From NCBI GenBank assembly GCA_944393255.1, contig CALXZP010000012.1, positions 1-64,000 on the forward strand: a stretch of 64,000 nucleotides of DNA, given 5' to 3'. The translations under genes were made by a program, and so were the position numbers. Positions 1-64,000 of this stretch are shown piece after piece. The first letter of the stretch is position 1, and the number at the start of each line of letters is the position of its first letter. The DNA comes from an uncultured Clostridia bacterium. GTDB lineage: Bacteria > Bacillota > Clostridia > UBA1381. The notes under the pieces were generated by a model. That model had not been told where the DNA came from. It did not search any database and saw nothing but the letters and a program-made list of their open reading frames with translations.

Positions 1-175
1 CAGCCGCACCCTCTACAGTGGGAGCGCCGACTTTTACGTCGCTGCCTTCGCCTGCCATAAGCACCTTGTCAAAGGTTATCTCAGCGCCTTCCTCAGCGTT
101 GAGCTTCTCAACTCTGATCACGTCGCCCGCCTCTACCTTATACTGCTTACCGCCTGTTTCAATTACTGCGTACAT
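1..175 (-). CDS. rplU: 50S ribosomal protein L21, N-terminal part (cut by window edge)
   Basis: The minus strand encodes 58 residues starting [18 protein letters not shown], the highly conserved N-terminus of bacterial L21, a 23S rRNA-binding protein of the large subunit. The gene runs off the left edge, so only about half is present. The ATG at 175 is preceded by GGAGGTG ten bases upstream. In Firmicutes rplU normally heads an operon with a small cysteine protease gene and rpmA; those would lie outside this window. It has its own promoter and leader, entered separately. Identification rests on the N-terminal sequence, which is distinctive. Confidence 0.95.
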
Positions 176-262
176 TATCTGGATACACCTCCTCTTGATA
201 TAATGAGGACTCGCTAATTACGGTATGCGTTCGCATTTAAAAAACCGTTTCTATGCGGTCAC
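176..262 (-). promoter_or_regulatory. rplU 5' leader, probable L21-type autoregulatory leader
   Basis: The transcript expected from the promoter at 269-297 has a leader of roughly 85-90 nt. It holds short self-complementary stretches, and near its end TCCTC can pair with GAGGA, which overlaps the ribosome binding site GGAGGTG. Gram-positive rplU genes often carry an L21 leader RNA by which free L21 represses its own synthesis. Position and ribosome-site pairing fit that, but I could not align it to the known family model. Confidence 0.45.
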
Positions 263-268
263 TATAAT

Positions 269-297
269 AGTATAGCAGATATTTCATCATTTGTCAA
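269..297 (-). promoter_or_regulatory. rplU promoter
   Basis: On the minus strand TTGACA (292-297) is followed after 17 bases by TATACT (269-274), a near-consensus sigma-A promoter reading towards rplU. Confidence 0.8.
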
Positions 298-357
298 GCT
301 CTTTTTTTGATTTTTTTCGCCCGGCTTTTTTTTATCTTTCCGAAAAAGCTTCGGCTT

Positions 358-2490
358 CTACCGCCGGTACATAAGCTCGATATAGCAGGTCTCTATCTTC
401 GCCGCCTCAGCGCGGGTAGCGCTGCCCTTCGGCTCAAGCATGTCCTCGCTCCTGCCCCTTATTATACCGCTGCCTACAGCCCATTCCATTGCCTCGACTG
501 CCCAGTCCGACACCTCGCCGCTGTCCGCGAACGCCCCAATCGGCCCGTATTCCTCAGCCGCTCCGCCCTCGAGCCGGTACATCCGGTACAGCATCACAAC
601 GAGCTGCTCGCGCGTTATGCTGTCGCCGCCGCCGAATTCGCCCGGAGCGTAGCCCGCGGCTATGCCGTTTTCCTCCGCCCAGCCGAGGATATCGCCATAT
701 CTCCCGCCAGGATCGCTTCCGGTATAATAATTATGACCGTTTACAGTGAGCTCCAGAAAATCCTCTCTTGTAACGTCGGCGTCCGGAGCAAAGCTGCCGC
801 CGCCGGCGCCGTCGAATATATGCGAGGTGAACAGCACAAAAGGCTCATACCACGCGTTGCTCTCCACATCGCTGTAGCCTATCCCGTACAGCTCCTTTAC
901 GCCCTCAGCCGTATCCGCGATCACCTTTTCATCAAAGATATCGTCAAAGCCCGCCTCCCTGAGCGCCTGCCCGAACGGCACATATCCGCCCAGGGCCGAT
1001 ATTTTCATATATTTATCAACAGCCGCGTCCATATCCCTGTCGGCATCCAGAAGCAGCCTGAGCGCCGCCGCGCCCGATACGGCATATGAGATATAGTACA
1101 TGGGCGCTTCAAAATTGTGAGCCATGCCCGTCCACAGCTCCTGCGCCGCCTGCTCGTTATAATTCAGGTCGTAGTATTTTTTCAGCAGCTCCGTCATTAT
1201 TGAATTTATCTCGCCTACAGTTATATTTTCCGCATCGTAAACGCGGGTCTGAAGCTCGTTGAACATGCATCCGTCAAGTATCGCGCCGACACAGCCCACA
1301 AGACGCATATATCTTTCCTTTGACGCGCCCGCGCCGAAAAGTCCGCCGTAGCAGCTCTCGGCTAACGCTTCGAGCCCCTGCGAATGCACCTCGCAGGTGT
1401 CCATGCAGAACGAGCCGGTGAGCTCTATCGTACCGTCCATGACCGCGGGGTCGTGCAGGAGCGCGCTGAAATGACCGAACTCGTGGATGATGCTGCGTAT
1501 CGCGTCCGCCGCATTGCGTTCATATTCCGACGACGGATTGACGAACATATACGGAACCTTCAGCTCCGGCAGCACAACGGTGTAAGCGCCCGTTACAGGA
1601 TTTTTCTCCTTTGAATACGAAACGTTGTACAAGCCGTTATCCGTCATATAGCTGAACGTCTCGCCCAGCTCGGAGTTTATCGCCGCGGCAGCGTTTCCTA
1701 TTCTTTTAAGCGCCTCGCTTTCGCTCATACCGGCAGCTTCGCCGCGAACGACCATCGACGCATCGAACAGATCCTCTATCATCCCCGAAAAGCTTGCCGC
1801 TACCGCATTTGAAAATTCCTCTATCTGACCGCGCGTATAGTCGCGGTTATATACCGCCTCATGCGCATAGTCTGCATAGCTTTCATAGCCGCAGCATTCG
1901 GCTATCTCTTTTCTGACATTTACAAGCTCTATGTAGATATCGGCGCACGCGCCGCTGTCTCCGGACGAGGCGATATACCGATCTACCAGTTTCTCTTCAC
2001 GTTCGCTCAGCTCGTAATACTCGTCCGGCGGCAGAGACTCCGCCAGCGCTTCGGCATTCGCTTCACCGAACACCTCCGAGAGCGTGTATGCAAAGCGGCT
2101 GCCGTTTATGCGCCCGATCGCATCCGAGAGCTTTTCAAACGAACCGAGCATGGAAGAATAGGCGGAGGACGCTGTCTCCGCCGTTTCGCTGCTGTAAGCG
2201 GCGTCTTTCGCTATCGATGACAGCCTGTACGCCTCCAGGGCGCTGACGTACTCGCCGCAGCATCCTCTCAAAGCCTCCGTGATATCCGATCCGCTGCCGC
2301 TGCTCAGCCCCTCGTCTATGCGTTTTATATATCCGTCGAGCTTGCCCGCATCAAACTGCGCGAACACAAGCTCCTCCGGCGAGACTGTGTGCAGCTCCCT
2401 TTCGCTGTAATACGCGGCTCCCGCCGTGCTCCCGAACTCAAGCAGCATTATAAGCGCCGCGGCCGCGGCTATAGTTCTTTTAAGCTTCAT
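358..2490 (-). CDS. Secreted M3-family metallopeptidase with C-terminal SLH domains
   Basis: This 710-residue protein begins with a typical signal peptide (MKLKRTIAAAAALIMLL, cleaved near AGA-AYY). The zinc motif HEFGH lies at about 336-340, with a downstream glutamate in CEVHSQGLE at about 367 as likely third ligand, the pattern of M3 (thimet oligopeptidase/PepF) peptidases. The last 190 residues contain three divergent SLH repeats, which in Firmicutes hold proteins on pyruvylated wall polymers, so it probably acts on oligopeptides at the cell surface. An upstream in-frame ATG at 2538 is rejected: the ATG at 2490 has GGAGA five bases before it and overlaps the preceding stop as ATGA. It is the last gene of the murD-M42 operon. 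M3 enzymes are usually cytoplasmic or lack SLH domains, so this architecture is uncommon. Confidence 0.85.
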   Translation of the reverse strand: MKLKRTIAAAAALIMLLEFGSTAGAAYYSERELHTVSPEELVFAQFDAGKLDGYIKRIDEGLSSGSGSDITEALRGCCGEYVSALEAYRLSSIAKDAAYSSETAETASSAYSSMLGSFEKLSDAIGRINGSRFAYTLSEVFGEANAEALAESLPPDEYYELSEREEKLVDRYIASSGDSGACADIYIELVNVRKEIAECCGYESYADYAHEAVYNRDYTRGQIEEFSNAVAASFSGMIEDLFDASMVVRGEAAGMSESEALKRIGNAAAAINSELGETFSYMTDNGLYNVSYSKEKNPVTGAYTVVLPELKVPYMFVNPSSEYERNAADAIRSIIHEFGHFSALLHDPAVMDGTIELTGSFCMDTCEVHSQGLEALAESCYGGLFGAGASKERYMRLVGCVGAILDGCMFNELQTRVYDAENITVGEINSIMTELLKKYYDLNYNEQAAQELWTGMAHNFEAPMYYISYAVSGAAALRLLLDADRDMDAAVDKYMKISALGGYVPFGQALREAGFDDIFDEKVIADTAEGVKELYGIGYSDVESNAWYEPFVLFTSHIFDGAGGGSFAPDADVTREDFLELTVNGHNYYTGSDPGGRYGDILGWAEENGIAAGYAPGEFGGGDSITREQLVVMLYRMYRLEGGAAEEYGPIGAFADSGEVSDWAVEAMEWAVGSGIIRGRSEDMLEPKGSATRAEAAKIETCYIELMYRR

Positions 2491-3494
2491 ATCTTTCTCC
2501 ATTCGGCCATACATGCCGCAGCCGTCAGCTTTATACATTCCTCTATATCGCCGATCGACGCCATCTCCGACGGCGAGTGCATATACCTCAGCGGCAGCGA
2601 GACCGCTCCGGCTCTCACTCCCGCGCCGGTGAGCGCGATAGCGCCCGTATCAGTTCCTCCGTCAGTCATGATCTCTCGCTGATATCTGACCCCCTCGCGC
2701 TCGGCTATATCCGTCAGCGCCGCTATCACACGGACATCGCACATCACAGAGCTGTCCATGATCTTTACAGCGGCTCCGCCGCCGAGCTTTACATCCATCG
2801 GCCGGCACGACGGCGTGTCGCCGGTATCTGTCACGTCTACCGCGATGGCATAGTCCGGCATTATTGAAAACGCCGCCGTCTTTGCCCCGCGAAGCCCGAC
2901 CTCCTCCTGCGTGCTGAACACAAAATACAAGTCGTTTTCTGACTTTGCCGCCGTTTCCATAGCCCTCAGAAGGATACAGCAGCCCGCACGGTCATCAAGC
3001 GCCTTTGAGATAACTATATCGCCATTGGAATAAAAGCCGCCGTCGAACACCGCCGTATCGCCGGTCTTTACCGCCTTTTCTGCGGCGGCTCTGTCCTTCG
3101 CTCCGATATCGATATACAGCTTTGAGATGCGCGGCTTCTTATTAAATTCCTCCTCCTCGGAGCCTATCACGCCGATCGTTCCGTTCCCGAAACGCACCCT
3201 GCGGCCTGCAAGATCGCGCGTGCACAAGCCGCCCACGGCTCCGAACCTTATAAATCCGTTTTCGTCCGCAAACGACGCTATTATTCCTATCTCGTCCATG
3301 TGCGCGTCAAGCATGAGCTTTGCGCCCTCTCCGGGCTTATGCGCAATGATATTCCCCATAGCGTCGCTTCGCACGTCATAGCCGAGCTTTTCCGCCTCGC
3401 GCTTTATTACCGAGGCCGCCCCGCCTTCACGCCCGGACGGCGAATCAGCCTCTGTCAGCAGCTTTAAAAGCCGTATCGTTTCCTCCGATCTCAT
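2487..3494 (-). CDS. M42 family metallopeptidase (aminopeptidase), paralogue 3, intact
   Basis: A 335-residue M42 (glutamyl aminopeptidase/TET-like) enzyme, a cytoplasmic di-metal exopeptidase that trims short peptides. All key residues are visible: His65 in DAHMDEIG, Asp167 in ALDDRAG, Glu197-Glu198 in QEEVG, Asp220 in VDVTDTG and His306 in RYMHSPSE. The start MRSEETIRLLKLL aligns with normal M42 N-termini, giving a 50-base overlap with the upstream inactive paralogue. It is coupled to the M3-SLH gene by an ATGA overlap. Exact substrate preference cannot be read from the sequence. Confidence 0.9.
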   Translation of the reverse strand: MRSEETIRLLKLLTEADSPSGREGGAASVIKREAEKLGYDVRSDAMGNIIAHKPGEGAKLMLDAHMDEIGIIASFADENGFIRFGAVGGLCTRDLAGRRVRFGNGTIGVIGSEEEEFNKKPRISKLYIDIGAKDRAAAEKAVKTGDTAVFDGGFYSNGDIVISKALDDRAGCCILLRAMETAAKSENDLYFVFSTQEEVGLRGAKTAAFSIMPDYAIAVDVTDTGDTPSCRPMDVKLGGGAAVKIMDSSVMCDVRVIAALTDIAEREGVRYQREIMTDGGTDTGAIALTGAGVRAGAVSLPLRYMHSPSEMASIGDIEECIKLTAAACMAEWRKI

Positions 3495-4518
3495 CTATTA
3501 TCACATCGCTTTCCTTTATGATCGCGGCGCAAAGTCCCGCCGCGTTATCCAGATCATATCTGTTCATCATGCTTACGGGCGTATTCTTATACCGGCACGG
3601 GATCCCGATACATACCGCCGGGCATCCCTCCGCCGCAGTCAGGACTGCGCCCGCCTCGGTCGAGTGCAGCGAACAGACCTTTTCCTGATACGGCACATAA
3701 TACGCCTCCGCAGTTCTCTTTGCCATTTCGATAAGCCCCGCGCTCCCTATGCTTGCCTTGTCCATATATTCTATGACCGCGCCCGCGCCGAGCCCTGCGG
3801 TATCGCTTTCGCTTTCCTCGCCCACGATATCGGCGGCACTCAGCACGTCCGCTATCACCGCAATATCCGGCTTTATCGCATATGCCGCGCACGCCATGCC
3901 CCTGCCGGGGACGCGGCACGGTATCTCGCGCTGCGCCGAGAACACATAATATGTGTCGTACGCCGGGACGACCTCCATAGCCTTTATAAGGCATATGACT
4001 CCGAACCGTCCGAACGCCTTGCCGCGCAATATGCTGCCGGTCTCGGAAAATTCCGTATCAAACGTTATATAATCTCCTATCTCCACTCTTTTTTCGGCAG
4101 CGCCCTTTTTCGAGCAGCCTATGTCTATATACAGCGAAGAAAGCTCCACCGCCGCCTCGCGCTCCTTTTTCGTTTGCAGATGGATGGCCTTCATGCCTAT
4201 AACGCCCTTTACTCCGCTTCCGATAACAACGCGCTTTGAAACGAGCGTTCTGGGATCTATATATCCCACCGCCCCGAATTTTATATAACCGCTTTCGGTG
4301 ATATCCCTCACTATGAAGCCCGGCTCGTCCATATTCGAGCCGATGAGTACTTTCCTTTTATCCGAGCGCCCGCGCCTGAACGCTATCAGGTTTCCGATGC
4401 TGTCCGTCCTCATACTGTCGCATTTATCCCTTATCTGCTCCGCTATATATCCGCGCACCGCATCCTCACAGCCCGAAACGCCGCTGAGCATGCTCAGCTT
4501 TTTCAAAGAGACAGCCAT
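3445..4518 (-). CDS. M42 family paralogue 2, predicted catalytically dead
   Basis: A 357-residue protein that keeps the M42 length and fold pattern but has lost nearly every metal or catalytic residue that its two neighbours keep. The usual AHMDEIG reads SNMDEPG (His to Asn62). ALDDRAG reads AFGRFG (metal-bridging Asp lost, near 170). QEEVG reads QREIP (catalytic Glu to Arg197). YMHSP reads YKNTP (His to Asn312). The reading frame is open over the whole length with a good ribosome site (GGAGAG nine bases before ATG), so this looks like a maintained pseudoenzyme and not a decaying pseudogene. M42 proteins form large tetrahedral oligomers, so a structural or regulatory subunit role alongside the intact paralogues is possible (inference). 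It overlaps the gene before it by 16 bases and the gene after it by 50. Confidence 0.85.
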   Translation of the reverse strand: MAVSLKKLSMLSGVSGCEDAVRGYIAEQIRDKCDSMRTDSIGNLIAFRRGRSDKRKVLIGSNMDEPGFIVRDITESGYIKFGAVGYIDPRTLVSKRVVIGSGVKGVIGMKAIHLQTKKEREAAVELSSLYIDIGCSKKGAAEKRVEIGDYITFDTEFSETGSILRGKAFGRFGVICLIKAMEVVPAYDTYYVFSAQREIPCRVPGRGMACAAYAIKPDIAVIADVLSAADIVGEESESDTAGLGAGAVIEYMDKASIGSAGLIEMAKRTAEAYYVPYQEKVCSLHSTEAGAVLTAAEGCPAVCIGIPCRYKNTPVSMMNRYDLDNAAGLCAAIIKESDVIIDEIGGNDTAFKAADRG

Positions 4519-5543
4519 GATATATCACTCTCCAATCCTTTTATGAACAGCGTCAGCAGTTCCGTTACAGCCTTTACATCCCTGACGTCGAGCGTTTCGA
4601 CCGAGGTATGCATATATTTGAGCGGTATGGAAAGCAGCGCGGCGGGTATGCCCGGACCTGAGACCTGTATCTCCCATGCGTCGGTGCCTGTGTTTCCTCC
4701 GTCAGCGTCCACGCAGTATTTTATCCCGTTTTCCCGCGCGGTCTTTATCAGCCGTTCGGTGAGCCTCGGATGCAGGTTCGGCCCCTTTGATATGACCGCC
4801 CCGGAACCGGTCTTGAACGCGTTTCTTTCGTTATCCGGAGTTATCCCGTGCGTCACATCCACCGCCACAGCCATATCCGGCATTACCGAATACGCCGTGG
4901 TCTTGCCGCCTCGGCAGCCGACCTCCTCCTGAACGGCAGCCGCAAGATACACGTCGCAGCAAAGCTTTTCATCCTTCAGCCTTTTCATCACCGATACGAG
5001 CGCCGCCGCGCTTGCGCGGTCGTCCATCGTTTTGGAGCTTATCTGGTGCTTGCCGAGCGCCCCCACGGACTGCGGCAGCGTTACCGGATCGCCCGTTTTT
5101 ACAAGCTCCCGAACGCGTTCGGCTTTAAGTCCGGTGTCTATTACCAGCTCGCTCAGCTTATAGCTCTTTGAAGCGTCCGTGCGCTCGGCGGGCATAAAGC
5201 CTATCACCCCGGGTATGTCCTCCGCACCGTGCACCGTCACCTCCAGCGAGGGCAGTATCCTCTCGTCCACCCCGCCCACGTTCACGAACCTCAAAGCGCC
5301 GTTTTCGCATACCGACGATACCATAAGCCCTATCTCGTCTATATGCGCCTCGATAAGCACAGAGGGCGCGTTCTTTCTGCCGCAGCTCCTGTATGCTATA
5401 ACGCTGCCGAGCGGATCTGTCATCACGCTGTCGCAGTAAGGGGTCAGGAGCGCGGCGATCTCCTCGCTCACGCGCGTTTCCCTGCCCGATATACCGCGCA
5501 GTCCGCTCAGCTTTTCTATAAGTTTACGCATGTTTATGACCAT
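4503..5543 (-). CDS. M42 family metallopeptidase (aminopeptidase), paralogue 1, intact
   Basis: A 346-residue M42 peptidase with an intact active site: His67 in EAHIDEIG, TMDDRAS, QEEVG, VDVTHG and YMHTSVE. It is the first of three tandem M42 genes, 28 bases after murD, and should be cytoplasmic. The ATG at 5543 has AAAGGA upstream; a second Met four codons on is the alternative. Three M42 genes are common in Clostridia genomes but usually dispersed. The tandem arrangement after a peptidoglycan ligase suggests recent local duplication. Confidence 0.9.
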   Translation of the reverse strand: MVINMRKLIEKLSGLRGISGRETRVSEEIAALLTPYCDSVMTDPLGSVIAYRSCGRKNAPSVLIEAHIDEIGLMVSSVCENGALRFVNVGGVDERILPSLEVTVHGAEDIPGVIGFMPAERTDASKSYKLSELVIDTGLKAERVRELVKTGDPVTLPQSVGALGKHQISSKTMDDRASAAALVSVMKRLKDEKLCCDVYLAAAVQEEVGCRGGKTTAYSVMPDMAVAVDVTHGITPDNERNAFKTGSGAVISKGPNLHPRLTERLIKTARENGIKYCVDADGGNTGTDAWEIQVSGPGIPAALLSIPLKYMHTSVETLDVRDVKAVTELLTLFIKGLESDISWLSL

Positions 5544-5571
5544 TAAATCCTTTCAAATCCTTCGTATGTGC

Positions 5572-6930
5572 TCACAGCTCGTTTACCAGCTTTTTAAACA
5601 GCTCTCCACGTTCCTCAAAATTATTGAACATATCAAAGCTCGTGGACGCCGGTGAAAGCAGAACGACGTCTCCGCTCACCGCCCTTGAAGCCGCAGCAGT
5701 CACCGCCTCCGGATATGTTGCGGCTCTTACGACCTCGACCTCTCCGGCTCTGCCCGAAGCGTCAAGCGCCGCCGCTATCTTATCGCTCGTCGCGCCTATG
5801 AGTATCAGCGTTTTGACATGATCCGCTATAGGGCCGCCAAGCTCATCATAAGGTATGCCCTTATCCTTTCCCCCTGCTATCATTATCACCTTTTCGGGGA
5901 ATACCCTAAGAGTGTTTATCGTCCTGTTCGGGCTTGAGTCTATCGAGCTGTTATAATACTTCACTCCGTCCTTTTCCCTTACAAGCTCTATCCTGTGCGC
6001 AACGCCGCCGAAATTCTTCGCCACATACTCTATCGCGTCCTTTCCGGCAAGCCCCCATACTGCGGCAACGGCGGCCATATAGTTCTCTACGTTATGCATA
6101 CCCGGGAGCTTTATATCGTTTATATCCAGCACATCTTCGCCCTCGCACACTATCATGCTGCCCCTGAGACATACCGACGCGTTCAGCTTTCTCGAAAACA
6201 TCTTCACGTTTACGTGCGCAAGCGGGAGCAGCGCGGCGCTGTCGCTGTTGTCGGCGTTTAATACAAGCTTGTTTTCGCGCTTCATATGCCTGAATATATT
6301 CGTTTTTGCCTCTATATACTCATTATAATCCGTGTGCCAGTCGAGATGGTTGGGACTGAGGTTCGTTATCACCCCTATCTCCGGCGAATACTTCATAGTG
6401 TGGAGCTGGAACGATGAAAGCTCAAGTATGGCATAATCGTTTTCGGTCATCTTATCCACCTCGCTGAGCAGCGGCTTGCCAATATTGCCGCCGAGCCATG
6501 TTTTATAGCCCGCGCGCTTCATTATCTCATATATGAGCGTGGTCGTTGTGGTCTTTCCGTCCGAGCCGGTAACGGCTATTATATGCGACGGACAAAGCTC
6601 GAAAAAGGTCTCCATCTCCGAGGTTATCCTCGCGCCGCGCTCCGCTGCGGCCTTAAGCTGCGGGATATCGCCGCGTATGCCTGGCGTTTTGTATATTATA
6701 TCGTCCGTCAGCCCCTCGAGATAATCCTCGCCCAGCTTCAGATTCACCCCGAGGCTCACGCATTTTTCATAATTTTCACCGAGCTTTTCCCTGCCGCGCC
6801 TGTCGCAGGCGGTGACCTTTGCACCGGCGGCGCAGAGATACTCTATAAGCGGCATATTCGATATGCCTATACCGATAACGGTTATGTTTCTGCCCTTTAT
6901 ACTTTCTCTGAACAAATCAGCCTTTGTCAT
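5572..6930 (-). CDS. murD: UDP-N-acetylmuramoyl-L-alanine--D-glutamate ligase
   Basis: A 452-residue Mur ligase that adds D-glutamate to UDP-MurNAc-L-Ala with ATP in the cytoplasm. Visible features are the N-terminal UDP-binding Rossmann segment (ITVIGIGISN), the ATP P-loop TGSDGKTTTT at 121-130, the central-domain motif LELSSFQL, NLSPNHLDWH, and a C-terminal domain with IMIAGGKDKG, which marks MurD among the Mur ligases. Length is normal. It stands apart from a dcw cluster and heads an operon with peptidase genes. Its promoter is at 7045-7073. Confidence 0.95.
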   Translation of the reverse strand: MTKADLFRESIKGRNITVIGIGISNMPLIEYLCAAGAKVTACDRRGREKLGENYEKCVSLGVNLKLGEDYLEGLTDDIIYKTPGIRGDIPQLKAAAERGARITSEMETFFELCPSHIIAVTGSDGKTTTTTLIYEIMKRAGYKTWLGGNIGKPLLSEVDKMTENDYAILELSSFQLHTMKYSPEIGVITNLSPNHLDWHTDYNEYIEAKTNIFRHMKRENKLVLNADNSDSAALLPLAHVNVKMFSRKLNASVCLRGSMIVCEGEDVLDINDIKLPGMHNVENYMAAVAAVWGLAGKDAIEYVAKNFGGVAHRIELVREKDGVKYYNSSIDSSPNRTINTLRVFPEKVIMIAGGKDKGIPYDELGGPIADHVKTLILIGATSDKIAAALDASGRAGEVEVVRAATYPEAVTAAASRAVSGDVVLLSPASTSFDMFNNFEERGELFKKLVNEL

Positions 6931-7044
6931 ATCCTAAAGACATCTCCTTGATACAATATCATACGGACAGCCCTTTTCCGCTTTCCGCATGTACGTTATT
7001 ATTCAGCGATCTCAAAACACGCGTTTTTCAATTACCTATATATT

Positions 7045-7073
7045 ATTATACTAAAAAACAGTTAAAATGTAAA
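7045..7073 (-). promoter_or_regulatory. Promoter of the murD-M42-M3 operon
   Basis: On the minus strand TTTACA (7068-7073), a 17-base spacer and TATAAT (7045-7050), about 115 bases before murD. Confidence 0.75.
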
Positions 7074-7115
7074 GACCTTAAAAAAATATTCAGACCCATA
7101 AAAAAAGACCGCAGC

Positions 7116-7153
7116 AAAAAAACGCCTACGGCGGGGATTTCGCCGCAAGCGTT
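7116..7153 (-). terminator. Rho-independent terminator after the InlB-repeat/peptide operon
   Basis: Reading the minus strand, an AACGC..GCGGCG stem pairs with CGCCGT..GCGTT and is followed by at least seven T. It lies about 40 bases after the 61-residue ORF and before the murD promoter. Confidence 0.8.
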
Positions 7154-7191
7154 CTCATACGCGGATATGTATCCTATGCTTTTTTGGAGGC

Positions 7192-7377
7192 TCAGTCGAT
7201 GAACTCTATTACGACCAGAGCCTTTTTCGCTTTGTTCATAATACGCGCAGTCCCGTCAATCTGAGCCTGCTGCATATTTGCAATATCGACAACACTGCCG
7301 GTAATGTTTCCGGCGGCGGCTATGCTCTCCGCTCTGAACATGGAGATATTCATGATAGGTCTTTCATACTTCATCAT
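7192..7377 (-). CDS. Small 61-residue peptide of the MKYERPxM type, function unknown
   Basis: This ORF overlaps the stop codon of the upstream secreted-protein gene by four bases (ATGA) and shares its strong GGGGGAGG ribosome site, so it is very likely translated. It begins MMKYERPIMNISMF, then turns Ala/Ile/Met-rich (SIAAAGNITGSVVDIANM) and ends in a basic segment with KAKKALVVIEFID. Very short Clostridia proteins starting MKYEKPxMEI are widespread and uncharacterised; this one resembles them at its N-terminus. It has no signal peptide and no cysteines. It could be a peptide precursor or a small partner of the neighbouring surface protein. I see no modification enzyme nearby, so a RiPP role is not supported. 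Confidence 0.65.
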   Translation of the reverse strand: MMKYERPIMNISMFRAESIAAAGNITGSVVDIANMQQAQIDGTARIMNKAKKALVVIEFID

Positions 7378-8531
7378 TCATCCTCCCCCGTTTGCTCTTT
7401 ATCATCCATCAGATTAAAGCTGCTGTCTGCATCTGCGCTTTGCTCCGATCCTTTAAGTCTCACTTCCTCGATATCCGAGCTGACCTTATCAACAATGACC
7501 GCGATAGTAATGTTCGAGCTTCCATCCACCGTCGTACTGCATACGGCTGTCTTTTTACTTCCATCGTTAAGCCTGACAGATACGGACGGCATGTACGCGA
7601 AGCCTTGTCCCGTAAGAGTTCCCTCCCAAAGTGAAGCAGGCTTACCGCTTCCTTCCGTATAATCATTTATAAAAGTTGCCGAAACGTCAGCCGGAGGAAC
7701 TACGATCTGCTCAAACTCCGCTGTTACAGCAACGTTACCCTCGGGCATAATGAAAGTATGTGTATTGCCCGCTGACGTTACATCAATTGACATTTGAGCA
7801 TCGCCGTAAACCGCCGTTACCTGCTTGAGCTTATATCCGTCATCGGGAATAGTATAAACAGTTACTTTATCTCCGGCCTTTGCCGTGGACACAGATAAGC
7901 TCACGCTGCCGCCGGAAACATTACCGGCAGCCTCAACGGAATAATAACTGCCGAACTCGACTTTCAAATCAGTATCGTTCTCCGGCATAACAAACGCCGC
8001 TGTCGCGATCGTTTCCGAGCGAGACCAGCTTGTATCATCACTGAGCGAAGCAGTCTTTATATAGCTGTTTTCCCCCGCAGTGACAACGACCGTATGGCTC
8101 GTACCTGCCGCCGCTGAAAAGACTCCACCGTTTTTAAAAGACGTGCCGTCTACAGCGACTGTACCTGCGCCGTCTATTGTTATATTGACCGATTGCAGTT
8201 TATCAACAGTAACGGTACAATCGTATGTCAGCGTCAACATATTATTTTCAAAGCTATATCCGCTTAATTGCTGATCAGCTTCAACAACAATATATTTACC
8301 CGAATACTCCCCTTCTTCGACTGTGAACACGTAATCGGGTTTTGAAACTTGACTATAAATATCCTTGCCGGCGTCATCCTGTGTTTTAACTGTATTATTA
8401 TCCCAAACATATTTTATGTTATACTTTTCAACAGCATTATCTACAGCTCCGGCGGTTGACGCAAACCCAGCAAAGACTGTCAGCGTCATGACCAAAGCGG
8501 TAAAAGCGCCGACAAGCTTTTTTGCATTCAT
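7374..8531 (-). CDS. Secreted protein with InlB B-type repeat domains
   Basis: A 385-residue protein with a clear signal peptide (MNAKKLVGAFTALVMTLTVFAG, cleavage near STAGA). The body is beta-rich. The segments ending AAFVMPENDTDLKVEFG and TFIMPEGNVAVTAEFE are two copies of the divergent InlB B-repeat, found in many secreted Firmicute proteins and often linked to adhesion. No sortase motif, SLH domain or membrane anchor is visible; the acidic C-terminus ends EQTGEDE. It is preceded by a 240-nt leader and a consensus promoter. Specific function is unknown. Confidence 0.75.
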   Translation of the reverse strand: MNAKKLVGAFTALVMTLTVFAGFASTAGAVDNAVEKYNIKYVWDNNTVKTQDDAGKDIYSQVSKPDYVFTVEEGEYSGKYIVVEADQQLSGYSFENNMLTLTYDCTVTVDKLQSVNITIDGAGTVAVDGTSFKNGGVFSAAAGTSHTVVVTAGENSYIKTASLSDDTSWSRSETIATAAFVMPENDTDLKVEFGSYYSVEAAGNVSGGSVSLSVSTAKAGDKVTVYTIPDDGYKLKQVTAVYGDAQMSIDVTSAGNTHTFIMPEGNVAVTAEFEQIVVPPADVSATFINDYTEGSGKPASLWEGTLTGQGFAYMPSVSVRLNDGSKKTAVCSTTVDGSSNITIAVIVDKVSSDIEEVRLKGSEQSADADSSFNLMDDKEQTGEDE

Positions 8532-8767
8532 GTTCTTCTCTCCTTTCCTTTATCCGCACTCCTGAGGAACACGGAATACATATTTTCCCGCTCTTACGCG
8601 CATCCGCGGCCGCCTTTATACGGCGGCCGAACGCGCTATAAAGCCAAGGGTCCCCCTGCACGGGGATACATATATAAATAAACGCGGCTCCGTCCGAAGA
8701 AATCCCCTTCGCCGAATGCGGCGGTTATTTAACACATATCATCACCGGCATATGCTTTCCACAGCTT
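8532..8767 (-). promoter_or_regulatory. Long structured 5' leader of the InlB-repeat gene
   Basis: About 235 nt separate the predicted transcription start from the ATG. The leader carries a perfect 8-bp hairpin (CGGCCGCC/GGCGGCCG, seven-base loop, about 8603-8630) and a shorter one (TCCCC/GGGGGA, about 8651-8666). Neither has a T tail. I could not match it to a known riboswitch class. The ribosome site AAAGGAGAG lies just before the ATG. Confidence 0.4.
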
Positions 8768-8774
8768 TATCTAT

Positions 8775-8803
8775 ATTATACCTCTGTCACCCTTTTTTGT
8801 CAA
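8775..8803 (-). promoter_or_regulatory. Consensus promoter of the InlB-repeat gene
   Basis: TTGACA (8798-8803), 17-base spacer, TATAAT (8775-8780) on the minus strand: a perfect sigma-A promoter. A run of ten C (ten G on the coding strand) lies 20 bases upstream of the -35. Confidence 0.85.
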
Positions 8804-8823
8804 GTAAAAATAACTAAAATAGA

Positions 8824-8833
8824 CCCCCCCCCC
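8824..8833. repeat. C10 homopolymer tract
   Basis: Ten consecutive C residues at 8824-8833, just upstream of the -35 of the InlB-repeat gene promoter. Such a run is unusual in this sequence and is a candidate slippage site. Confidence 0.9.
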
Positions 8834-8910
8834 ACTTATTTTTAGCTATATTGCACAATAAATAACCAAATATTTGTCTTTTATACCAAGTCAAACCCGC
8901 TGAAACGGCA

Positions 8911-8950
8911 AATAAAAAAACTGACTCCATCATCGTATATGGAGTCAGTT
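8911..8950 (-). terminator. Rho-independent terminator of the ymfF-ymfH operon
   Basis: A perfect 10-bp stem (ACTGACTCCA/TGGAGTCAGT) followed on the minus strand by a T-rich tail, 20 bases after the ymfH-like gene. Confidence 0.9.
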
Positions 8951-8970
8951 TGTATGATATGCCTAATATG

Positions 8971-10260
8971 CTACAGCGGCTTCACTACCGAAAGCGCCGA
9001 GTTTTCACGCACAAAGTGAGTGTTGAAACGGTCAACGGCGTCCTCGTACGTCACCGTTTTATACACGTCGTAATAATCAAAGTAATCTATGCCCATGAAC
9101 AGCAGCTGTATAAAGGTTACTGCATAGTCCTCTATATCGTTATGCGAGCGGATATATTTGCCCCACATGACCTTTTTTGCGCGTTCGAAATCGCCGCGGT
9201 CAAGCCCCTTATCGCGCACCTTTTCAAGCTCGTCAAGGATGATATCGTACACCCTCTGCGGATCCTTCGATTCGCCCTCAAACGCGGTAAAGCCGTAATC
9301 CGGCTGCATGGTATAGTCCGTAGCAAACGTGTTGTTTATAAGATTCATGTCATAAAGCTTTTTATATATCGCCGAGCCCTTGCCGAGAAGCATGCGCAGC
9401 AGGATTGATATCTCGATATTCTTTTTAAGCAGGCTTTTACCGTCCATGCCCACGTCCGTATCCTTGAAACCCATCATGAACATAGGCGAGGATATCGCCA
9501 TTTTCTTTTCCGCATAAGGCGACGCTATCTGTGCCGGCTCTTCAGGATATATCTTCCTGATAGGCTCGGTGAACGGCTCGTTCTTCTTTATTCCCGCCTC
9601 TATGACCTTTATCTCCCTATCCACGTCCACATTGCCGGTTATGACTATCGCCATATTGGACAGGTTATAAAAGGTCTCATAGCATTTGTAAAGATAATCC
9701 GCCGTTATATGGCTTATGCTCTCGACCGTTCCGGCGATCTCCTTCTTTACCGGGTGTTTGCTGTAAAGGCAGTTTATATAATTAAAGAACAGCTTCCAGC
9801 CCGGGTTATCGTCGTACATGCGTATCTCCTGCCCGATTATCCCCTGCTCCTTAGCAACGGTCTCATCGGTATAATACGGGCTCTGCACGTAGTCGAGCAG
9901 CGCCGCAAGGTTTTCCTCAAAATTTGCGGTCGCCGAGAACAGGTATGCGGTTATATTGAAGGACGTGAATGCGTTTGCGTTGCCGCCGTATTTGGAGAAT
10001 TTATCGAACACATTGCTGCCGTCGGGCTGATCGAACATTTTATGCTCGAGATAATGAGCTATACCGTCCGGCACCTCGGTGACCTCCGTTTCGCCGGGAA
10101 CTATGAATTTTGAATCCACCGAGCCGTAGCGGGTACCGAAAATTGCGTAGGAACCGCTGTATTCCTTCTTCGGTATGATATATATCCCCAGTCCCGAGCT
10201 GTGAACGCCGCAGTACATGCTCTCGCCGGTAAGCTCGTTCTTTCTGAATGTAAGCTCCAT
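8971..10260 (-). CDS. ymfH: M16 family zinc peptidase, YmfH-like (EF-P modification-associated)
   Basis: A 429-residue pitrilysin-family protein with the inverted zinc motif HYLEH at 69-73 and the third ligand Glu145 in GQEIRMYDDNP, so it should be an active protease. It directly abuts the ymfF-like gene (stop and start touch) and has GGAGG five bases before its ATG. The ymfF/ymfH pair is conserved in Firmicutes and has been linked in Bacillus to 5-aminopentanol modification of elongation factor P. M16 peptidases work as active/inactive pairs, which fits here. Cytoplasmic; no signal peptide. Confidence 0.85.
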   Translation of the reverse strand: MELTFRKNELTGESMYCGVHSSGLGIYIIPKKEYSGSYAIFGTRYGSVDSKFIVPGETEVTEVPDGIAHYLEHKMFDQPDGSNVFDKFSKYGGNANAFTSFNITAYLFSATANFEENLAALLDYVQSPYYTDETVAKEQGIIGQEIRMYDDNPGWKLFFNYINCLYSKHPVKKEIAGTVESISHITADYLYKCYETFYNLSNMAIVITGNVDVDREIKVIEAGIKKNEPFTEPIRKIYPEEPAQIASPYAEKKMAISSPMFMMGFKDTDVGMDGKSLLKKNIEISILLRMLLGKGSAIYKKLYDMNLINNTFATDYTMQPDYGFTAFEGESKDPQRVYDIILDELEKVRDKGLDRGDFERAKKVMWGKYIRSHNDIEDYAVTFIQLLFMGIDYFDYYDVYKTVTYEDAVDRFNTHFVRENSALSVVKPL

Positions 10261-11532
10261 TTACGCCTCCTCCTTTCCCGCAAGGAAATAAACAGTGTCT
10301 AACCTGAGCTTTTTTGCCACGTTCGCCACATCGCCGGGCGTTACGCGCTTTATGCCCTCTATGAAAGCTTCAAGCGGCATATCTGTTCCCGCCACCCTGT
10401 CGGACACATAGTAGGTCACGAGCGCGCGCTGGTCGTCAAAATACGAATTGCACAGGTTCAGTATCGCGTTTATGCTCGACTCAAACTCCAGCTCAGTTAT
10501 TTTGCCTTTTCTTATCTCCTCAAGCTGCACAAGCGTTTCATCATACGCCTTTTGGAAATTTTCAAATTCGATCCCGGCGTTTACTATTATCATACCCTTG
10601 AACTTTTCAAGCTGCGACGACGCGTAATATGCAAGCGAAAGCTTTTCACGAACATTGTTGAACAGCTTAGAATGCGCGCCCGCTCCGAAAACGCTGTTAA
10701 AGACCGTCAGTGCAAAGAAATCCTTATCGCCCGGTCTCACGTTCGTCAAAAATCCCAGCGCGAGCTTGCCCTGCGCAACGTCCATATGCTCCGTGACCTC
10801 ATGCAGCTCACCGCCGCCGCGCGTTATTATCTCGGTTGACGGTATCTGCGCGGGACTGAACTCAAGCTTATCGGTATATTCGCGCACCGCGGCGGCGGCT
10901 TCGTCTATGCTGCCGCTGCCGCAGATATAGATATCTATCACCGATGAGGTCATTATGGACGCATAATACTCATAAAGGCTCTTTGCCGTTATCCCGTCTA
11001 TCCTGTCCTTCTCGCCGTAGCGCGGTATCGCAAAGCTCGTCCCCCGCGCCGTTTCCTGCTGACACCGCGCCGACGCGTACTGACGCTTTTCGTTCATAAA
11101 CGCGTCTATCCTGTCCTTAGCGTTAAGCTTTTCCTGCTCAACTATCTTTTCATCAAAAGCGCCGTTTACGGTATACGGATCAAAAACCGCCGACATTATG
11201 AGCTTCAAAAGCCCCGCGACCGGCTTTTCCCCGTCCGGAGCGTAGCTGTCGGAGATGGTTTCCGCGTCAAAATATATTATCTGATCCTCTCCGCGCTTCA
11301 ATACGGTCGCGCCCATCGTAGCGCCGTAAAGGTCGTCGAGATACTTCGCTATCTCCTCCCTGCTCGGGCACAGCGCTGTGCCGCTTTTCAGAACATACGG
11401 CAAAAGCGCGTTCTCCGCCGCCGTTTCCGCCTTGAGAGGTCTGTGTATATACACGCCTATAGACGTGGTCTTAAGCTTTGTCATGCTTATGGATGTAACA
11501 GAAACGTTATCGTTTATCCTTATAGTCTCCAT
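10261..11532 (-). CDS. ymfF: M16 family inactive partner, YmfF-like
   Basis: A 423-residue M16-family protein without an HxxEH motif; the corresponding N-terminal region reads IAKYLDDLYGATMGATV. This matches the non-catalytic half of the YmfF/YmfH pair, which forms a heterodimer with the active YmfH and is associated with EF-P modification in Bacillus. Start choice: AGGAG nine bases before the ATG at 11532. About 110 bases separate it from gpr upstream; I see no strong promoter there, so gpr, ymfF and ymfH may be co-transcribed. Confidence 0.85.
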   Translation of the reverse strand: METIRINDNVSVTSISMTKLKTTSIGVYIHRPLKAETAAENALLPYVLKSGTALCPSREEIAKYLDDLYGATMGATVLKRGEDQIIYFDAETISDSYAPDGEKPVAGLLKLIMSAVFDPYTVNGAFDEKIVEQEKLNAKDRIDAFMNEKRQYASARCQQETARGTSFAIPRYGEKDRIDGITAKSLYEYYASIMTSSVIDIYICGSGSIDEAAAAVREYTDKLEFSPAQIPSTEIITRGGGELHEVTEHMDVAQGKLALGFLTNVRPGDKDFFALTVFNSVFGAGAHSKLFNNVREKLSLAYYASSQLEKFKGMIIVNAGIEFENFQKAYDETLVQLEEIRKGKITELEFESSINAILNLCNSYFDDQRALVTYYVSDRVAGTDMPLEAFIEGIKRVTPGDVANVAKKLRLDTVYFLAGKEEA

Positions 11533-11640
11533 TCACACCGGCTCCTTTCCTGTGATCGTCCGCTCCGCCACCGGACCGTAAAAACGCTGCCGCCGCTCCG
11601 CGCGCACGGCATACCGTTCATCGTTTCCGGCAGGATCGGC

Positions 11641-12489
11641 TCAATCCACTATACTTTCTATATCCCTGAATGTCAGATCCTTGTGCAGCGCGAGATTTAT
11701 ACCGTTTGCGACTGTCTTGGACATACGCCTGATAACAAGGTCTATATCCTTGGTCGTTACCATCAGACCGCTGTATTCCTCCGGCAGGCTGCCGCCCGCA
11801 AGAAGCTCGGCTGCTATGACCGTAGGCACGCCCACCGCTATCACCTTTACGCCGAGCGTTTCCTCGTTCAGCCCCTCGCGGCTGTTGCCCACGCCCGAGC
11901 CGGGCTGTATGCCCGTATCTGCGATCTGCACCGTTGTGCACACGCGGCGTATATCCGCGCCCGCAAGCGCGTCCACCGCGATTATGACGTCCGGCTTTAT
12001 CCTGCCCGCAATGCCCTTCACTATCTCCACGGTCTCTATGCCGGTAGTGCCCATCACCCCCGGCGCGGCCGCGCAGACGGCTCCGAACTCCGGCCCCATA
12101 GCCCCCGGCATATGCTTTTTCAAGTGGTTTGTGACGATCAGACCCGAGACGACTCTTGAGCCTATCGCGTCGGGCGTTATCTCACGGTTGCCCAGTCCCA
12201 CTACCAGCGTCAGCCTGCTTTCGCCGCACATCACGCGCAGCTCTCCGGCTATCATACCGCATACGCTCTCATAGTCGTCAATACTGTATTTAAGCTCCGG
12301 CGCTTCTATCGTTATATACCTTCCCTTCGCCTTATTCAGCGTTTCGGCTCCGGTATCGTTCAGTATATCCACTACAGTTTTTGTTATGGCTCCGTGCACA
12401 GTCGTTTCCGCGCGCACCCCGCTCAGCTCGCCGGCCTCGCCGCGCGCCAGCTCATGCGCTTCTACCGCCAGATCCGTCCTTATTCCCAT
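11641..12489 (-). CDS. gpr: Germination protease (spore protease) GPR
   Basis: A 282-residue protease that degrades small acid-soluble spore proteins during germination. The N-terminus MGIRTDLAVEAHEL contains the propeptide-type motif that resembles its own SASP cleavage site. The two conserved aspartates are seen in TPDAIG and VDALAG, and GLGNREITPDAIG, PGVMGTTGIET and GVPTV are GPR signatures. An earlier ATG at 12498 sits directly on the GGAG ribosome site; the ATG at 12489 has nine-base spacing and is preferred. It is shorter than Bacillus GPR but in the clostridial range. Its presence shows the organism sporulates. Confidence 0.92.
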   Translation of the reverse strand: MGIRTDLAVEAHELARGEAGELSGVRAETTVHGAITKTVVDILNDTGAETLNKAKGRYITIEAPELKYSIDDYESVCGMIAGELRVMCGESRLTLVVGLGNREITPDAIGSRVVSGLIVTNHLKKHMPGAMGPEFGAVCAAAPGVMGTTGIETVEIVKGIAGRIKPDVIIAVDALAGADIRRVCTTVQIADTGIQPGSGVGNSREGLNEETLGVKVIAVGVPTVIAAELLAGGSLPEEYSGLMVTTKDIDLVIRRMSKTVANGINLALHKDLTFRDIESIVD

Positions 12490-12568
12490 TATGCTCATCT
12501 CCGTTTACAATAAAATATTTCAAATCTATTATAAACAGAGTTTTTGGCTATTATGCCGACGCGGACTT

Positions 12569-13039
12569 TTATTTTAATGTATTTTCAATATCCTCCGCAA
12601 GCTTCTCCTTATCGCTGCACTTGAACTCTATAGCCGAGATGTCGTTCGATTTGTTTGTCATTATGAGCATAGGCGTGTTCCCCTCCGCCGGGAAATTTTC
12701 CTTTGCCGAGGGATCCTCGTCCACATCGACTATATTGAACGTAACGTCGCCCTCGTATTCGCTTTTCAGCTCGTCTATCATGCCCATGTACTCATTATAG
12801 CCTTCGTCGTTCTTCGATACAAAATACATGAATACCGGCGTGTAGTCATTCCGCTCCTCCGCAGCGGTCTCGGCACCGGCGCTGCTCGTTTCCGAAACGA
12901 TATTGCCGTCCTCTCCGCCGCCTCCGATGTTCACCGCAATGACTGCCGCTATCGCGAGTATTATTATGACCGCCGCGGCTATGATGGCATAGAGCGCCTT
13001 TTTGTTGTTTGTGCCGTTGGTGTTGTTTGTGTTCTCCAT
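12569..13039 (-). CDS. Membrane-anchored thioredoxin-fold-like protein, unknown function
   Basis: A 156-residue protein with a short Asn/Thr-rich cytoplasmic start, one transmembrane helix at about 15-37, an acidic linker, and an external domain (about 65-156). That domain runs PVFMYFVSKND, VTFNIVDVDED and GNTPMLIM, the order of a thioredoxin fold with a possible cis-Pro. The CxxC pair is absent, so it is not a normal disulfide oxidoreductase. The fold assignment is by eye. It lies between trmFO and gpr on the same strand, with a good ribosome site (GGAAGGG). Confidence 0.55.
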   Translation of the reverse strand: MENTNNTNGTNNKKALYAIIAAAVIIILAIAAVIAVNIGGGGEDGNIVSETSSAGAETAAEERNDYTPVFMYFVSKNDEGYNEYMGMIDELKSEYEGDVTFNIVDVDEDPSAKENFPAEGNTPMLIMTNKSNDISAIEFKCSDKEKLAEDIENTLK

Positions 13040-13090
13040 TTCTTTTCCCTTCCTTATATGTACTGCGGAGTATCCTCCGCCGAATTTATT

Positions 13091-14422
13091 TTACAGCTTA
13101 TCAGCGGCGCTGTACACGGCCTCAGCCGTCTCTCTTATTATTTCAAGAGAGCGTTCGGCAATCTTAAGATACCGCTCCTGCTTCCTTCGTATCCGCTCAG
13201 AAAGCCCCTCGATTATGCCGAAATTAGCGTTCATGGGCTGAAATTTCACATTAGACCCATCCGAGATATAAAGCGCAAGCGCGCCTATCGCCGTTCTCCT
13301 GTCCGGCTCCGGGACCGGTATGCCCTTGAGCTCGCAGGCAAGGTTCAGCCCCGCCATTATCCCGCTCGACGCCGATTCCACGTACCCTTCCACTCCCGTG
13401 ATCTGTCCGGCAAAATATATCTTCGGGTATTTTCTCATCCTGTAGCGGCTGTCGAGCAGCTTCGGGGAATTTATAAACGTATTTCGGTGCATAACGCCGT
13501 ATCTTACAAATTCCGCATTTTCCAGTCCGGGTATCATCGAAAACACCCTCTTCTGCTCGCCCCATTTGAGGTTGGTCTGAAATCCGACAAGGTTATACAG
13601 CGTACCCTCGGAATTATCCTGGCGCAGCTGCACAACAGCGTACGCATCGTCCTTTCCGGTTCTCGGGTCTGTGAGCCCCACCGGCTTGAGCGGCCCGAAC
13701 GTGAGCGTTTCAAAACCGCGCTTCGCCATGACCTCTACTGGCATACAGCCCTCAAACACACTTGCTTTCTCAAAGCCCTTGAGCGGCGCCGTCTCCGCGG
13801 CAATAAGCTCGTTATAAAAACCGGTATATTCCTCCTTAGTCATGGGGCAATTGATATAATCGGCCGTTCCGCGTCCGTAACGCGCCGCCTTGAACACCTT
13901 CGTCTTGTCTATGCTCTCCTCCGTAACGATCGGCGCGGCAGCATCATAAAAATACAGGCCGCTCCCACCCGTAAGCTCCGATACTGCTTCGGACAGAGCG
14001 TCCGAGGTAAGCGGGCCGGAGGCTATTATCGTATATTCATCCGTGTCTATATCCGTTACCTCGTCGTTTACAACGGTTATAAGCGGCTCGTTTTTTATCT
14101 TATCCGTTATACACCGCGAAAAAACGTCCCTGTCCACCGCCAGCGCTCCGCCGGCCGGAACGCGGCTCACATCCGCCGCCTCCATCATGACCGAGCCGAA
14201 CAGACGCATTTCCTCCTTGAGCAGGCCGCAGGCATTCTCTATCCTGTCCGCCTTAAGTGAATTTGAACACACCAGCTCGGCAAAACCGGCGCTGTGATGC
14301 GCGGGCGAAAACTTTTTCGGCTTCATCTCAAACAGCTCCGTTTCTATCCCGAACCTCGCCAGCTGCAGCGCCGCCTCGCAGCCGGCAAGACCCGCGCCTA
14401 TTACTTTAACCTTCCTTTTCAT
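13091..14422 (-). CDS. trmFO: Methylenetetrahydrofolate--tRNA-(uracil-5-)-methyltransferase TrmFO
   Basis: A 443-residue flavoprotein that makes ribothymidine at position 54 of tRNA using methylene-THF and FADH2. The FAD Rossmann motif [10 protein letters not shown] is at the N-terminus, followed by [17 protein letters not shown], typical of TrmFO (formerly Gid), and a C-terminal [16 protein letters not shown]. The start is placed at the ATG at 14422 (GGAAGG nine bases upstream), which overlaps the end of topA by 17 bases; an ATG seven codons earlier lacks a good site. The topA-trmFO order is conserved in Firmicutes. Confidence 0.95.
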
Positions 14423-16502
14423 TCTTCTTGACCTTCCGTTCATACTTGCAGTCCTGAGAATAGCAGTATATTTTCGCGCTGCGCCCCGACTTTTTCATCA
14501 GCAGACTGCCGCATTCGGGACATTTTTCACCCTTTACAGGAGTATCCCATGCCATGAAATCACACTTGGGCCAGTTTTCGCAGCCAAAATATATCTTGCC
14601 TTTGCGCGAGTGCTTTATGAGTATCTCGCCGCCGCATTTCGGACACTCAACGCCCGTTCCGACACGGATCGTTTTTGTGTTTTTACACTCCGGATAACCC
14701 GGGCACGCAAGAAACTGCCCGAATTTGCTTATCTTGTAGACCATGTTCCTGCCGCATTTTTCACATACGACGTCGGACACCTTATCCTTTATCTCTATCT
14801 TTTCAATATTCTCTTTTGCCTGTTCCAGATCTTTTTTAAATTCAGGATAGAACTCCTTCAGCACCGTTACCCAGTCGCGGCCGCCTTCCTCCACGCCGTC
14901 AAGCTCCGATTCCATATTCGCCGTGAACTCAACGTCAACTATATCCCTGAAATTCTGCTTCATTATATCGGTCGTCACAAAGCCAAGCTCGGTAGGGATG
15001 AGCTGTTTTTTGGAACGCTGCACATAGCCTCTCGAAACAATGGTGGATATGGTGGGCGCATAGGTCGAAGGGCGGCCTATCCCGTTTTCTTCAAGCTCGC
15101 GTATGAGCGCGGCATCGGAAAACCGCGGGGGCGGCTGCGTGAAATGCTGCCTGGAATCCGCCTGCTCAAGGACGAGGCTGTCGCCGCGCTCAAGCTTTGG
15201 CAGAGTCTTTGCCCGCTCCTCCTTGCTGTCGCTCGACTCCACATAAACGCTCATATATCCCTTGAACGTCACCTCTGAGCCGTTCGCCTTAAAGGTGTGG
15301 CTGCCCGAATCTATCACCGCAGACGTAAGTCTGTACACAGCGCTCTCCATCTGGCTTGCCGCAAAGCGTTCCCAGATGAGCTTATACAGCTTATACTGCT
15401 CTGACGTGAGCTTATCCTTTATATCTATCGGACGGATCTGTATAGACGTTGGCCGTATCGCCTCATGCGCATCCTGCGCGCTCTTTTTTGAACGATACTG
15501 CCTGCGCTTTACGTTTTCCGTGCCGTATTCGGCAGTGAGAAAGCTCTCGGCTTCGTTCAGCGCGTCGTCGGCTATCCTCAGCGAATCAGTCCTCATATAG
15601 GTTATGAGACCTATCGTTCCGAGCTTCCCGCCGAGCCTGACGCCCTCGTAAAGAGTTTGGGCGATCTGCATTGTCCTGCTCGCCTGATACGAAAACTTCC
15701 GCGACGCATCCTGCTGCAGCGTACTCGTGGTAAACGGCGGCTGCGGGTTCCGCTTTTTGACTGTTTCCTTAACGGCGCTCACAACGAACGGTGCTCCGTC
15801 CAGATCCTTCAATACCCTGTCGGCGTCCTCCGCGCTGCACAGCTTTGTCTCCGCTCCGTTTTCTCCGAAATACCGCGCACGGAATTTCTTTTTCGAGCCG
15901 GCTTCCCTGAGCTCCGTCTCTATAGTCCAGTATTCCTCCGGAACGAAGTTCAGGATCTCCTCCTCCCTGTCGCAGATGAGCTTTGTCGCGACAGACTGCA
16001 CCCTGCCCGCACTGAGCCCCCTCTTTACCTTTTCCCAAAGTATAGGGCTTATCTTGTATCCGACTATCCTGTCTAGCACACGCCGCGCCTGCTGCGCGTT
16101 CACGAGCTTCATATCTATCGGACGCGGCTTTTTTATCGCTTCCTTTACGGCCGTCTTTGTTATCTCATTGAATGTGACCCTGCACGGCGAATCCGGATCT
16201 ATCTTAAGAGCGCGTGCAAGATGCCAGCTTATCGCCTCTCCCTCGCGGTCAGGGTCGGTAGCGAGAAGGACTTCATCGGCCTTTTTCGCCTCCCTTTTGA
16301 GCGATGACAGCAGCTCTCCCTTGCCGCGTATGGTTATATACCTCGGCTCAAAGTCGTTATCCACATCTACGCCCAGCGTACTTTTCGGAAGGTCTATCAC
16401 GTGTCCCATAGACGCAACGACCTTATAGTTCTTGCCCAGATATTTTTGTATCGTTCCCGCCTTTGCGGGAGACTCAACAATGAGCAGTTTATTCTTTGAC
16501 AT
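14406..16502 (-). CDS. topA: DNA topoisomerase I
   Basis: A 698-residue type IA topoisomerase that relaxes negative supercoils. It shows the Toprim domain ([33 protein letters not shown]), the active-site tyrosine near 302 in [10 protein letters not shown], and three C-terminal four-cysteine zinc ribbons (CEKCGRNMV.., CPKCGGEI.., CPECGSLL..). The ATG at 16502 (MSKNKLL) has GGAGGG four bases upstream; an in-frame ATG at 16514 is less likely. It lies 17 bases after dprA, as in many Firmicutes. Confidence 0.96.
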
Positions 16503-16519
16503 AATACCCTCCATCCCTT

Positions 16520-17680
16520 TCAGCTCTCTTTAAAACTGAATATATTCGAGCCGGCATTTTCGATCAGCCCCTGCAGCTCCAGCATAGTAAGCGCCACGTT
16601 CGTATCCGACGCTTTCATATCCAGCTCTCTTGATATCTCATCTATGTGTTTTTTACCGCCGAACAGCAGCTTTAAAACCTTTGCTTCATTTTCATCAAGC
16701 CCTTTAAGCAGCTCTTCGTCAGCCTTCCTCTTTTTCTCCCCGTCCGCAGCTGCGGCAGCTCTTCCTGCCGGCATCGTCTCAGAGACCTGCGTCCTTTCCC
16801 TGAGCGGCTGTATATGGATATACGGATACTCCGATATCACGTCCTCCGCGCTCAGTATCAGCTTCGCTCCGTTCTGGATAAGCAGATTTGTTCCGGAATG
16901 ACCGAAGCTGAATATATCCGCCGGAACAGCGAACACGTCCCGGCCGTTTTCAAGCGCGTGCGCCGCGGTTATGAGCGCGCCGCTCTTTTCGGGAGCCTGC
17001 ATAACTATCACTCCGTATGACAGCCCCGCCATTATCCTGTTCCTCTTCGGAAAATTCTCACGCAGCGGTCTTGTACCCGGCGGGAACTCCGTTATTACCA
17101 CGCCTTTTCTGCTTATTGCGTCATAAAAGCCTTTATATTCTCTCGGGTATATGACGTCCAGCCCGCTGCCGAGAACAGCAACGGTCTGCGCGCCGCGCCT
17201 TATCGCCGCGCATCCCGCTATAGCGTCTATCCCCCGCGCCATCCCGCTCACTATCGTGACTCCCGCTCCGGCAAGCCCGCCCGTTATGTACTCCGTTGCG
17301 CTCCTGCCGTATTCGGAATAGTCTCTTGTCCCGACAACAGTGAGCGTCAGGAGCCTCTTCCAGTCCATATGCTTCCCCTTCATATATAAAACATACGGAG
17401 GACACGCTATATTTCTCAGCAAAAACGGGTAATCGTCATCGTCGATCGTGACTATATATCCGCCTATAGCTTCTGTCTCGCGCACTGTCCTTTCAGCTGC
17501 TTCAAGAGACTTGTCCGCCAGCTGCGCTTTCGCCGCCGCAGAAAGACCTGTGAACTCTGAAAAATCCGTACAGGCATATATATCCACTACAGAACCGAAA
17601 CGATCGACTATATTTACCATTGAACGGCTCGATATTTTATTTTTCAGCGTGAGCCATATCCAATACAGATCGTTTTTCAT
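16520..17680 (-). CDS. dprA: DNA-processing protein DprA (Smf)
   Basis: A 386-residue protein that in transformable bacteria loads RecA on incoming single-stranded DNA. The Rossmann-fold core is clear: VVGTRDYSEYG, VSGMARGIDA, VAVLGSGLDVIYP, FPKRNRIMAGLS and KSGALITAAHALENGR. An N-terminal SAM-like segment precedes it, and the last 60 residues form a winged-helix-like domain. It overlaps the upstream SpoU methyltransferase by one base. Presence of dprA alone does not show competence. Confidence 0.93.
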   Translation of the reverse strand: MKNDLYWIWLTLKNKISSRSMVNIVDRFGSVVDIYACTDFSEFTGLSAAAKAQLADKSLEAAERTVRETEAIGGYIVTIDDDDYPFLLRNIACPPYVLYMKGKHMDWKRLLTLTVVGTRDYSEYGRSATEYITGGLAGAGVTIVSGMARGIDAIAGCAAIRRGAQTVAVLGSGLDVIYPREYKGFYDAISRKGVVITEFPPGTRPLRENFPKRNRIMAGLSYGVIVMQAPEKSGALITAAHALENGRDVFAVPADIFSFGHSGTNLLIQNGAKLILSAEDVISEYPYIHIQPLRERTQVSETMPAGRAAAAADGEKKRKADEELLKGLDENEAKVLKLLFGGKKHIDEISRELDMKASDTNVALTMLELQGLIENAGSNIFSFKES

Positions 17681-18495
17681 CAGTTATAACGCCCTTCCCG
17701 AAGCTGCCGAGAACTGTTTCTCACTGCTTCGTACATCAGAACGGCAGCCGCTGCGCCGACGTTCAGCGATTCGGCTCCGCCGTATATCGGTACTATTATA
17801 TGCTTGCTTGCGCAAAGAATTTCATCGCATACGCCGTTCGCTTCATTGCCTACTATTATAACGGACGGCGCGCTCATATCAACGCTCGTATACGGCACGG
17901 ACTCCTCCGAGAGCGCCCCGGCGTACAGCCTGAAGCCCTGCTCCTTCAGCGATATAAGCTCCCCCGCTTCCATGTCGGTACATATGGGAATATGGAAAAG
18001 TGAACCCATGCTCGCCCTTACCGTCTTGGGACTGTACAGGTCGGCGCAGCCCGCGGACAGCATTACCCCGCCGAAGCCGGCCGCGTCGGCCGTGCGTATT
18101 ATCGTGCCTATATTGCCCGGGTCGGAAACGTGGTCGCAGTAGATATACAGCTCGTCCGCCGATGCGCAAAAATCCTCCGGATCGAACATCTCCATTACAG
18201 CGATCACTCCCTGCGGCGTTTTTGTATCGCATAGACCTCCGAAAATATCGTCGCGCACCACAGCAGTCTCATTGCATTCAAAGCGTTCACGCCCGCCGTT
18301 TCTGAAACAGCTTTCCGACATGACGAGCATACGTATCTTCTTCCCGGATGCGAAGGCGTCCGAAACAGACTTTATGCCCTCGACTGTAAAAAGACGCTCC
18401 GCACTGCGCGTTTTTTTATGCAGCAGCGCTTTTATATATTTATATGTTTTGTTTTTTGTTGTTTGGATAATATCATTCATTACTTTTTCATTCAC
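17680..18495 (-). CDS. TrmH/SpoU family RNA 2'-O-methyltransferase
   Basis: A 271-residue SpoU-family protein with an N-terminal RNA-binding substrate domain and a C-terminal knotted SAM-binding domain. Motifs visible are DHVSDPGNIGTIIRTADAAG (motif 1), VGNEANGVCDEI (motif 2) and SLNVGAAAAVLMYE (motif 3). It most resembles the 23S rRNA Gm methyltransferases (RlmB/TsnR-like), but the exact target nucleotide cannot be told. Either the ATG at 18495 or one five codons later could be used. It starts an operon with dprA, topA and trmFO. Confidence 0.88.
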   Translation of the reverse strand: MNEKVMNDIIQTTKNKTYKYIKALLHKKTRSAERLFTVEGIKSVSDAFASGKKIRMLVMSESCFRNGGRERFECNETAVVRDDIFGGLCDTKTPQGVIAVMEMFDPEDFCASADELYIYCDHVSDPGNIGTIIRTADAAGFGGVMLSAGCADLYSPKTVRASMGSLFHIPICTDMEAGELISLKEQGFRLYAGALSEESVPYTSVDMSAPSVIIVGNEANGVCDEILCASKHIIVPIYGGAESLNVGAAAAVLMYEAVRNSSRQLREGRYN

Positions 18496-18529
18496 CTATT
18501 GCCGTCATCTCTTTTGCTCACACCCTTAT

Positions 18530-18558
18530 ACTATATACCATTACTTAGTTTTTTTCAA
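18530..18558 (-). promoter_or_regulatory. Promoter of the spoU-dprA-topA-trmFO operon
   Basis: TTGAAA (18553-18558), 17-base spacer, TATAGT (18530-18535) on the minus strand, 35 bases before the methyltransferase gene. Confidence 0.65.
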
Positions 18559-18663
18559 GTCTTAAATTTAATTTTTTTGAAAATTTTTTGTTTTTGCACT
18601 ATGAACTGTATGTGATACCGTACGCCGATACGCTACAATGCATAACATGATACCGTTTTTTAG

Positions 18664-18696
18664 TAAAAAAACGACTCTATCCCGAGACAGAGCCGT
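18664..18696 (-). terminator. Terminator of the uvrBA-clc operon
   Basis: On the minus strand an ACGGCTCT/AGAGTCGT stem (one G-T pair) followed by seven T, about 50 bases after the ClC gene. Confidence 0.85.
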
Positions 18697-18747
18697 TATG
18701 TAAGATTGTATGCCCTGCGGTGCGCAGATAACCGCAGGCGCGTCTGT

Positions 18748-20013
18748 TTACTTTTTCAGTACGCTGTAGAAAGAGCGTATAATATGCCGCTGCGAGCTGT
18801 ATATGGATCTGTTTCCGTTTACCGCAAATGCTATAACGCAGGAAAGAGCTATATAAAGCGCCGTATCCCCGCCAAAAAGCTCGATACCTATAAATATCGG
18901 CGCTAAGAGCGTGTTTGTAGCGGCTCCGTACACCGCCGCCGCGCCCGCCGCCGCGCTCAGCCCGAACGGCAGACCGCTCACCTGTGCCAGTGCCGCTCCC
19001 GCCGCCGCGCCTATTGCTATTAGAGGAGTCATCTCGCCGCCAGTGTAGCCGACGCTTACGCATATCACTGTGAAAACAAGCTTAAGAGCAAAATCATATA
19101 TGTAAAACTCTCCGTCGGCAAATATGCCGTATATGATATTCTCACCCGCGCCGCTGTAACGTCCTCCATGCAGGAATATCAGCGCCGCCGCCATGACGCA
19201 TCCAACCGCAAAAATGCCTATATACGGATCCTTCACCCTTTTTTTATACAGCTCCCGTGCTTTTCCGAGAAGCTCCGCAAATCCGCGGCCTATCAGCCCG
19301 AAAGCCGCCGCGCCGATAACGAGCATCGCCGTCTGCAGCGGTTCAAGACCGCCCTCAAGGCCGACTGCAAACGAAAACGCGCTGTAGCCGCAAAGCTTTG
19401 ATATAAAGCATGAAGCATACGCGCTTATGAGCGCCGGTATGACCGCTTCATAAAAAAGCACGCCCGACGCCGCAAATTCCAGCGCAAAGAACAGACCTCC
19501 AAGAGGCGTTTGGAACAGTCCGCCCAGCGCGGCGCTCACGCCGGATATCAGCAGTATCTGCGAATACTTCCGGCTTTTGAAAATGCGGGACGCATAATCG
19601 CCCACAGCGGCTCCGCACTGCGCTATCGTTCCTTCCTTTCCCGTGCTGGCTCCGAACAGCAGCATGATAAGATTATTGAATATCTTCAGCACCGCATAGC
19701 CCTTGGGGAACTTGCCTATCTTTCTGGCGTGACCGAAATCCTTTACAACTCCCTTTTCGTCCACCCCGCCCATCTGGTATTCTATGGCAAGGTCAAGTCC
19801 CTGCTGAGAATAGGGACTGAACTTTTTATATAAAAATATCACAACGATCCCGGCAGCGCCCAGAAACGGAGTAAGATAGAGATAATATTCCTCCCTTATC
19901 TCCGTTATGAACTCTATCGCACAGCCGAAAACTCCCGATATAACTCCCATTACCGCGCCTATCACCGCCGCTATGAGCGAGCATAGGATCGTTTTTTTCA
20001 TGACTGCCATCAT
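18748..20013 (-). CDS. ClC-family anion channel/transporter
   Basis: A 421-residue integral membrane protein with about ten hydrophobic segments. The ClC gating motif appears as [17 protein letters not shown] with the gating glutamate in GKEGT, followed by [16 protein letters not shown], and later [19 protein letters not shown]. Canonical ClCs have GREGP; a Thr after Gly is seen in the fluoride-exporting ClC-F clade, so fluoride export is one possibility (inference). It overlaps the uvrA stop by four bases and is the last gene of an SOS-type operon, an unexpected place for an anion transporter. Start could also be one of the next two Met codons. Confidence 0.85.
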
Positions 20014-22835
20014 CCGAGCAGCTTTCTCAGATACTTTCCGGTATATGAGCCCTCCGACGCAGCCACCTGTTCGGGTGTTCCCTTGGCTATGACCTCGCCG
20101 CCGCCGCTGCCGCCCTCCGGGCCGAGATCGATTATATGATCCGCCGTCTTTATAACGTCAAGATTGTGCTCTATGACTATAACGGTATTCCCGCCTTCCA
20201 CAAGCTCGTTCAATACATGGATGAGCTTATGAACGTCCGCAGAATGAAGTCCGGTCGTGGGCTCGTCGAGTATATACACCGTTTTTCCCGTAGAGCGCTT
20301 GGAAAGCTCGGTTGCAAGCTTGACCCTCTGCGCTTCGCCGCCGGACAGTGTGGTTGAGCTTTGGCCCAGCTTCACATAGCCTAACCCGACCTCCTGCAAA
20401 GTCTCCAGGCGGCGCTTTATCTTCGGTATATTCTCAAAAAATACAACGCCCTCATCGACCGTCATCTCCAGAACGTCATATATGGTCTTTCCTTTATACT
20501 TCACTTCCAAAGTCTCTCGGTTGTACCTCTTGCCCTTGCAGACCTCGCACGGAACGTATATATCCGAAAGGAAGTTCATCTCGATCTTGACTATACCGTC
20601 TCCCGTACAAGCCTCGCAGCGTCCGCCCTTGACGTTGAAGCTGAACCGGCTCGACTTGTAGCCGCGCATTTTAGCCTCGTTGGTAGAGGCGAACACCTCG
20701 CGTATATCATTGAACAAATTCGTGTAGGTAGCCGGATTTGAACGCGGCGTTCTGCCTATGGGGCTTTGGTTTATATCTATGACCTTATCGAGAGCATCTA
20801 TGCCCGTGATCTCCCTGTGCGCTCCGGGATGGGTATGCGCACGGTTCAGCTCATGCGCAAGCTTTTTATAGAGTATCTCGTTTACGAGCGAGCTTTTTCC
20901 CGAACCGGAAACACCGGTGACGCACGTGAGCACTCCGGTAGGAAATTTCACCGTTATATTCTTAAGGTTGTTTTCCATTGCTCCTTTTACCGTTATCCAG
21001 CCCGTGGGCTTTCTGCGCTTCTCCGGCGTTTCTATCTTAAGCTCTCCGCTGAGATATTTGCCGGTCACCGAACGCGGACATTTCATAAGCTCCCGGGCAG
21101 TGCCCTCTCCGACGACCTCGCCCCCGTTTATGCCCGCGCCGGGACCTATGTCAACTATATGGTCGGCCGCGAACATGGTATCCGTGTCATGCTCGACGAC
21201 TATCACCGTATTGCCCAGGTCGCGCAGATGCTTTAATGTGGCTATGAGTCTGTCGTTATCGCGCTGATGCAGACCTATGCTCGGCTCGTCGAGTATATAG
21301 AGCACGCCCGTTAGCCCGGAACCTATCTGCGTAGCCAGTCTTATCCTCTGCGCCTCGCCGCCGGACAGTGTTCCCGACGAGCGGGAGAGCGTCAGATAAT
21401 CCAATCCCACGTCAAGCAGGAACTTGAGCCGCGCCCGTATCTCCTTCAGCACCTGGTTTGCTATCATAGCTTCCCTTTCTGTGAGCTTGAGCGAATTTAC
21501 AAACTCCAGCTCCTCGTTCACGGGCATACAGGTAAATTCATATATATTCTTTCCGCCGACCGTTACGGCAAGTATCTCATCGTTGAGCCTTGCGCCGCGG
21601 CACTTCGGACATCTGAGATTATTTATATATCTTCCCAGATCGCTTCGCGCATACTCCGACGTCGGCTTGTCATACCGTCTTTGCAGATTTGTTATTATCC
21701 CCTCAAACGGCATTTCGTAGGATCCGCTGCCATAGGAACGGCTGTAATCCAGCTTCAGCTTTTTATCGCCGCTTCCGTAGAGTATGACCTGCTTTGCTTC
21801 GTCCGGTATATCCTTGTACGGAGTGCTTATGTCGAAGCCGTATTCTTTTGCAATGGCATTATAATACATGAATGCGATACTCGACGGATCGTCGTAATTA
21901 TTCCATCCGCTGCATCTTATCGCGCCCTCTGTAAGGCTCAGCTCCTCGTCCGCTATCACAAGCTCCGGATCTATTTTCAGCAATACGCCCAAACCGTCGC
22001 AGTTCGGGCACGCGCCGTAAGGGTTGTTGAACGAGAACAGGCGCGGCGACAGCTCCTGTAAGCTTATCCCGCATTCATCGCAGGCGTAGTTCTGCGAAAA
22101 ACTGAGCGTTTCACCTCCGACAACGTCTACCATAACTATATCGCCGCTCAGCTTGAGCGCCGTTTCCACCGAATCCGCGATACGCTTCTCTATATCCGGC
22201 TTTATCGCAAGACGGTCTATGATCATCTCTATGCTGTGCTTGACCGTTTTCCTGAGCGTGGGCGGCTCCGCAACGTCATACACCTCGCCGTCCACTCGCA
22301 TCCTGACAAAGCCGTTCTTTTTCGCCGACTCGAAAACGTTTTTGTGCTCGCCTTTTTTCGCGCGCACTACAGGCGCAAGGATCTGTATCCTTGTCCTTTC
22401 CTCCAGCTCCATTATCCGGTCAACTATCTGATCGACCGTCTGCCGCTTTACCTCCCTGCCGCATTTCGGACAGTGCGGCACGCCTATCCGCGCATACAAA
22501 AGGCGCAGATAATCGAATATCTCCGTTACGGTACCCACTGTTGAACGCGGATTTTTCGAGGTCGTTTTCTGGTCTATGCTTATTGCCGGCGAAAGACCCT
22601 CTATATAATCGACGTCCGGCTTGTCCATCTGCCCGAGAAACTGCCGCGCATATGACGAAAGCGACTCGACATACCTGCGCTGACCCTCCGCGTAGATCGT
22701 ATCGAAGGCAAGCGAGCTTTTTCCCGAACCGGAAAGCCCAGTGAGCACCACAAGCTTATCGCGCGGTATCTCGACCGAAATATTTTTCAGGTTGTTTACA
22801 CGCGCTCCTTCTATTTTTATTCTATCGTTTATCAT
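20010..22835 (-). CDS. uvrA: Excinuclease ABC subunit A
   Basis: A full-length 941-residue UvrA, the damage-sensing ATPase of nucleotide excision repair. It has two ABC ATPase halves ([14 protein letters not shown] and [13 protein letters not shown]; signatures [13 protein letters not shown] and [13 protein letters not shown]) and cysteine zinc modules (CPKCGREV.., CDECGISL.., [12 protein letters not shown]). Start at 22835 with a GGGG-containing ribosome site. It lies 39 bases after an unknown 126-residue gene that separates it from uvrB. Confidence 0.97.
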
Positions 22836-22874
22836 ATATTCTTCCCCTTTGGCAGCGCCGTTTTGGTTTTAATA

Positions 22875-23255
22875 TCAGTGCGCGTAATAACTGCCGGTCA
22901 CGGCATTGCGCTCTATAAGCTCGCTGTGTGAGTTGTGAAGCCTTTCTATATCCGCGAGCATAGCCTGCTCAAACGCCATTTTTATGACTTCGTCGGCCAT
23001 ATATACAAGCTCGGCGTTCGTTATTATCTCCCACCGCTCTCCTGTTTCAAACTCGCGTATGTCCACGATCTCGGCGTTCACTCCGAACTTTGCGAAAATC
23101 TCCTGCTCAACGTCATGAAAATCCTGCACCGGAGTATTTCCGTCGCAGAAGCACACAAATTCTATGACCTCGTCCTCGTACATATATATCACAGGCGTCA
23201 GTATGTTTTCCGCTATTATCTCTACCATTTCCTGTACTGTTCTTTCTTCAAGCAT
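22875..23255 (-). CDS. Hypothetical 126-residue protein between uvrB and uvrA
   Basis: I do not recognise this acidic soluble protein. It has no signal peptide or membrane segment. It is translated with a good site (GAGGTG before ATG) nine bases after uvrB and 39 before uvrA, so it is part of the same SOS operon. The middle (EFVCFCDGNTPVQDF..EIFAKFGVNAEIVDIREF..RWEIITNAELVYM) faintly recalls small nucleotidyltransferase-like proteins of Firmicutes, but the catalytic GS..D.D motif is missing, so that is a guess. The C-terminal half looks helical. Confidence 0.7.
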   Translation of the reverse strand: MLEERTVQEMVEIIAENILTPVIYMYEDEVIEFVCFCDGNTPVQDFHDVEQEIFAKFGVNAEIVDIREFETGERWEIITNAELVYMADEVIKMAFEQAMLADIERLHNSHSELIERNAVTGSYYAH

Positions 23256-23264
23256 ATATACACC

Positions 23265-25226
<1,962 letters not shown>

Positions 25227-25278
25227 ATCTATTCCCCTGATCGTAAACGAATTTATCTAAAGACCTCATCACCTGTAC

Positions 25279-25307
25279 ATTATAACATGCGAACATCTGT
25301 TTGTCAA
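25279..25307 (-). promoter_or_regulatory. uvrB operon promoter
   Basis: TTGACA (25302-25307), 17-base spacer, TATAAT (25279-25284) on the minus strand: a perfect sigma-A promoter, with a LexA-type box in the spacer. Confidence 0.85.
25290..25303 (-). promoter_or_regulatory. LexA/DinR-type SOS box in the uvrB promoter
   Basis: CGAACATCTGTTTG matches the Gram-positive LexA operator CGAAC-N4-GTTCG at all but one base. It lies between the -35 and -10 elements, where bound LexA would block RNA polymerase. This predicts DNA-damage induction of uvrB, the unknown gene, uvrA and the ClC gene. Confidence 0.8.
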
Positions 25308-25433
25308 GCGGAGAGAGTATGCTCTCATAGCTAAGTATATCACGTATAATTGAAAAAAACAATCGTTTTACAAAAAACTATCACTTTATCCAAAACAACC
25401 GTACTTTTTAGATTGGAACCGCGTTATTATCAC

Positions 25434-25462
25434 TTGACACGCCGCTGTTTCAGAGGTAAAAT
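25434..25462 (+). promoter_or_regulatory. Nitroreductase promoter
   Basis: TTGACA (25434-25439), 17-base spacer, TAAAAT (25457-25462), about 80 bases upstream of the nitroreductase ATG. Confidence 0.75.
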
Positions 25463-25540
25463 AATATCGGGAAAACAAGCCGGCGCGAAGCGCAGGCTTT
25501 GCTATCACTTATAAAAAATATCACAGGAGGTAAGATCACT

Positions 25541-26053
25541 ATGAATGAAGCATTAAACGTATTGAATTCTCGCCGCTCGTGCAGGAGCTTCGACGGACGG
25601 CAGATAACGGACGAACAGCTCAACGCTATCCTTGAAGCGGGAACATATGCGCCTACAGGCATGGGCAGGCAATCGCCAGTAATGGTCGTCTTGCAGAACA
25701 AGGACGATATAGCCGAGCTGTCGGCAATGAACGCCGCTATCATGGGAACGGATATAGATCCTTTCTACGGCGCTCCCACCGTTATCGTCGTTCTCGCCGA
25801 CAAAAGCGCGGCCACCTGCATATATGACGGCTCGCTCGTTATGGGAAATCTCATGAACGCAGCTGAAGCGGTCGGCGTTCAGTCGTGCTGGATACATCGC
25901 GCAAAGGAGGAGTTCGAGTCCGAAAAGGGCAGGCTGCTGCTCGATAAATGGGGCGTCAAGGGCAACTATGAGGGCATAGGCCACTGTGTTCTCGGCTACG
26001 GCGAAAAAGTCCCGGCAAAGCCGCGCAAGGAAAACTATATATACAGGGTTTGA
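25541..26053 (+). CDS. Nitroreductase family protein
   Basis: A 170-residue FMN-dependent nitroreductase-fold oxidoreductase. The N-terminus has the family signature RRSCRSFDGRQITDEQLNAI followed by AGTYAPTGMGRQSP, and the middle has GAPTVIVVLADK and NLMNAAEAVGVQSCWI. Such enzymes reduce nitro compounds or quinones with NAD(P)H; the true substrate is unknown. Start is the ATG at 25541 with AGGAGG ten bases upstream; a longer ORF start at 25499 lacks one. It is a single-gene unit flanked by its own promoter and a bidirectional terminator. Confidence 0.88.
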   Translation: MNEALNVLNSRRSCRSFDGRQITDEQLNAILEAGTYAPTGMGRQSPVMVVLQNKDDIAELSAMNAAIMGTDIDPFYGAPTVIVVLADKSAATCIYDGSLVMGNLMNAAEAVGVQSCWIHRAKEEFESEKGRLLLDKWGVKGNYEGIGHCVLGYGEKVPAKPRKENYIYRV

Positions 26054-26097
26054 CCGTCTGACGCCGCTTCGGCGCAAAGACCGATGAACAGCGGAAA

Positions 26098-26130
26098 CAA
26101 AAAGACCGGCGAAAAAATGCCGGTCTTTTG
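26098..26130 (+). terminator. Bidirectional terminator
   Basis: AAAGACCGGC/GCCGGTCTTT hairpin with an eight-base loop, A-rich on the left and T-rich on the right. It can end the nitroreductase transcript and, on the other strand, the ABC importer operon whose last gene stops at 26167. Confidence 0.85.
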
Positions 26131-26166
26131 CTGCATCGGTACCATTGAGATCACTCTGTTTACTCC

Positions 26167-26946
26167 CTACAGCGAATTACCTTTTTCGAGCGATATTTCA
26201 TTGAATATCTTAAGATAATCGTCTATATCCGTGTCTGTCCTCTCTTGTCCCGATACGTCGAGAACTATCTTTCCCTCATGCATCATTATCGTTCTTGTGC
26301 CGTATTCGACCGCGTATCTGAGGTTATGCGTGACCATGAGCGAGGTGATCTTTTTCTCCTTCACCACTTTATCGGTAAGCTCCATGACTATATCCGCAGC
26401 CTTTGGGTCGAGCGCCGCAGTATGCTCATCGAGCAGGAGCAGCTCGGGACGCACAAGCGTCGCCATTATGAGCGCAAGCGCCTGACGCTGTCCTCCCGAC
26501 AATGCACCCGCAAGAGTGTCAAGTCTGTTTTCAAGCCCCATCCCCAGAAACTCAAGCTGTGAACGGTAGAAATCCTTTCTCTTCCTGTTAAGCCCGAAGC
26601 TCAGTCCGAACGGCCTGCCCTTGTTATCGGCTATTGATAAATTTTCCCATATGGTCATGCTTGAGCACGTACCCATTGCCGGAGCCTGGAATACGCGTCC
26701 TATCCTGAGCGCACGCTTATAATCCTTCATCCCGTTTATCTCAGTACCGCCGAGAAGTACTTTGCCGCCGTCCACCGCAGCAGAGCCGGATATGATATTC
26801 AGCATCGTGGTCTTGCCCGAACCGTTCGAGCCTATGACCGCCACAAATTCACCCTGTTCTATCTTAATGCTGAAACCGTCGAAGAGCACCTTTTCGTCTA
26901 TAGTTCCCTGATTGAATGTCTTGTCTACAGCGGAAAGCTCAACCAT
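26167..26946 (-). CDS. ABC transporter ATP-binding protein (TrpZ-like)
   Basis: A 259-residue ABC ATPase. Walker A is GSNGSGKTT, the signature reads LSGGQRQALAL, Walker B is LLLLDEHTAALDP, and the H-loop is MVTHN. It is the third gene of a substrate-binding protein/permease/ATPase set and overlaps the permease by eight bases. The set resembles the TrpXYZ-type importers of Firmicutes that use a PF04392-type binding protein; some take up tryptophan or other aromatic compounds, but the substrate here is not decided by the sequence. Confidence 0.85.
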   Translation of the reverse strand: MVELSAVDKTFNQGTIDEKVLFDGFSIKIEQGEFVAVIGSNGSGKTTMLNIISGSAAVDGGKVLLGGTEINGMKDYKRALRIGRVFQAPAMGTCSSMTIWENLSIADNKGRPFGLSFGLNRKRKDFYRSQLEFLGMGLENRLDTLAGALSGGQRQALALIMATLVRPELLLLDEHTAALDPKAADIVMELTDKVVKEKKITSLMVTHNLRYAVEYGTRTIMMHEGKIVLDVSGQERTDTDIDDYLKIFNEISLEKGNSL

Positions 26947-27838
26947 TCCTTTTCACCCCCGCCTTTTTCTTTTTCACAAAAAATTCGTTTATGACCAGCG
27001 TCACTATAAACAGTACGGTTATCATAAAATTCGTGTCCTGCGATCTGAGCCCGGCTGCAAGCGCTATCGATATGCACGCCTTGTACACTATCATTCCGAG
27101 CAGTACTCCGGTAGTGACCCTCATGAATTTAAGCTTTCTGAACACAGTAGTACCGATTATTACCGCCGCAAGTCCCATAACGACAGTTCCCGTTCCGGAA
27201 CCTACGTTAAAGGCGCGCGAATACTGACAGTATACCGCTCCAGCGAGCGCAACAAGACCGTTCGCTATAGAAAGCCCTATTATCTTTATCGTTCCCGGAT
27301 TTTTTGCAAGAGTTATCACGAGACCTTCATTATCTCCAACACTTCTGAGCAGAAACCCGGATTTTGTGCGCATATACCAGTCAAGCGCGAATTTGGACGC
27401 TATAGCTATAACGATTATCACCGCGAGCTTTGAATAAAGCGCCGAATGTCCCGGAAAAAATCTCTCCGTCATTGAGAATATCGTAACGGAATCCATCCCC
27501 AGAAAGTCGGACGCTTTTCCGACTATGCCGTAGTTGACCGAATAAAGAGCGGTCATAGTCAGAATACCGCAGAGAAGATTGCGTATCCTGAGCTTCACGT
27601 TGAATATACCGGTGAACGCTCCGGCTATGCATCCGGCCGCGAACGCCGCAAGAAGCGCGAGCCATGGATCCATTGCATGGCTTATCATAACAAAACAAAC
27701 AGCGATCCCGAGCGGAAAGGTACCGTCTACCGACAGATCCGGGAAGTCGAGTATCGTATATGTAATATACACACCCATCGCCATTATGCCGTATATGAAC
27801 CCCTGCTCAAGGATCCCTATTATCATAGACTCGATCAT
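26939..27838 (-). CDS. ABC transporter permease (TrpY-like)
   Basis: A 299-residue membrane protein with about eight hydrophobic segments, of the branched-chain-amino-acid-type permease superfamily. FPDLSVDGTFPLGIAV, GILTMTALYSVNYG and GLAAVIIGTTVF are characteristic of permeases partnered with PF04392 binding proteins. Start at 27838 with GGAGG four bases upstream; ATGA overlap with the binding-protein gene. Confidence 0.83.
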   Translation of the reverse strand: MIESMIIGILEQGFIYGIMAMGVYITYTILDFPDLSVDGTFPLGIAVCFVMISHAMDPWLALLAAFAAGCIAGAFTGIFNVKLRIRNLLCGILTMTALYSVNYGIVGKASDFLGMDSVTIFSMTERFFPGHSALYSKLAVIIVIAIASKFALDWYMRTKSGFLLRSVGDNEGLVITLAKNPGTIKIIGLSIANGLVALAGAVYCQYSRAFNVGSGTGTVVMGLAAVIIGTTVFRKLKFMRVTTGVLLGMIVYKACISIALAAGLRSQDTNFMITVLFIVTLVINEFFVKKKKAGVKRNG

Positions 27839-28842
27839 GATTCCTCCGACGGAGCGGTCTTGACCTCTGCACGGTCTGTTATCGACTGCGGTATCTCAAC
27901 GTTAACAGCCTCCGCCGCATCCGGATTTATCGTTATCTTGCTTTCGGTCATTGTCTCATATGGTATTGAGGACACATCCTCGCCGTTAAGAACTCTTGCA
28001 GCGATCACACCGGCTTTTCTGCCAAGCTCTATATAGTCGATCCCCGCCGACGCGATACAGCCGTTGCCGACCTGCTCCTCCTCGCTTCCGAACACAGGAA
28101 CGCCTGAGGCAGTCGCCTTTTCTATAAGTACGGGCAGATTGTTTACGACCGTATTGTCTGTCATGTTCGTTATGCAGTCCACCTCGTTTACAAGTATATC
28201 CACCGCCTGAGGTATATCCGCCGCATTCGTTATTCCTCTTTCCACAAGCTCAAAACCGTAGTCCGCGACCTTTGCTTTGTAATCCTCTATTGTCGAAACG
28301 GAGTTCGCCTCGCTTGTTGTATAGAGTATGCCTATCTTTTTAGCTTCGGGGAGCATTTCGCGTATCAGCTCCAGCTGCGCCTCAACGGGAAGCTTATCCG
28401 ACACGCCCGTTATGCCGTCCATAGCCTGCGTTTCGCTCTCCGCAAGCTTTGCCGCAACGGGATCTGACACCGCATTGAATATCACCGGTATCCCTGCCTC
28501 AAAGCATGCGTTGTAGCAAGCCTGAGCCGAAGGAGTTGCTATACCGCAGACCAGATCCATCTGCTTTGACGCAAACTGCTGCGCTATCTGGGTGTTTGTC
28601 GAGTCGTCGTTCTTTGCCGACTGAGCGGTGAGCTCATAGCTTATGCCCTCGCTGTCCAGCCCCTGTGTAAAGCCCTCAAGACAGTTCTCGAGCGACGGAT
28701 GATCCGCATACTGCAATACACCTATATTGTACTTCGCATCTCCCGAACCGTTATCTGCGGTCTCATTCGAAGCGCAGCCCGCAAAAAGCGATCCGCAAAC
28801 CGCCGCTGCGGCTATGATAGAAAATATTTTTTTCAATTGCAT
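27835..28842 (-). CDS. ABC transporter substrate-binding lipoprotein (TrpX-like)
   Basis: A 335-residue lipoprotein. The signal peptide ends in the lipobox LFAGC, so the mature protein is lipid-anchored outside the membrane. The sequence is of the periplasmic-binding type with IGVLQYADHPSLENCLEGF, DLVCGIATPSAQACYN, and KIGILYTTSEANS, the pattern of ABC_sub_bind (PF04392). The ATG at 28842 is preferred (GGAAGGA upstream) over one 16 codons earlier, because the signal peptide starts there. First gene of the importer operon; promoter at 28895-28923. No T-box or riboswitch was seen in the short leader. Confidence 0.85.
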   Translation of the reverse strand: MQLKKIFSIIAAAAVCGSLFAGCASNETADNGSGDAKYNIGVLQYADHPSLENCLEGFTQGLDSEGISYELTAQSAKNDDSTNTQIAQQFASKQMDLVCGIATPSAQACYNACFEAGIPVIFNAVSDPVAAKLAESETQAMDGITGVSDKLPVEAQLELIREMLPEAKKIGILYTTSEANSVSTIEDYKAKVADYGFELVERGITNAADIPQAVDILVNEVDCITNMTDNTVVNNLPVLIEKATASGVPVFGSEEEQVGNGCIASAGIDYIELGRKAGVIAARVLNGEDVSSIPYETMTESKITINPDAAEAVNVEIPQSITDRAEVKTAPSEES

Positions 28843-28894
28843 GATAATTACATTCCTTCCGTTTATTATTCTACTCCAAAAGAATATCATTAAT

Positions 28895-28923
28895 ATTATA
28901 TTACTTTATTTTGTGAATGTCAA
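28895..28923 (-). promoter_or_regulatory. Promoter of the ABC importer operon
   Basis: TTGACA (28918-28923), 17-base spacer, TATAAT (28895-28900) on the minus strand, perfect sigma-A consensus. Confidence 0.8.
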
Positions 28924-29061
28924 CATAAATTTTGTCGTGTCCCGTATTATTTTTCTCTGTAAAACTCCCGGTATACATTCACAGATATTATTCCACGGCA
29001 TATATTAAAGTATATCGAATAAAAAAACACGCTCTCTGGCTTGAGCTGAACGGAGGCTGCT

Positions 29062-30150
29062 ATGGTTAAATGGAGCTTGTGCATGATCGTAAAAAACGAA
29101 GAAGATGTGATCGGGCGCTGCCTTGAAAGCGCCGGAGATCTTTTTGACGAGATCATCATAGCCGATACCGGTTCCGGCGACGGCACAAAGGCTGAAGCAG
29201 GCAGATTTACCGATCTCATATATGACTTTGAATGGAAAGACGATTTCGCCGCGGCCCGGAATTTTGCATTTTCCAAGGCCTCGGGAGACTATATAATGTG
29301 GCTCGACGCCGACGACGTTATCCCCGCCGAGTCGCTCCGGCGTCTGCGTGAGCTAAAATCGCGTCCCGCAGAAGCCGACGTTTACATGCTGCCCTATCAC
29401 ACGGCATTTGACGAGAACGGCGCTCCTGTATTTTCCTTCTACCGCGAACGCATTATACGTAACTGCCCAAAATGCATATGGCGCGGGTGTGTCCACGAAG
29501 TCATAGAGCCGTTCGGGAAAGTTGTAAAAACAGACGCGCCGATCGAACACCGAAAGACTAGAACGGGCGATGCCGGCCGCAATCTGAGGATATACGAAAA
29601 TATGCTGAAAAACGGCTGCATCCTTGACGCAAGGCATACGTACTATTACGGACGCGAGCTGTATTATCATGAACGCTACAGCGAAGCCGAAAAAGTATTC
29701 GCGGCTTTCCTGGACAGAGACGACGGCTGGGCCGAAAACAAGACCGACGCAGCCCTGCTCCTTGCCAGATGCCGATATATGCAAAACAACGGCCGCGGCG
29801 CGGCCGAAGCGCTCATGCACGGACTTTCGCTGGGCACTCCCCGCGCCGATCTGTGCTGCGCTATAGGCCGTCATTATTTTGACCTCAGACAATTCGACCG
29901 CGCCGCCTTCTGGTACAAAGCCGCGCTCTGTACCGAAAAAAGCACTGACGGCGGCTTTGTTTCGGAAGAATGTTATGATTTTTTGCCGTATATAATGCTC
30001 TGCCTGTGTTTCTGGGAACGCGGCGATGTAATATCGGCATATATCTGCAACGAGCTTGCCGGCAGCTGTAAGCCTCATTCTTCTTACTATATACAGAACA
30101 AGAGATTCTTTGCGGGGCTGATGCATGATCACCCCGCAGACAAGGAATAA
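29062..30150 (+). CDS. Family 2 glycosyltransferase with C-terminal TPR-like region
   Basis: A 362-residue cytoplasmic glycosyltransferase. The GT-A domain begins SLCMIVKNEEDVIGRCLES, and the metal/nucleotide-sugar site is WLDADDV near residue 80. The C-terminal half (from about 190) is alpha-helical with TPR-like repeats (YYGRELYYHERYSEAEKVF, AIGRHYFDLRQFDRAAFWY). This layout is that of SunS-like transferases, which glycosylate peptides and proteins. It is 45 bases upstream of the collagen-like Gly-X-Thr gene, so glycosylation of that protein's threonines is the likely job (inference). GGAGG precedes the ATG. Confidence 0.85.
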   Translation: MVKWSLCMIVKNEEDVIGRCLESAGDLFDEIIIADTGSGDGTKAEAGRFTDLIYDFEWKDDFAAARNFAFSKASGDYIMWLDADDVIPAESLRRLRELKSRPAEADVYMLPYHTAFDENGAPVFSFYRERIIRNCPKCIWRGCVHEVIEPFGKVVKTDAPIEHRKTRTGDAGRNLRIYENMLKNGCILDARHTYYYGRELYYHERYSEAEKVFAAFLDRDDGWAENKTDAALLLARCRYMQNNGRGAAEALMHGLSLGTPRADLCCAIGRHYFDLRQFDRAAFWYKAALCTEKSTDGGFVSEECYDFLPYIMLCLCFWERGDVISAYICNELAGSCKPHSSYYIQNKRFFAGLMHDHPADKE

Positions 30151-30195
30151 ACAGTATTTTTTTCATCGATCTATTGATCAAAAGGAGTTGGTTTA

Positions 30196-31218
30196 ATGTA
30201 TAAGAAATATCCGCCGGAAAACGGCGAAAGTACGGTAACAGACAGCGGCAGCTGCCGCTGCTGCCAATCCTCCTGCTGCTGTCCGCCGCCATGTCCGCCG
30301 GTATGTCCTACCGGAGCAACGGGCGCGACCGGCGCAACAGGCCCGACAGGCCCAACGGGGCCAACGGGGCCGACAGGGCCTACGGGAGCAACAGGCACAG
30401 CAGGCACATCCGGCGCAACAGGCCCGACAGGCCCAACGGGGCCGACAGGGCCTACGGGAGCAACAGGTACAGCGGGCACACCCGGCGCAACGGGATCGAC
30501 AGGGCCGACAGGGCCGACAGGCCCAACGGGGCCTACCGGACCTACCGGACCTACCGGAGCGACAGGCGCAACAGGGCCGGCAGGCTCTGACGGCTCTGAC
30601 GGTGCTGACGGTGCGACAGGCGCCACCGGTGCTACGGGCGCCGACGGCACAGCAGCCTCAATAGTAGTAGGCTCCACAACTACCGGAGAACCCGGTACGG
30701 AAGCTTCTGTTGTCAATGTAGGAACAGAACGGGACGCAGTGCTTGAATTTACCATTCCACGCGGTGACACGACCTGCTGTACTCCGAAGCTTGACCTCCT
30801 GTTTTCGTATTCCACTCCCCCAAAGCCCGTGACAGACGGAGGAAGCCTGGTATTTGATATAAACTCTATAGTTTACGGAACAGCTATAAGTCATACTCCG
30901 AACAGTGCAGATTTCGTAATAGACGAACCGGGCGTATACTATGTATCCTTCAAGGGATCATTTGCCTCGCTTATAGGCTCGTGCTATCCGCAGACCCTGC
31001 TTCTGTACCTGGCTCAGAACGGCAATATAGTTGTCGGCAGCGAGCTGAACCACACATTTGCCAGGTCAAATGAACTCATAAGCCTTGCATTCACTATCCC
31101 GGTAGTGGTATCAGAGGTTCCGTCATCGCTGAGCATAGTTGTTAACGGCGGCAGCTTCGCTTACAGCAATATCGCACTTTCGATCCATCGCATAAGCGAT
31201 ATACCGGACGAAAACTGA
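30196..31218 (+). CDS. Collagen-like Gly-X-Thr repeat protein, BclA-type
   Basis: A 340-residue protein in three parts: a Cys-rich head ([18 protein letters not shown], about 20-37), about 40 collagen triplets dominated by PTG and ATG (about 38-155), and a 150-residue C-terminal domain with beta-rich sequence ([31 protein letters not shown]) like the TNF-like trimerisation heads of exosporium proteins. There is no signal peptide, as in spore-surface collagen-like proteins made in the mother cell. Threonine in the triplets is the usual glycan site, and a glycosyltransferase lies just upstream. The repeat coding DNA is itself tandemly repeated. A spore-surface location is inference from family and the presence of gpr. 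Confidence 0.88.
30331..30483 (+). repeat. Tandem 81/72-nt repeat within the collagen-like gene
   Basis: The stretch 30331-30411 (81 nt) is repeated almost exactly at 30412-30483 (72 nt); the second copy lacks one nine-base triplet unit and has a few silent or conservative changes. All length differences are multiples of nine, so the Gly-X-Y register is kept. This marks unequal crossover or slippage that changes collagen length. Confidence 0.8.
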
Positions 31219-31252
31219 TCCTTATCCGCACAGAATCGCGGCAATGAAAATC

Positions 31253-31294
31253 GAGGCTCCGTATCCTCATAACGGGGATACGGAGCCTCTCTTT
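31253..31294 (+). terminator. Terminator of the collagen-like gene
   Basis: A 14-bp perfect stem (GAGGCTCCGTATCC/GGATACGGAGCCTC) followed by TCTCTTT, 35 bases after the stop codon. Confidence 0.85.
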
Positions 31295-31445
31295 GCGAAA
31301 CAAAATAAGACCGCACAATGTGCAGCCTTATTTTTAAGATCAGCTTCTCTCGCTTTTACGAAGCACTGCGGAAGAAAACGAAGCCCGTTGAAACGCCGGA
31401 TGAGCCACTCCGCTCAAAAAAAGCGGGAGTACGTCTTTGCCTATG

Positions 31446-32786
31446 TTATAACAGAACCCCGTTTATCGAGTCCGTACAAAGCTTCACTGCCGTATCTATA
31501 TCCTCTCTGCCTATTGTCAGCGGAGGATTAAAATACAGAACGTTCCCGAGAGGACGAAGTATGAGCCCGCGGTCAAGCGCCTTTTTGTATATCTCATACC
31601 CTATGCGCTTTTCGGTATCGAAGCCTTCCTTGCTTTCTCTATCCTTCACAAGCTCTACCGCATTTATCAGTCCTATATGCCGTATCTCTCCAACATTTTT
31701 ATGATCTTTCAGCGCCGCGCTGAGCCGATCGTTAAGATAGACCGCGGTTTCACGAGCCTTAGCTATGATATCGTCTCTTTCAAGCACATCAAGAACTGCC
31801 AGCGCCGCACTGCAGCCGAGAGGATTGCCGCTGTATGTATGCGAATGCATAAACGCCTTTCCCTCATTATAATCAGAATAGAATGCATCGTATATCTCAT
31901 CCGTGGCTATAGTTATCGCCATAGGCATATATCCCCCGGTAAGTCCCTTAGAAATACACATTATATCCGGACTCACTCCGGCATGTTCGAAAGCAAACAT
32001 CTTTCCCGTCCTGCCGAAGCCTGTGGCTATCTCGTCGGCGATAAGGACAACATTGTATTCGTCGCAAAGCTCCCTCAGCTTTTTCAGATACAGCGGCGGG
32101 TATATCCTCATTCCGGCGCTGCCCTGAAGAAGCGGTTCAACTATCATTCCGGCCGTTTCGGCGCCGTGCTCGGCAAAAGCTGCTTCCGCTTTTTCAAAGC
32201 ATTCACAGCTGCATTCATCTCTGTTCTTTCCGTACGGACACCTGTAGCAGTCTGGGGCTTCTATCCTTACCGTTTCCATCAGCATCGGTTTATATATTTT
32301 CGCATACAGATCAAGCGTACCCACCGACAGCGCGCCTATTGTCTCACCGTGATAACCGTCGGACAGACACATGAATTTCTGCTTTTCACTTCGGCCTGTC
32401 TGATAGCAATACTGAAACGCCATCTTCAGCGAACATTCGACCGCAGCGCTGCCGTTGTCCGAAAAATTGAATTTTGTAAGTCCTTCGGGCACGATCCTTG
32501 ACAGCCGCTGACAAAGCTTTATCGCCGGTTTATGCGAAAAGTTTGCAAATATCACATGCTCTAAGCTGTCAAGCTGTTTCTTCACAGCCTCGTTTATATC
32601 CGGATTGCAGTGCCCAAGCAGATTGCACCACCATGAGCTTACTATATCTATATAATCCTTTCCGTTGATATCCTTCAAATGCACTCCGCTACCGCTTTCT
32701 ATAACTATGGGCGGAAGCTCCTCGTAGTCCTTCATCTGTGAACACGGATGCCATATGTATTTCAGATCCTCTTTCTGCCAGTCCAT
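31446..32786 (-). CDS. bioA: Adenosylmethionine-8-amino-7-oxononanoate aminotransferase
   Basis: A 446-residue class III PLP aminotransferase converting KAPA to DAPA in biotin synthesis. It begins with the BioA signature WHPCSQMKDYEELPP and has SSWWCNLLGHCNP, NGSAAVECSLKMA, the cofactor region LIADEIATGFGRTGKMFA and the PLP lysine in CISKGLTGG. It lies 18 bases after bioD. GAPDCYRC..CECF adds a cysteine-rich insertion of the sort seen in many Firmicute BioAs. The genes for earlier steps (bioF and the pimelate route) are not in the window. Confidence 0.95.
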   Translation of the reverse strand: MDWQKEDLKYIWHPCSQMKDYEELPPIVIESGSGVHLKDINGKDYIDIVSSWWCNLLGHCNPDINEAVKKQLDSLEHVIFANFSHKPAIKLCQRLSRIVPEGLTKFNFSDNGSAAVECSLKMAFQYCYQTGRSEKQKFMCLSDGYHGETIGALSVGTLDLYAKIYKPMLMETVRIEAPDCYRCPYGKNRDECSCECFEKAEAAFAEHGAETAGMIVEPLLQGSAGMRIYPPLYLKKLRELCDEYNVVLIADEIATGFGRTGKMFAFEHAGVSPDIMCISKGLTGGYMPMAITIATDEIYDAFYSDYNEGKAFMHSHTYSGNPLGCSAALAVLDVLERDDIIAKARETAVYLNDRLSAALKDHKNVGEIRHIGLINAVELVKDRESKEGFDTEKRIGYEIYKKALDRGLILRPLGNVLYFNPPLTIGREDIDTAVKLCTDSINGVLL

Positions 32787-32804
32787 TTTACCGCTCCTTA
32801 CTAT

Positions 32805-33488
32805 TTATATTTCCGCATAAAGCTCCGCAAGCATCTTTGGATCTATATCCAGCTCGGAAGCTCCTTTTTCGACCTTTGCAAGAACCTTTATCCCGGTCAG
32901 TTCTTCAACCATTTTTATATTATCCTCTTCCATTATGCTGCCGCTGTGAAAATTATTGAAGATCATGCCGCATACCGGCAGCCCGTGCGCTCTCATGTAT
33001 TCGACGGTCAGTACAACGGAATTTATCGTACCCAGACCGGCGTCCGCAACGATAAGCGAAGGCAGCTTTAACATTTTTATAATATCCTCAAGATACAAAT
33101 TCTTGTCGTAAGCTATAGGACAAACGATACCTCCGCTGCCCTCGACCGTGAGATATTCAAACGTATCCATGAGACGGCCGTAATCCTCCATGACCTTCTC
33201 TTTTTCGACCGCCCCGCCCTCAAGGATCGCCGCAAGATGGGGAGAGTACGCATTCCGGTATACATATGAAACACATTCGTTAGGATCCATGTCCAATCCT
33301 GCCGTTCTAAGAACGTGTTCGGCGTCGCCCGGTATGAGCACGCCGTTTTTTTCTTCCGCGCCGCTCAGCGCCGCTTTATAATACCCTGCATTCAGCCCGT
33401 AGCAGCGCAGCTTTTTAACAATTAGCGCCGTTACATATGTTTTTCCCACATCCGTACCTGTTCCCGTTATAAATAACCCTTTACTCAT
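32805..33488 (-). CDS. bioD: Dethiobiotin synthetase
   Basis: A 227-residue ATP-dependent carboxylase closing the ureido ring of dethiobiotin. The P-loop is FITGTGTDVGKTYVTA, followed by GYYKAALSG and VEGSGGIVCPI, all BioD marks. It overlaps the end of bioB by eight bases (ATGAGTAA), indicating translational coupling. Confidence 0.95.
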   Translation of the reverse strand: MSKGLFITGTGTDVGKTYVTALIVKKLRCYGLNAGYYKAALSGAEEKNGVLIPGDAEHVLRTAGLDMDPNECVSYVYRNAYSPHLAAILEGGAVEKEKVMEDYGRLMDTFEYLTVEGSGGIVCPIAYDKNLYLEDIIKMLKLPSLIVADAGLGTINSVVLTVEYMRAHGLPVCGMIFNNFHSGSIMEEDNIKMVEELTGIKVLAKVEKGASELDIDPKMLAELYAEI

Positions 33489-34452
33489 CTTTAAGCACCG
33501 CCCTGTAATTCAATCTTTTCAATATATCCATATCCTCTCCGGCCGTTATGCCGGAGGTTGTGAGCATATTCATAGTTATGGCCGCGTTCGCTCCGGAGCG
33601 GAAGCAGCTCTCGCCTTTATCTTCCATAAGTCCCCTTCCTCCGGCAAGCCTTATAGACGCCGAGGGATTTATGAACCTGAAAACGGCGCATATCCGTCTC
33701 ATCTCGTCATTTGTGAGCATACTGCGTCCCTCCATGGGCGTACCCTTTATTGGATTAAGCATATTGACCGGCACTGAACGTATCCCCAGCTCCCTCAGCT
33801 CAACAGCCATATCTATCCTGTCCTCCATCGTCTCGCCAAGTCCCATTATCCCTCCGCTGCAAACCTCAAGTCCTGCCTCCTGCGCAGCCCGTATAGCGTT
33901 CAGTTTGTCGTCATATGTATGCGTAGTGCAAATATACGGGAAATATCTTCTCGACGTCTCAAGGTTGTTGTGAACACGGCTCAGACCTGCATCCTTCAGT
34001 CTTGAGAACTGGTCTCTGCTCAGCAGACCAAACGAGCCGCAGACCGATATGCCGCAGCTTTTTTTTATCTCGTGTATGACCTCGCACACCTTGCCGACTT
34101 CTTCATCCGAAAGCTTTTTTCCCGATGTGACAAGTGAAAATCTAAGTATACCTGCCGCCTCATTTTCCGCGGCCTGCCGCGCCGCCGTTTTCGGATCTAT
34201 AAGCGGATATTCCTCCACACCGGCATTATAGTGCGCCGACTGCGCGCAGTAACGGCAGTTTTCGGAACATCGCCCGCACTTGGCGTTAGTTATCGAACAC
34301 AGATCGAATATATCTCCGCACACCTCACGTCGTATCTTATCCGCCGCAGCGCAAAGCTCCTCCAGAGGCGCCTTCGCAAGCTCCGCAGCGTCCGCTCTGT
34401 CTATCCCGCCGCCGGATATCGCTTTTTCAGTCAGCCGCTCTATCATACACAA
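33481..34452 (-). CDS. bioB: Biotin synthase (radical SAM)
   Basis: A 323-residue radical SAM enzyme that inserts sulfur into dethiobiotin. The cluster motif CSENCRYC is preceded by SITNAKCGRC. Further BioB marks are VHNNLETS, CSGGIMGLGE and NMLNPIKGTP. The start is probably TTG at 34452, ten bases after AGGAG; the ATG two codons later is 16 bases from that site. First gene of bioBDA, whose promoter overlaps a BirA-like inverted repeat. Confidence 0.94.
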   Translation of the reverse strand: MCMIERLTEKAISGGGIDRADAAELAKAPLEELCAAADKIRREVCGDIFDLCSITNAKCGRCSENCRYCAQSAHYNAGVEEYPLIDPKTAARQAAENEAAGILRFSLVTSGKKLSDEEVGKVCEVIHEIKKSCGISVCGSFGLLSRDQFSRLKDAGLSRVHNNLETSRRYFPYICTTHTYDDKLNAIRAAQEAGLEVCSGGIMGLGETMEDRIDMAVELRELGIRSVPVNMLNPIKGTPMEGRSMLTNDEMRRICAVFRFINPSASIRLAGGRGLMEDKGESCFRSGANAAITMNMLTTSGITAGEDMDILKRLNYRAVLKDE

Positions 34453-34481
34453 AACAAATCCACTCCTGTCTGTTATTTTGA

Positions 34482-34507
34482 TTGTAAACCTCTTTCTGTG
34501 TTAACAT
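34482..34507 (-). promoter_or_regulatory. Candidate BirA (biotin) operator at the bioB start site
   Basis: TTGTAAAC (34482-34489) and GTTAACAT (34500-34507) form an inverted repeat with half-sites like those of biotin-repressor operators. The pair covers the bioB transcription start next to its -10. The gap between half-sites is 10 bases, shorter than the usual 14-16, so the call is tentative. Confidence 0.45.
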
Positions 34508-34534
34508 TATATCACACCCCCGGTGATATGTCAA
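34506..34534 (-). promoter_or_regulatory. bioBDA promoter
   Basis: TTGACA (34529-34534), 17-base spacer, TATAAT (34506-34511) on the minus strand. Confidence 0.8.
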
Positions 34535-34599
34535 GCACGTCCGCACACCAGGATCAATTTCAAGTGAAAAATCAGCGCTGACCATTCTTTGCATATCTA

Positions 34600-34628
34600 T
34601 TGACATTACGCGCGTATTCTAATATAAT
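34600..34628 (+). promoter_or_regulatory. Promoter of the lysR-family gene
   Basis: TTGACA (34600-34605), 17-base spacer, TATAAT (34623-34628) on the plus strand, divergent from the bioB promoter. Confidence 0.8.
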
Positions 34629-34685
34629 ATATATGATCGCGGCGCGCCGTTTGGCGGTACGGCCCGCTTATACGGAGGGAATAAT

Positions 34686-35588
34686 ATGCTTATCAACTAT
34701 GACTATTACAGAATTTTTTATTACGCCGCAAAATACGGCAGTCTTACGCGCGCCGCGCAGATACTTATGGACAACCAGTCAAATATAACAAGGATGATCA
34801 AAAATCTCGAGACCGAGCTTGGGTGCACTCTGTTTATACGAACCAACAAAGGCGTATCCCTTACGCCCGACGGCGAAAAGCTTCTCGGATATGTGAGCGC
34901 TGCCTTTGAACACCTGCAGGAGGGAGAACAGGAATTTTCCAAAGGACACGGACTTGAAAGCGGTACGGTTACAGTCAGCGTAAGCGAGACCGCGCTCCAC
35001 GGACTTTTTCTGAAAGTTCTGCACAACTTCCACAACAAGTATCCCGGGATAAAAATAAGGATACTCAACTTTTCGACCCCGCAGGCCATCTCCTCACTGC
35101 ACAGCGGCATGGCCGATCTTGCGATAGTAACATCGCCTACTGGCTCTTCAAAGCCGCTGCAGGAAACGCGCATAACCGGCTTTAACGAAGTTCTCGTTTG
35201 CGGCCCGGATTTTTCCGATATGAAATACAAGCGGCTTCGTTTTTCGGATCTGCATTCTTATCCGTTCATATGTATGGGCAAAGGCACGAAAACCTATGAA
35301 TTTTATAACAAGCTGTTCGTTAAAGAGGACATCGTTCTTTCCCCCGACATGGAGGCGGCAACGACCGACCAGGTGCTCATCATGGTCAAAAACAATCTCG
35401 GACTTGGATTTCTCCCGGATATGATAGCAAGACCCGCAATAGAAAGCGGAGAGATAATGGAACTGAATTTCGAGGATCAGATACCTAAGCGGTATATCTG
35501 TCTGCTTAAAAATACGGATTATTCACTGAGCGTGGCCGCAAAGGAGTTTGAAAAGACCGTTCTCGCGGAACGCGAAAATAATAAATAG
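34686..35588 (+). CDS. LysR family transcriptional regulator
   Basis: A 300-residue LysR regulator. The N-terminal winged helix reads YYRIFYYAAKYGSLTRAAQILMDNQSNITRMIKNLE, and the remainder is the periplasmic-binding-like effector domain (ADLAIVTSPTG, LGLGFLPDMIA). It has GGAGGG before its ATG and its own promoter. It is divergent from bioBDA, the classical position for a LysR regulator of the neighbouring operon, but a BirA-like site suggests bio control could be separate. The effector is unknown. Confidence 0.88.
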   Translation: MLINYDYYRIFYYAAKYGSLTRAAQILMDNQSNITRMIKNLETELGCTLFIRTNKGVSLTPDGEKLLGYVSAAFEHLQEGEQEFSKGHGLESGTVTVSVSETALHGLFLKVLHNFHNKYPGIKIRILNFSTPQAISSLHSGMADLAIVTSPTGSSKPLQETRITGFNEVLVCGPDFSDMKYKRLRFSDLHSYPFICMGKGTKTYEFYNKLFVKEDIVLSPDMEAATTDQVLIMVKNNLGLGFLPDMIARPAIESGEIMELNFEDQIPKRYICLLKNTDYSLSVAAKEFEKTVLAERENNK

Positions 35589-35704
35589 TTCTGTCTTACG
35601 GGTAAAACCGAAACATTAACAAGCAGAAAAGCAATGGAAAACCTGTATATGATGATATAATATAAACATACAAAGAGACAAAATAAAATTCAAGGAGAAG
35701 TATC

Positions 35705-36178
35705 ATGAACTTGATAGTTAGAAGATTTAATGAAGCCGACGCATTGGATGTATGCAATCTTATAGTACGCAATTTTCTTGAAGTTAATAGTAAAGATTAT
35801 GGGATGGATGCTATGCAAAAATTAGCAAAAATATATAATGTAAATAAAGTACTTCAAATTGCAAGGTATGCACATATGTATGTTTTTGAAATAGATAAAA
35901 AAATCATTGGTACAGGTTCAATTTCAAGCTATTGGGGAAGCGAAACAGAAAGTATATTACTTACTATATTTGTGTTGCCGGAGTATCATGGAAGGGGGAT
36001 TGGGACTAAGATTATAAAAACGCTTGAACAAGATGAACTGTTTATGAGAGCAAAACGAATTGAAATTCCTGCTTCTATTACTGCAACCGAATTTTATCGA
36101 AAATTCGGGTATGATTATAAAAATGGTGTTAAAGAATTAGATGAAGAACATCATTACCGTCTTGAAAAATTTAGATAA
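35705..36178 (+). CDS. GNAT family N-acetyltransferase, AT-rich, probably acquired
   Basis: A 157-residue GNAT protein with the acetyl-CoA loop LPEYHGRGIGTKIIKTLEQ and the C-terminal EFYRKFGYDY. It transfers an acetyl group to an unidentified amine. Its codons are strikingly AT-rich (many AAA, ATA, AAT, TTA) compared with both flanks, and the following 430 bases are equally AT-rich, so this islet is probably recent horizontal DNA. AAGGAG lies just before the ATG; a TATAAT at 35656-35661 lacks a good -35. Confidence 0.85.
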   Translation: MNLIVRRFNEADALDVCNLIVRNFLEVNSKDYGMDAMQKLAKIYNVNKVLQIARYAHMYVFEIDKKIIGTGSISSYWGSETESILLTIFVLPEYHGRGIGTKIIKTLEQDELFMRAKRIEIPASITATEFYRKFGYDYKNGVKELDEEHHYRLEKFR

Positions 36179-36600
36179 ATTACATTTAGGTGTAGATTTG
36201 GGGTGTTCCCAACAACTGAAAATCTCTATTTCTGTTATAGGCGGAAACGAGTGATTTTTCGGAAAGGGTATCTTCTTTCCGCACTTTACAGAATTTTTTT
36301 ACAAAAGAACGAAAGGATGTGTATCATCTTATTTGTGGTGCTAAAAAGGTGTCCAATTCTGTAAAACCGACTTATACAACAATATGAGGATATACAAGAG
36401 AAAACGGAAAACCATTAAAAATATAGAAATTTATCTCACTTTAATAAACACCTGCAAGAAGTTATAAGACGATTTCCGTCTATCAAACCAATAAAAAATT
36501 TCAGCGCTGCATTTTTAATGCAGCGCTGGAACTCTGTTATATCCTTTCTTCACGGCAGAACCGTGCGAGCAAAAGGCTGTGTATGCGCCTAAATAAGGTT
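36179..36600. other. AT-rich non-coding stretch with inverted repeats
   Basis: No convincing gene. It shares the AT-rich composition of the acetyltransferase before it. It contains a CGGAAAG/CTTTCCG hairpin (about 36260-36281) and an 11-bp inverted repeat TTTACAGAATT (36285-36295)/AATTCTGTAAA (36355-36365) 59 bases apart. These could be ends of a small decayed mobile element, but no transposase remnant is readable. Confidence 0.5.
36491..36528 (-). terminator. Terminator of the MORN/RCC1 gene
   Basis: A perfect 11-bp stem CAGCGCTGCAT/ATGCAGCGCTG with a five-base loop; on the minus strand it is followed by an A/T tail with six T. It lies about 90 bases after the stop at 36616. Confidence 0.75.
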
Positions 36601-36615
36601 ATCTGTGTTTTTCTG

Positions 36616-38583
36616 TCAATATTGTTCAAGTCCCCAGTCTATCTCGTCGTAGACCTTTTCGCATCTGACTGGCTCTTTGTATTCTTCTTTGTTAATATAT
36701 GTTTTTCCCCAATACCACAGAGAACCGTCGTTCTTTATAATATATACCGCTCCGTATGAAAACGCGTAATCCTTAACGTTATCGGCGATCTTCACGGGTT
36801 TAAGAATGTATTTCTCACCGTCTTTTACTATCTGACCCGATTCATTGCTTCCCCAGCCCCAGAGCGATCCGTCCTCCTTTTTTGCAAGCATTGTGGATCC
36901 GGCTTTTACCGAAACAAAGCCTTCGCCCAGCTTCACCGGGTCGGTATGGTTAGACAGAGCTTTGGTATATTCATAGCTATCATAATCGAATGTTTCCGCA
37001 TAGCCCAGCTGACCGTCATAGCTGCTCCCAAAGCCCCATAGGATACCGCTGCCGTCTATATACGCATATACGCTTCCCTCGCCGCTCGAAACATATACGG
37101 CATTTTCACCCATAAGGACAGGCTCGGAATGATCGGCTTCATCGCTCCACTCCCCGCTGAAATTTTCCGAACGATATGTCCATACGCTGCCATCGTTCTT
37201 AAGATAGATAACGTACTCCGAACCCGAGACCTGTTTCACTCCGGAATCTATAAGCTCCCATCTCCCGTCCACAGTCATCTCATAAAGACCGCCGTTTTGG
37301 TCTATATAATGCCCCTCGTTGGCCGAAATGACGTTTTCTGCCGTAAAAGTATCATTGCTTTCGTTGTTGTCATTGACCAGATAGAGTTTTCCGTCCTTGG
37401 CGAGCAGCCAGCCCTCATAATAATTTCCGTCTATCAGATTCCTGCGGCGGTATACCGCGTTCGAGCAGTTATCATAGGTCTCCGGAACGCTGTACAGAGC
37501 TCCGTCCGCATCTATCACGGACAGCGGCGAATACGCAGATGCACCGAATTTCTCGAACACCGGCGCGTCTCCCCTCACCGCCACATTCAGATCCCCGTTC
37601 GTATATGTGGTATACCGCGTTACCTTCATTCCGTACAGGTATTCATAGTCAACGTTTGCCTGACGGAAAAAGCCAAGGGCTCCGTTTTCCGTCATGTATT
37701 CATCAATATAATACTTCATTCCGTGATAATCGGAATATTGGTGAACAAAGCCGGGAATGCAGCGGTCGGATCTCATTCCTCCGGTCATATCATACTTATT
37801 CCCGTAAGTCGAACGGTAATAGGTGCCGAGATCGCTGCCTATCGTATATGTATAATACCCCTCGTCAATAAAATAGCCGGTCTTTTCACCGTTTACAAAC
37901 GATCCGGTGTATACCATATCGTTTACCGTCCCGGGGAACTCGGTCATCACACTGGTGTCATGGATACGCCCTATGCCATGCGGGACGCCGTTTTCCGCCT
38001 CTCCCGTATATGTTATCCCGTCGCCGAGACTTAAAGTCTGTGCATACGACTGTTCGTTATAGGCATATTCAACGCTGCTGCGTATGACATTCAGCTTTGC
38101 GAGCCTATGCTCTTCATCAAAGACTACCTCTCCGAACGGTCTCAGATCTGATAATTTTATCAGTGTCTGTCCGTCTATATTGCACGCGGCTATCTCCGTT
38201 CCGTGCAAATAGGTTCTGATATCGGTGCTGTAAACATTATAAAGCGTTCTGCCAAGCTGTATATCGGATTTTTTGATGTTGATCTCGCTCGGGGCAAGAG
38301 ACGTTCTCACTGTGTCGGTATTCTGCGTTACAGTTAGTGTTCTTGCGTCCGCATCCCAGTCAACGGCAAAACCGTAGCCTCTCAGATCCTCTGCTATCAC
38401 GTAGGTATAGTCCTGAAAATTATACGAACGGATAGGCTGATCGTCTATAAGCGCGCCGATGTCAGTTGCATATACCTCTCCTACCATCTCGTTCGCATGT
38501 ACGCTTACTGCAAATGCCGGAACAAACGCCGATACCGCCAACGCCGCGCATGCTCCCCCAAAAAAAGAATATAAATCTCTCAT
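36616..38583 (-). CDS. Secreted protein with copper-amine-oxidase-N-like, MORN and RCC1-like repeats
   Basis: A 655-residue protein with a signal peptide (MRDLYSFFGGACAALAVSAF.., cleavage after HA). Two copper-amine-oxidase N-terminal-like segments follow (YVIAEDLRGYGFAVDWDAD and LIKLSDLRPFGEVVFDEEH). Then come MORN-like repeats (ITYTGEAENGVPHGIGRIH, VYTGSFVNGEKTGY). The C-terminal part has RCC1-like beta-propeller blades (GSGILWGFGSSYDGQLGY, EDGSLWGWGSNESGQI, NDGSLWYWGK). This resembles secreted, wall-associated repeat proteins of Clostridia; activity is unknown. The start is placed at the ATG with GGGAGGAAGG upstream; an ORF extension to 38772 has no ribosome site and no signal peptide. Confidence 0.75.
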   Translation of the reverse strand: MRDLYSFFGGACAALAVSAFVPAFAVSVHANEMVGEVYATDIGALIDDQPIRSYNFQDYTYVIAEDLRGYGFAVDWDADARTLTVTQNTDTVRTSLAPSEINIKKSDIQLGRTLYNVYSTDIRTYLHGTEIAACNIDGQTLIKLSDLRPFGEVVFDEEHRLAKLNVIRSSVEYAYNEQSYAQTLSLGDGITYTGEAENGVPHGIGRIHDTSVMTEFPGTVNDMVYTGSFVNGEKTGYFIDEGYYTYTIGSDLGTYYRSTYGNKYDMTGGMRSDRCIPGFVHQYSDYHGMKYYIDEYMTENGALGFFRQANVDYEYLYGMKVTRYTTYTNGDLNVAVRGDAPVFEKFGASAYSPLSVIDADGALYSVPETYDNCSNAVYRRRNLIDGNYYEGWLLAKDGKLYLVNDNNESNDTFTAENVISANEGHYIDQNGGLYEMTVDGRWELIDSGVKQVSGSEYVIYLKNDGSVWTYRSENFSGEWSDEADHSEPVLMGENAVYVSSGEGSVYAYIDGSGILWGFGSSYDGQLGYAETFDYDSYEYTKALSNHTDPVKLGEGFVSVKAGSTMLAKKEDGSLWGWGSNESGQIVKDGEKYILKPVKIADNVKDYAFSYGAVYIIKNDGSLWYWGKTYINKEEYKEPVRCEKVYDEIDWGLEQY

Positions 38584-38651
38584 TTTACCTTCCTCCCTAA
38601 TGTCTCGCCGTTCTATGCCATAGCTGTCCAAAAGCTTTGATACAGCAGATA

Positions 38652-38689
38652 ACTCATTGTCTGCTATGAACAAACAGCAGACAATGAGT
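38652..38689 (-). repeat. 14-bp perfect inverted repeat upstream of the MORN/RCC1 gene
   Basis: ACTCATTGTCTGCT (38652-38665) and AGCAGACAATGAGT (38676-38689) are perfect inverted repeats with a ten-base loop. There is no T tail, so it is not a terminator. It lies 70-110 bases before the ATG and may be an operator or a leader RNA hairpin. Confidence 0.7.
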
Positions 38690-38846
38690 ACTATTAAATA
38701 ATTAGACGGTTTATATGACAGGTCGGAGCGGTTTGATCGATACAAAGTCAAATTTTCCGTAAAAAAAGACAATATCTTATGACGCGTAATAAACCTTTAC
38801 AGGCGGTTTAAATACACCTTGATATACCTGATAAGCAGGCGTCTCC

Positions 38847-40148
38847 TCATTCATGCTTGAGATCCCCTGTCGCCGGACCGTCGATCAGCTTTCCGCTGCC
38901 GGTAAATCTGGAACCGTGACACGGACAGTCCCATGAATGTTCCTGCGAATTCCATTTCAGTGCGCAGCCCATATGCGGACATCTTTTGGACGATACAGTC
39001 ATAAGGTTTGTTACGGCTTCAAATGCATTTACCGCAAGCTGCCGGCGCAGTATGCTTCGCGACGGAGAAAATACCGGGGCGAACCTATTCTCCTTTCCCG
39101 TTACCATATCAGCGAGAATTTTTGCGGCCGCCATAGACGAAGTCATTCCCCACTTATTGAAGCCTGACGCAACATAAAAATCAGGCGTTTGTTTTGAGTA
39201 CCGGCCTATATACGGAACTCCGTCCAGGGACATGCAGTCCTGAGCCGCCCAGCGGTATACGACCTTACACTGCGGATAATACTCCGACGCAAAAGCCTCC
39301 GGCACTGCCCAATTTTCACCTTTTTTGCCCGTGCGGTGCCCTCCGCCGCCGACCAGCAGCACATTGTTGACGTTTCTGAGAGATATGCCGTTTTCCGCCT
39401 CGTCGATGTACATCCCGTCCAGCTCCGGGACGCTGTCCAGAGCGATCACATAGGAGCGCTTTTGATACAGCTTCAGAAAATAGCTGCCGTGTTTATTTAT
39501 AAAAGGAAAATGCGTTGCCGCAATTATTTTTTTTGCGGTTATTTTCCCGTTTTCCGTTACCGCGCCATTGCCGGTCAGCTCCATGACACGGGTATTCTCA
39601 AATATATTCAAACCCCGGGAGACAGCCGCTATGAATTTTAACGGATCAAACTCCGCCTGTTCCTTAAATCTGACCGCGCCCGCAACAGGGAACGGCAGCG
39701 GCAGCCCGCCGGCAAATTCGGCGGTATAGCCTATTTCCTTAAGAGCGTCAAGCTCATTCTCCAATGTACGCCTGTTGTCCCGCGAATACACATACGCGTC
39801 ACGCTCCCTATAGCCGCAGTCTATCGTTCCGCATATGCTGCGGTATTCCTCCAGCGCCTCGGCATTAGCTTCCAGATACATACGCGCCCGCTCGGCTCCG
39901 AACCGTTTTATCAGCTTTTGATAAATAAGCCCATGCTGAAAGGTTATTTTCGCAGTGGTATTTTTTGTGGCGCCTGAGCAGATCCTGTCCGCTTCAACAA
40001 GCGCGTGATCCACACCTGCTTTGCCGAGCATATACGCACAAAGTATGCCGGTAATACCTCCTCCTATGATGAGGACGTCAACGTTAATATCCCTGTCCTG
40101 CGCTTTAAATTCGGGCAGACTCACAGAGTCGGACCATAACGAAATCAT
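38847..40148 (-). CDS. FAD-dependent oxidoreductase with C-terminal Rieske domain
   Basis: A 433-residue DAO-type flavoprotein: the FAD motif VLIIGGGITGILCAYMLGKAG is near the N-terminus, GSGATKNTTAKITFQHG-like sequence follows, and the last 60 residues carry a Rieske [2Fe-2S] site (CPHMGC and CPCHG, giving CxH..CxxH geometry). The same fusion is known in Firmicutes (YhfW-like proteins) and is thought to oxidise an amine or amino-acid-like substrate with electrons passing to the Rieske cluster; the substrate is unknown. Start at the ATG with AGAGGTG upstream, nine codons after the longest ORF start. Confidence 0.85.
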   Translation of the reverse strand: MISLWSDSVSLPEFKAQDRDINVDVLIIGGGITGILCAYMLGKAGVDHALVEADRICSGATKNTTAKITFQHGLIYQKLIKRFGAERARMYLEANAEALEEYRSICGTIDCGYRERDAYVYSRDNRRTLENELDALKEIGYTAEFAGGLPLPFPVAGAVRFKEQAEFDPLKFIAAVSRGLNIFENTRVMELTGNGAVTENGKITAKKIIAATHFPFINKHGSYFLKLYQKRSYVIALDSVPELDGMYIDEAENGISLRNVNNVLLVGGGGHRTGKKGENWAVPEAFASEYYPQCKVVYRWAAQDCMSLDGVPYIGRYSKQTPDFYVASGFNKWGMTSSMAAAKILADMVTGKENRFAPVFSPSRSILRRQLAVNAFEAVTNLMTVSSKRCPHMGCALKWNSQEHSWDCPCHGSRFTGSGKLIDGPATGDLKHE

Positions 40149-40261
40149 AAGATCACCTCTGTGATTAGTATGCATATTTTTTTCAAAATTATCAGGCCAA
40201 AAAGCATTCTGCTCCGTCAGTAACGGCTGCTTTGCTGCACTTTTATTCGATTTTTTGATAC

Positions 40262-40310
40262 AAAAACCGGCCTCCGAACGTTAGCTGATGCTCTGACCTT
40301 CGGGGCCGGT
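40262..40310 (-). terminator. Terminator of the ZIP transporter gene
   Basis: Long imperfect stem (ACCGGCC..CCGAA with TTCGG..GCCGGT) followed on the minus strand by TTTTTG, 30 bases after the stop at 40338. Confidence 0.7.
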
Positions 40311-40337
40311 ATGTATTTTTTCGCATCCGTTTGCATA

Positions 40338-41123
40338 TCACATAAACATGATAAGACTGACCGCCATTACCGCCATACCGCCGATAACGCCTAAGATCAT
40401 CGTGTTGCCCTTATCGTATTCCCTTGCCATCGGTATAAGCTCCTCCACAGCTATGTAAACCATTATACCCGATATTATACCGAATATAACGCCGTAGAGT
40501 GCGTCGCTCAGAAACGGACGCAGTATCAAATAACCTATCACCGCGCCCAAAGGCTCTGTCAGTCCTGACAGGAACGATACTGTAAAGGCCTTTTTCTTGT
40601 TTCCGGTCGCGTAATATATAGGCACGGATGTTACTATCCCCTCCGGGATATTATGGATCGCTATCGCTACGGCAATAGCCGCTCCGAGCGAAACATCGTC
40701 AAGCGCAGATGTGAATGTCGCAAGCCCCTCGGGAAAATTATGTATGGCTATCGCCAGCGCGGTAAGCAGTCCCATCCTTGCCAGGACGGCGTCGTTTTTT
40801 CCCGCCTTGACCGCCGTCAGATTGCTCTCCGGCGAAGGTATAAGATTATCTATCAGCATTATGAGCGCCATACCCGCAAAGAACGACGCGCATGAAAGCC
40901 ACATTCCGTTTACCGCTCCAAACCCTGTTTGAAGATATTCCTGCGATTTTACAAACATTTCAACAAAGGATATGTAGAGCATAACTCCGGCCGAAAACCC
41001 CAGCGAAGCCGCCAGAAACTTTTTGCCGGTCCCTTTTGTGAACAGCGCTATAACGCTTCCTATACCGGTAGCGAGCCCGGCAAGCGCCGTCATGACCAAT
41101 GCAGCACCTGCATTTGCAAACAT
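40338..41123 (-). CDS. ZIP family divalent metal transporter (ZupT-like)
   Basis: A 261-residue membrane protein with about eight helices and the paired metal motifs HNFPEG and HNIPEG that form the binuclear site of ZIP transporters; VEELIPMA follows. It imports Zn2+ and possibly Fe2+ or Mn2+. GGGGTGG lies before the ATG. A sequence like a Fur-type half site sits about 70-80 bases upstream (see findings). Confidence 0.92.
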   Translation of the reverse strand: MFANAGAALVMTALAGLATGIGSVIALFTKGTGKKFLAASLGFSAGVMLYISFVEMFVKSQEYLQTGFGAVNGMWLSCASFFAGMALIMLIDNLIPSPESNLTAVKAGKNDAVLARMGLLTALAIAIHNFPEGLATFTSALDDVSLGAAIAVAIAIHNIPEGIVTSVPIYYATGNKKKAFTVSFLSGLTEPLGAVIGYLILRPFLSDALYGVIFGIISGIMVYIAVEELIPMAREYDKGNTMILGVIGGMAVMAVSLIMFM

Positions 41124-41216
41124 AAAACCACCCCTTAAGCTTATATAAGATCCCGGGCAGACGCATGTATCCCCGGTCCTTTTATATATTACTCACGAGA
41201 ATGATTTTATGTTACA

Positions 41217-41263
41217 CACAAAAACAGAACGGCGCGGCTGCGCTTCGCCTTTTACCGTTCTGT
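41217..41263 (-). terminator. Terminator of the zinc-ribbon gene cluster
   Basis: Nine-bp stem ACAGAACGG/CCGTTCTGT with T-rich tail on the minus strand, 25 bases after the stop at 41288. Confidence 0.75.
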
Positions 41264-41287
41264 GTTTCTATCGTTTAAAAAATCCTA

Positions 41288-41962
41288 TCAGATGACCGGC
41301 CCTATGCTTCCCTCCGGAGAGTCGTTGAAATCTATAAGATACCATGAACGTCCCAGCTTTATCAGCTTAAGCTCTACCGAGCCTGTCTCATTTGCGGATC
41401 TCACAGTATATGAAACGGTGACCTCTCTTGCGGCCGAGGGTCTTATCCCATACTCGTCCGTAAGCTCCGTCCGGAGCTTTTCCAGCTCATCCCTATCATA
41501 TTTTTCATTTTTGACTATGTCATACCTCACTTTCTGCTCGCCGCGCAAACCGCCGCGCATACCGTCTATTATATTTTCTATATAATATTCCGAGATATTA
41601 TAGTCCAGACTTCCCGTCACACCGAACAGTGTTCTTGCCGCCTGACGCGGAAACAGCTCCACAAAATCCTCGGCGTCCGGATCCTCATAGACCGCCTCGA
41701 TAAAATCGTCCACTACCTCTCTGCTGCTCCTTCCGCCGAATGCAATGGCGCATACAACGGCTATAACGATAACTGCCGCCGCACCGACCGCAGCCATGCC
41801 TATAAGACGGTATCGGGACGAGAGCTTATCGCCCGTTCCGGCGGATGCATACGCCGCTTCACCCTCGGCAGACCGGCTTTCATCAGCAACAGTACTCTCA
41901 CCGCACTTATCGCAAAAGGCGCTGCCGTCCGGCAGCTCGGCTCCGCATTTTCTGCAAAACAT
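41288..41962 (-). CDS. Zinc-ribbon membrane protein, unknown function
   Basis: A 224-residue protein with an N-terminal zinc ribbon (FCRKCGAEL..FCDKCG), an acidic linker, one transmembrane helix at about 53-75, and an external domain of about 145 residues (VVDDFIEAVYEDPDAEDFVEL, then REVTVSYTVRS and SWYLIDFND) resembling DUF4878/NTF2-like lipoprotein domains. It is the last gene of a cluster of zinc-ribbon proteins, 14 bases after the previous one. Function unknown. Confidence 0.7.
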   Translation of the reverse strand: MFCRKCGAELPDGSAFCDKCGESTVADESRSAEGEAAYASAGTGDKLSSRYRLIGMAAVGAAAVIVIAVVCAIAFGGRSSREVVDDFIEAVYEDPDAEDFVELFPRQAARTLFGVTGSLDYNISEYYIENIIDGMRGGLRGEQKVRYDIVKNEKYDRDELEKLRTELTDEYGIRPSAAREVTVSYTVRSANETGSVELKLIKLGRSWYLIDFNDSPEGSIGPVI

Positions 41963-41976
41963 ACCTAATTACCTCC

Positions 41977-42396
41977 TCAGTACATATACGCTGCTAAAGG
42001 CAGCACGATCGCGAGGATAACGATAAGACTTATAACAAACATCGCTATCATAACAATGATCTGCGCTTTCGCCCAGTTCCGGAACGTTTCATCCTTGGTC
42101 TGATCCTTTGTCCATACGATCATTATAACTATGTATATTATAATACCTATAACAGGTACGAGCGCAAGCAGAGAAAGACCTAAAGATCTTCCTATCCAGC
42201 CCAGTACGGACATAGGCGCTCCGCCGGTCTGCATCCCGACGTTCTGCTGAGACCATGCCGTATTTCCCGCATAGCTCTGATTTCCGCCCGGCTGCGATGC
42301 GTACGGCGTACTGCCGCCCTCCTGGGACGCGCCGCATTTCGTACAATATTTTGCTCCATCGTCAACAACTGCTCCGCAGCTTATACAATTCTTCAT
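41977..42396 (-). CDS. Zinc-ribbon protein with two transmembrane helices
   Basis: A 139-residue protein: N-terminal zinc ribbon (CISCGAVVDDGAKYCTKCG), a Gly/Ser/Gln-rich linker (about 25-60), and two hydrophobic helices (about 68-93 and 110-137) around a conserved-looking WTKDQTKDETFRNWAKAQ loop. Such proteins are common in Clostridia and uncharacterised. GGAGGGG precedes the ATG. Confidence 0.7.
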   Translation of the reverse strand: MKNCISCGAVVDDGAKYCTKCGASQEGGSTPYASQPGGNQSYAGNTAWSQQNVGMQTGGAPMSVLGWIGRSLGLSLLALVPVIGIIIYIVIMIVWTKDQTKDETFRNWAKAQIIVMIAMFVISLIVILAIVLPLAAYMY

Positions 42397-42454
42397 TAAA
42401 GATCCCCTCCATGGTAAATTTTATTTTTTAGGCAATGCCTGTTTGTTAAATTTT

Positions 42455-43042
42455 TCAGCTGAGCTGTCTTGCGCCGCATTCCTTGCAGAAAGCGGCCTCT
42501 CTTGCAAGCTCCGTTCCGCACACATGACATTTCTTCACATCTGCGTCTGCGGCTGCGCTCTGCTCCTCACCGGCAGCGGCGACGTGTTCCTCCGCAGCAG
42601 TCTCTGCGGTATTTTCATAAGCCGTTTCCGCTCCGGTCTCGTCCGTATCCGGCGCCATTCCCACAACTTCATCAGCCGCCGCAGCCGGCGCCTCAACAGG
42701 CGCTCCGCATACATTGCAGAAACTCGAATCGGCAGCCAGCGCAGCGCCGCATTTTGTGCATACACGCATCCCCCTGCGCACCGCGTCCTGCTGCCTCAAT
42801 TCCCTTATCCTGCTGTTTGCTTCGTTTATCGACCTCACCGCCTCGAAAAACTCGCAGTCCTCCGCCGCAGCGTATTTCTCATAATACGCTCTGCCCAATT
42901 CGGCATAGAGACCGTTTATTTTTTTCTCCTCGTCCGATATCATAATGCTGGATCTCGCCGAATCGGCGATATCTCTCGTTTTTCTGGCAGCGCCTTGTCC
43001 CGCCTCACTGATACGCTTTCCTATATCCTCAAAAAAAGACAT
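42455..43042 (-). CDS. Protein with coiled coil and two zinc ribbons
   Basis: A 195-residue soluble protein. Residues 1-90 are helical and charged (SEAGQGAARKTRDIADSARSS, INEANSRIRELRQQD). A zinc ribbon CTKCGAAL..FCNVCG follows near 94, then an Ala/Glu-rich linker and a second ribbon CHVCGTEL..FCKECG at the C-terminus. It is the second gene after the secreted protein at 43082-44053, 39 bases downstream of it. Function unknown. Confidence 0.7.
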   Translation of the reverse strand: MSFFEDIGKRISEAGQGAARKTRDIADSARSSIMISDEEKKINGLYAELGRAYYEKYAAAEDCEFFEAVRSINEANSRIRELRQQDAVRRGMRVCTKCGAALAADSSFCNVCGAPVEAPAAAADEVVGMAPDTDETGAETAYENTAETAAEEHVAAAGEEQSAAADADVKKCHVCGTELAREAAFCKECGARQLS

Positions 43043-43081
43043 GCTCCAAACCTCCTATATTTCCCGCCGCAGCGGCCGATT

Positions 43082-44053
43082 TCATTCAGTCACCAGATTT
43101 ATCGACTGGGCGTCGCCGTCCCACTGCACCTCGAAGCCTGCGGCGTCGGCTATATCTCTTATCTTAAAATATGCGCTGCCGTTTATATTATACGCCGTGA
43201 TGGCCGTGCTTCTTCCGTTTACATAAATAGGCATATCATTTTCGACAGCTTCTATAGCTCCGCCCGTATCGTTTATAAGCTCCGTGCCGTTTGAAACATA
43301 ATCGTCTCCCGGGATTATATCTATCGCGTTATCCCCGGCACGGTACTCGATATTGAACCGTGCCGGAGTTGAGCGCAGTACCATAGCTATATCACGTATT
43401 TTGAAATAGTTTGTATTGTTCACCGTATATCCCTTTATGCTCGTCTCCTCCCCGTTTACAAGCACCTTCGCCTCGGATACCGTTGCCGAGATATTGTTCA
43501 CAACATCGTAGCTCGATATAAAATTCAGTATCTTGGTTCTGTTGGGATATCCGTTTTCAAGCAGATTGTTACTGTACCTGTCAACATATGTAACGTGTGA
43601 ATACGGGCTTACGTCTATTTTATTGATCCTCGTCGCCGTCAGCTTCGCACCGTCAAAAACGAGCTTATAATACGCTATATACGAGCTGTAGCGCGGCACC
43701 TCCTGCCCTACGAACACATAGTTGTCATTTTTTATATATACGCTTATGTTCTCAAGACATTCGCCTATTATATTGGACGGGACTTCGATATCGGTTATGG
43801 CGTTATCCGTCATGGTAAAGCCGCTGCCTATATTCCCGTATGTGCCCTTCTTGAGCACAAACGCTTCCGGTATCCCGTTTCTGTCAAGATCCGTAAGAAC
43901 AACATCAGTATATGTCGGATCCTGTGAGATAGTTTTCATCAGGCGCGTGACGAACGCGTCGCGCCAGTTTTCGTTTGCCGCATACGCGCCGGGCGTCATT
44001 GCCGCTGCCAGCGCCGCTGCCGCCAGTACAGCGGTTATCAGTTTCTTTTTCAT
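43082..44053 (-). CDS. Secreted protein with C-terminal copper-amine-oxidase-N-like domains
   Basis: A 323-residue exported protein. The signal peptide is MKKKLITAVLAAAALAAAM with cleavage after AYA. Residues 30-190 have a calcium-site-like DLDRNGIPEAFVL and no clear family. The C-terminal third has two copies of a stalk-domain pattern (VLVNGEETSIKGYTV..YFKIRDIAMVL and IYVNGRSTAITAYNI..YFKIRDIADAAGFEVQWD), typical of copper amine oxidase N-terminal-like wall-binding domains. GAAGGAG before the ATG; a longer ORF to 44119 is rejected. Heads the zinc-ribbon cluster. Confidence 0.75.
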   Translation of the reverse strand: MKKKLITAVLAAAALAAAMTPGAYAANENWRDAFVTRLMKTISQDPTYTDVVLTDLDRNGIPEAFVLKKGTYGNIGSGFTMTDNAITDIEVPSNIIGECLENISVYIKNDNYVFVGQEVPRYSSYIAYYKLVFDGAKLTATRINKIDVSPYSHVTYVDRYSNNLLENGYPNRTKILNFISSYDVVNNISATVSEAKVLVNGEETSIKGYTVNNTNYFKIRDIAMVLRSTPARFNIEYRAGDNAIDIIPGDDYVSNGTELINDTGGAIEAVENDMPIYVNGRSTAITAYNINGSAYFKIRDIADAAGFEVQWDGDAQSINLVTE

Positions 44054-44124
44054 CTCAATTCTCCTTCGATCAATATCTGTAAAACATTTCATACACCCGT
44101 GATCTATTACAGCAATCACTGTTT

Positions 44125-44153
44125 TTTATATTGACTTTCGTAAAATTATGCAA
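44125..44153 (-). promoter_or_regulatory. Promoter of the secreted-protein/zinc-ribbon cluster
   Basis: TTGCAT (44148-44153), 17-base spacer, TATAAA (44125-44130) on the minus strand. Confidence 0.6.
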
Positions 44154-44164
44154 TATAATATTAA

Positions 44165-44207
44165 TATAACCTATGCAAAGATGTCCCCCGCCTCTATAGG
44201 CGGCGGG
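44165..44207 (+). repeat. 43-nt dispersed repeat, copy 1
   Basis: Shares 40 of 43 bases with 58450-58492 on the opposite strand. It starts TATAACCTATGCAAAGATG and ends TCTATAGGCGGCGGG, with a CCGCC/GGCGG hairpin. Lies in the 334-base gap between the secreted protein and the aldo/keto reductase. It could be a REP-like element or the remnant end of an IS200/IS605-type element. Confidence 0.75.
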
Positions 44208-44387
44208 TTGCAATGGTTCACAATCTCCGCTCCCTGCAAGCAAAGCGGAGCATTGCTCCGATTTAAATTGTAACTATTATAGCATAGATCTAACGTTTTG
44301 TCAAATGTATTTGATTTGTTTGCAATTTGAACTGTTAGATCCTTGTTTTGCAGTCGCCTAATATAAAAAAACAAGGGAGGTCATAAT
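44208..44387 (+). other. Intergenic region upstream of the aldo/keto reductase, structured
   Basis: Contains a CTCCGCT/AGCGGAG hairpin (about 44227-44254) and a large inverted repeat AGATCTAAC (44286-44294)/GTTAGATC (44334-44341) enclosing a TCAAAT-GT-ATTTGA palindrome (44301-44314). No gene and no clear -35/-10 pair were found. The palindromes could be operator sites for the reductase gene. Confidence 0.45.
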
Positions 44388-45509
44388 GTGAAATACAGAA
44401 AACTTGCCGGGGAAGATGTTTCGGTTCTGGGCTTCGGACTTATGCGTCTGCCCCTGAGCGGCAGCGATCCGAAGAATATCGATAAAGAAAAAACTTACGA
44501 AATGATAAAGTACGCCATAGACAACGGCGTGAATTACTTTGACAGCGCTTACGTTTACCATAACGAGGCCAGCGAGGGCATAGCCGGAGAGATACTCGAG
44601 GAGCATGGACTGCGCAGCAGGGTAAAGCTCGCTACCAAGCTTCCGACATGGTATATAAAAAGCAGCGGAGATGTAATGCGTATCCTTGACGAGCAGCTTA
44701 AAAGATACAGAACGGATCATATCGACTACTACCTGTGCCATGCGCTCGATAAACGCCGGTTTACCGATATCATACAGAAGTACGATGTGCTGCCGATACT
44801 TGAAAAGGCAAAAGCCGAGGGCAAGATACGCCATATAGGCTTTTCCTTCCATGACAGTCTCGACAGCTTTAAGTATATGATCGATTCATATGACAAATGG
44901 GAGTTCTGCCAGATACAGCTGAATTATATAAACACCTCATACCAAGCCGGAATAGAAGGGCTGGAATATGCCGCTTCAAAGGGTATTGACGCCATTATAA
45001 TGGAGCCGCTGCTCGGTGGAAAGCTTGCTGCGCCGTCGCCGCAGGTACAAAAAGAGCTTCCGGACAGCCGCACGCCTGTCGAATGGGCGTTTGATTTCCT
45101 TTGGAACAGACCGGAGGTCAAAATAACGCTTTCCGGCATGGGCACGCTTGAACAGGTAAAGGATAATATCAGTTACGCGTCAAAGGCGGAAGCGGGCATG
45201 CTCAGCAAAAGCGAGCTGGATGTCCTCAAAAAAGCAAAGGCAGTGTTTGACGTAATGGCGTTCGTACCGTGTACAAAATGCGCGTATTGTATGCCCTGTC
45301 CGTTCGGACTGGATATACCCGCCGTCTATGAAGCATACAATCAAATGCCGGTCATTGGCGGCTCAGAGGCAAAAAAAATGTATGACAAGCTTGAAAAAAA
45401 GGCCGACGCCTGCAAAAAGTGCCGCGCCTGCGAAAGAGTATGTCCTCAGGGGATCGCCTCCTCAAAGCTCATGCCTCAAATAGCAAAGGCGATGCAGCAG
45501 GTATTTTGA
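44388..45509 (+). CDS. Aldo/keto reductase with C-terminal 4Fe-4S ferredoxin domain
   Basis: A 373-residue NAD(P)H-dependent oxidoreductase. The AKR barrel shows GFGLMRLPL, the catalytic DSAYVYHNEASEG, KLATKLPTW and YYLCHALD. The last 90 residues carry cysteine clusters CTKCAYCMPC and CKKCRACERVC for iron-sulfur binding. This fusion is common in Clostridia; the substrate is not known. Translation begins at GTG with GGGAGG seven bases upstream, because the overlapping ATG is followed at once by a stop. Confidence 0.9.
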   Translation: MKYRKLAGEDVSVLGFGLMRLPLSGSDPKNIDKEKTYEMIKYAIDNGVNYFDSAYVYHNEASEGIAGEILEEHGLRSRVKLATKLPTWYIKSSGDVMRILDEQLKRYRTDHIDYYLCHALDKRRFTDIIQKYDVLPILEKAKAEGKIRHIGFSFHDSLDSFKYMIDSYDKWEFCQIQLNYINTSYQAGIEGLEYAASKGIDAIIMEPLLGGKLAAPSPQVQKELPDSRTPVEWAFDFLWNRPEVKITLSGMGTLEQVKDNISYASKAEAGMLSKSELDVLKKAKAVFDVMAFVPCTKCAYCMPCPFGLDIPAVYEAYNQMPVIGGSEAKKMYDKLEKKADACKKCRACERVCPQGIASSKLMPQIAKAMQQVF

Positions 45510-45538
45510 TATTTATATATTTTACTGCAATAACCTAT

Positions 45539-45575
45539 GAAAAATGGGACTGTATCGGATACAGCCCCATTTTGT
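45539..45575 (+). terminator. Bidirectional terminator between AKR and mazF
   Basis: AAAATGGG.CTGTAT/ATACAG.CCCATTTT hairpin, A-rich on the left and T-rich on the right. It can end the aldo/keto reductase transcript and the long minus-strand operon that ends with mazF at 45596. Confidence 0.85.
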
Positions 45576-45595
45576 TGTCTTTGGTGTATGTAAAA

Positions 45596-45946
45596 TCAAA
45601 AAGCCTCCAGACCGAAGCTGACGGACAGGGCGCCGTTGACCCTGTTCATCATAGCTCCGTCGATCTTTCCGATTTTTTCTCTAAGTCTGCGTTTATCGAT
45701 AGTTCTTATCTGTTCAAGAAGTATAACCGAATCCTTGTTCAGTCCGTATTCATTAGCTGACAGCTCGATATGCGTCGGCATTTTTGCTTTGTTTATCCGG
45801 CTGGTTATAGCCGCAGCTATGACTGTAGGGCTGTATTTATTGCCCACGTCGTTTTGGATTATAAGCACAGGACGGATCCCGCCCTGCTCGCTTCCCACAA
45901 CCGGACTGAGGTCGGCATAATAAATATCTCCTCTTTTAACTGTCAC
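45596..45946 (-). CDS. mazF: MazF/PemK family mRNA interferase (EndoA-like toxin)
   Basis: A 116-residue toxin of the MazF family, a sequence-specific ribosome-independent RNase. It starts [22 protein letters not shown], then [24 protein letters not shown] and [12 protein letters not shown], closely matching Bacillus EndoA. Start is GTG at 45946, three bases after the antitoxin stop. As in Bacillus, it follows alr and a small antitoxin gene. Confidence 0.95.
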
Positions 45947-45949
45947 TCT

Positions 45950-46108
45950 TTATTCACACTCCGTAAGTTTTTCCTCGCCTATCCGCAGCGCATCATTGTC
46001 GGATACGGTACTTGATTCTGCCTCCTCAAGATTGATCCCGGACATTTCTATATAACCCCTTTCGAGCTCTTTTAAAATATCCTCAGCTCTCTTGTCGGTG
46101 TGTGACAA
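45950..46108 (-). CDS. mazE: MazE-type antitoxin (EndoAI-like), TTG start
   Basis: A 52-residue ORF read directly from the sequence: it begins TTG, encodes SHTDKRAEDILKELERGYIE, continues MSGINLEEAESSTVSDND and ends EEKLTEC before TAA. The C-terminal part (helix, INLEEAE, acidic, ..YEEKLTEC-like end) resembles clostridial MazE antitoxins, which wrap the toxin with such a tail. AAAGGAG lies nine bases before the TTG. It is 39 bases after alr and three before mazF, so the pair is a complete toxin-antitoxin unit. The normal N-terminal DNA-binding half of longer antitoxins appears reduced or absent. Confidence 0.8.
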   Translation of the reverse strand: MSHTDKRAEDILKELERGYIEMSGINLEEAESSTVSDNDALRIGEEKLTECE

Positions 46109-46147
46109 AGCCTCCAGCTCCTTTCATCGATTAATTCGCCTGCGCTA

Positions 46148-47308
46148 TTACAACAGATATTCGATAACTCTCTTCACCTTGCCGTTCTTCAGATAAACTC
46201 TCGGTATACGGCGGCTTATCATACAGGTAACCTCATAATTGATGGTTCCCATCCAGCCGGCTACATCGTCCGCCGTAACGGCTCCGTTTCCGAAGATCAG
46301 CGCTTCGTCACCTCGTTTAATATTATTGACCGATGTGACGTCTAACATACATTGATCCATGCATATTCTGCCCGCTATCGGGAAGAGTCTGCCGTTGACC
46401 TCAATTTTTGCTTTTCCTGCGAGCATTCTCAAATATCCGTCTGCATAACCGATTGGAACTGTGGCTATCTTTGCCTTGCCATCGGCTATGTACTCAATGC
46501 CGTAGCTCACTCCGCGCCCCGGCTCTATTTCCTTTACATTCGTTATCACCGACCGCAGCGACATGACATATTTAAGATCAAGTCTCGATCTGTCCACATC
46601 CTCCGACGGATACATCCCGTAAAGTATGATCCCCGGACGAACCATATCGAGATGATATTCAGGATACATCATTATCCCGGCGCTGTTGCATATATGCTTT
46701 ATCGGTATATGCACGCCACGTTTTTCCAGACAGCCGCATACGTTCATAAACCGCTTGAACTGGAGCCGCGTATAGCTTTCATCAGTCTCATCCGAGGCCG
46801 CGAAATGCGAAAAGATCCCCTCTGCTTCAAGCATAGGCAGTTCGGAGATCCTCTGTATCTCATCAGCGACCGCTTCGCAGTTGTCGTCGGTAACAACAAA
46901 TCCTATCCTTGACATCCCCGTGTCAAGCTTTATATGGACTCTGACCTTTTTTCCAAGACGCACAGCCGTATTTGAAAGGGCCTGCGCCATTTCATATGTG
47001 TATACGTTCGGCATGATCCCGCGTTCGATTATCTCCCGCGCTTCCACCTCCATGCTTGAGCCGAGTATAAGGATCGGAACGTCGCTGAAAAGATTTCTCA
47101 GCTCCAGAGCCTCGTCAAGCGTTGCCGCGGCAAGGCAGTCGGCTCCGTTCTCAAGCAGCGTCTTGGCGCATTCCTCAACGCCGTGACCGTATGCGTCCGC
47201 CTTTACCACCGCCATTATACGTGCTCCGGGATCGGTTATCCTCCGTATCTCGCGCATATTATGAGCAAGCGCGTCAAGATCTATCTCTGCCCATGTCCGT
47301 TTTTCCAT
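46148..47308 (-). CDS. alr: Alanine racemase
   Basis: A 386-residue PLP enzyme making D-alanine for peptidoglycan. The PLP lysine is in AVVKADAYGHG, the second catalytic tyrosine region is VSYGIEYIADG, and GRICMDQCMLDVT is typical. ATG at 47308 with GAGGGTG upstream is preferred over a GTG three codons earlier. It is followed by mazEF, as in Bacillus, and lies 37 bases after nnr. Confidence 0.95.
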   Translation of the reverse strand: MEKRTWAEIDLDALAHNMREIRRITDPGARIMAVVKADAYGHGVEECAKTLLENGADCLAAATLDEALELRNLFSDVPILILGSSMEVEAREIIERGIMPNVYTYEMAQALSNTAVRLGKKVRVHIKLDTGMSRIGFVVTDDNCEAVADEIQRISELPMLEAEGIFSHFAASDETDESYTRLQFKRFMNVCGCLEKRGVHIPIKHICNSAGIMMYPEYHLDMVRPGIILYGMYPSEDVDRSRLDLKYVMSLRSVITNVKEIEPGRGVSYGIEYIADGKAKIATVPIGYADGYLRMLAGKAKIEVNGRLFPIAGRICMDQCMLDVTSVNNIKRGDEALIFGNGAVTADDVAGWMGTINYEVTCMISRRIPRVYLKNGKVKRVIEYLL

Positions 47309-47345
47309 TTCGTTCACCCTCGTATCTATGTTAACATAATTATTA

Positions 47346-48890
47346 TCATTTGTCCAGCTGTAATATATGGCTGAATGCGTCCGGCAGGCACTCCAGAATG
47401 TTTTCGGCGCTCATCGATTCCATACCGTACCTCTTTGCGGCTATATCTCCCGCCATGCCGTGTATATATGCCGCAGCGGCGGCAGCTTCGGCACAGTCTA
47501 TCCCTCTTGCCGCAAATGCCGCAGCTATCCCCGCCAGAACATCCCCGCTGCCGCCCGAGGCCATCCCGGGATTGCCTGTAGTATTAATATATTGTGTAAG
47601 GCTCGGAGCTGTTACTATCGTATGGTGTCCTTTCAGCAAAACTACCGCCCCCAGCTCATCCGAGCTTTCGCGCGATACCTGCAGGCGGTTTTCTTCGATA
47701 TACGAAGCGTCCAGCCCCGTAAGTCTTGACATCTCCATGGCGTGAGGCGTAAATATGATATCGCACGCACATTCCGACAGCACGCTTTTATCCTGCGCCA
47801 CCGCATTTATTGCGTCCGCGTCTATTATCACCGGCACGCGGCATGTCTTTAAAACAGCCCGGACCACCTCCGAAACGTCCTGCGACCTTCCGAGCCCGGG
47901 GCCTATCAGAACTGCGCTCACGCTTTTTAGCTTTTCTTCAAGAACGGGCACGGCCGAGCGTGAGATATGCCCTTCGCAGTCGCTGAGAGGCATTGTCATT
48001 ACCTCCGTAGTTTTTGCCTCCAGCACATGGTTTACCGAACGCGGACACGCAAGAGTTATCAGTCCCGTACCGCTTTTCAGCGCCGCCTGAGCCGCCATAT
48101 ACGCCGCTCCGCTCATACCCTCGGAGCCGGCGATGACAAGCAGCTTGCCATAGTTCCCCTTTTGCGTATTGTCAGAGCGCTTTCCTATAAGCGACCGCAC
48201 AAATCCGCTGTCCGTAACATTTACGCTGAGCTGCTGAGAATTTATAACATACTCCGGAACGGATATCATATCCGGAACTATCTCGCCCGTACAGTCCGCC
48301 GCCGGATACATAAGCATGCCTATCTTATACCCGGCAAATGTGACCGTCTTATCGGCATTTATACACACGCCGCATATCGCACCGCTGTCGCTGTCTATCC
48401 CGCTCGGGACGTCCACCGACATCACATACCCTGCATTTTCGTTTATGAGCCTTATGACCTCGTACGCCGTTCCGCGCACTGCGCCATTTATGCCTGTGCC
48501 GAAGATGGCGTCTATAACTATATCTGCGGCGCGTATCTTATACTCAAGTCCTTCGGTATCGGCGACCGCCTCCATAGGCACATCCATACCGCTTATTATG
48601 TCAAAATTTATCTTCGCGTCTCCGCTGTATCCGCTCCCGCACACGAGATAGACAGTAACATTCGCGCCGGCATTGTAAAGATGTCTGGCTATAGCAAGCC
48701 CGTCGCCGCCGTTATTGCCCTTACCGCAGAAAACCGCCGCCGATATGCCTTTTATATCAAAGCAGCTCCTTAGCTCATTCACACATGCAAGCGCGGCGTT
48801 TTCCATAAGTATTATACCGGGTATCCCGCCTATCTCCGAAGCGGCTCTGTCCACTCCCCGCATCTCTTCCGCATAGCAAGCCTTATACAT
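47346..48890 (-). CDS. nnr: Bifunctional NAD(P)H-hydrate epimerase / ADP-dependent dehydratase
   Basis: A 514-residue fusion repairing hydrated NAD(P)H. The N-terminal epimerase (YjeF_N) has FCGKGNNGGDGLAIARHL and IDAIFGTG, and the C-terminal dehydratase (carbohydrate-kinase fold) has GNYGKLLVIAGSEGMSGAA, LIGPGLGRS, IDADAINA and GNPGMASGGSGDVL. GGGAGG lies just before the ATG. Part of the proA-to-mazF operon; two hairpins of unclear function lie upstream. Confidence 0.95.
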   Translation of the reverse strand: MYKACYAEEMRGVDRAASEIGGIPGIILMENAALACVNELRSCFDIKGISAAVFCGKGNNGGDGLAIARHLYNAGANVTVYLVCGSGYSGDAKINFDIISGMDVPMEAVADTEGLEYKIRAADIVIDAIFGTGINGAVRGTAYEVIRLINENAGYVMSVDVPSGIDSDSGAICGVCINADKTVTFAGYKIGMLMYPAADCTGEIVPDMISVPEYVINSQQLSVNVTDSGFVRSLIGKRSDNTQKGNYGKLLVIAGSEGMSGAAYMAAQAALKSGTGLITLACPRSVNHVLEAKTTEVMTMPLSDCEGHISRSAVPVLEEKLKSVSAVLIGPGLGRSQDVSEVVRAVLKTCRVPVIIDADAINAVAQDKSVLSECACDIIFTPHAMEMSRLTGLDASYIEENRLQVSRESSDELGAVVLLKGHHTIVTAPSLTQYINTTGNPGMASGGSGDVLAGIAAAFAARGIDCAEAAAAAAYIHGMAGDIAAKRYGMESMSAENILECLPDAFSHILQLDK

Positions 48891-48895
48891 ATGAC

Positions 48896-48998
48896 CCTCC
48901 CCGATAAAATTCCCTGCGTCCGCCGCAGATTTTGCGGCAGTCTCGTCTCATAGCTTCCTTTTTGCAATAACGCACAGAACCCGCCGTAAAAAGGCGGG
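48896..48998 (-). other. Hairpins between the membrane-protein gene and nnr
   Basis: ACCCGCC/GGCGGGT (about 48979-48998) and CCGCA/TGCGG (about 48920-48938) stems sit in the 119-base gap. Neither has a T tail, so read-through into nnr-alr-mazEF seems likely; they may act as RNA processing or stability elements. Confidence 0.4.
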
Positions 48999-49009
48999 TC
49001 TTGATATCG

Positions 49010-49591
49010 TCACACATTTGCTCTGTGCACATTTCTGGGGTTTGATCTCCAGAGCGCATCGAGCATTTTGCCTGTAGGCTCAAACAGTACGACAGTACGC
49101 TTGCCATCGACAACAGCGTCTATGAAATACGTGTATCCGTTGCTGCTGTGAGCGCTGTAATCAAGCACGCTCACCTCCGGCGGCGTGTTCCTATAGACGG
49201 CATTATGCTCGTCGTCATCGATCCGCGCAACGCAATGAGCCTCACCGACATCTATCGTTATGAGATGCTTTCTGCCCTTCTTGGACATTACCTTGTCTAT
49301 ATCCAGCTCATTATTCGTAACTATATATTCATATTCTATGCTCCTGCTGTTTATAAGCATCACCGCGCCGTACCAAAGCAGGAAAACAAGAACACAGCCC
49401 ACGCTGAACACCATACTGCCTATGGGATTTTGCGCGCCGTTCTGTCCGCCCGACGAAGCGAGAGATATTATGAACATCAGCGCGAACATAGCGAGAGATA
49501 TTATCACGCCTCCCGCGATTATCGCAGCTATTATGAGCTTATCCTTTGTATCCTTCTTTTTTGCTACGAGATACTCCAAAAAAATATCCAT
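49010..49591 (-). CDS. Membrane protein, two helices plus C-terminal soluble domain (DUF6106-like)
   Basis: A 193-residue protein with two transmembrane helices (about 19-45 and 60-82) and a C-terminal cytoplasmic domain starting EYEYIVTNNELDIDKVMSKKGRKHLITIDV, resembling the conserved clostridial family I believe is DUF6106. It ends with FEPTGKMLDALWRSNPRNV. The role is unknown. It lies 66 bases after rdgB and 119 before nnr. Confidence 0.65.
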   Translation of the reverse strand: MDIFLEYLVAKKKDTKDKLIIAAIIAGGVIISLAMFALMFIISLASSGGQNGAQNPIGSMVFSVGCVLVFLLWYGAVMLINSRSIEYEYIVTNNELDIDKVMSKKGRKHLITIDVGEAHCVARIDDDEHNAVYRNTPPEVSVLDYSAHSSNGYTYFIDAVVDGKRTVVLFEPTGKMLDALWRSNPRNVHRANV

Positions 49592-49657
49592 ACCGTTATC
49601 CTCCTCCGGCGCTGCGCCTTCTTACCCTGTACACGGGTGCGCATGCTGTTCCGGATC

Positions 49658-50251
49658 TTATTTCTTTTCTATAAATTCCTTTAATTCATCATATAAAGCC
49701 GACAGCGCCCTTCCGCGGTGAGATATGGCGTTCTTTTCGTCCATCTCGGCCTGCGCAAAGCTCTTTTCCAGCTCATCGCTGTAAAACACCGGGTCGTAGC
49801 CGAAGCCGTTATTGCCTACCGGCTCCCGCAGTATTTTGCCCCATACCTCGCCCTGCGTTAATATCTCATGCCCGTCCGGAAAGATGAATGCTATATTTGT
49901 TACAAACTTTGCCTTTCTGTTGGCCTTATCCTGCATTTCAAGCAAGAGCTTTTCTATTCTTTCCATGTCGGTCGCACCCTCGCCGGCATATCTGGCGCTG
50001 TAAACGCCCGGACGTCCGTCGAGCGCCTCAACGCAAAGCCCCGAATCGTCCGCAAGCACGCAATCGTCGCAAAGCATCGCAACGGCTCTGGCCTTTATAA
50101 GCGCGTTCTTGGCAAATGTGTCGCCCGTTTCCTCAACGTCAACGTCTATCCCCGCATCCTCCTGAGATATAACGTTAAAGCCCAGCGGAGCGAACAGCTT
50201 GGATATCTCAAGAACCTTATTTTTATTCTTAGTCGCTACTACAATATTCAT
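49658..50251 (-). CDS. rdgB: Non-canonical purine NTP pyrophosphatase (RdgB/HAM1)
   Basis: A 197-residue enzyme hydrolysing dITP, XTP and similar bases to keep them from DNA. Motifs: VVATKNKNKVLEISKL at the N-terminus, DDSGLCVEALDGRPGVYSARYAG, and GFGYDPVFY plus ISHRGRAL. The ATG at 50251 is preferred over a GTG three codons earlier. Sixteen bases after proA. Confidence 0.95.
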   Translation of the reverse strand: MNIVVATKNKNKVLEISKLFAPLGFNVISQEDAGIDVDVEETGDTFAKNALIKARAVAMLCDDCVLADDSGLCVEALDGRPGVYSARYAGEGATDMERIEKLLLEMQDKANRKAKFVTNIAFIFPDGHEILTQGEVWGKILREPVGNNGFGYDPVFYSDELEKSFAQAEMDEKNAISHRGRALSALYDELKEFIEKK

Positions 50252-50267
50252 TGCCGACACTTCCCGT

Positions 50268-51518
50268 TTATTCTCTTATCTGACCGCTGCCGTAAACTAT
50301 GTATTTGACAGAGGTGAGCGCCTCAAGTCCCATAGGACCGCGCGCATGCATTTTCTGTGTGCTTATGCCTATCTCGGCTCCGAAACCGAACTCATTGCCG
50401 TCGGTGAAGCGCGTGGATGCGTTTACATATACCGCCGCTGCGTCAACCTCATTCAGGAACTTCTGCGCTCTTGAATAGCTCTCCGTAACGATCGACTCCG
50501 AATGCTTCGTATTATATTTATTGATATGCGCAACCGCCTCGTCTATACCGTCAACGACCTTTACCGCAAGTATATAATCGTTATACTCCGTATACCAGTC
50601 GTCCTCTGCGGCGGCATGTATACCCTCGCCGTATATTTCCCTTGACGCCTCATCCGCGCGTATCTCAACGCCCGCTTCAATGAGACGCTTGAATATTACC
50701 GGGATAAACTCCTTCGCTATACCCTTGTCAACAAGCAGCGTTTCCGCCGCATTGCATACGGAGGGTCTCTGCACCTTGGCGTTCATAACTATGCTCTCAG
50801 CCATACGAAGATCCGCGGACGCGTCCACATATACATGGCAGTTTCCCGCAGCAGTTTCAACAACAGGCACGGTCGCGTTTTCAACAACGCTCTTGATAAG
50901 CCCTTTACCGCCCCGGGGTATGAGCATGTCCACATATCCGTTCATCTTCATAAGCGCGGTAGCGGTCTCGCGAGAGGTGTCCTCTATTATATTCAAAGAC
51001 CCCTCCGGGATGCCGGCAGCATAGGCCGCGTTCTGCATTATCCTCATAAGCGCCGCATTGGAACGCACCGCCTCCTTGCCGCCGCGCAGCACAGAGGCGT
51101 TTGAGGTCTTCAGGCACAGGACTGCCGCGTCCACCGTAACATTGGGCCGCGCCTCATAAATTATAGCTATAACGCCCATGGGAACGCGCCTTTTTCCTAT
51201 TTGCAGCCCGTTCGGCCTTGTCCGCATATTTATTACCTCGCCTATAGGATCGTTCAGAGCCCGAACCTCGCGCACTCCGTCCGCAATTCCCTTTATACGT
51301 TCCGGCGTAAGTCTGAGCCTGTCCAGCATGCTCCTGCGCACGCCGTTCTGTTCCGCATTCGCAAGATCCAGCTCATTTGCCGCTATTATCTCATCTGTTC
51401 CGGCAACAAGAGCGTCGGCGATAGCATCAAGAGCTATATTTTTTGTTTCTGAGGAAACGCTCAGCAGCTTCTGAGCCGCAGCTTTCGCCATCTCACATTT
51501 TTTTATCAATTCACTCAT
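50268..51518 (-). CDS. proA: Glutamate-5-semialdehyde dehydrogenase
   Basis: A 416-residue enzyme reducing gamma-glutamyl phosphate in proline synthesis. It shows the aldehyde-dehydrogenase-fold marks KRRVPMGVIAIIYEARPNVTVDA, LRGGKEA, and VQRPSVCNAAETLLVD with the catalytic cysteine, ending LTSVKYIVYGSGQIRE. The ATG at 51518 has GGAG seven bases upstream; an ORF extension to 51611 is rejected. No proB is adjacent. It heads the operon to mazF; promoter at 51577-51605. Confidence 0.95.
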   Translation of the reverse strand: MSELIKKCEMAKAAAQKLLSVSSETKNIALDAIADALVAGTDEIIAANELDLANAEQNGVRRSMLDRLRLTPERIKGIADGVREVRALNDPIGEVINMRTRPNGLQIGKRRVPMGVIAIIYEARPNVTVDAAVLCLKTSNASVLRGGKEAVRSNAALMRIMQNAAYAAGIPEGSLNIIEDTSRETATALMKMNGYVDMLIPRGGKGLIKSVVENATVPVVETAAGNCHVYVDASADLRMAESIVMNAKVQRPSVCNAAETLLVDKGIAKEFIPVIFKRLIEAGVEIRADEASREIYGEGIHAAAEDDWYTEYNDYILAVKVVDGIDEAVAHINKYNTKHSESIVTESYSRAQKFLNEVDAAAVYVNASTRFTDGNEFGFGAEIGISTQKMHARGPMGLEALTSVKYIVYGSGQIRE

Positions 51519-51576
51519 AACCAATCTCCATTCATATACATAGTTCCCGAATGACCGGTCTGTGTTTAATGAGATT

Positions 51577-51605
51577 ATTATAGCACAATCGGGATAAAAA
51601 AGCAA
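51577..51605 (-). promoter_or_regulatory. Promoter of the proA-rdgB-nnr-alr-mazEF operon
   Basis: TTGCTT (51600-51605), 17-base spacer, TATAAT (51577-51582) on the minus strand. Confidence 0.7.
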
Positions 51606-51687
51606 TAGCAAGAAGAAAAATTTACAGCCCTATGCTTATAAATGTCAAAAATCGACTTATTCTTTTATCCGCGACCCAAAATGTTTA

Positions 51688-51711
51688 CAGCGGGAGCTTA
51701 CGCTCCCGCTG
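51688..51711 (-). terminator. Hairpin after the ABC permease gene (CAGCGGGAG type)
   Basis: Ten-bp perfect stem CAGCGGGAGC/GCTCCCGCTG with a four-base loop, about 40 bases after the permease stop. The T tail is weak (TAAACATTTT). A similar CAGCGGGAG hairpin is at 58406-58437. Confidence 0.55.
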
Positions 51712-51752
51712 TGGATCCGCCGCAGAAACTGCCGCACGGACATGCGCCGTTT

Positions 51753-52556
51753 TTACTGCAAATTTAATTTCCTTTTCATAAAGAACCATGTCAGGCTCCA
51801 ATACGCCGCTGCGATAACGAGCTCATAAATTATCGAGCTTATCATAAGTACATGCACCGACCCACTGCCGCTGAAATCACCGCACGTGATAGCTATGGAG
51901 CCGACCAATACGGTGCTCAATATCTGGTTTATTATATAAAATCCGACGTACACCCCTACAGATTTGATCGCCTTATGTGAATTCGACGAATATCCCATGC
52001 TCATAGCCGCATAAAACATCAGATTTGAATACGCCAGTGAAACGACCATCATTATTGCCAGCTCTGCCGCATAGATCCAGCCCTCGCCCGGTATTTCGGC
52101 GAACAAAGAGAAAACAACGTCCCATAGCCCTCTCCATAGCTCAATAAACCCTATATCCGCGCTTGCTATGAATACAAGGAACAGGCTGTAAGAAAAGATC
52201 ACAATTATTATTGCGATAGCTTCATAGATCACAGCCGCAAAAAGCTTTGCAAGTATGTTCTTCGTTGTGCTCACGGGCAGTGTGTTCATAAGATAGCCCT
52301 CTCTGCCCAGCAGATTCTTTTGAAATCTGTATATTGCAAGAACATAGCTCATCACAATGACCGCGACTGTTGCCAGCACCATTATCACAGTAAAAACGAT
52401 CGTGAGCATAGCGTAGATCGTATTCGGCGCATCAATATCGGGCATGAACATATACAGGATCCCGTTTATGATCCCCATAACAAGCACCGCCGCGAAAGCG
52501 GGAAGGAGCACCCTGCCCGTCGCTTTCATTTCATATTTGAATAATTTCCCTAACAT
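51753..52556 (-). CDS. ABC transporter permease (ABC-2 type)
   Basis: A 267-residue membrane protein with six hydrophobic segments, beginning MLGKLFKYEMKATGRVLLP, typical of ABC-2 permeases in YtrA-type exporter operons. Overlaps the ATPase gene by seven bases, with GGGAGG before its ATG. Substrate unknown; such modules often respond to cell-wall-active antibiotics. Confidence 0.82.
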   Translation of the reverse strand: MLGKLFKYEMKATGRVLLPAFAAVLVMGIINGILYMFMPDIDAPNTIYAMLTIVFTVIMVLATVAVIVMSYVLAIYRFQKNLLGREGYLMNTLPVSTTKNILAKLFAAVIYEAIAIIIVIFSYSLFLVFIASADIGFIELWRGLWDVVFSLFAEIPGEGWIYAAELAIMMVVSLAYSNLMFYAAMSMGYSSNSHKAIKSVGVYVGFYIINQILSTVLVGSIAITCGDFSGSGSVHVLMISSIIYELVIAAAYWSLTWFFMKRKLNLQ

Positions 52557-53251
52557 CTGAATACCTCCCTAAATAAAGCGTCAACACTTTTTCCGTTATC
52601 ACTGCGGATATTATCCACCGTATCGGAAAGCACTATCTCTCCCCTGTTGATGAACAGCACCTCGTCGAGTATGTTTTCCACGTCGGAAATGAGATGCGTA
52701 GATATTACCACGGCCGCGTCCGGCGAATAGTTTGTTATTATCGTATTCAGGATATAATCGCGTGTAGCCGGATCTACGCCGCCCATGGGTTCATCGAGCA
52801 AATATAATTTAGCCTCGCGGCTCATGACCAATATAAGCTGCACCTTCTCCTTATTGCCCTTTGAAAGAGTTTTAAACCGCTGTCCGCTGAACAAATTCAG
52901 GCTCTCAAGCATTTGATATGCCTTTTTTGCATTGAAATCCTCATAAAAATCATCGTAAAACTTTATAAGCTCGTATATACGCATCCAATCCGGCAGCGCC
53001 ACGCAGTCGGGCAGATACGATACCGCTTTTCTGCTGTTAATCCCTACCTCTTCTCCGTTTATCAGTATCTTTCCGGCGGACGGCGTGAGCAGTCCGTTCG
53101 CAAGCTTAATAAGCGTTGTTTTACCGCTGCCGTTCGGACCGAGCAGCCCGTAGATCCTGCCGCTCTGTATCCGGCAGCTGACATTGCGCAGCGCCTGCAT
53201 GCCGCCGTAATTCTTCCACAGTCCGCTGCATTCCATGATTATATCATTCAT
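52550..53251 (-). CDS. ABC transporter ATP-binding protein (YtrB-like)
   Basis: A 233-residue ABC ATPase: Walker A GPNGSGKTT, degenerate signature TLSKGNKEKVQLI, Walker B LYLLDEPMGGVDP, H-loop STHLISD. It pairs with the downstream permease and is coupled to the GntR gene by an eight-base overlap. Confidence 0.88.
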   Translation of the reverse strand: MNDIIMECSGLWKNYGGMQALRNVSCRIQSGRIYGLLGPNGSGKTTLIKLANGLLTPSAGKILINGEEVGINSRKAVSYLPDCVALPDWMRIYELIKFYDDFYEDFNAKKAYQMLESLNLFSGQRFKTLSKGNKEKVQLILVMSREAKLYLLDEPMGGVDPATRDYILNTIITNYSPDAAVVISTHLISDVENILDEVLFINRGEIVLSDTVDNIRSDNGKSVDALFREVFRC

Positions 53252-53627
53252 CTTTATCGTCTCCCCTTTCCTCTATGCTTTTCTCTATGAGCTCTATAGT
53301 CTTGGCCTTATCATACCCGATCCTTTTCATGCTGTCAAGAAAAGATCTTACCGCCTCCGACGCAAGCTCCTCTTTAAGCTTTTCTACCATATTTATATCC
53401 TCCGTTATAAATCTCCCGCTCGTTCTGTTCGCGAATACCAGTCCGGCGTTTTCCAGCTCGGAAAACGCTCTCTGCATCGTATTCGGATTGACTCCCGCCT
53501 CCTGGGCCATTTCCCGCACTGCCGGCAGCTTCTCCCCCGCACGGTATTCGCCCGACGCGATAAACAGCTTCATCTGCTCTATTATCTGCGTGTATATCGG
53601 TCTGTCATGATCAAAACTCCATTTCAT
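53244..53627 (-). CDS. GntR family regulator, YtrA-type
   Basis: A 127-residue regulator with an N-terminal winged helix (DRPIYTQIIEQMKLFIASGEY, KLPAVREMAQEAGVNPNTMQRAFSELE) and a short C-terminal helical dimerisation domain, the size of YtrA-subfamily repressors that control adjacent ABC exporters. ATG at 53627 with AAAGGAG seven bases upstream. It follows the M13 peptidase gene by 28 bases with no promoter of its own visible, so it likely binds the palindrome at 56033-56068 and represses the whole operon, itself included. Confidence 0.87.
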   Translation of the reverse strand: MKWSFDHDRPIYTQIIEQMKLFIASGEYRAGEKLPAVREMAQEAGVNPNTMQRAFSELENAGLVFANRTSGRFITEDINMVEKLKEELASEAVRSFLDSMKRIGYDKAKTIELIEKSIEERGDDKDE

Positions 53628-53655
53628 CAAACCGCTCCTTTCCGTTTTTTCGGTC

Positions 53656-56007
53656 TCACCATATCTTTACTCTGTCCTCCGGCTTCACATACATTCCGTC
53701 TCCTTCTTCTATATCAAACGCCTCGTAGAACTCATCGCAGTTCACAAGAGTACGATTCACGCGCAGCTTCTCCGTACTGTGTACGTCTATCTGCGCCGCA
53801 TATTGGCAGTATTCGCGAGACGCCGTAGCCGCCCAGCACTCGGCCATGCTTGTATAAAGCGTTTTAAAGTCAGGCTCATCAAGCCCTGCGGCTATCTCTG
53901 TTATACATGATACCGCTCCCTGATCCGCAACGTTCTCACTCAAAGTGAGCGAACCGTCCATCGGTATGCCCGGAACGCCCTCCTCTCCGTCGTAAAACTC
54001 CTCCATTTTATCGCAAAGACTCTGAAATGCGGCATAATCCTCATCAGTCCACCAATCGGCGGCGTTTCCGTTTTCGTCAAACTTTGCCCCGATATTATCG
54101 AAGGCATGGGTTATCTCATGCGCTATCACATAGCCTATCCCTCCGAGATTTTGTTCATATGAGGCGTTTACATCATACATAGGCGCCTGCAGAATGGCCG
54201 CCGGGAAGGTTATATCGTTAGAAGTTGCGCTGTAGCAGGCATTTACCGTGAACGGATACATCATCCACACGGATTTATCCACCGGTTCGCCCTGCAGCCT
54301 TATGATCTCCTGTTTCTCAGCCTCAAGTATGCTCTGCATATTCTCAAAATAGCTTCCGCCCTCATTTGCAGGCTTTATTTCCGCATCGTCAAGATACGTG
54401 TGCCATTTATCCGGATATCCTATCTTTACTCCCATAGCATCCAGCTTTGAGATGGCTCTCTGCTTAGTGGCGCCGCTCATCCATGCATTATTTTCAAGGC
54501 GCTTTCTGTATACTGCTATAATATCACGCACCATGCTTTCAACATCCTTTTTTGCCTCCTCGGAAAAATACCTTTCCGCATACAGCTCTCCTATATAATC
54601 CGGCATAGTATTCTGCAGCATCATTGAAGCGCGTTCCTCCTGAGTGTAGCTGCCCGATGTGCCCATGAATTCTTCATTAAACGCGTCGGAGGCGTCTGTG
54701 AACTCCTGATTCAGCGCTCCGCCCCATCCCTGAAGCAGAGATTTCTTCGCATATGCTTTAAGCGTGTCGATATTATCGTCATTGAAATGATCCGCAAAGG
54801 CTCTCGTCAATCCGATATCGCTTATGCCTATCTCATCCCCCTGCTCCAGACCGCTGTCGGCGAATACTGCGTCAATATCCACATTGCCGAACATATCCCT
54901 TATCTCCTGCATCGTGAATACATTATATATTTTATCCACATCGCCGTATTCCTCCTGATCCAAGCTTGCCTCGGACAATATCCTTTCAAATTCCAGGCAC
55001 TGCCGCGCCATAGTTTCCGCGGCCTGTTCCGATTCTCCGCCCAGAACAAACAGCGTTTTCATATATTTGAGGTACGACTCCGTCTGAGCGGCTGTTCCCG
55101 AGGCATAAAAATCCTTTGTGAGCGTCGGCGATGCCGTGCTGAACGCGAGAACGTACCTTGTGCTGTCCTTAAGATCCACCGTGAGCGTGAACGCCATGAA
55201 CGGCGCCGTATGTATCTCGTCAGACATGACCGACTGTATTTCGATCAGGTCTCCGGCCGTCTCCGCTTCTCCGATAAGATCCAGATATTTTTTTATCGCA
55301 GCTATACCCTCTTTGTTTCTCGATTCCATATCCAGGATGTTATTGTAGAAATCAGATATTTTCTGCTCCTTTGTGCCCTTTTCATAGGAACCGGAGGTTA
55401 TCTCGCCGATGATACCGCTCACCTGCTCCGTCGATTTATCCGACAGGTCGTACAGCGTTCCGGCTATAACACGTCCCGGCTTTATTTCAAGACTATTCAG
55501 CCTATCTTTGTTTACAGCCGCATAGAAATCATCCTTTTCGTTCGTCCCGAACAAGGCGTAAACACGTTCTATAAACAGCTCCATCTGTTTATCCGTAACG
55601 GGGTCATCGGGTGAAAATATCCCTTCGCCCGTTCCCGCGGCAATACCCGCGTCAAATACATCGGCAAGCTCCGTCTGAGCCCATTCGGGAATATCCGTAA
55701 AATCCTCAGACCTAAGAGCCACTCTTGCATTATGCCCGTCAGGCTCAGGCAGACCGCCGAAAGCACGGCTCAGCATAACGAGCGCCTCCGCACGGGTCAC
55801 TCCGCGTTCCTCGTGCAGCTCGCCGTCCTCGTATCCCTTGATGATATCAGACTTTTCAACACCCGGATTATAATCGTCCGCGGCCGTTAAAAGCGCTTCG
55901 GCCGCCTCGCCGCGCGTAGCGGCATTATCCTGCGCAAATGCGGCCGGTATCCCCGATGAAAGCACTGTAAGCGCCAAAACAGCCGCCGCCGTCTTTTTAC
56001 ACTTCAT
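53656..56007 (-). CDS. Secreted M13-family metallopeptidase with N-terminal SLH domains
   Basis: A 783-residue exported protein. A signal peptide (MKCKKTAAAVLALTVLSSGI, cleavage after AFA) is followed by two SLH-like repeats within about 27-150 (ATRGEAAEALL.., VTRAEALVMLSRAFGGL, FSPDDPVTDKQMELFIERVYALF). The M13 (neprilysin/PepO) part has the substrate site VNACYSATSNDITFPAAILQAP, zinc motif HEITH at 630-634, the third ligand Glu691 in ENVADQGAVS, and a C-terminal RVNRTLVNCDEF. It should cleave oligopeptides at the cell surface. ATG at 56007 with GGAGG eight bases upstream. It is the first gene of an operon with a GntR regulator and an ABC exporter, an unusual combination. Confidence 0.9.
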   Translation of the reverse strand: MKCKKTAAAVLALTVLSSGIPAAFAQDNAATRGEAAEALLTAADDYNPGVEKSDIIKGYEDGELHEERGVTRAEALVMLSRAFGGLPEPDGHNARVALRSEDFTDIPEWAQTELADVFDAGIAAGTGEGIFSPDDPVTDKQMELFIERVYALFGTNEKDDFYAAVNKDRLNSLEIKPGRVIAGTLYDLSDKSTEQVSGIIGEITSGSYEKGTKEQKISDFYNNILDMESRNKEGIAAIKKYLDLIGEAETAGDLIEIQSVMSDEIHTAPFMAFTLTVDLKDSTRYVLAFSTASPTLTKDFYASGTAAQTESYLKYMKTLFVLGGESEQAAETMARQCLEFERILSEASLDQEEYGDVDKIYNVFTMQEIRDMFGNVDIDAVFADSGLEQGDEIGISDIGLTRAFADHFNDDNIDTLKAYAKKSLLQGWGGALNQEFTDASDAFNEEFMGTSGSYTQEERASMMLQNTMPDYIGELYAERYFSEEAKKDVESMVRDIIAVYRKRLENNAWMSGATKQRAISKLDAMGVKIGYPDKWHTYLDDAEIKPANEGGSYFENMQSILEAEKQEIIRLQGEPVDKSVWMMYPFTVNACYSATSNDITFPAAILQAPMYDVNASYEQNLGGIGYVIAHEITHAFDNIGAKFDENGNAADWWTDEDYAAFQSLCDKMEEFYDGEEGVPGIPMDGSLTLSENVADQGAVSCITEIAAGLDEPDFKTLYTSMAECWAATASREYCQYAAQIDVHSTEKLRVNRTLVNCDEFYEAFDIEEGDGMYVKPEDRVKIW

Positions 56008-56032
56008 ATCTGTGTCCTCCAATCTTACAAAT

Positions 56033-56068
56033 TGTATTATTGTATTAACTACTTAATACAATAATACA
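56033..56068 (-). promoter_or_regulatory. 16+16 bp palindromic operator, probable GntR site
   Basis: TGTATTATTGTATTAA (56033-56048) and its exact reverse complement at 56053-56068 are separated by four bases. The palindrome overlaps the -10 and the transcription start of the M13 peptidase gene, the place for a repressor. The GntR product encoded in the same operon is the likely ligand (inference). Confidence 0.75.
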
Positions 56069-56089
56069 CCATTATACCGGTTTTGTCAA
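56061..56089 (-). promoter_or_regulatory. Promoter of the M13-GntR-ABC operon
   Basis: TTGACA (56084-56089), 17-base spacer, TATTAT (56061-56066) on the minus strand; the -10 lies inside the palindrome. A TATAAT at 56071-56076 has no good -35. Confidence 0.65.
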
Positions 56090-56110
56090 TACCTTTTTTG
56101 AAAAAAAACA

Positions 56111-56140
56111 AAAAAACGAAGCGCCGTGTTAAACAGCGCT
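56111..56140 (-). terminator. Terminator of trpEG
   Basis: AGCGCTGT/ACA..GCGCT stem followed by TTTTTTTG on the minus strand, 16 bases after the trpG stop. A second hairpin GCGTATC/GATACGC spans the stop codon. Confidence 0.75.
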
Positions 56141-56155
56141 CCGGTATACCGCGTA

Positions 56156-56722
56156 TCAGGCGATACGCAGAAAATTTTCTATCATTTTCATTCCGCTCGG
56201 CGTGAGAACCGATTCCGGGTGGAATTGGATCCCGTATACCGGACGCGAGGTATGGCTGACGCCCATGATACAGCCGTCGCCGCTCCGGGCCGTTATATCA
56301 AGCTCCTCCGGCAGCGAGGAAGGATCGATCACCAGAGAATGATACCTGCCCGCCTGAGTAGTTTTCCCTATCCCCTCAAATATCGGGCAATGCTCATCAA
56401 GCGTTATGATATCGCTCTTACCGTGCATTATCTTAGGCGCATGGACTATCCGCGCGCCGAACGCCTCGCCTATGGCCTGATGACCAAGACACACTCCGAG
56501 CAGCGGGATATCCCCCGCTTTCTTTATCAGCTCAGTGCATATCCCTGCCGACGACGGATACCCGGGACCGGGAGATAGCACGATATGCGACGGCGACATG
56601 GCAAGCACGTCTCCGGCGCTTATCCTATCGTTTCTGAATACCTTTATGTCCCGATCGATGCCGCCGATATACTGATACAGGTTATATGTGAACGAATCAT
56701 AATTATCTATCATCACGATCAT
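56156..56722 (-). CDS. trpG: Anthranilate synthase glutamine amidotransferase component
   Basis: A 188-residue class I glutamine amidotransferase. IDNYDSFTYNLYQY starts it, LSPGPGYPS and the nucleophile loop LLGVCLGHQAIGEAFG follow, and the catalytic His-Glu is in FHPES. TrpG and PabA cannot be told apart by themselves; coupling to trpE by an ATGA overlap supports anthranilate synthase. No other trp genes follow. Confidence 0.92.
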   Translation of the reverse strand: MIVMIDNYDSFTYNLYQYIGGIDRDIKVFRNDRISAGDVLAMSPSHIVLSPGPGYPSSAGICTELIKKAGDIPLLGVCLGHQAIGEAFGARIVHAPKIMHGKSDIITLDEHCPIFEGIGKTTQAGRYHSLVIDPSSLPEELDITARSGDGCIMGVSHTSRPVYGIQFHPESVLTPSGMKMIENFLRIA

Positions 56723-58191
56723 CTTATCTCACCCGCCTCTTCTATAGCCTTTATTACAGCCGACGCCTTATTTACCGACTCCTGATATTCCATCTCGGGA
56801 TCCGAGTCGTAGACAATGCCGCCTCCGGCCTGAACATACGCCGTGCCGTTTTTAAAGACTCCGGTACGGATCGTTATACAGCTGTCGAAATTCCCGTTAA
56901 AGCTTATATATCCTATAGCGCCGCCGTAAGCATTTCGCTTCCTTGTTTCCAGCTCGTCGATTATCTCCATAGCCCTTATCTTCGGCGCTCCGGACAATGT
57001 GCCGGCCGGCAGCGTCGCGGCAAGGGCGTCAAAGCATGTTTTATCCTCCCTCAGCTGTCCTTCCACGTCTGATATTATATGCATAACATGCGAGAAGCGC
57101 TCAACGTATTTGAACCTTGTCACCTTTACACTGCCGAACTTGCTCACTCTGCCTATATCATTTCTGCCGAGATCAACGAGCATAGTATGCTCCGCCGTCT
57201 CCTTTTCATCCGCAAGCAGGTCTTTTTCCAGAGCGATATCCTCCTCGACCGTCTTTCCGCGCGGTCTTGTTCCCGCTATCGGTCCGGTCTGTACCCTGCC
57301 GTTTTCAACTCTAACAAGCATTTCCGGCGACGCCCCGACTATCCTGTAATCTCCGAGATCAAGATAATACATATACGGCGAAGGGTTTATCTTTCTCAAA
57401 GCGCGGTATACGTTGAACGGATCTATATCCGTCCTGACCGAAAAACGCTGCGATATCACGACCTGAAATATATCCCCGTCCTCTATATACTTTTTCGCGC
57501 GCTTTATCTTTTCACAGAACTCCGCCTTGGTCATATTCGACTCTACCCGCAGCTCTGTTTTCTCAGGCGGCACATCCCGCTTCAAAAGCTTTGAAATATC
57601 GGCCATTTCCGCTGCCATCTTTTCGCAGCGCTGCACCGCCGCCCTGTATTCGCTGTCTATATCGCCGTCGGCGTGGATGTTTACTATTATATTTATCTTT
57701 TGATTTACGTGATCAAACGCTATTATCTCATCCGTAAACATAAAATGCAGATCCGGAAGCCCGAGATCGTCCTCGTTCGTATTCGGCAGATCCTCGTACT
57801 GCCTTATTATATCGTATGAAAAAAGTCCGACCGCGCCACCGTTGAACGAAGGTATCCCTTCGAGCTTGGGCGCACGGAACCGGTTTATCAGCTTTTCAAG
57901 CTCCTCCATCGGCTTGCCTTTGAAACTCTCCGTTCTGCCGTCCGCATATTTTATCTCTATATTTTCTCCCGTACCCGAAAATGTGATGAACGGCTTTCGG
58001 CCTATGAATGAATATCTCGCCGTGACAAGGCTGTTCCCTATGCTCTCAAGCAAAAAGCATTCCTTTTCCGACGCCATGCGCTTAAACACGCTTATCGGCG
58101 TGTCCATATCGCCGTATATTTCCGTCACGAGCGGGATCATATTATAGTCCCGCGCAAGCTCTCTCGCCTGCTCAATAGTTAAATTGTACAT
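56719..58191 (-). CDS. trpE: Anthranilate synthase component I
   Basis: A 490-residue chorismate-using enzyme. The N-terminal domain has CFLLESIGN, the LLES motif of the tryptophan feedback site, which favours TrpE over PabB. The catalytic domain shows GDIFQVVISQRF, SPYMYYLDLGDYRIVGASPEMLV, PIAGTRPRG, LVDLGRNDIGRV, AGTLSGAPKIRAMEI and YGGAIGYISFNG. ATG at 58191 has AAAGGAGAG upstream; a 53-codon ORF extension is the leader. The remaining trp genes are elsewhere. Confidence 0.94.
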   Translation of the reverse strand: MYNLTIEQARELARDYNMIPLVTEIYGDMDTPISVFKRMASEKECFLLESIGNSLVTARYSFIGRKPFITFSGTGENIEIKYADGRTESFKGKPMEELEKLINRFRAPKLEGIPSFNGGAVGLFSYDIIRQYEDLPNTNEDDLGLPDLHFMFTDEIIAFDHVNQKINIIVNIHADGDIDSEYRAAVQRCEKMAAEMADISKLLKRDVPPEKTELRVESNMTKAEFCEKIKRAKKYIEDGDIFQVVISQRFSVRTDIDPFNVYRALRKINPSPYMYYLDLGDYRIVGASPEMLVRVENGRVQTGPIAGTRPRGKTVEEDIALEKDLLADEKETAEHTMLVDLGRNDIGRVSKFGSVKVTRFKYVERFSHVMHIISDVEGQLREDKTCFDALAATLPAGTLSGAPKIRAMEIIDELETRKRNAYGGAIGYISFNGNFDSCITIRTGVFKNGTAYVQAGGGIVYDSDPEMEYQESVNKASAVIKAIEEAGEIR

Positions 58192-58360
58192 TTTTCTCTC
58201 CTTTCCGGAATTACGGGAATAAAAAAATTCCGCCGAAGGCAGAAGGGTACAAAAAACCTCATTATTTCTCTTCCCGTCCCGTCTCTTCTTATCTAAGCTG
58301 ATCTTATCTGAAAGACCCGAAGCCCCTGCGAGCCTCGGCGTCTGCGGCAATGCCGTTTAT
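58192..58360 (-). promoter_or_regulatory. trpE leader with attenuator-like structures
   Basis: About 165 nt separate the promoter from trpE. There is an upstream stem CCGAGGC/GCTTCGG (about 58316-58338) and a terminator-type hairpin just before the ribosome site. A small ORF beginning ATGAGGTTTTTTGTACCC overlaps the hairpin and is Phe-rich, not Trp-rich. I saw no T-box sequence and no full set of TRAP sites, so the control mechanism is undefined. Confidence 0.5.
58221..58244 (-). terminator. Attenuator terminator upstream of trpE
   Basis: TTCTGCC-TTC-GGCGGAA stem followed by seven T on the minus strand, 30 bases before the trpE ATG. Its position inside the leader indicates premature termination control. 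Confidence 0.65.
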
Positions 58361-58363
58361 CTA

Positions 58364-58392
58364 ATGATACCATATACTGCGCTCCGTGTCAA
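58364..58392 (-). promoter_or_regulatory. trpEG promoter
   Basis: TTGACA (58387-58392), 17-base spacer, TATCAT (58364-58369) on the minus strand. Confidence 0.7.
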
Positions 58393-58396
58393 CCCC

Positions 58397-58437
58397 CGTA
58401 AAAAATTTTCAGTGGGAGATCATAACTCCCGCTGAAA
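58397..58437 (-). terminator. Terminator of the NSS transporter gene
   Basis: TTTCAGCGGGAG/CTCCCACTGAAA stem followed by TTTTTT on the minus strand. It shares the CAGCGGGAG core with the hairpin at 51688-51711. Confidence 0.8.
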
Positions 58438-58449
58438 TGATAAACGGCA

Positions 58450-58492
58450 CCCGCCGCCTATAGAGGAGGGTGCCATCTTTGCATAGGTTATA
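58450..58492 (-). repeat. 43-nt dispersed repeat, copy 2
   Basis: Matches 44165-44207 at 40 of 43 positions on the opposite strand. Here it includes the TAA stop of the NSS transporter gene, and its hairpin gains an outer GGCACCC/GGGTGCC stem. Confidence 0.75.
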
Positions 58493-59843
58493 AAGTGATG
58501 ATACCGAAGGATTCAAGCACCGAGCTTATAAGTATAGCGCATACGAAAATGGGAGCCACATATTTTATCATTATCTCGAACAGCTTCTTTCTTTTGAATT
58601 CACCGGTCACGCACACCTCTTTTTCAACAGCTGCCACTCCTATTCCGTAGGTCACAAACAGGCATATGAGCAGCGAGCATATCGGCATGAGAACTGCGTT
58701 AGTGATAAAATCCATAAAATCGAGAATATCGAAGTCGAATATTTTTACTCCCGAAAGAACGCTGTAGCCCAGAGACGGCAAAAAGCTGACCAGCCATGAC
58801 AGACCGCCTACCATCAGCACGGCTTTTTTCCGATCCAGCTTAAAATGGTCGCATACGCATGCCACGATCGTTTCCATTATCGACATGGACGATGTTATCG
58901 CCGCCGCAAGTACAAGGAAGAAAAACGCCGCGCCTATAACATTCGAAAACGGCATGCTTGCGAACACCTTGGGCAGCGTCTGGAACATAAGTCCCGGACC
59001 GCTGTTCAGCGCGCTGCTGTCCCCTCCCGAAAATGCGAATACCGCCGGGATTATCATAAGTCCGGCAATTATTGCTATAAATGTATCGAACAGCTCTATT
59101 TTGCTTACATTCTTTTCAAGAGAACTGTTCTTCGGCAGATATGAACCGTACGCTATCATGATACCCATAGCCAGCGAGAGCGAATAGAACATCTGTCCCA
59201 GCGCCGCCAATACGCTCGATATCGAAAAATGCGAGATATCGGGAATGAACAGGTATTTTACTCCCGCCATCGCTCCGGGAAGCGTTACCGAATATACCGA
59301 TATGCCTATTGCCAGGATCACAAGTACGGGCATAAGTATCGTACTCACGCGTTCAACGCCCTTCTGCACGCCTCTGAGCAGTATGACTATGTTGAATAGC
59401 GTAAACACGGTCTGACCTGCAAGCACGACCCATGGCCGGGCAAGCATATCATCAAAATACGTACCTCCCGCCGCCGCTCCGGCAGAGCCGGTCAGGTATG
59501 CCAAAAGGTACTTTAGCACCCAGCCGCCTATAACGTCGTAATACGGCAGGATTATGCATGGGATCACCGTAGCGATAACACCCACGAATCCCCATTTCTT
59601 ATTGAGCACAGAAAACGCGTCAAGAGGGCTCTTTCCGCTGCTTCTGCCGATAGCGTTTTCCGCTGTCATAAGAGTATATCCGAACGTAAAAACAAGTATT
59701 ATATACACAAGCAGAAATATTCCCCCGCCGTGCTTTGCGGCAAGATACGGAAACCTCCAGATATTGCCCAGTCCGACCGCCGAACCCGCTGCGGCCAGAA
59801 CAAAACCCAGCCCGCCGGAAAAAGTATTGCGTTTCTTTTCCAT
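58488..59843 (-). CDS. Sodium:neurotransmitter symporter family transporter (NSS)
   Basis: A 451-residue transporter with 11-12 hydrophobic helices. The first helix reads GFVLAAAGSAVGLGNIWRFPYLAAKHGG, with the unwound-helix motif AVGLGNIWRFPY of LeuT-like Na+-coupled amino-acid symporters. Bacterial members such as TnaT and MhsT take tryptophan or other hydrophobic amino acids. Its position just upstream of trpEG on the same strand fits an aromatic substrate, but a terminator separates them. Length is normal for bacterial 11-TM members. Confidence 0.93.
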   Translation of the reverse strand: MEKKRNTFSGGLGFVLAAAGSAVGLGNIWRFPYLAAKHGGGIFLLVYIILVFTFGYTLMTAENAIGRSSGKSPLDAFSVLNKKWGFVGVIATVIPCIILPYYDVIGGWVLKYLLAYLTGSAGAAAGGTYFDDMLARPWVVLAGQTVFTLFNIVILLRGVQKGVERVSTILMPVLVILAIGISVYSVTLPGAMAGVKYLFIPDISHFSISSVLAALGQMFYSLSLAMGIMIAYGSYLPKNSSLEKNVSKIELFDTFIAIIAGLMIIPAVFAFSGGDSSALNSGPGLMFQTLPKVFASMPFSNVIGAAFFFLVLAAAITSSMSIMETIVACVCDHFKLDRKKAVLMVGGLSWLVSFLPSLGYSVLSGVKIFDFDILDFMDFITNAVLMPICSLLICLFVTYGIGVAAVEKEVCVTGEFKRKKLFEIMIKYVAPIFVCAILISSVLESFGIITL

Positions 59844-59894
59844 TAGTATTTAGATCCCCTTTCCAACGCAGTGAAAAATAAATAATATAAGCTT

Positions 59895-59923
59895 ATTATA
59901 CACTAAAACTTATACAAAGTAAA
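59895..59923 (-). promoter_or_regulatory. NSS transporter promoter
   Basis: TTTACT (59918-59923), 17-base spacer, TATAAT (59895-59900) on the minus strand. Confidence 0.7.
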
Positions 59924-59987
59924 CATTATTTTTCTCTTTTAATGTAGAAATTTCAAAGCGGCGTTTTGTCGAAAATGTACATTTCTA

Positions 59988-60016
59988 TTGAAAAGACCGG
60001 CGGAATATGATAAAAT
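59988..60016 (+). promoter_or_regulatory. Promoter of the cysteine desulfurase gene
   Basis: TTGAAA (59988-59993), 17-base spacer, TAAAAT (60011-60016) on the plus strand. Confidence 0.7.
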
Positions 60017-60058
60017 CAGATATATGATACCGGATAAATGAAAAAGGAGCTGACTATA

Positions 60059-61198
60059 ATGATATATCTTGATAACGCCGCTACCTCGCTGCACCGTCCC
60101 GAATGTGTCGGCAGGGCGGTATGCGGCGCGCTCAGCTCGCTCGGCAATCCCGGAAGAGGCGCGCATGATGCGGCTTTGGAAGCGTCGCGGACAATATATA
60201 CCGCAAGACAGCGCATTGCAAAGCTGCTGGGTGCGGAAACGCCTTCCTCCATAGCCTTTGCCTCGAATGCGACCGAAGCCCTGAACACCGCCATATTCGG
60301 GCTGTTCGGCCCCGGCGACGGTATAATAACCACAGCGGCCGAGCACAATTCCGTCCTGCGTCCGCTTTATTTGCTCTCTCTAAGAGGAGCCGAGGTCTCT
60401 TATGTTCATGCCGGTAAGGACGGCATGCCGGACTATTCGTCTATACCCTCGATGATAACTGCGCGCACAAAAGCAATTGTCTTATCGCACGCCTCAAATG
60501 TCACAGGAAACATATCTGACCTCAGTGCAATAAGCGAGATATGCCGCATGAACGGACTGCTCCTCATTGCAGACGGAGCGCAGGCGGCAGGATGCATCCG
60601 CACCGACGTACAAAAATCAGGCGTCGATGTATACTGCTTCACCGGACATAAAGGACTCATGGGCCCGCAGGGCACCGGCGGGCTTTATGTCCGTCCCGGC
60701 ATAAAAATACGTCCCCTCAAATCAGGCGGGAGCGGCATACACAGCTTTGACCGTATGCACCCCGATATCATGCCGGAGGCGCTTGAGGCCGGCACTCTCA
60801 ACTGTCACGGCATAGCCGGACTGTCCGCTGCGGCGGAATACATCATGTCTGAGGGAATAGACAAAATAGAGGCGCATGAAGCGCGTCTTTGCCGTATGTT
60901 CTTAGACCTTGCAAGAGATATCCCTGATATAAAGATATACGGTCGTTTCGGAGACGAAGAACGCGCGCCAATCGTTTCACTTAATATCGGCGATCTCGAT
61001 TCAGGGTACGTGTGCGGCATACTCTCTGAAAAATACGAGGTCGCCGTACGCGGCGGCGCCCACTGCGCGCCGCTGCTGCATAAATCGCTCGGTACGGTTA
61101 AGCAGGGCGCTGTCCGCTTCAGCTTCGGCTATTTCAACACTGAGGAAGATGTTTTGACGGCTGCCGCAGCGCTGCGGGATATCTCTGCCGGGCGCTGA
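60059..61198 (+). CDS. Cysteine desulfurase-like class V aminotransferase
   Basis: A 379-residue PLP enzyme of the NifS/SufS type. It starts IYLDNAATSLHRPE, has AEHNSVLRPL, the PLP lysine Lys198 in CFTGHKGLMGPQGTGG, and a conserved cysteine Cys336 in AVRGGAHCAPLLH as the persulfide site. It removes sulfur (or selenium) from cysteine (or selenocysteine). The ATG at 60059 has AAAGGAG upstream; one seven codons earlier overlaps that site. It is followed by a small Se/S-carrier-like gene, so sulfur or selenium delivery is likely. Confidence 0.9.
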   Translation: MIYLDNAATSLHRPECVGRAVCGALSSLGNPGRGAHDAALEASRTIYTARQRIAKLLGAETPSSIAFASNATEALNTAIFGLFGPGDGIITTAAEHNSVLRPLYLLSLRGAEVSYVHAGKDGMPDYSSIPSMITARTKAIVLSHASNVTGNISDLSAISEICRMNGLLLIADGAQAAGCIRTDVQKSGVDVYCFTGHKGLMGPQGTGGLYVRPGIKIRPLKSGGSGIHSFDRMHPDIMPEALEAGTLNCHGIAGLSAAAEYIMSEGIDKIEAHEARLCRMFLDLARDIPDIKIYGRFGDEERAPIVSLNIGDLDSGYVCGILSEKYEVAVRGGAHCAPLLHKSLGTVKQGAVRFSFGYFNTEEDVLTAAAALRDISAGR

Positions 61199-61232
61199 GC
61201 TGCGGCGGCGGTTACGAAAGGATATGTATGCT

Positions 61233-61469
61233 ATGAGAAAAAAAGAAAACTATATCATAATAACCTTCGTTTCAACAACGTCGGCGATGGCAGCGGAGGA
61301 GTATCTGCGCACGCGCTCCGTTCCGGGGCGCATGATCCCGCTTCCCGGCAGTATTGCCGCGGGCTGCGGCCTCGCCTGGAGGATAGCTCTCCGCGAATAC
61401 GACGATACAGCCCGCAATATGATACAGAAGCTTGAGGGCGTTGAAGAGATCCACACCCTCACAATGTGA
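61233..61469 (+). CDS. DUF3343 protein, putative Se/S carrier
   Basis: A 78-residue protein of the DUF3343 family, described in domain databases as Se/S-carrier-like. It has NYIIITFVSTTSAMAAEEYL, then PGRMIPLPGSIAAGCGLAWRI with the conserved cysteine in SIAAGCGLA, the likely carrier residue. It lies 34 bases after the desulfurase, in the same operon. Start taken at the third ATG in the cluster, ten bases from AAAGGA. It ends nine bases before the convergent XRE gene. Confidence 0.82.
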   Translation: MRKKENYIIITFVSTTSAMAAEEYLRTRSVPGRMIPLPGSIAAGCGLAWRIALREYDDTARNMIQKLEGVEEIHTLTM

Positions 61470-61478
61470 ATTGTGTAT

Positions 61479-61805
61479 CTATTGATCCAGATAGATAACT
61501 TCATCCACTATCAATTCGTTCATTATCCGTTCCCTTTTCTTTGCCCAATACCACTCGTGCTGTTTTATAAGCTCGTTTATCTCCTCATCCGTAAGCGGCG
61601 AATCGCCGTCGTTTACTCTTAGTATCTCAAACACGTCAAATTCGTACAGATACGCCATTTTTATGAACACGCTGAACGGCAGTTTCTTTTTATCGTTTTC
61701 ATACATGCTCAGGGATGAACGCGAAATCCCCAGCAGCTCCGCCGCCTTTTCCTGCGTAAGCTCCTTTTTGCGTCTCTCCATTGCCAATTTATAACCTATG
61801 TTCAT
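61479..61805 (-). CDS. XRE family transcriptional regulator
   Basis: A 108-residue regulator. The N-terminal helix-turn-helix (GYKLAMERRKKELTQEKAAELLGISRSSLSMYENDKKKLP) is classical. The C-terminal 45 residues are helical and charged, with DEEINELIKQHEWYWAKKRER. ATG at 61805 with GGGAG eight bases before it. A nested inverted-repeat structure at 61921-61980 in its own leader may be an autoregulatory site. Convergent with the DUF3343 gene. Confidence 0.85.
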   Translation of the reverse strand: MNIGYKLAMERRKKELTQEKAAELLGISRSSLSMYENDKKKLPFSVFIKMAYLYEFDVFEILRVNDGDSPLTDEEINELIKQHEWYWAKKRERIMNELIVDEVIYLDQ

Positions 61806-61920
61806 ATCGTCCGTCTCCCGTAAACACATTCCGAGGCAAAGCCTCCAGCCGGCTTTTCTTCATTAGTCGTATTTATTTCAACATTAGTGCGATACGTTTA
61901 GCATTGCTTCTCTCCGTTGC

Positions 61921-61980
61921 AATAAACACATACCGAAGAAACAGCAGCAGCGCTGCTTTTCTTCCTCTATTGTGTTTATT
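61921..61980 (-). repeat. Nested inverted repeats in the XRE gene leader
   Basis: Three concentric inverted repeats: AATAAACAC/GTGTTTATT outside (61921-61929, 61972-61980), GAAGAAA/TTTCTTC in the middle (61935-61941, 61958-61964), and a 12-bp palindrome AGCAGCGCTGCT at the centre (61946-61957). No other gene lies in the 387-base gap between the XRE gene and the 50-residue ORF. Confidence 0.75.
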
Positions 61981-62006
61981 ATAACAGCTTTTTCTTACAT
62001 GCACAA
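61978..62006 (-). promoter_or_regulatory. XRE gene promoter
   Basis: TTGTGC (62001-62006), 17-base spacer, TATAAT (61978-61983) on the minus strand; the outer inverted repeat begins inside the -10. Confidence 0.6.
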
Positions 62007-62084
62007 TATATATCGCAAAAAAACATTGAATGAGCCGCAAAAATAAAATATATAAAAGATTCGTAAAAAATTTATGTAAATCAC

Positions 62085-62113
62085 TTGAAAACGGCACTGT
62101 TATGTGATATACT
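62085..62113 (+). promoter_or_regulatory. Promoter of the 50-residue ORF
   Basis: TTGAAA (62085-62090), 17-base spacer, TATACT (62108-62113), 80 bases upstream of the ATG. Confidence 0.7.
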
Positions 62114-62192
62114 GTATTTATAGATACAATATATGCCTGTACGCCGCTGTTTTACAGGTATCCGAAAAACGCAGAGAACGGAGGCGCGTATC

Positions 62193-62345
62193 ATGAGATT
62201 TGATTACAGAGTAGGAACGGAAGCAACCTTCTACGATTGGCAGCAGGAGGGCTGCGAAAAAGCGCGGGCTATCCTCAACGCCCTTGACAGTGATACCGAA
62301 AAGGATCGGGATGAAGATAAAGATAAAAATACGGGATGCGCTTAA
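62193..62345 (+). CDS. Hypothetical 50-residue acidic protein
   Basis: I do not recognise this small protein. It has its own promoter, GGAGG six bases before the ATG and a terminator overlapping its stop, so it is a real single-gene unit. The sequence runs MRFDYRVGTEATFYDWQQEG, a helical middle (CEKARAILNALD) and a very charged tail (KDRDEDKDKN). There are two cysteines and no signal peptide. It may be a small regulatory or stress protein; nothing nearby decides. Confidence 0.7.
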   Translation: MRFDYRVGTEATFYDWQQEGCEKARAILNALDSDTEKDRDEDKDKNTGCA

Positions 62346-62366
62346 GTGCGTATCCCGTATTTTTTA
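62328..62366 (+). terminator. Bidirectional terminator after the 50-residue ORF
   Basis: ATACGGGAT/ATCCCGTAT stem with an inner G/C stretch, A-rich on the left and T-rich on the right; it overlaps the ORF stop and also lies 70 bases after the aminotransferase gene on the other strand. Confidence 0.85.
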
Positions 62367-62438
62367 TCCGGAAAACCGTCCGAATACGAACCGGTCATAT
62401 CGTCTCTTTACCTCCCCTGCCGGCTTATGCGCTCACAC

Positions 62439-63932
62439 TCACTGGCTGTACGTGCTCAGGAAATCAGCAAGATTGCCCATAGCTTCTGTGAGCACCTCTA
62501 TCCTCGGCAGGTATACCACTCTGAAATGGTCGGGCTGCTTCCAGTTAAAGCCGCCTCCGTGGATCACGAGCAGCTTCTTTTCGCGCAGCAGATCCAAAGC
62601 AAACCTTTCATCATCCTTTATATTGAACTTTTTCACATCTATCCTCGGAAATACGTAAAACGCCGCCTTTGGCTTTACAACGCTTATCCCGGGTATATCG
62701 TTAAGAGCCTTGTATATATACTCTCTCTGCTCGTATATCCTGCCGCCCGGATTTATATATTTCTCAACGCTCTGATGACCTCCGAGAGCCGTCTGAACTA
62801 TCGACTGCGCCGGTACGTTCGAGCACAGCCTCATATTTGAAAGCATATTCAGACCTTCCATGTAATCCTTGGCTATCTTTTTATTACCGCTCAGTATCAT
62901 CCAGCCTATACGGAAACCTGCTATCATATGCGACTTAGACAGTCCGCTGAACGTTACGCAGAACAGATCCGGCGCAAGCGACGCTATGGATATATGCTTC
63001 TCTCCGTCCATAACAAGACGGTCGTATATCTCATCTGAAAAAATTATCAGCCCGTTTTCTCTTGCCACATCGACTATTTGCTGCAATACCTCTTTTGAAT
63101 ACAGCGCTCCGGTAGGGTTGTTCGGATTTATGATAACTATCGCTTTGGTTTTATCGGTTATCTTGCTTTTTATATCGTTTATATCCGGGTTCCAGTCCGA
63201 CTGCTCATCGCATACATAATGCACCGCCGTTCCTCCTGACAGTGTGACGCACGCGGTCCAGAGCGGGTAATCGGGCGACGGTATCAGCACCTCGTCGCCG
63301 TTATCGAGCAGCGCTGACATGCTCATGTTTATCAGCTCGCTTACGCCGTTTCCCGTATATATATCGTCTATGGCGACATTCGGTATGTTTTTGTTCTGAG
63401 CATACTGCATTATCGCCTTTCTCGCCGAAAACAGTCCCTTTGCCGCCGAATAGCCTTCACATTCGGTCAGCTGACTGCGCATATCGTATATCACCTCGTC
63501 CGGCGTTCTGAACCCGAACGGAGCCGGATTACCTATATTCAGCTTCAGCACCTGTGTGCCGGCCTCCTCCATTCTTGTCGCTTCGTCTACCACAGGGCCT
63601 CTTACGTCATACAAAACATTATCGAGTTTAGCCGATTTTTTAAATTCTCTCATATTTCTTCCTCCTGTCAGATCCGTACTGTTTGCCTGCTTCATTTCAC
63701 AGACCGCCGCTTCGCCATCACCGCTGAGCCATCCGGCATTCACGTCCAATATCTCCGACAACAGCAGCAGAACATTGCTGCGCGGAAAAGTCTTTCCGCT
63801 GATATATTGGCTGATCTGGCTCTTGCCCAGCTTTACGCCTCTTTTTTCCGCCGAGCGTATTATATCCACCTGCTTCATGCCGCTGCGGTCCATGGCCGCT
63901 CTGAGCCGTGCAGAAAAGTCACCAACCGGCAT
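62439..63932 (-). CDS. XRE helix-turn-helix domain fused to AlaA-type aminotransferase
   Basis: A 497-residue fusion. Residues 1-75 are an XRE DNA-binding domain (ARLRAAMDRSGMKQVDIIRSAE.., SQISQYISGKTFPRSNVLLLLSEIL). From about 94 the protein is a class I PLP aminotransferase: MREFKKSAKLDNVLYDVRGP matches the N-terminus of AlaA-like alanine aminotransferases, with NIGNPAPFGF, NPNNPTG, SDEIYDRLV and the PLP lysine near 333 in SGLSKSHMIAGFRIGW. It should interconvert alanine and pyruvate with glutamate and may sense this to regulate. The AGGAGG at 63661-63666, seven bases before the ATG at 63653, would let the aminotransferase be made alone. The start is ATG at 63932 (AAAGGA eight bases upstream) or three codons earlier. 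Confidence 0.85.
   Translation of the reverse strand: MPVGDFSARLRAAMDRSGMKQVDIIRSAEKRGVKLGKSQISQYISGKTFPRSNVLLLLSEILDVNAGWLSGDGEAAVCEMKQANSTDLTGGRNMREFKKSAKLDNVLYDVRGPVVDEATRMEEAGTQVLKLNIGNPAPFGFRTPDEVIYDMRSQLTECEGYSAAKGLFSARKAIMQYAQNKNIPNVAIDDIYTGNGVSELINMSMSALLDNGDEVLIPSPDYPLWTACVTLSGGTAVHYVCDEQSDWNPDINDIKSKITDKTKAIVIINPNNPTGALYSKEVLQQIVDVARENGLIIFSDEIYDRLVMDGEKHISIASLAPDLFCVTFSGLSKSHMIAGFRIGWMILSGNKKIAKDYMEGLNMLSNMRLCSNVPAQSIVQTALGGHQSVEKYINPGGRIYEQREYIYKALNDIPGISVVKPKAAFYVFPRIDVKKFNIKDDERFALDLLREKKLLVIHGGGFNWKQPDHFRVVYLPRIEVLTEAMGNLADFLSTYSQ
63653..63666 (-). promoter_or_regulatory. Internal ribosome binding site and start within the fusion gene
   Basis: AGGAGG (63661-63666) followed after seven bases by ATG (63653-63651). 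It encodes part of the linker TGGRN between the two domains. A site this strong inside an ORF is unlikely by chance and marks the native aminotransferase start. Confidence 0.75.
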
Positions 63933-63961
63933 ATCCTTCATCCTTTCATATTATCCGGAAA

Positions 63962-63992
63962 AGTTCAATTTTGACTTACTTAGTTCAATTTT
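63962..63992 (-). repeat. Direct repeats upstream of the HTH-aminotransferase gene
   Basis: AGTTCAATTTT occurs at 63962-63972 and again at 63982-63992, a 20-base period that puts both copies on the same face of the helix. They lie 30-60 bases before the start, where the encoded XRE domain could bind. No good -35/-10 pair is visible here. Confidence 0.6.
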
Positions 63993-64000
63993 AAAACCAC

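Follow-up and report, generated by a model that had tools for sequence, protein, structure and literature searches.

In a tandem triplet of M42 peptidase genes from an uncultured Clostridia bacterium, the middle gene, B, is retained as a pseudoenzyme under purifying selection. Wherever, in the genomes compared, B has lost its catalytic residues, its neighbour A has lost the full-length form of a chamber loop that B itself always keeps. This exchange leads us to propose that A and dead B probably work as a heterodimer in which B lends its loop to the active site of A.

The window, meaning the whole stretch of DNA analysed, comprises 64,000 nucleotides. Its triplet is transcribed from the minus strand in the order A, B, C, with murD directly upstream, and the 2.6 Mb genome has no M42 genes beyond these three:

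4503-5543, minus strand: gene A, first of the triplet; Pfam Peptidase_M42 (3e-77), TM1048/MJ0555-like, HDEEDH, catalytically intact by residues
3445-4518, minus strand: gene B, middle of the triplet; Pfam Peptidase_M42 (4e-58), TM1049-like M42 pseudopeptidase
2487-3494, minus strand: gene C; Pfam Peptidase_M42 (1e-84), TmPep1050-like, HDEEDH, short loop without His, catalytically intact by residues
4528-4533, minus strand: Shine-Dalgarno sequence GGAGAG of gene B, within the last stretch of the A coding sequence, read from the sequence

All three products score above the M42 family cut-off of 23.2 bits (Pfam PF05343), A with 260, B with 197 and C with 284 bits. GGAGAG lies 9 nt 5' of the gene B ATG, and the overlaps amount to 16 nt between A and B and 50 nt between B and C; the middle frame is indeed intact, with a good ribosome site and overlaps on both sides, as an earlier note on this DNA had described. 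The best PDB matches are 9qr6, 4wwv and 1vho for A and 3isx/4p6y for C. The misleading label 'endoglucanase' still stands on PDB entries 2fvg, 3isx and 1vho (TM1048, TM1049 and TM1050 structures).

Two other sets of peptidase genes lie nearby. A gene at 358-2538 (minus strand) encodes an M3-type oligopeptidase with an HEFGH motif and a C-terminal SLH domain. Its start shares 52 nt with the end of C, so that it is possibly part of one operon with the triplet, which would connect cytosolic aminopeptidases with a surface peptidase in an unusual way. The adjoining genes at 8971-10260 and 10261-11532 (both minus strand) form an M16-like pair, one with HYLEH and the other without HxxEH. By motif we take the former to be YmfH-like and the latter YmfF-like, presumably another active/inactive pair.

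Aligned with TM1049, TM1050 and MJ0555, both A and C retain the His, bridging Asp, base Glu, ligand Glu, ligand Asp and His (HDEEDH), in agreement with the earlier reading that paralogues 1 and 3 keep every catalytic residue. The complete set of five metal ligands and general-base Glu is thus present in A and C and absent from B, which has N62, G170, R197, E198, D224 and N312 at the same six positions. Four of the six are replaced, as the same note had claimed and as alignment and codons bear out, and the acidic ligands E198 and D224 are left. The replacements are as follows, with PhTET2 residue numbers taken from PMC8993905 and PMC3511314:

4333-4335, minus strand: N62 of B, for a metal ligand His (PhTET2 H68); codon AAT, by eye
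4009-4011, minus strand: G170 of B, for the bridging Asp (PhTET2 D182); codon GGA, by eye; the DDR motif is one residue shorter
3928-3930, minus strand: R197 of B, for the catalytic base Glu (PhTET2 E212); codon CGC, by eye
3583-3585, minus strand: N312 of B, for a metal ligand His (PhTET2 H323); codon AAT, by eye

Since roughly one ligand per metal site survives and Arg takes the place of the general base, we infer that the gene B product cannot be a normal M42 peptidase. Its fold is nevertheless predicted to be that of a TET subunit with a PDZ-like domain: the AlphaFold2 model of B (pLDDT 91, pTM 0.90, about 70 in the flexible loop) has TM1049 as its best Foldseek match, and VIA Z scores are 45 to 5ds0 and 1vhe and 37 to TM1049. 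The model of A reached a pLDDT of 93.

The degeneracy of B is not a sign of decay. Under a pairwise codon model (GY94 type, F3x4), omega between the window and its nearest relative, G042, was 0.043 for A, 0.079 for B and 0.060 for C, and omega = 1 was rejected for B (2dlnL = 228). Across dead-B pairs dN/dS ranged from 0.03 to 0.24; in the L083 and L090 pairs the B frames take in short upstream in-frame stretches, by which the window pair is hardly affected. The degenerate B also stands in an open frame in all other genomes of the genus whose contig covers it, so that sequencing error, chance or misassembly is ruled out, as is decay by the low dN/dS and open frames. The view that the middle gene is being kept therefore withstood the comparison: its dN/dS of 0.08 is far from 1, and in close relatives it is neither frameshifted nor absent. 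At locus L178 (G436), B is split over two reading frames and flanked by intact A and C genes, a possible recent pseudogene or an assembly error.

A search of related genomes, which the earlier note had proposed, recovered the A-B-C order throughout the coded family of the window genome (matches in 69 of 70 genomes) and in most Clostridia examined. As C resembles TM1050, B resembles TM1049 and A resembles MJ0555/TM1048, the M42 triplet is, judged by these matches, ancient (TM1048-1049-1050 of T. maritima) as well as widespread in Clostridia. B is intact in the other families of the order and in most of the class, and hence the dead form is derived. The window genome shares a coded genus with G033. 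Dead B forms one supported clade in family f1 (SH-aLRT 100). The best tree, built on A and B, places at least five losses of B catalysis, one each in f1 and f19 and three in f43, which rules out a single origin; all five origins were accompanied by loss of the A loop. An earlier tree of A and C, made before f19 and further f43 genomes entered, had given two origins. The 'C' rows of the fragmentary loci L047, L049 and L092 proved to be mislabelled and were left out.

The loops in question occupy the following positions in the window:

5145-5198, minus strand: chamber-loop region of A (FMPAERTDASKSYKLSEL, approximately residues 116-133); shortened, with no loop His, in our loop table
4132-4197, minus strand: chamber loop of B, residues 108-129, GMKAIHLQTKKEREAAVELSSL; loop His113 at 4180-4182

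His113 of B aligns with the chamber-loop His123 of PhTET2. It is present in B of all 213 genomes compared, 82 with dead and 131 with intact B, and across the three families with dead B both His113 and Lys110 are found in 82 of 82, the base Glu in only 6. In the same 213 genomes A and B are always adjacent on the same strand, and the active site of A is always intact. The loop of A behaves differently with intact and with dead B. Of the 131 genomes in which B is intact, 123 have a full-length Pro-His loop in A; of the 82 with dead B, none has. With intact B it is KPPHLQ-like, the ancestral form, with about 31 residues between the flanking motifs; with dead B the number is typically 28 or 25, and in nine dead-B genomes an A loop that is shortened or shifted still contains a His. 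Within f43, the lineages with intact B retain the A loop. Gene C does not drive the loss, since the A loop His is retained in 51 of the 54 genomes that combine dead C with intact B; C itself almost never carries the loop His (4 of 182).

Gene C has a degenerate history of its own. It is dead in most f43 and many f19-related genomes in which A and often B are intact (L159, L162, L168, L188-L215; L219-L234), and in f43 and part of f19 this dead C, with neither catalysis nor loop His, is retained all the same. In f1, one genome (L073, G056) has a dead C (N,S,K,E,D,F) beside intact A and B. At the f19 loci L236-L245 and L274-L285, the M42 set seen is down to a pair, an active A with a dead B, which suggests that these two are sufficient.

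An independent-pairs sign test found about three of four starred pairs concordant and none discordant (p 0.25), a result underpowered by the few origins. Because so small a number put significance out of reach for that test, we ran a Pagel-type likelihood test, which favoured correlated evolution (LR 30.9, p 3e-6), although it rests on one tree and clade effects can inflate it. The likelihood test also favours loss of B after loss of the A loop; G234 and G577, in which B is intact and the A loop His is lost, stand beside G564 with dead B and look like intermediates on the way to dead B. The reciprocal loss of A loop and B catalysis, at five origins only, is strong but not final. With so few origins, and with most of the 82 dead-B genomes in three clades, the association might reflect no more than common descent within a few large clades, B decaying slowly while the A loop changed for another substrate range. 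We hold such independent drift to be quite improbable, as dN/dS far under 1 and frames open throughout speak against decay, and the association appears separately in f1, f19 and f43, including the f43 lineages where intact B goes with an A loop.

The distribution of constraint along B is uneven, and of all its features the chamber loop is conserved best. Positions relaxed in dead B are mostly those of the active site (62, 170, 197, 224, 285-288, 312 and neighbours), and the C-terminal catalytic part is looser in dead B than in intact B (mean entropy 1.90 versus 1.54). The PDZ-like and loop region is tighter (1.18 versus 1.43), and residues 66-160 of the PDZ-like region include 24 near-invariant positions in dead B against 9 in intact B. 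The earlier note had offered two roles for the middle protein, a subunit of a mixed particle or a binding protein. Our data favour the former. A role of its own for B, as a regulatory or peptide-binding protein outside any assembly with A, would fit the predicted intact fold, the strong purifying selection and the survival of D64, E65, E198 and D224 in window B. We nonetheless give it little credence, for B adjoins A in every one of the 213 genomes, its loss of catalysis is coupled to the state of the A loop, and its pocket residues vary freely between clades, unlike those of a selected binding pocket.

We therefore turn to A and B as partners. Crystal structures of PhTET2 suggest that the loop His123 may be near the active site of the neighbouring subunit, and mutating the loop weakens substrate binding by as much as tenfold (PMC8993905); TET particles are built from dimers, and PhTET2 and PhTET3 give heterododecamers in vitro (PMC4220976). 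The B. subtilis M42 paralogues YtoP and YsdC were crosslinked in cells as a heterodimer (PMC10090944; PDB 9a5r). On these grounds A and B would be the halves of an obligate M42 heterodimer, from which a TET-like particle is built up. In the ancestral A:B dimer, each active site would have combined the metal centre of one subunit with the substrate-stabilising loop His of the other, the A loop serving the B site and the B loop serving the A site. In this lineage, and independently in others, the A loop and the B metal centre would have been lost, leaving one working site per dimer, with metals and base from A and with scaffold and His113 in trans from dead B. C would be a second active M42 subunit, co-translated, in particles of its own or mixed ones.

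Such an exchange predicts both halves of the loop and catalysis comparison. If A and B pair in a dimer, the B loop must always be kept because the A site is always active, and the A loop becomes useless once B is dead. What is observed directly is the loss of residues from B, the purifying selection on it, the conservation of its loop, the loss of the A loop, the recurrence of both, and a specificity for A and B that does not extend to C. The physical A:B dimer, the action of the loop in trans and the dodecamer are our inference, and we regard the whole as the probable, though by no means certain, explanation. Against it, the loop is not indispensable, since C-type enzymes such as TmPep1050 are active without the loop His; action in trans is only suggested by crystal structures, with His-to-site distances of 4 to >20 A; and the dead C kept in f43 and part of f19 is evidence that some dead subunits persist without that loop.

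The same dead C, without the loop His, would suit a different and less likely account, in which B is merely a scaffold needed by A, or by A and C, for assembly, its loop serving packing or gating and the loss of the A loop being a side effect. The subunit loops of TET2 do touch one another and take up about 30% of the chamber volume (PMC8993905), and the PDZ-like domain of dead B is strongly conserved. A scaffold, however, predicts neither a loss of the A loop confined to dead B and not seen with dead C, nor that a flexible loop (pLDDT about 70) should have an invariant His and an invariant Lys in three unrelated clades. We prefer the heterodimer with its loop in trans. The broader proposition, that obligate asymmetric M42 heterodimers evolved repeatedly, with the trans loop of A lost first and the metal centre of B afterwards to give composite half-of-sites enzymes, seems to us about evenly balanced.

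The fold, the two-domain layout and the chamber loop of window B are those of known TET aminopeptidases (MEROPS M42: PhTET2, TmPep1050, CelM), and TM1048, TM1049 and TM1050 match the window triplet gene for gene; unlike these enzymes, window B is missing four of the six key residues, and window A is missing the loop His. The PhTET2-PhTET3 heterododecamer (PMC4220976) likewise unites two M42 paralogues in a single particle with dimers as its units, as proposed here, but both its subunits are active and homodimers were mixed in vitro, whereas for the window one subunit is dead and an A:B pairing within the dimer is proposed. YtoP-YsdC (PMC10090944) is, like the putative A:B, a heterodimer of two bacterial M42 paralogues, although the portion of that work we could consult does not treat catalytic state or a division of labour between loops. 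The closest working analogy is the mitochondrial processing peptidase alpha/beta (M16B), in which a dead paralogue, alpha, lends a loop needed to bind substrate to an active one, beta (PMC11266112). Its fold and family are unrelated and the likeness is one of mechanism only; A and B show the pairing of genes and the complementarity of loop and catalysis, and B may in addition bind A and lend it a substrate loop.

The M42 fold and family, hetero-TETs and pseudopeptidases in general are already known. Our literature search on M42 pseudoenzymes and hetero-M42 sets found no account of an M42 pseudopeptidase, of its recurrence or of the exchange of loop for catalysis, and M42 is absent from a 2024 review of pseudoenzymes among the metallopeptidases. 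If our reading is true, this would be, as far as that search showed, the first described class of M42 pseudopeptidases, and many 'M42 family peptidase' annotations in Clostridia would sit on non-catalytic proteins. The chamber loop of TET enzymes would act between subunits, a point raised but unsettled for PhTET2, and evolution would have run the trans-complementation experiment several times. The triplet would then provide a clear bacterial case of complementary degeneration turning a homomer into an obligate heteromer.
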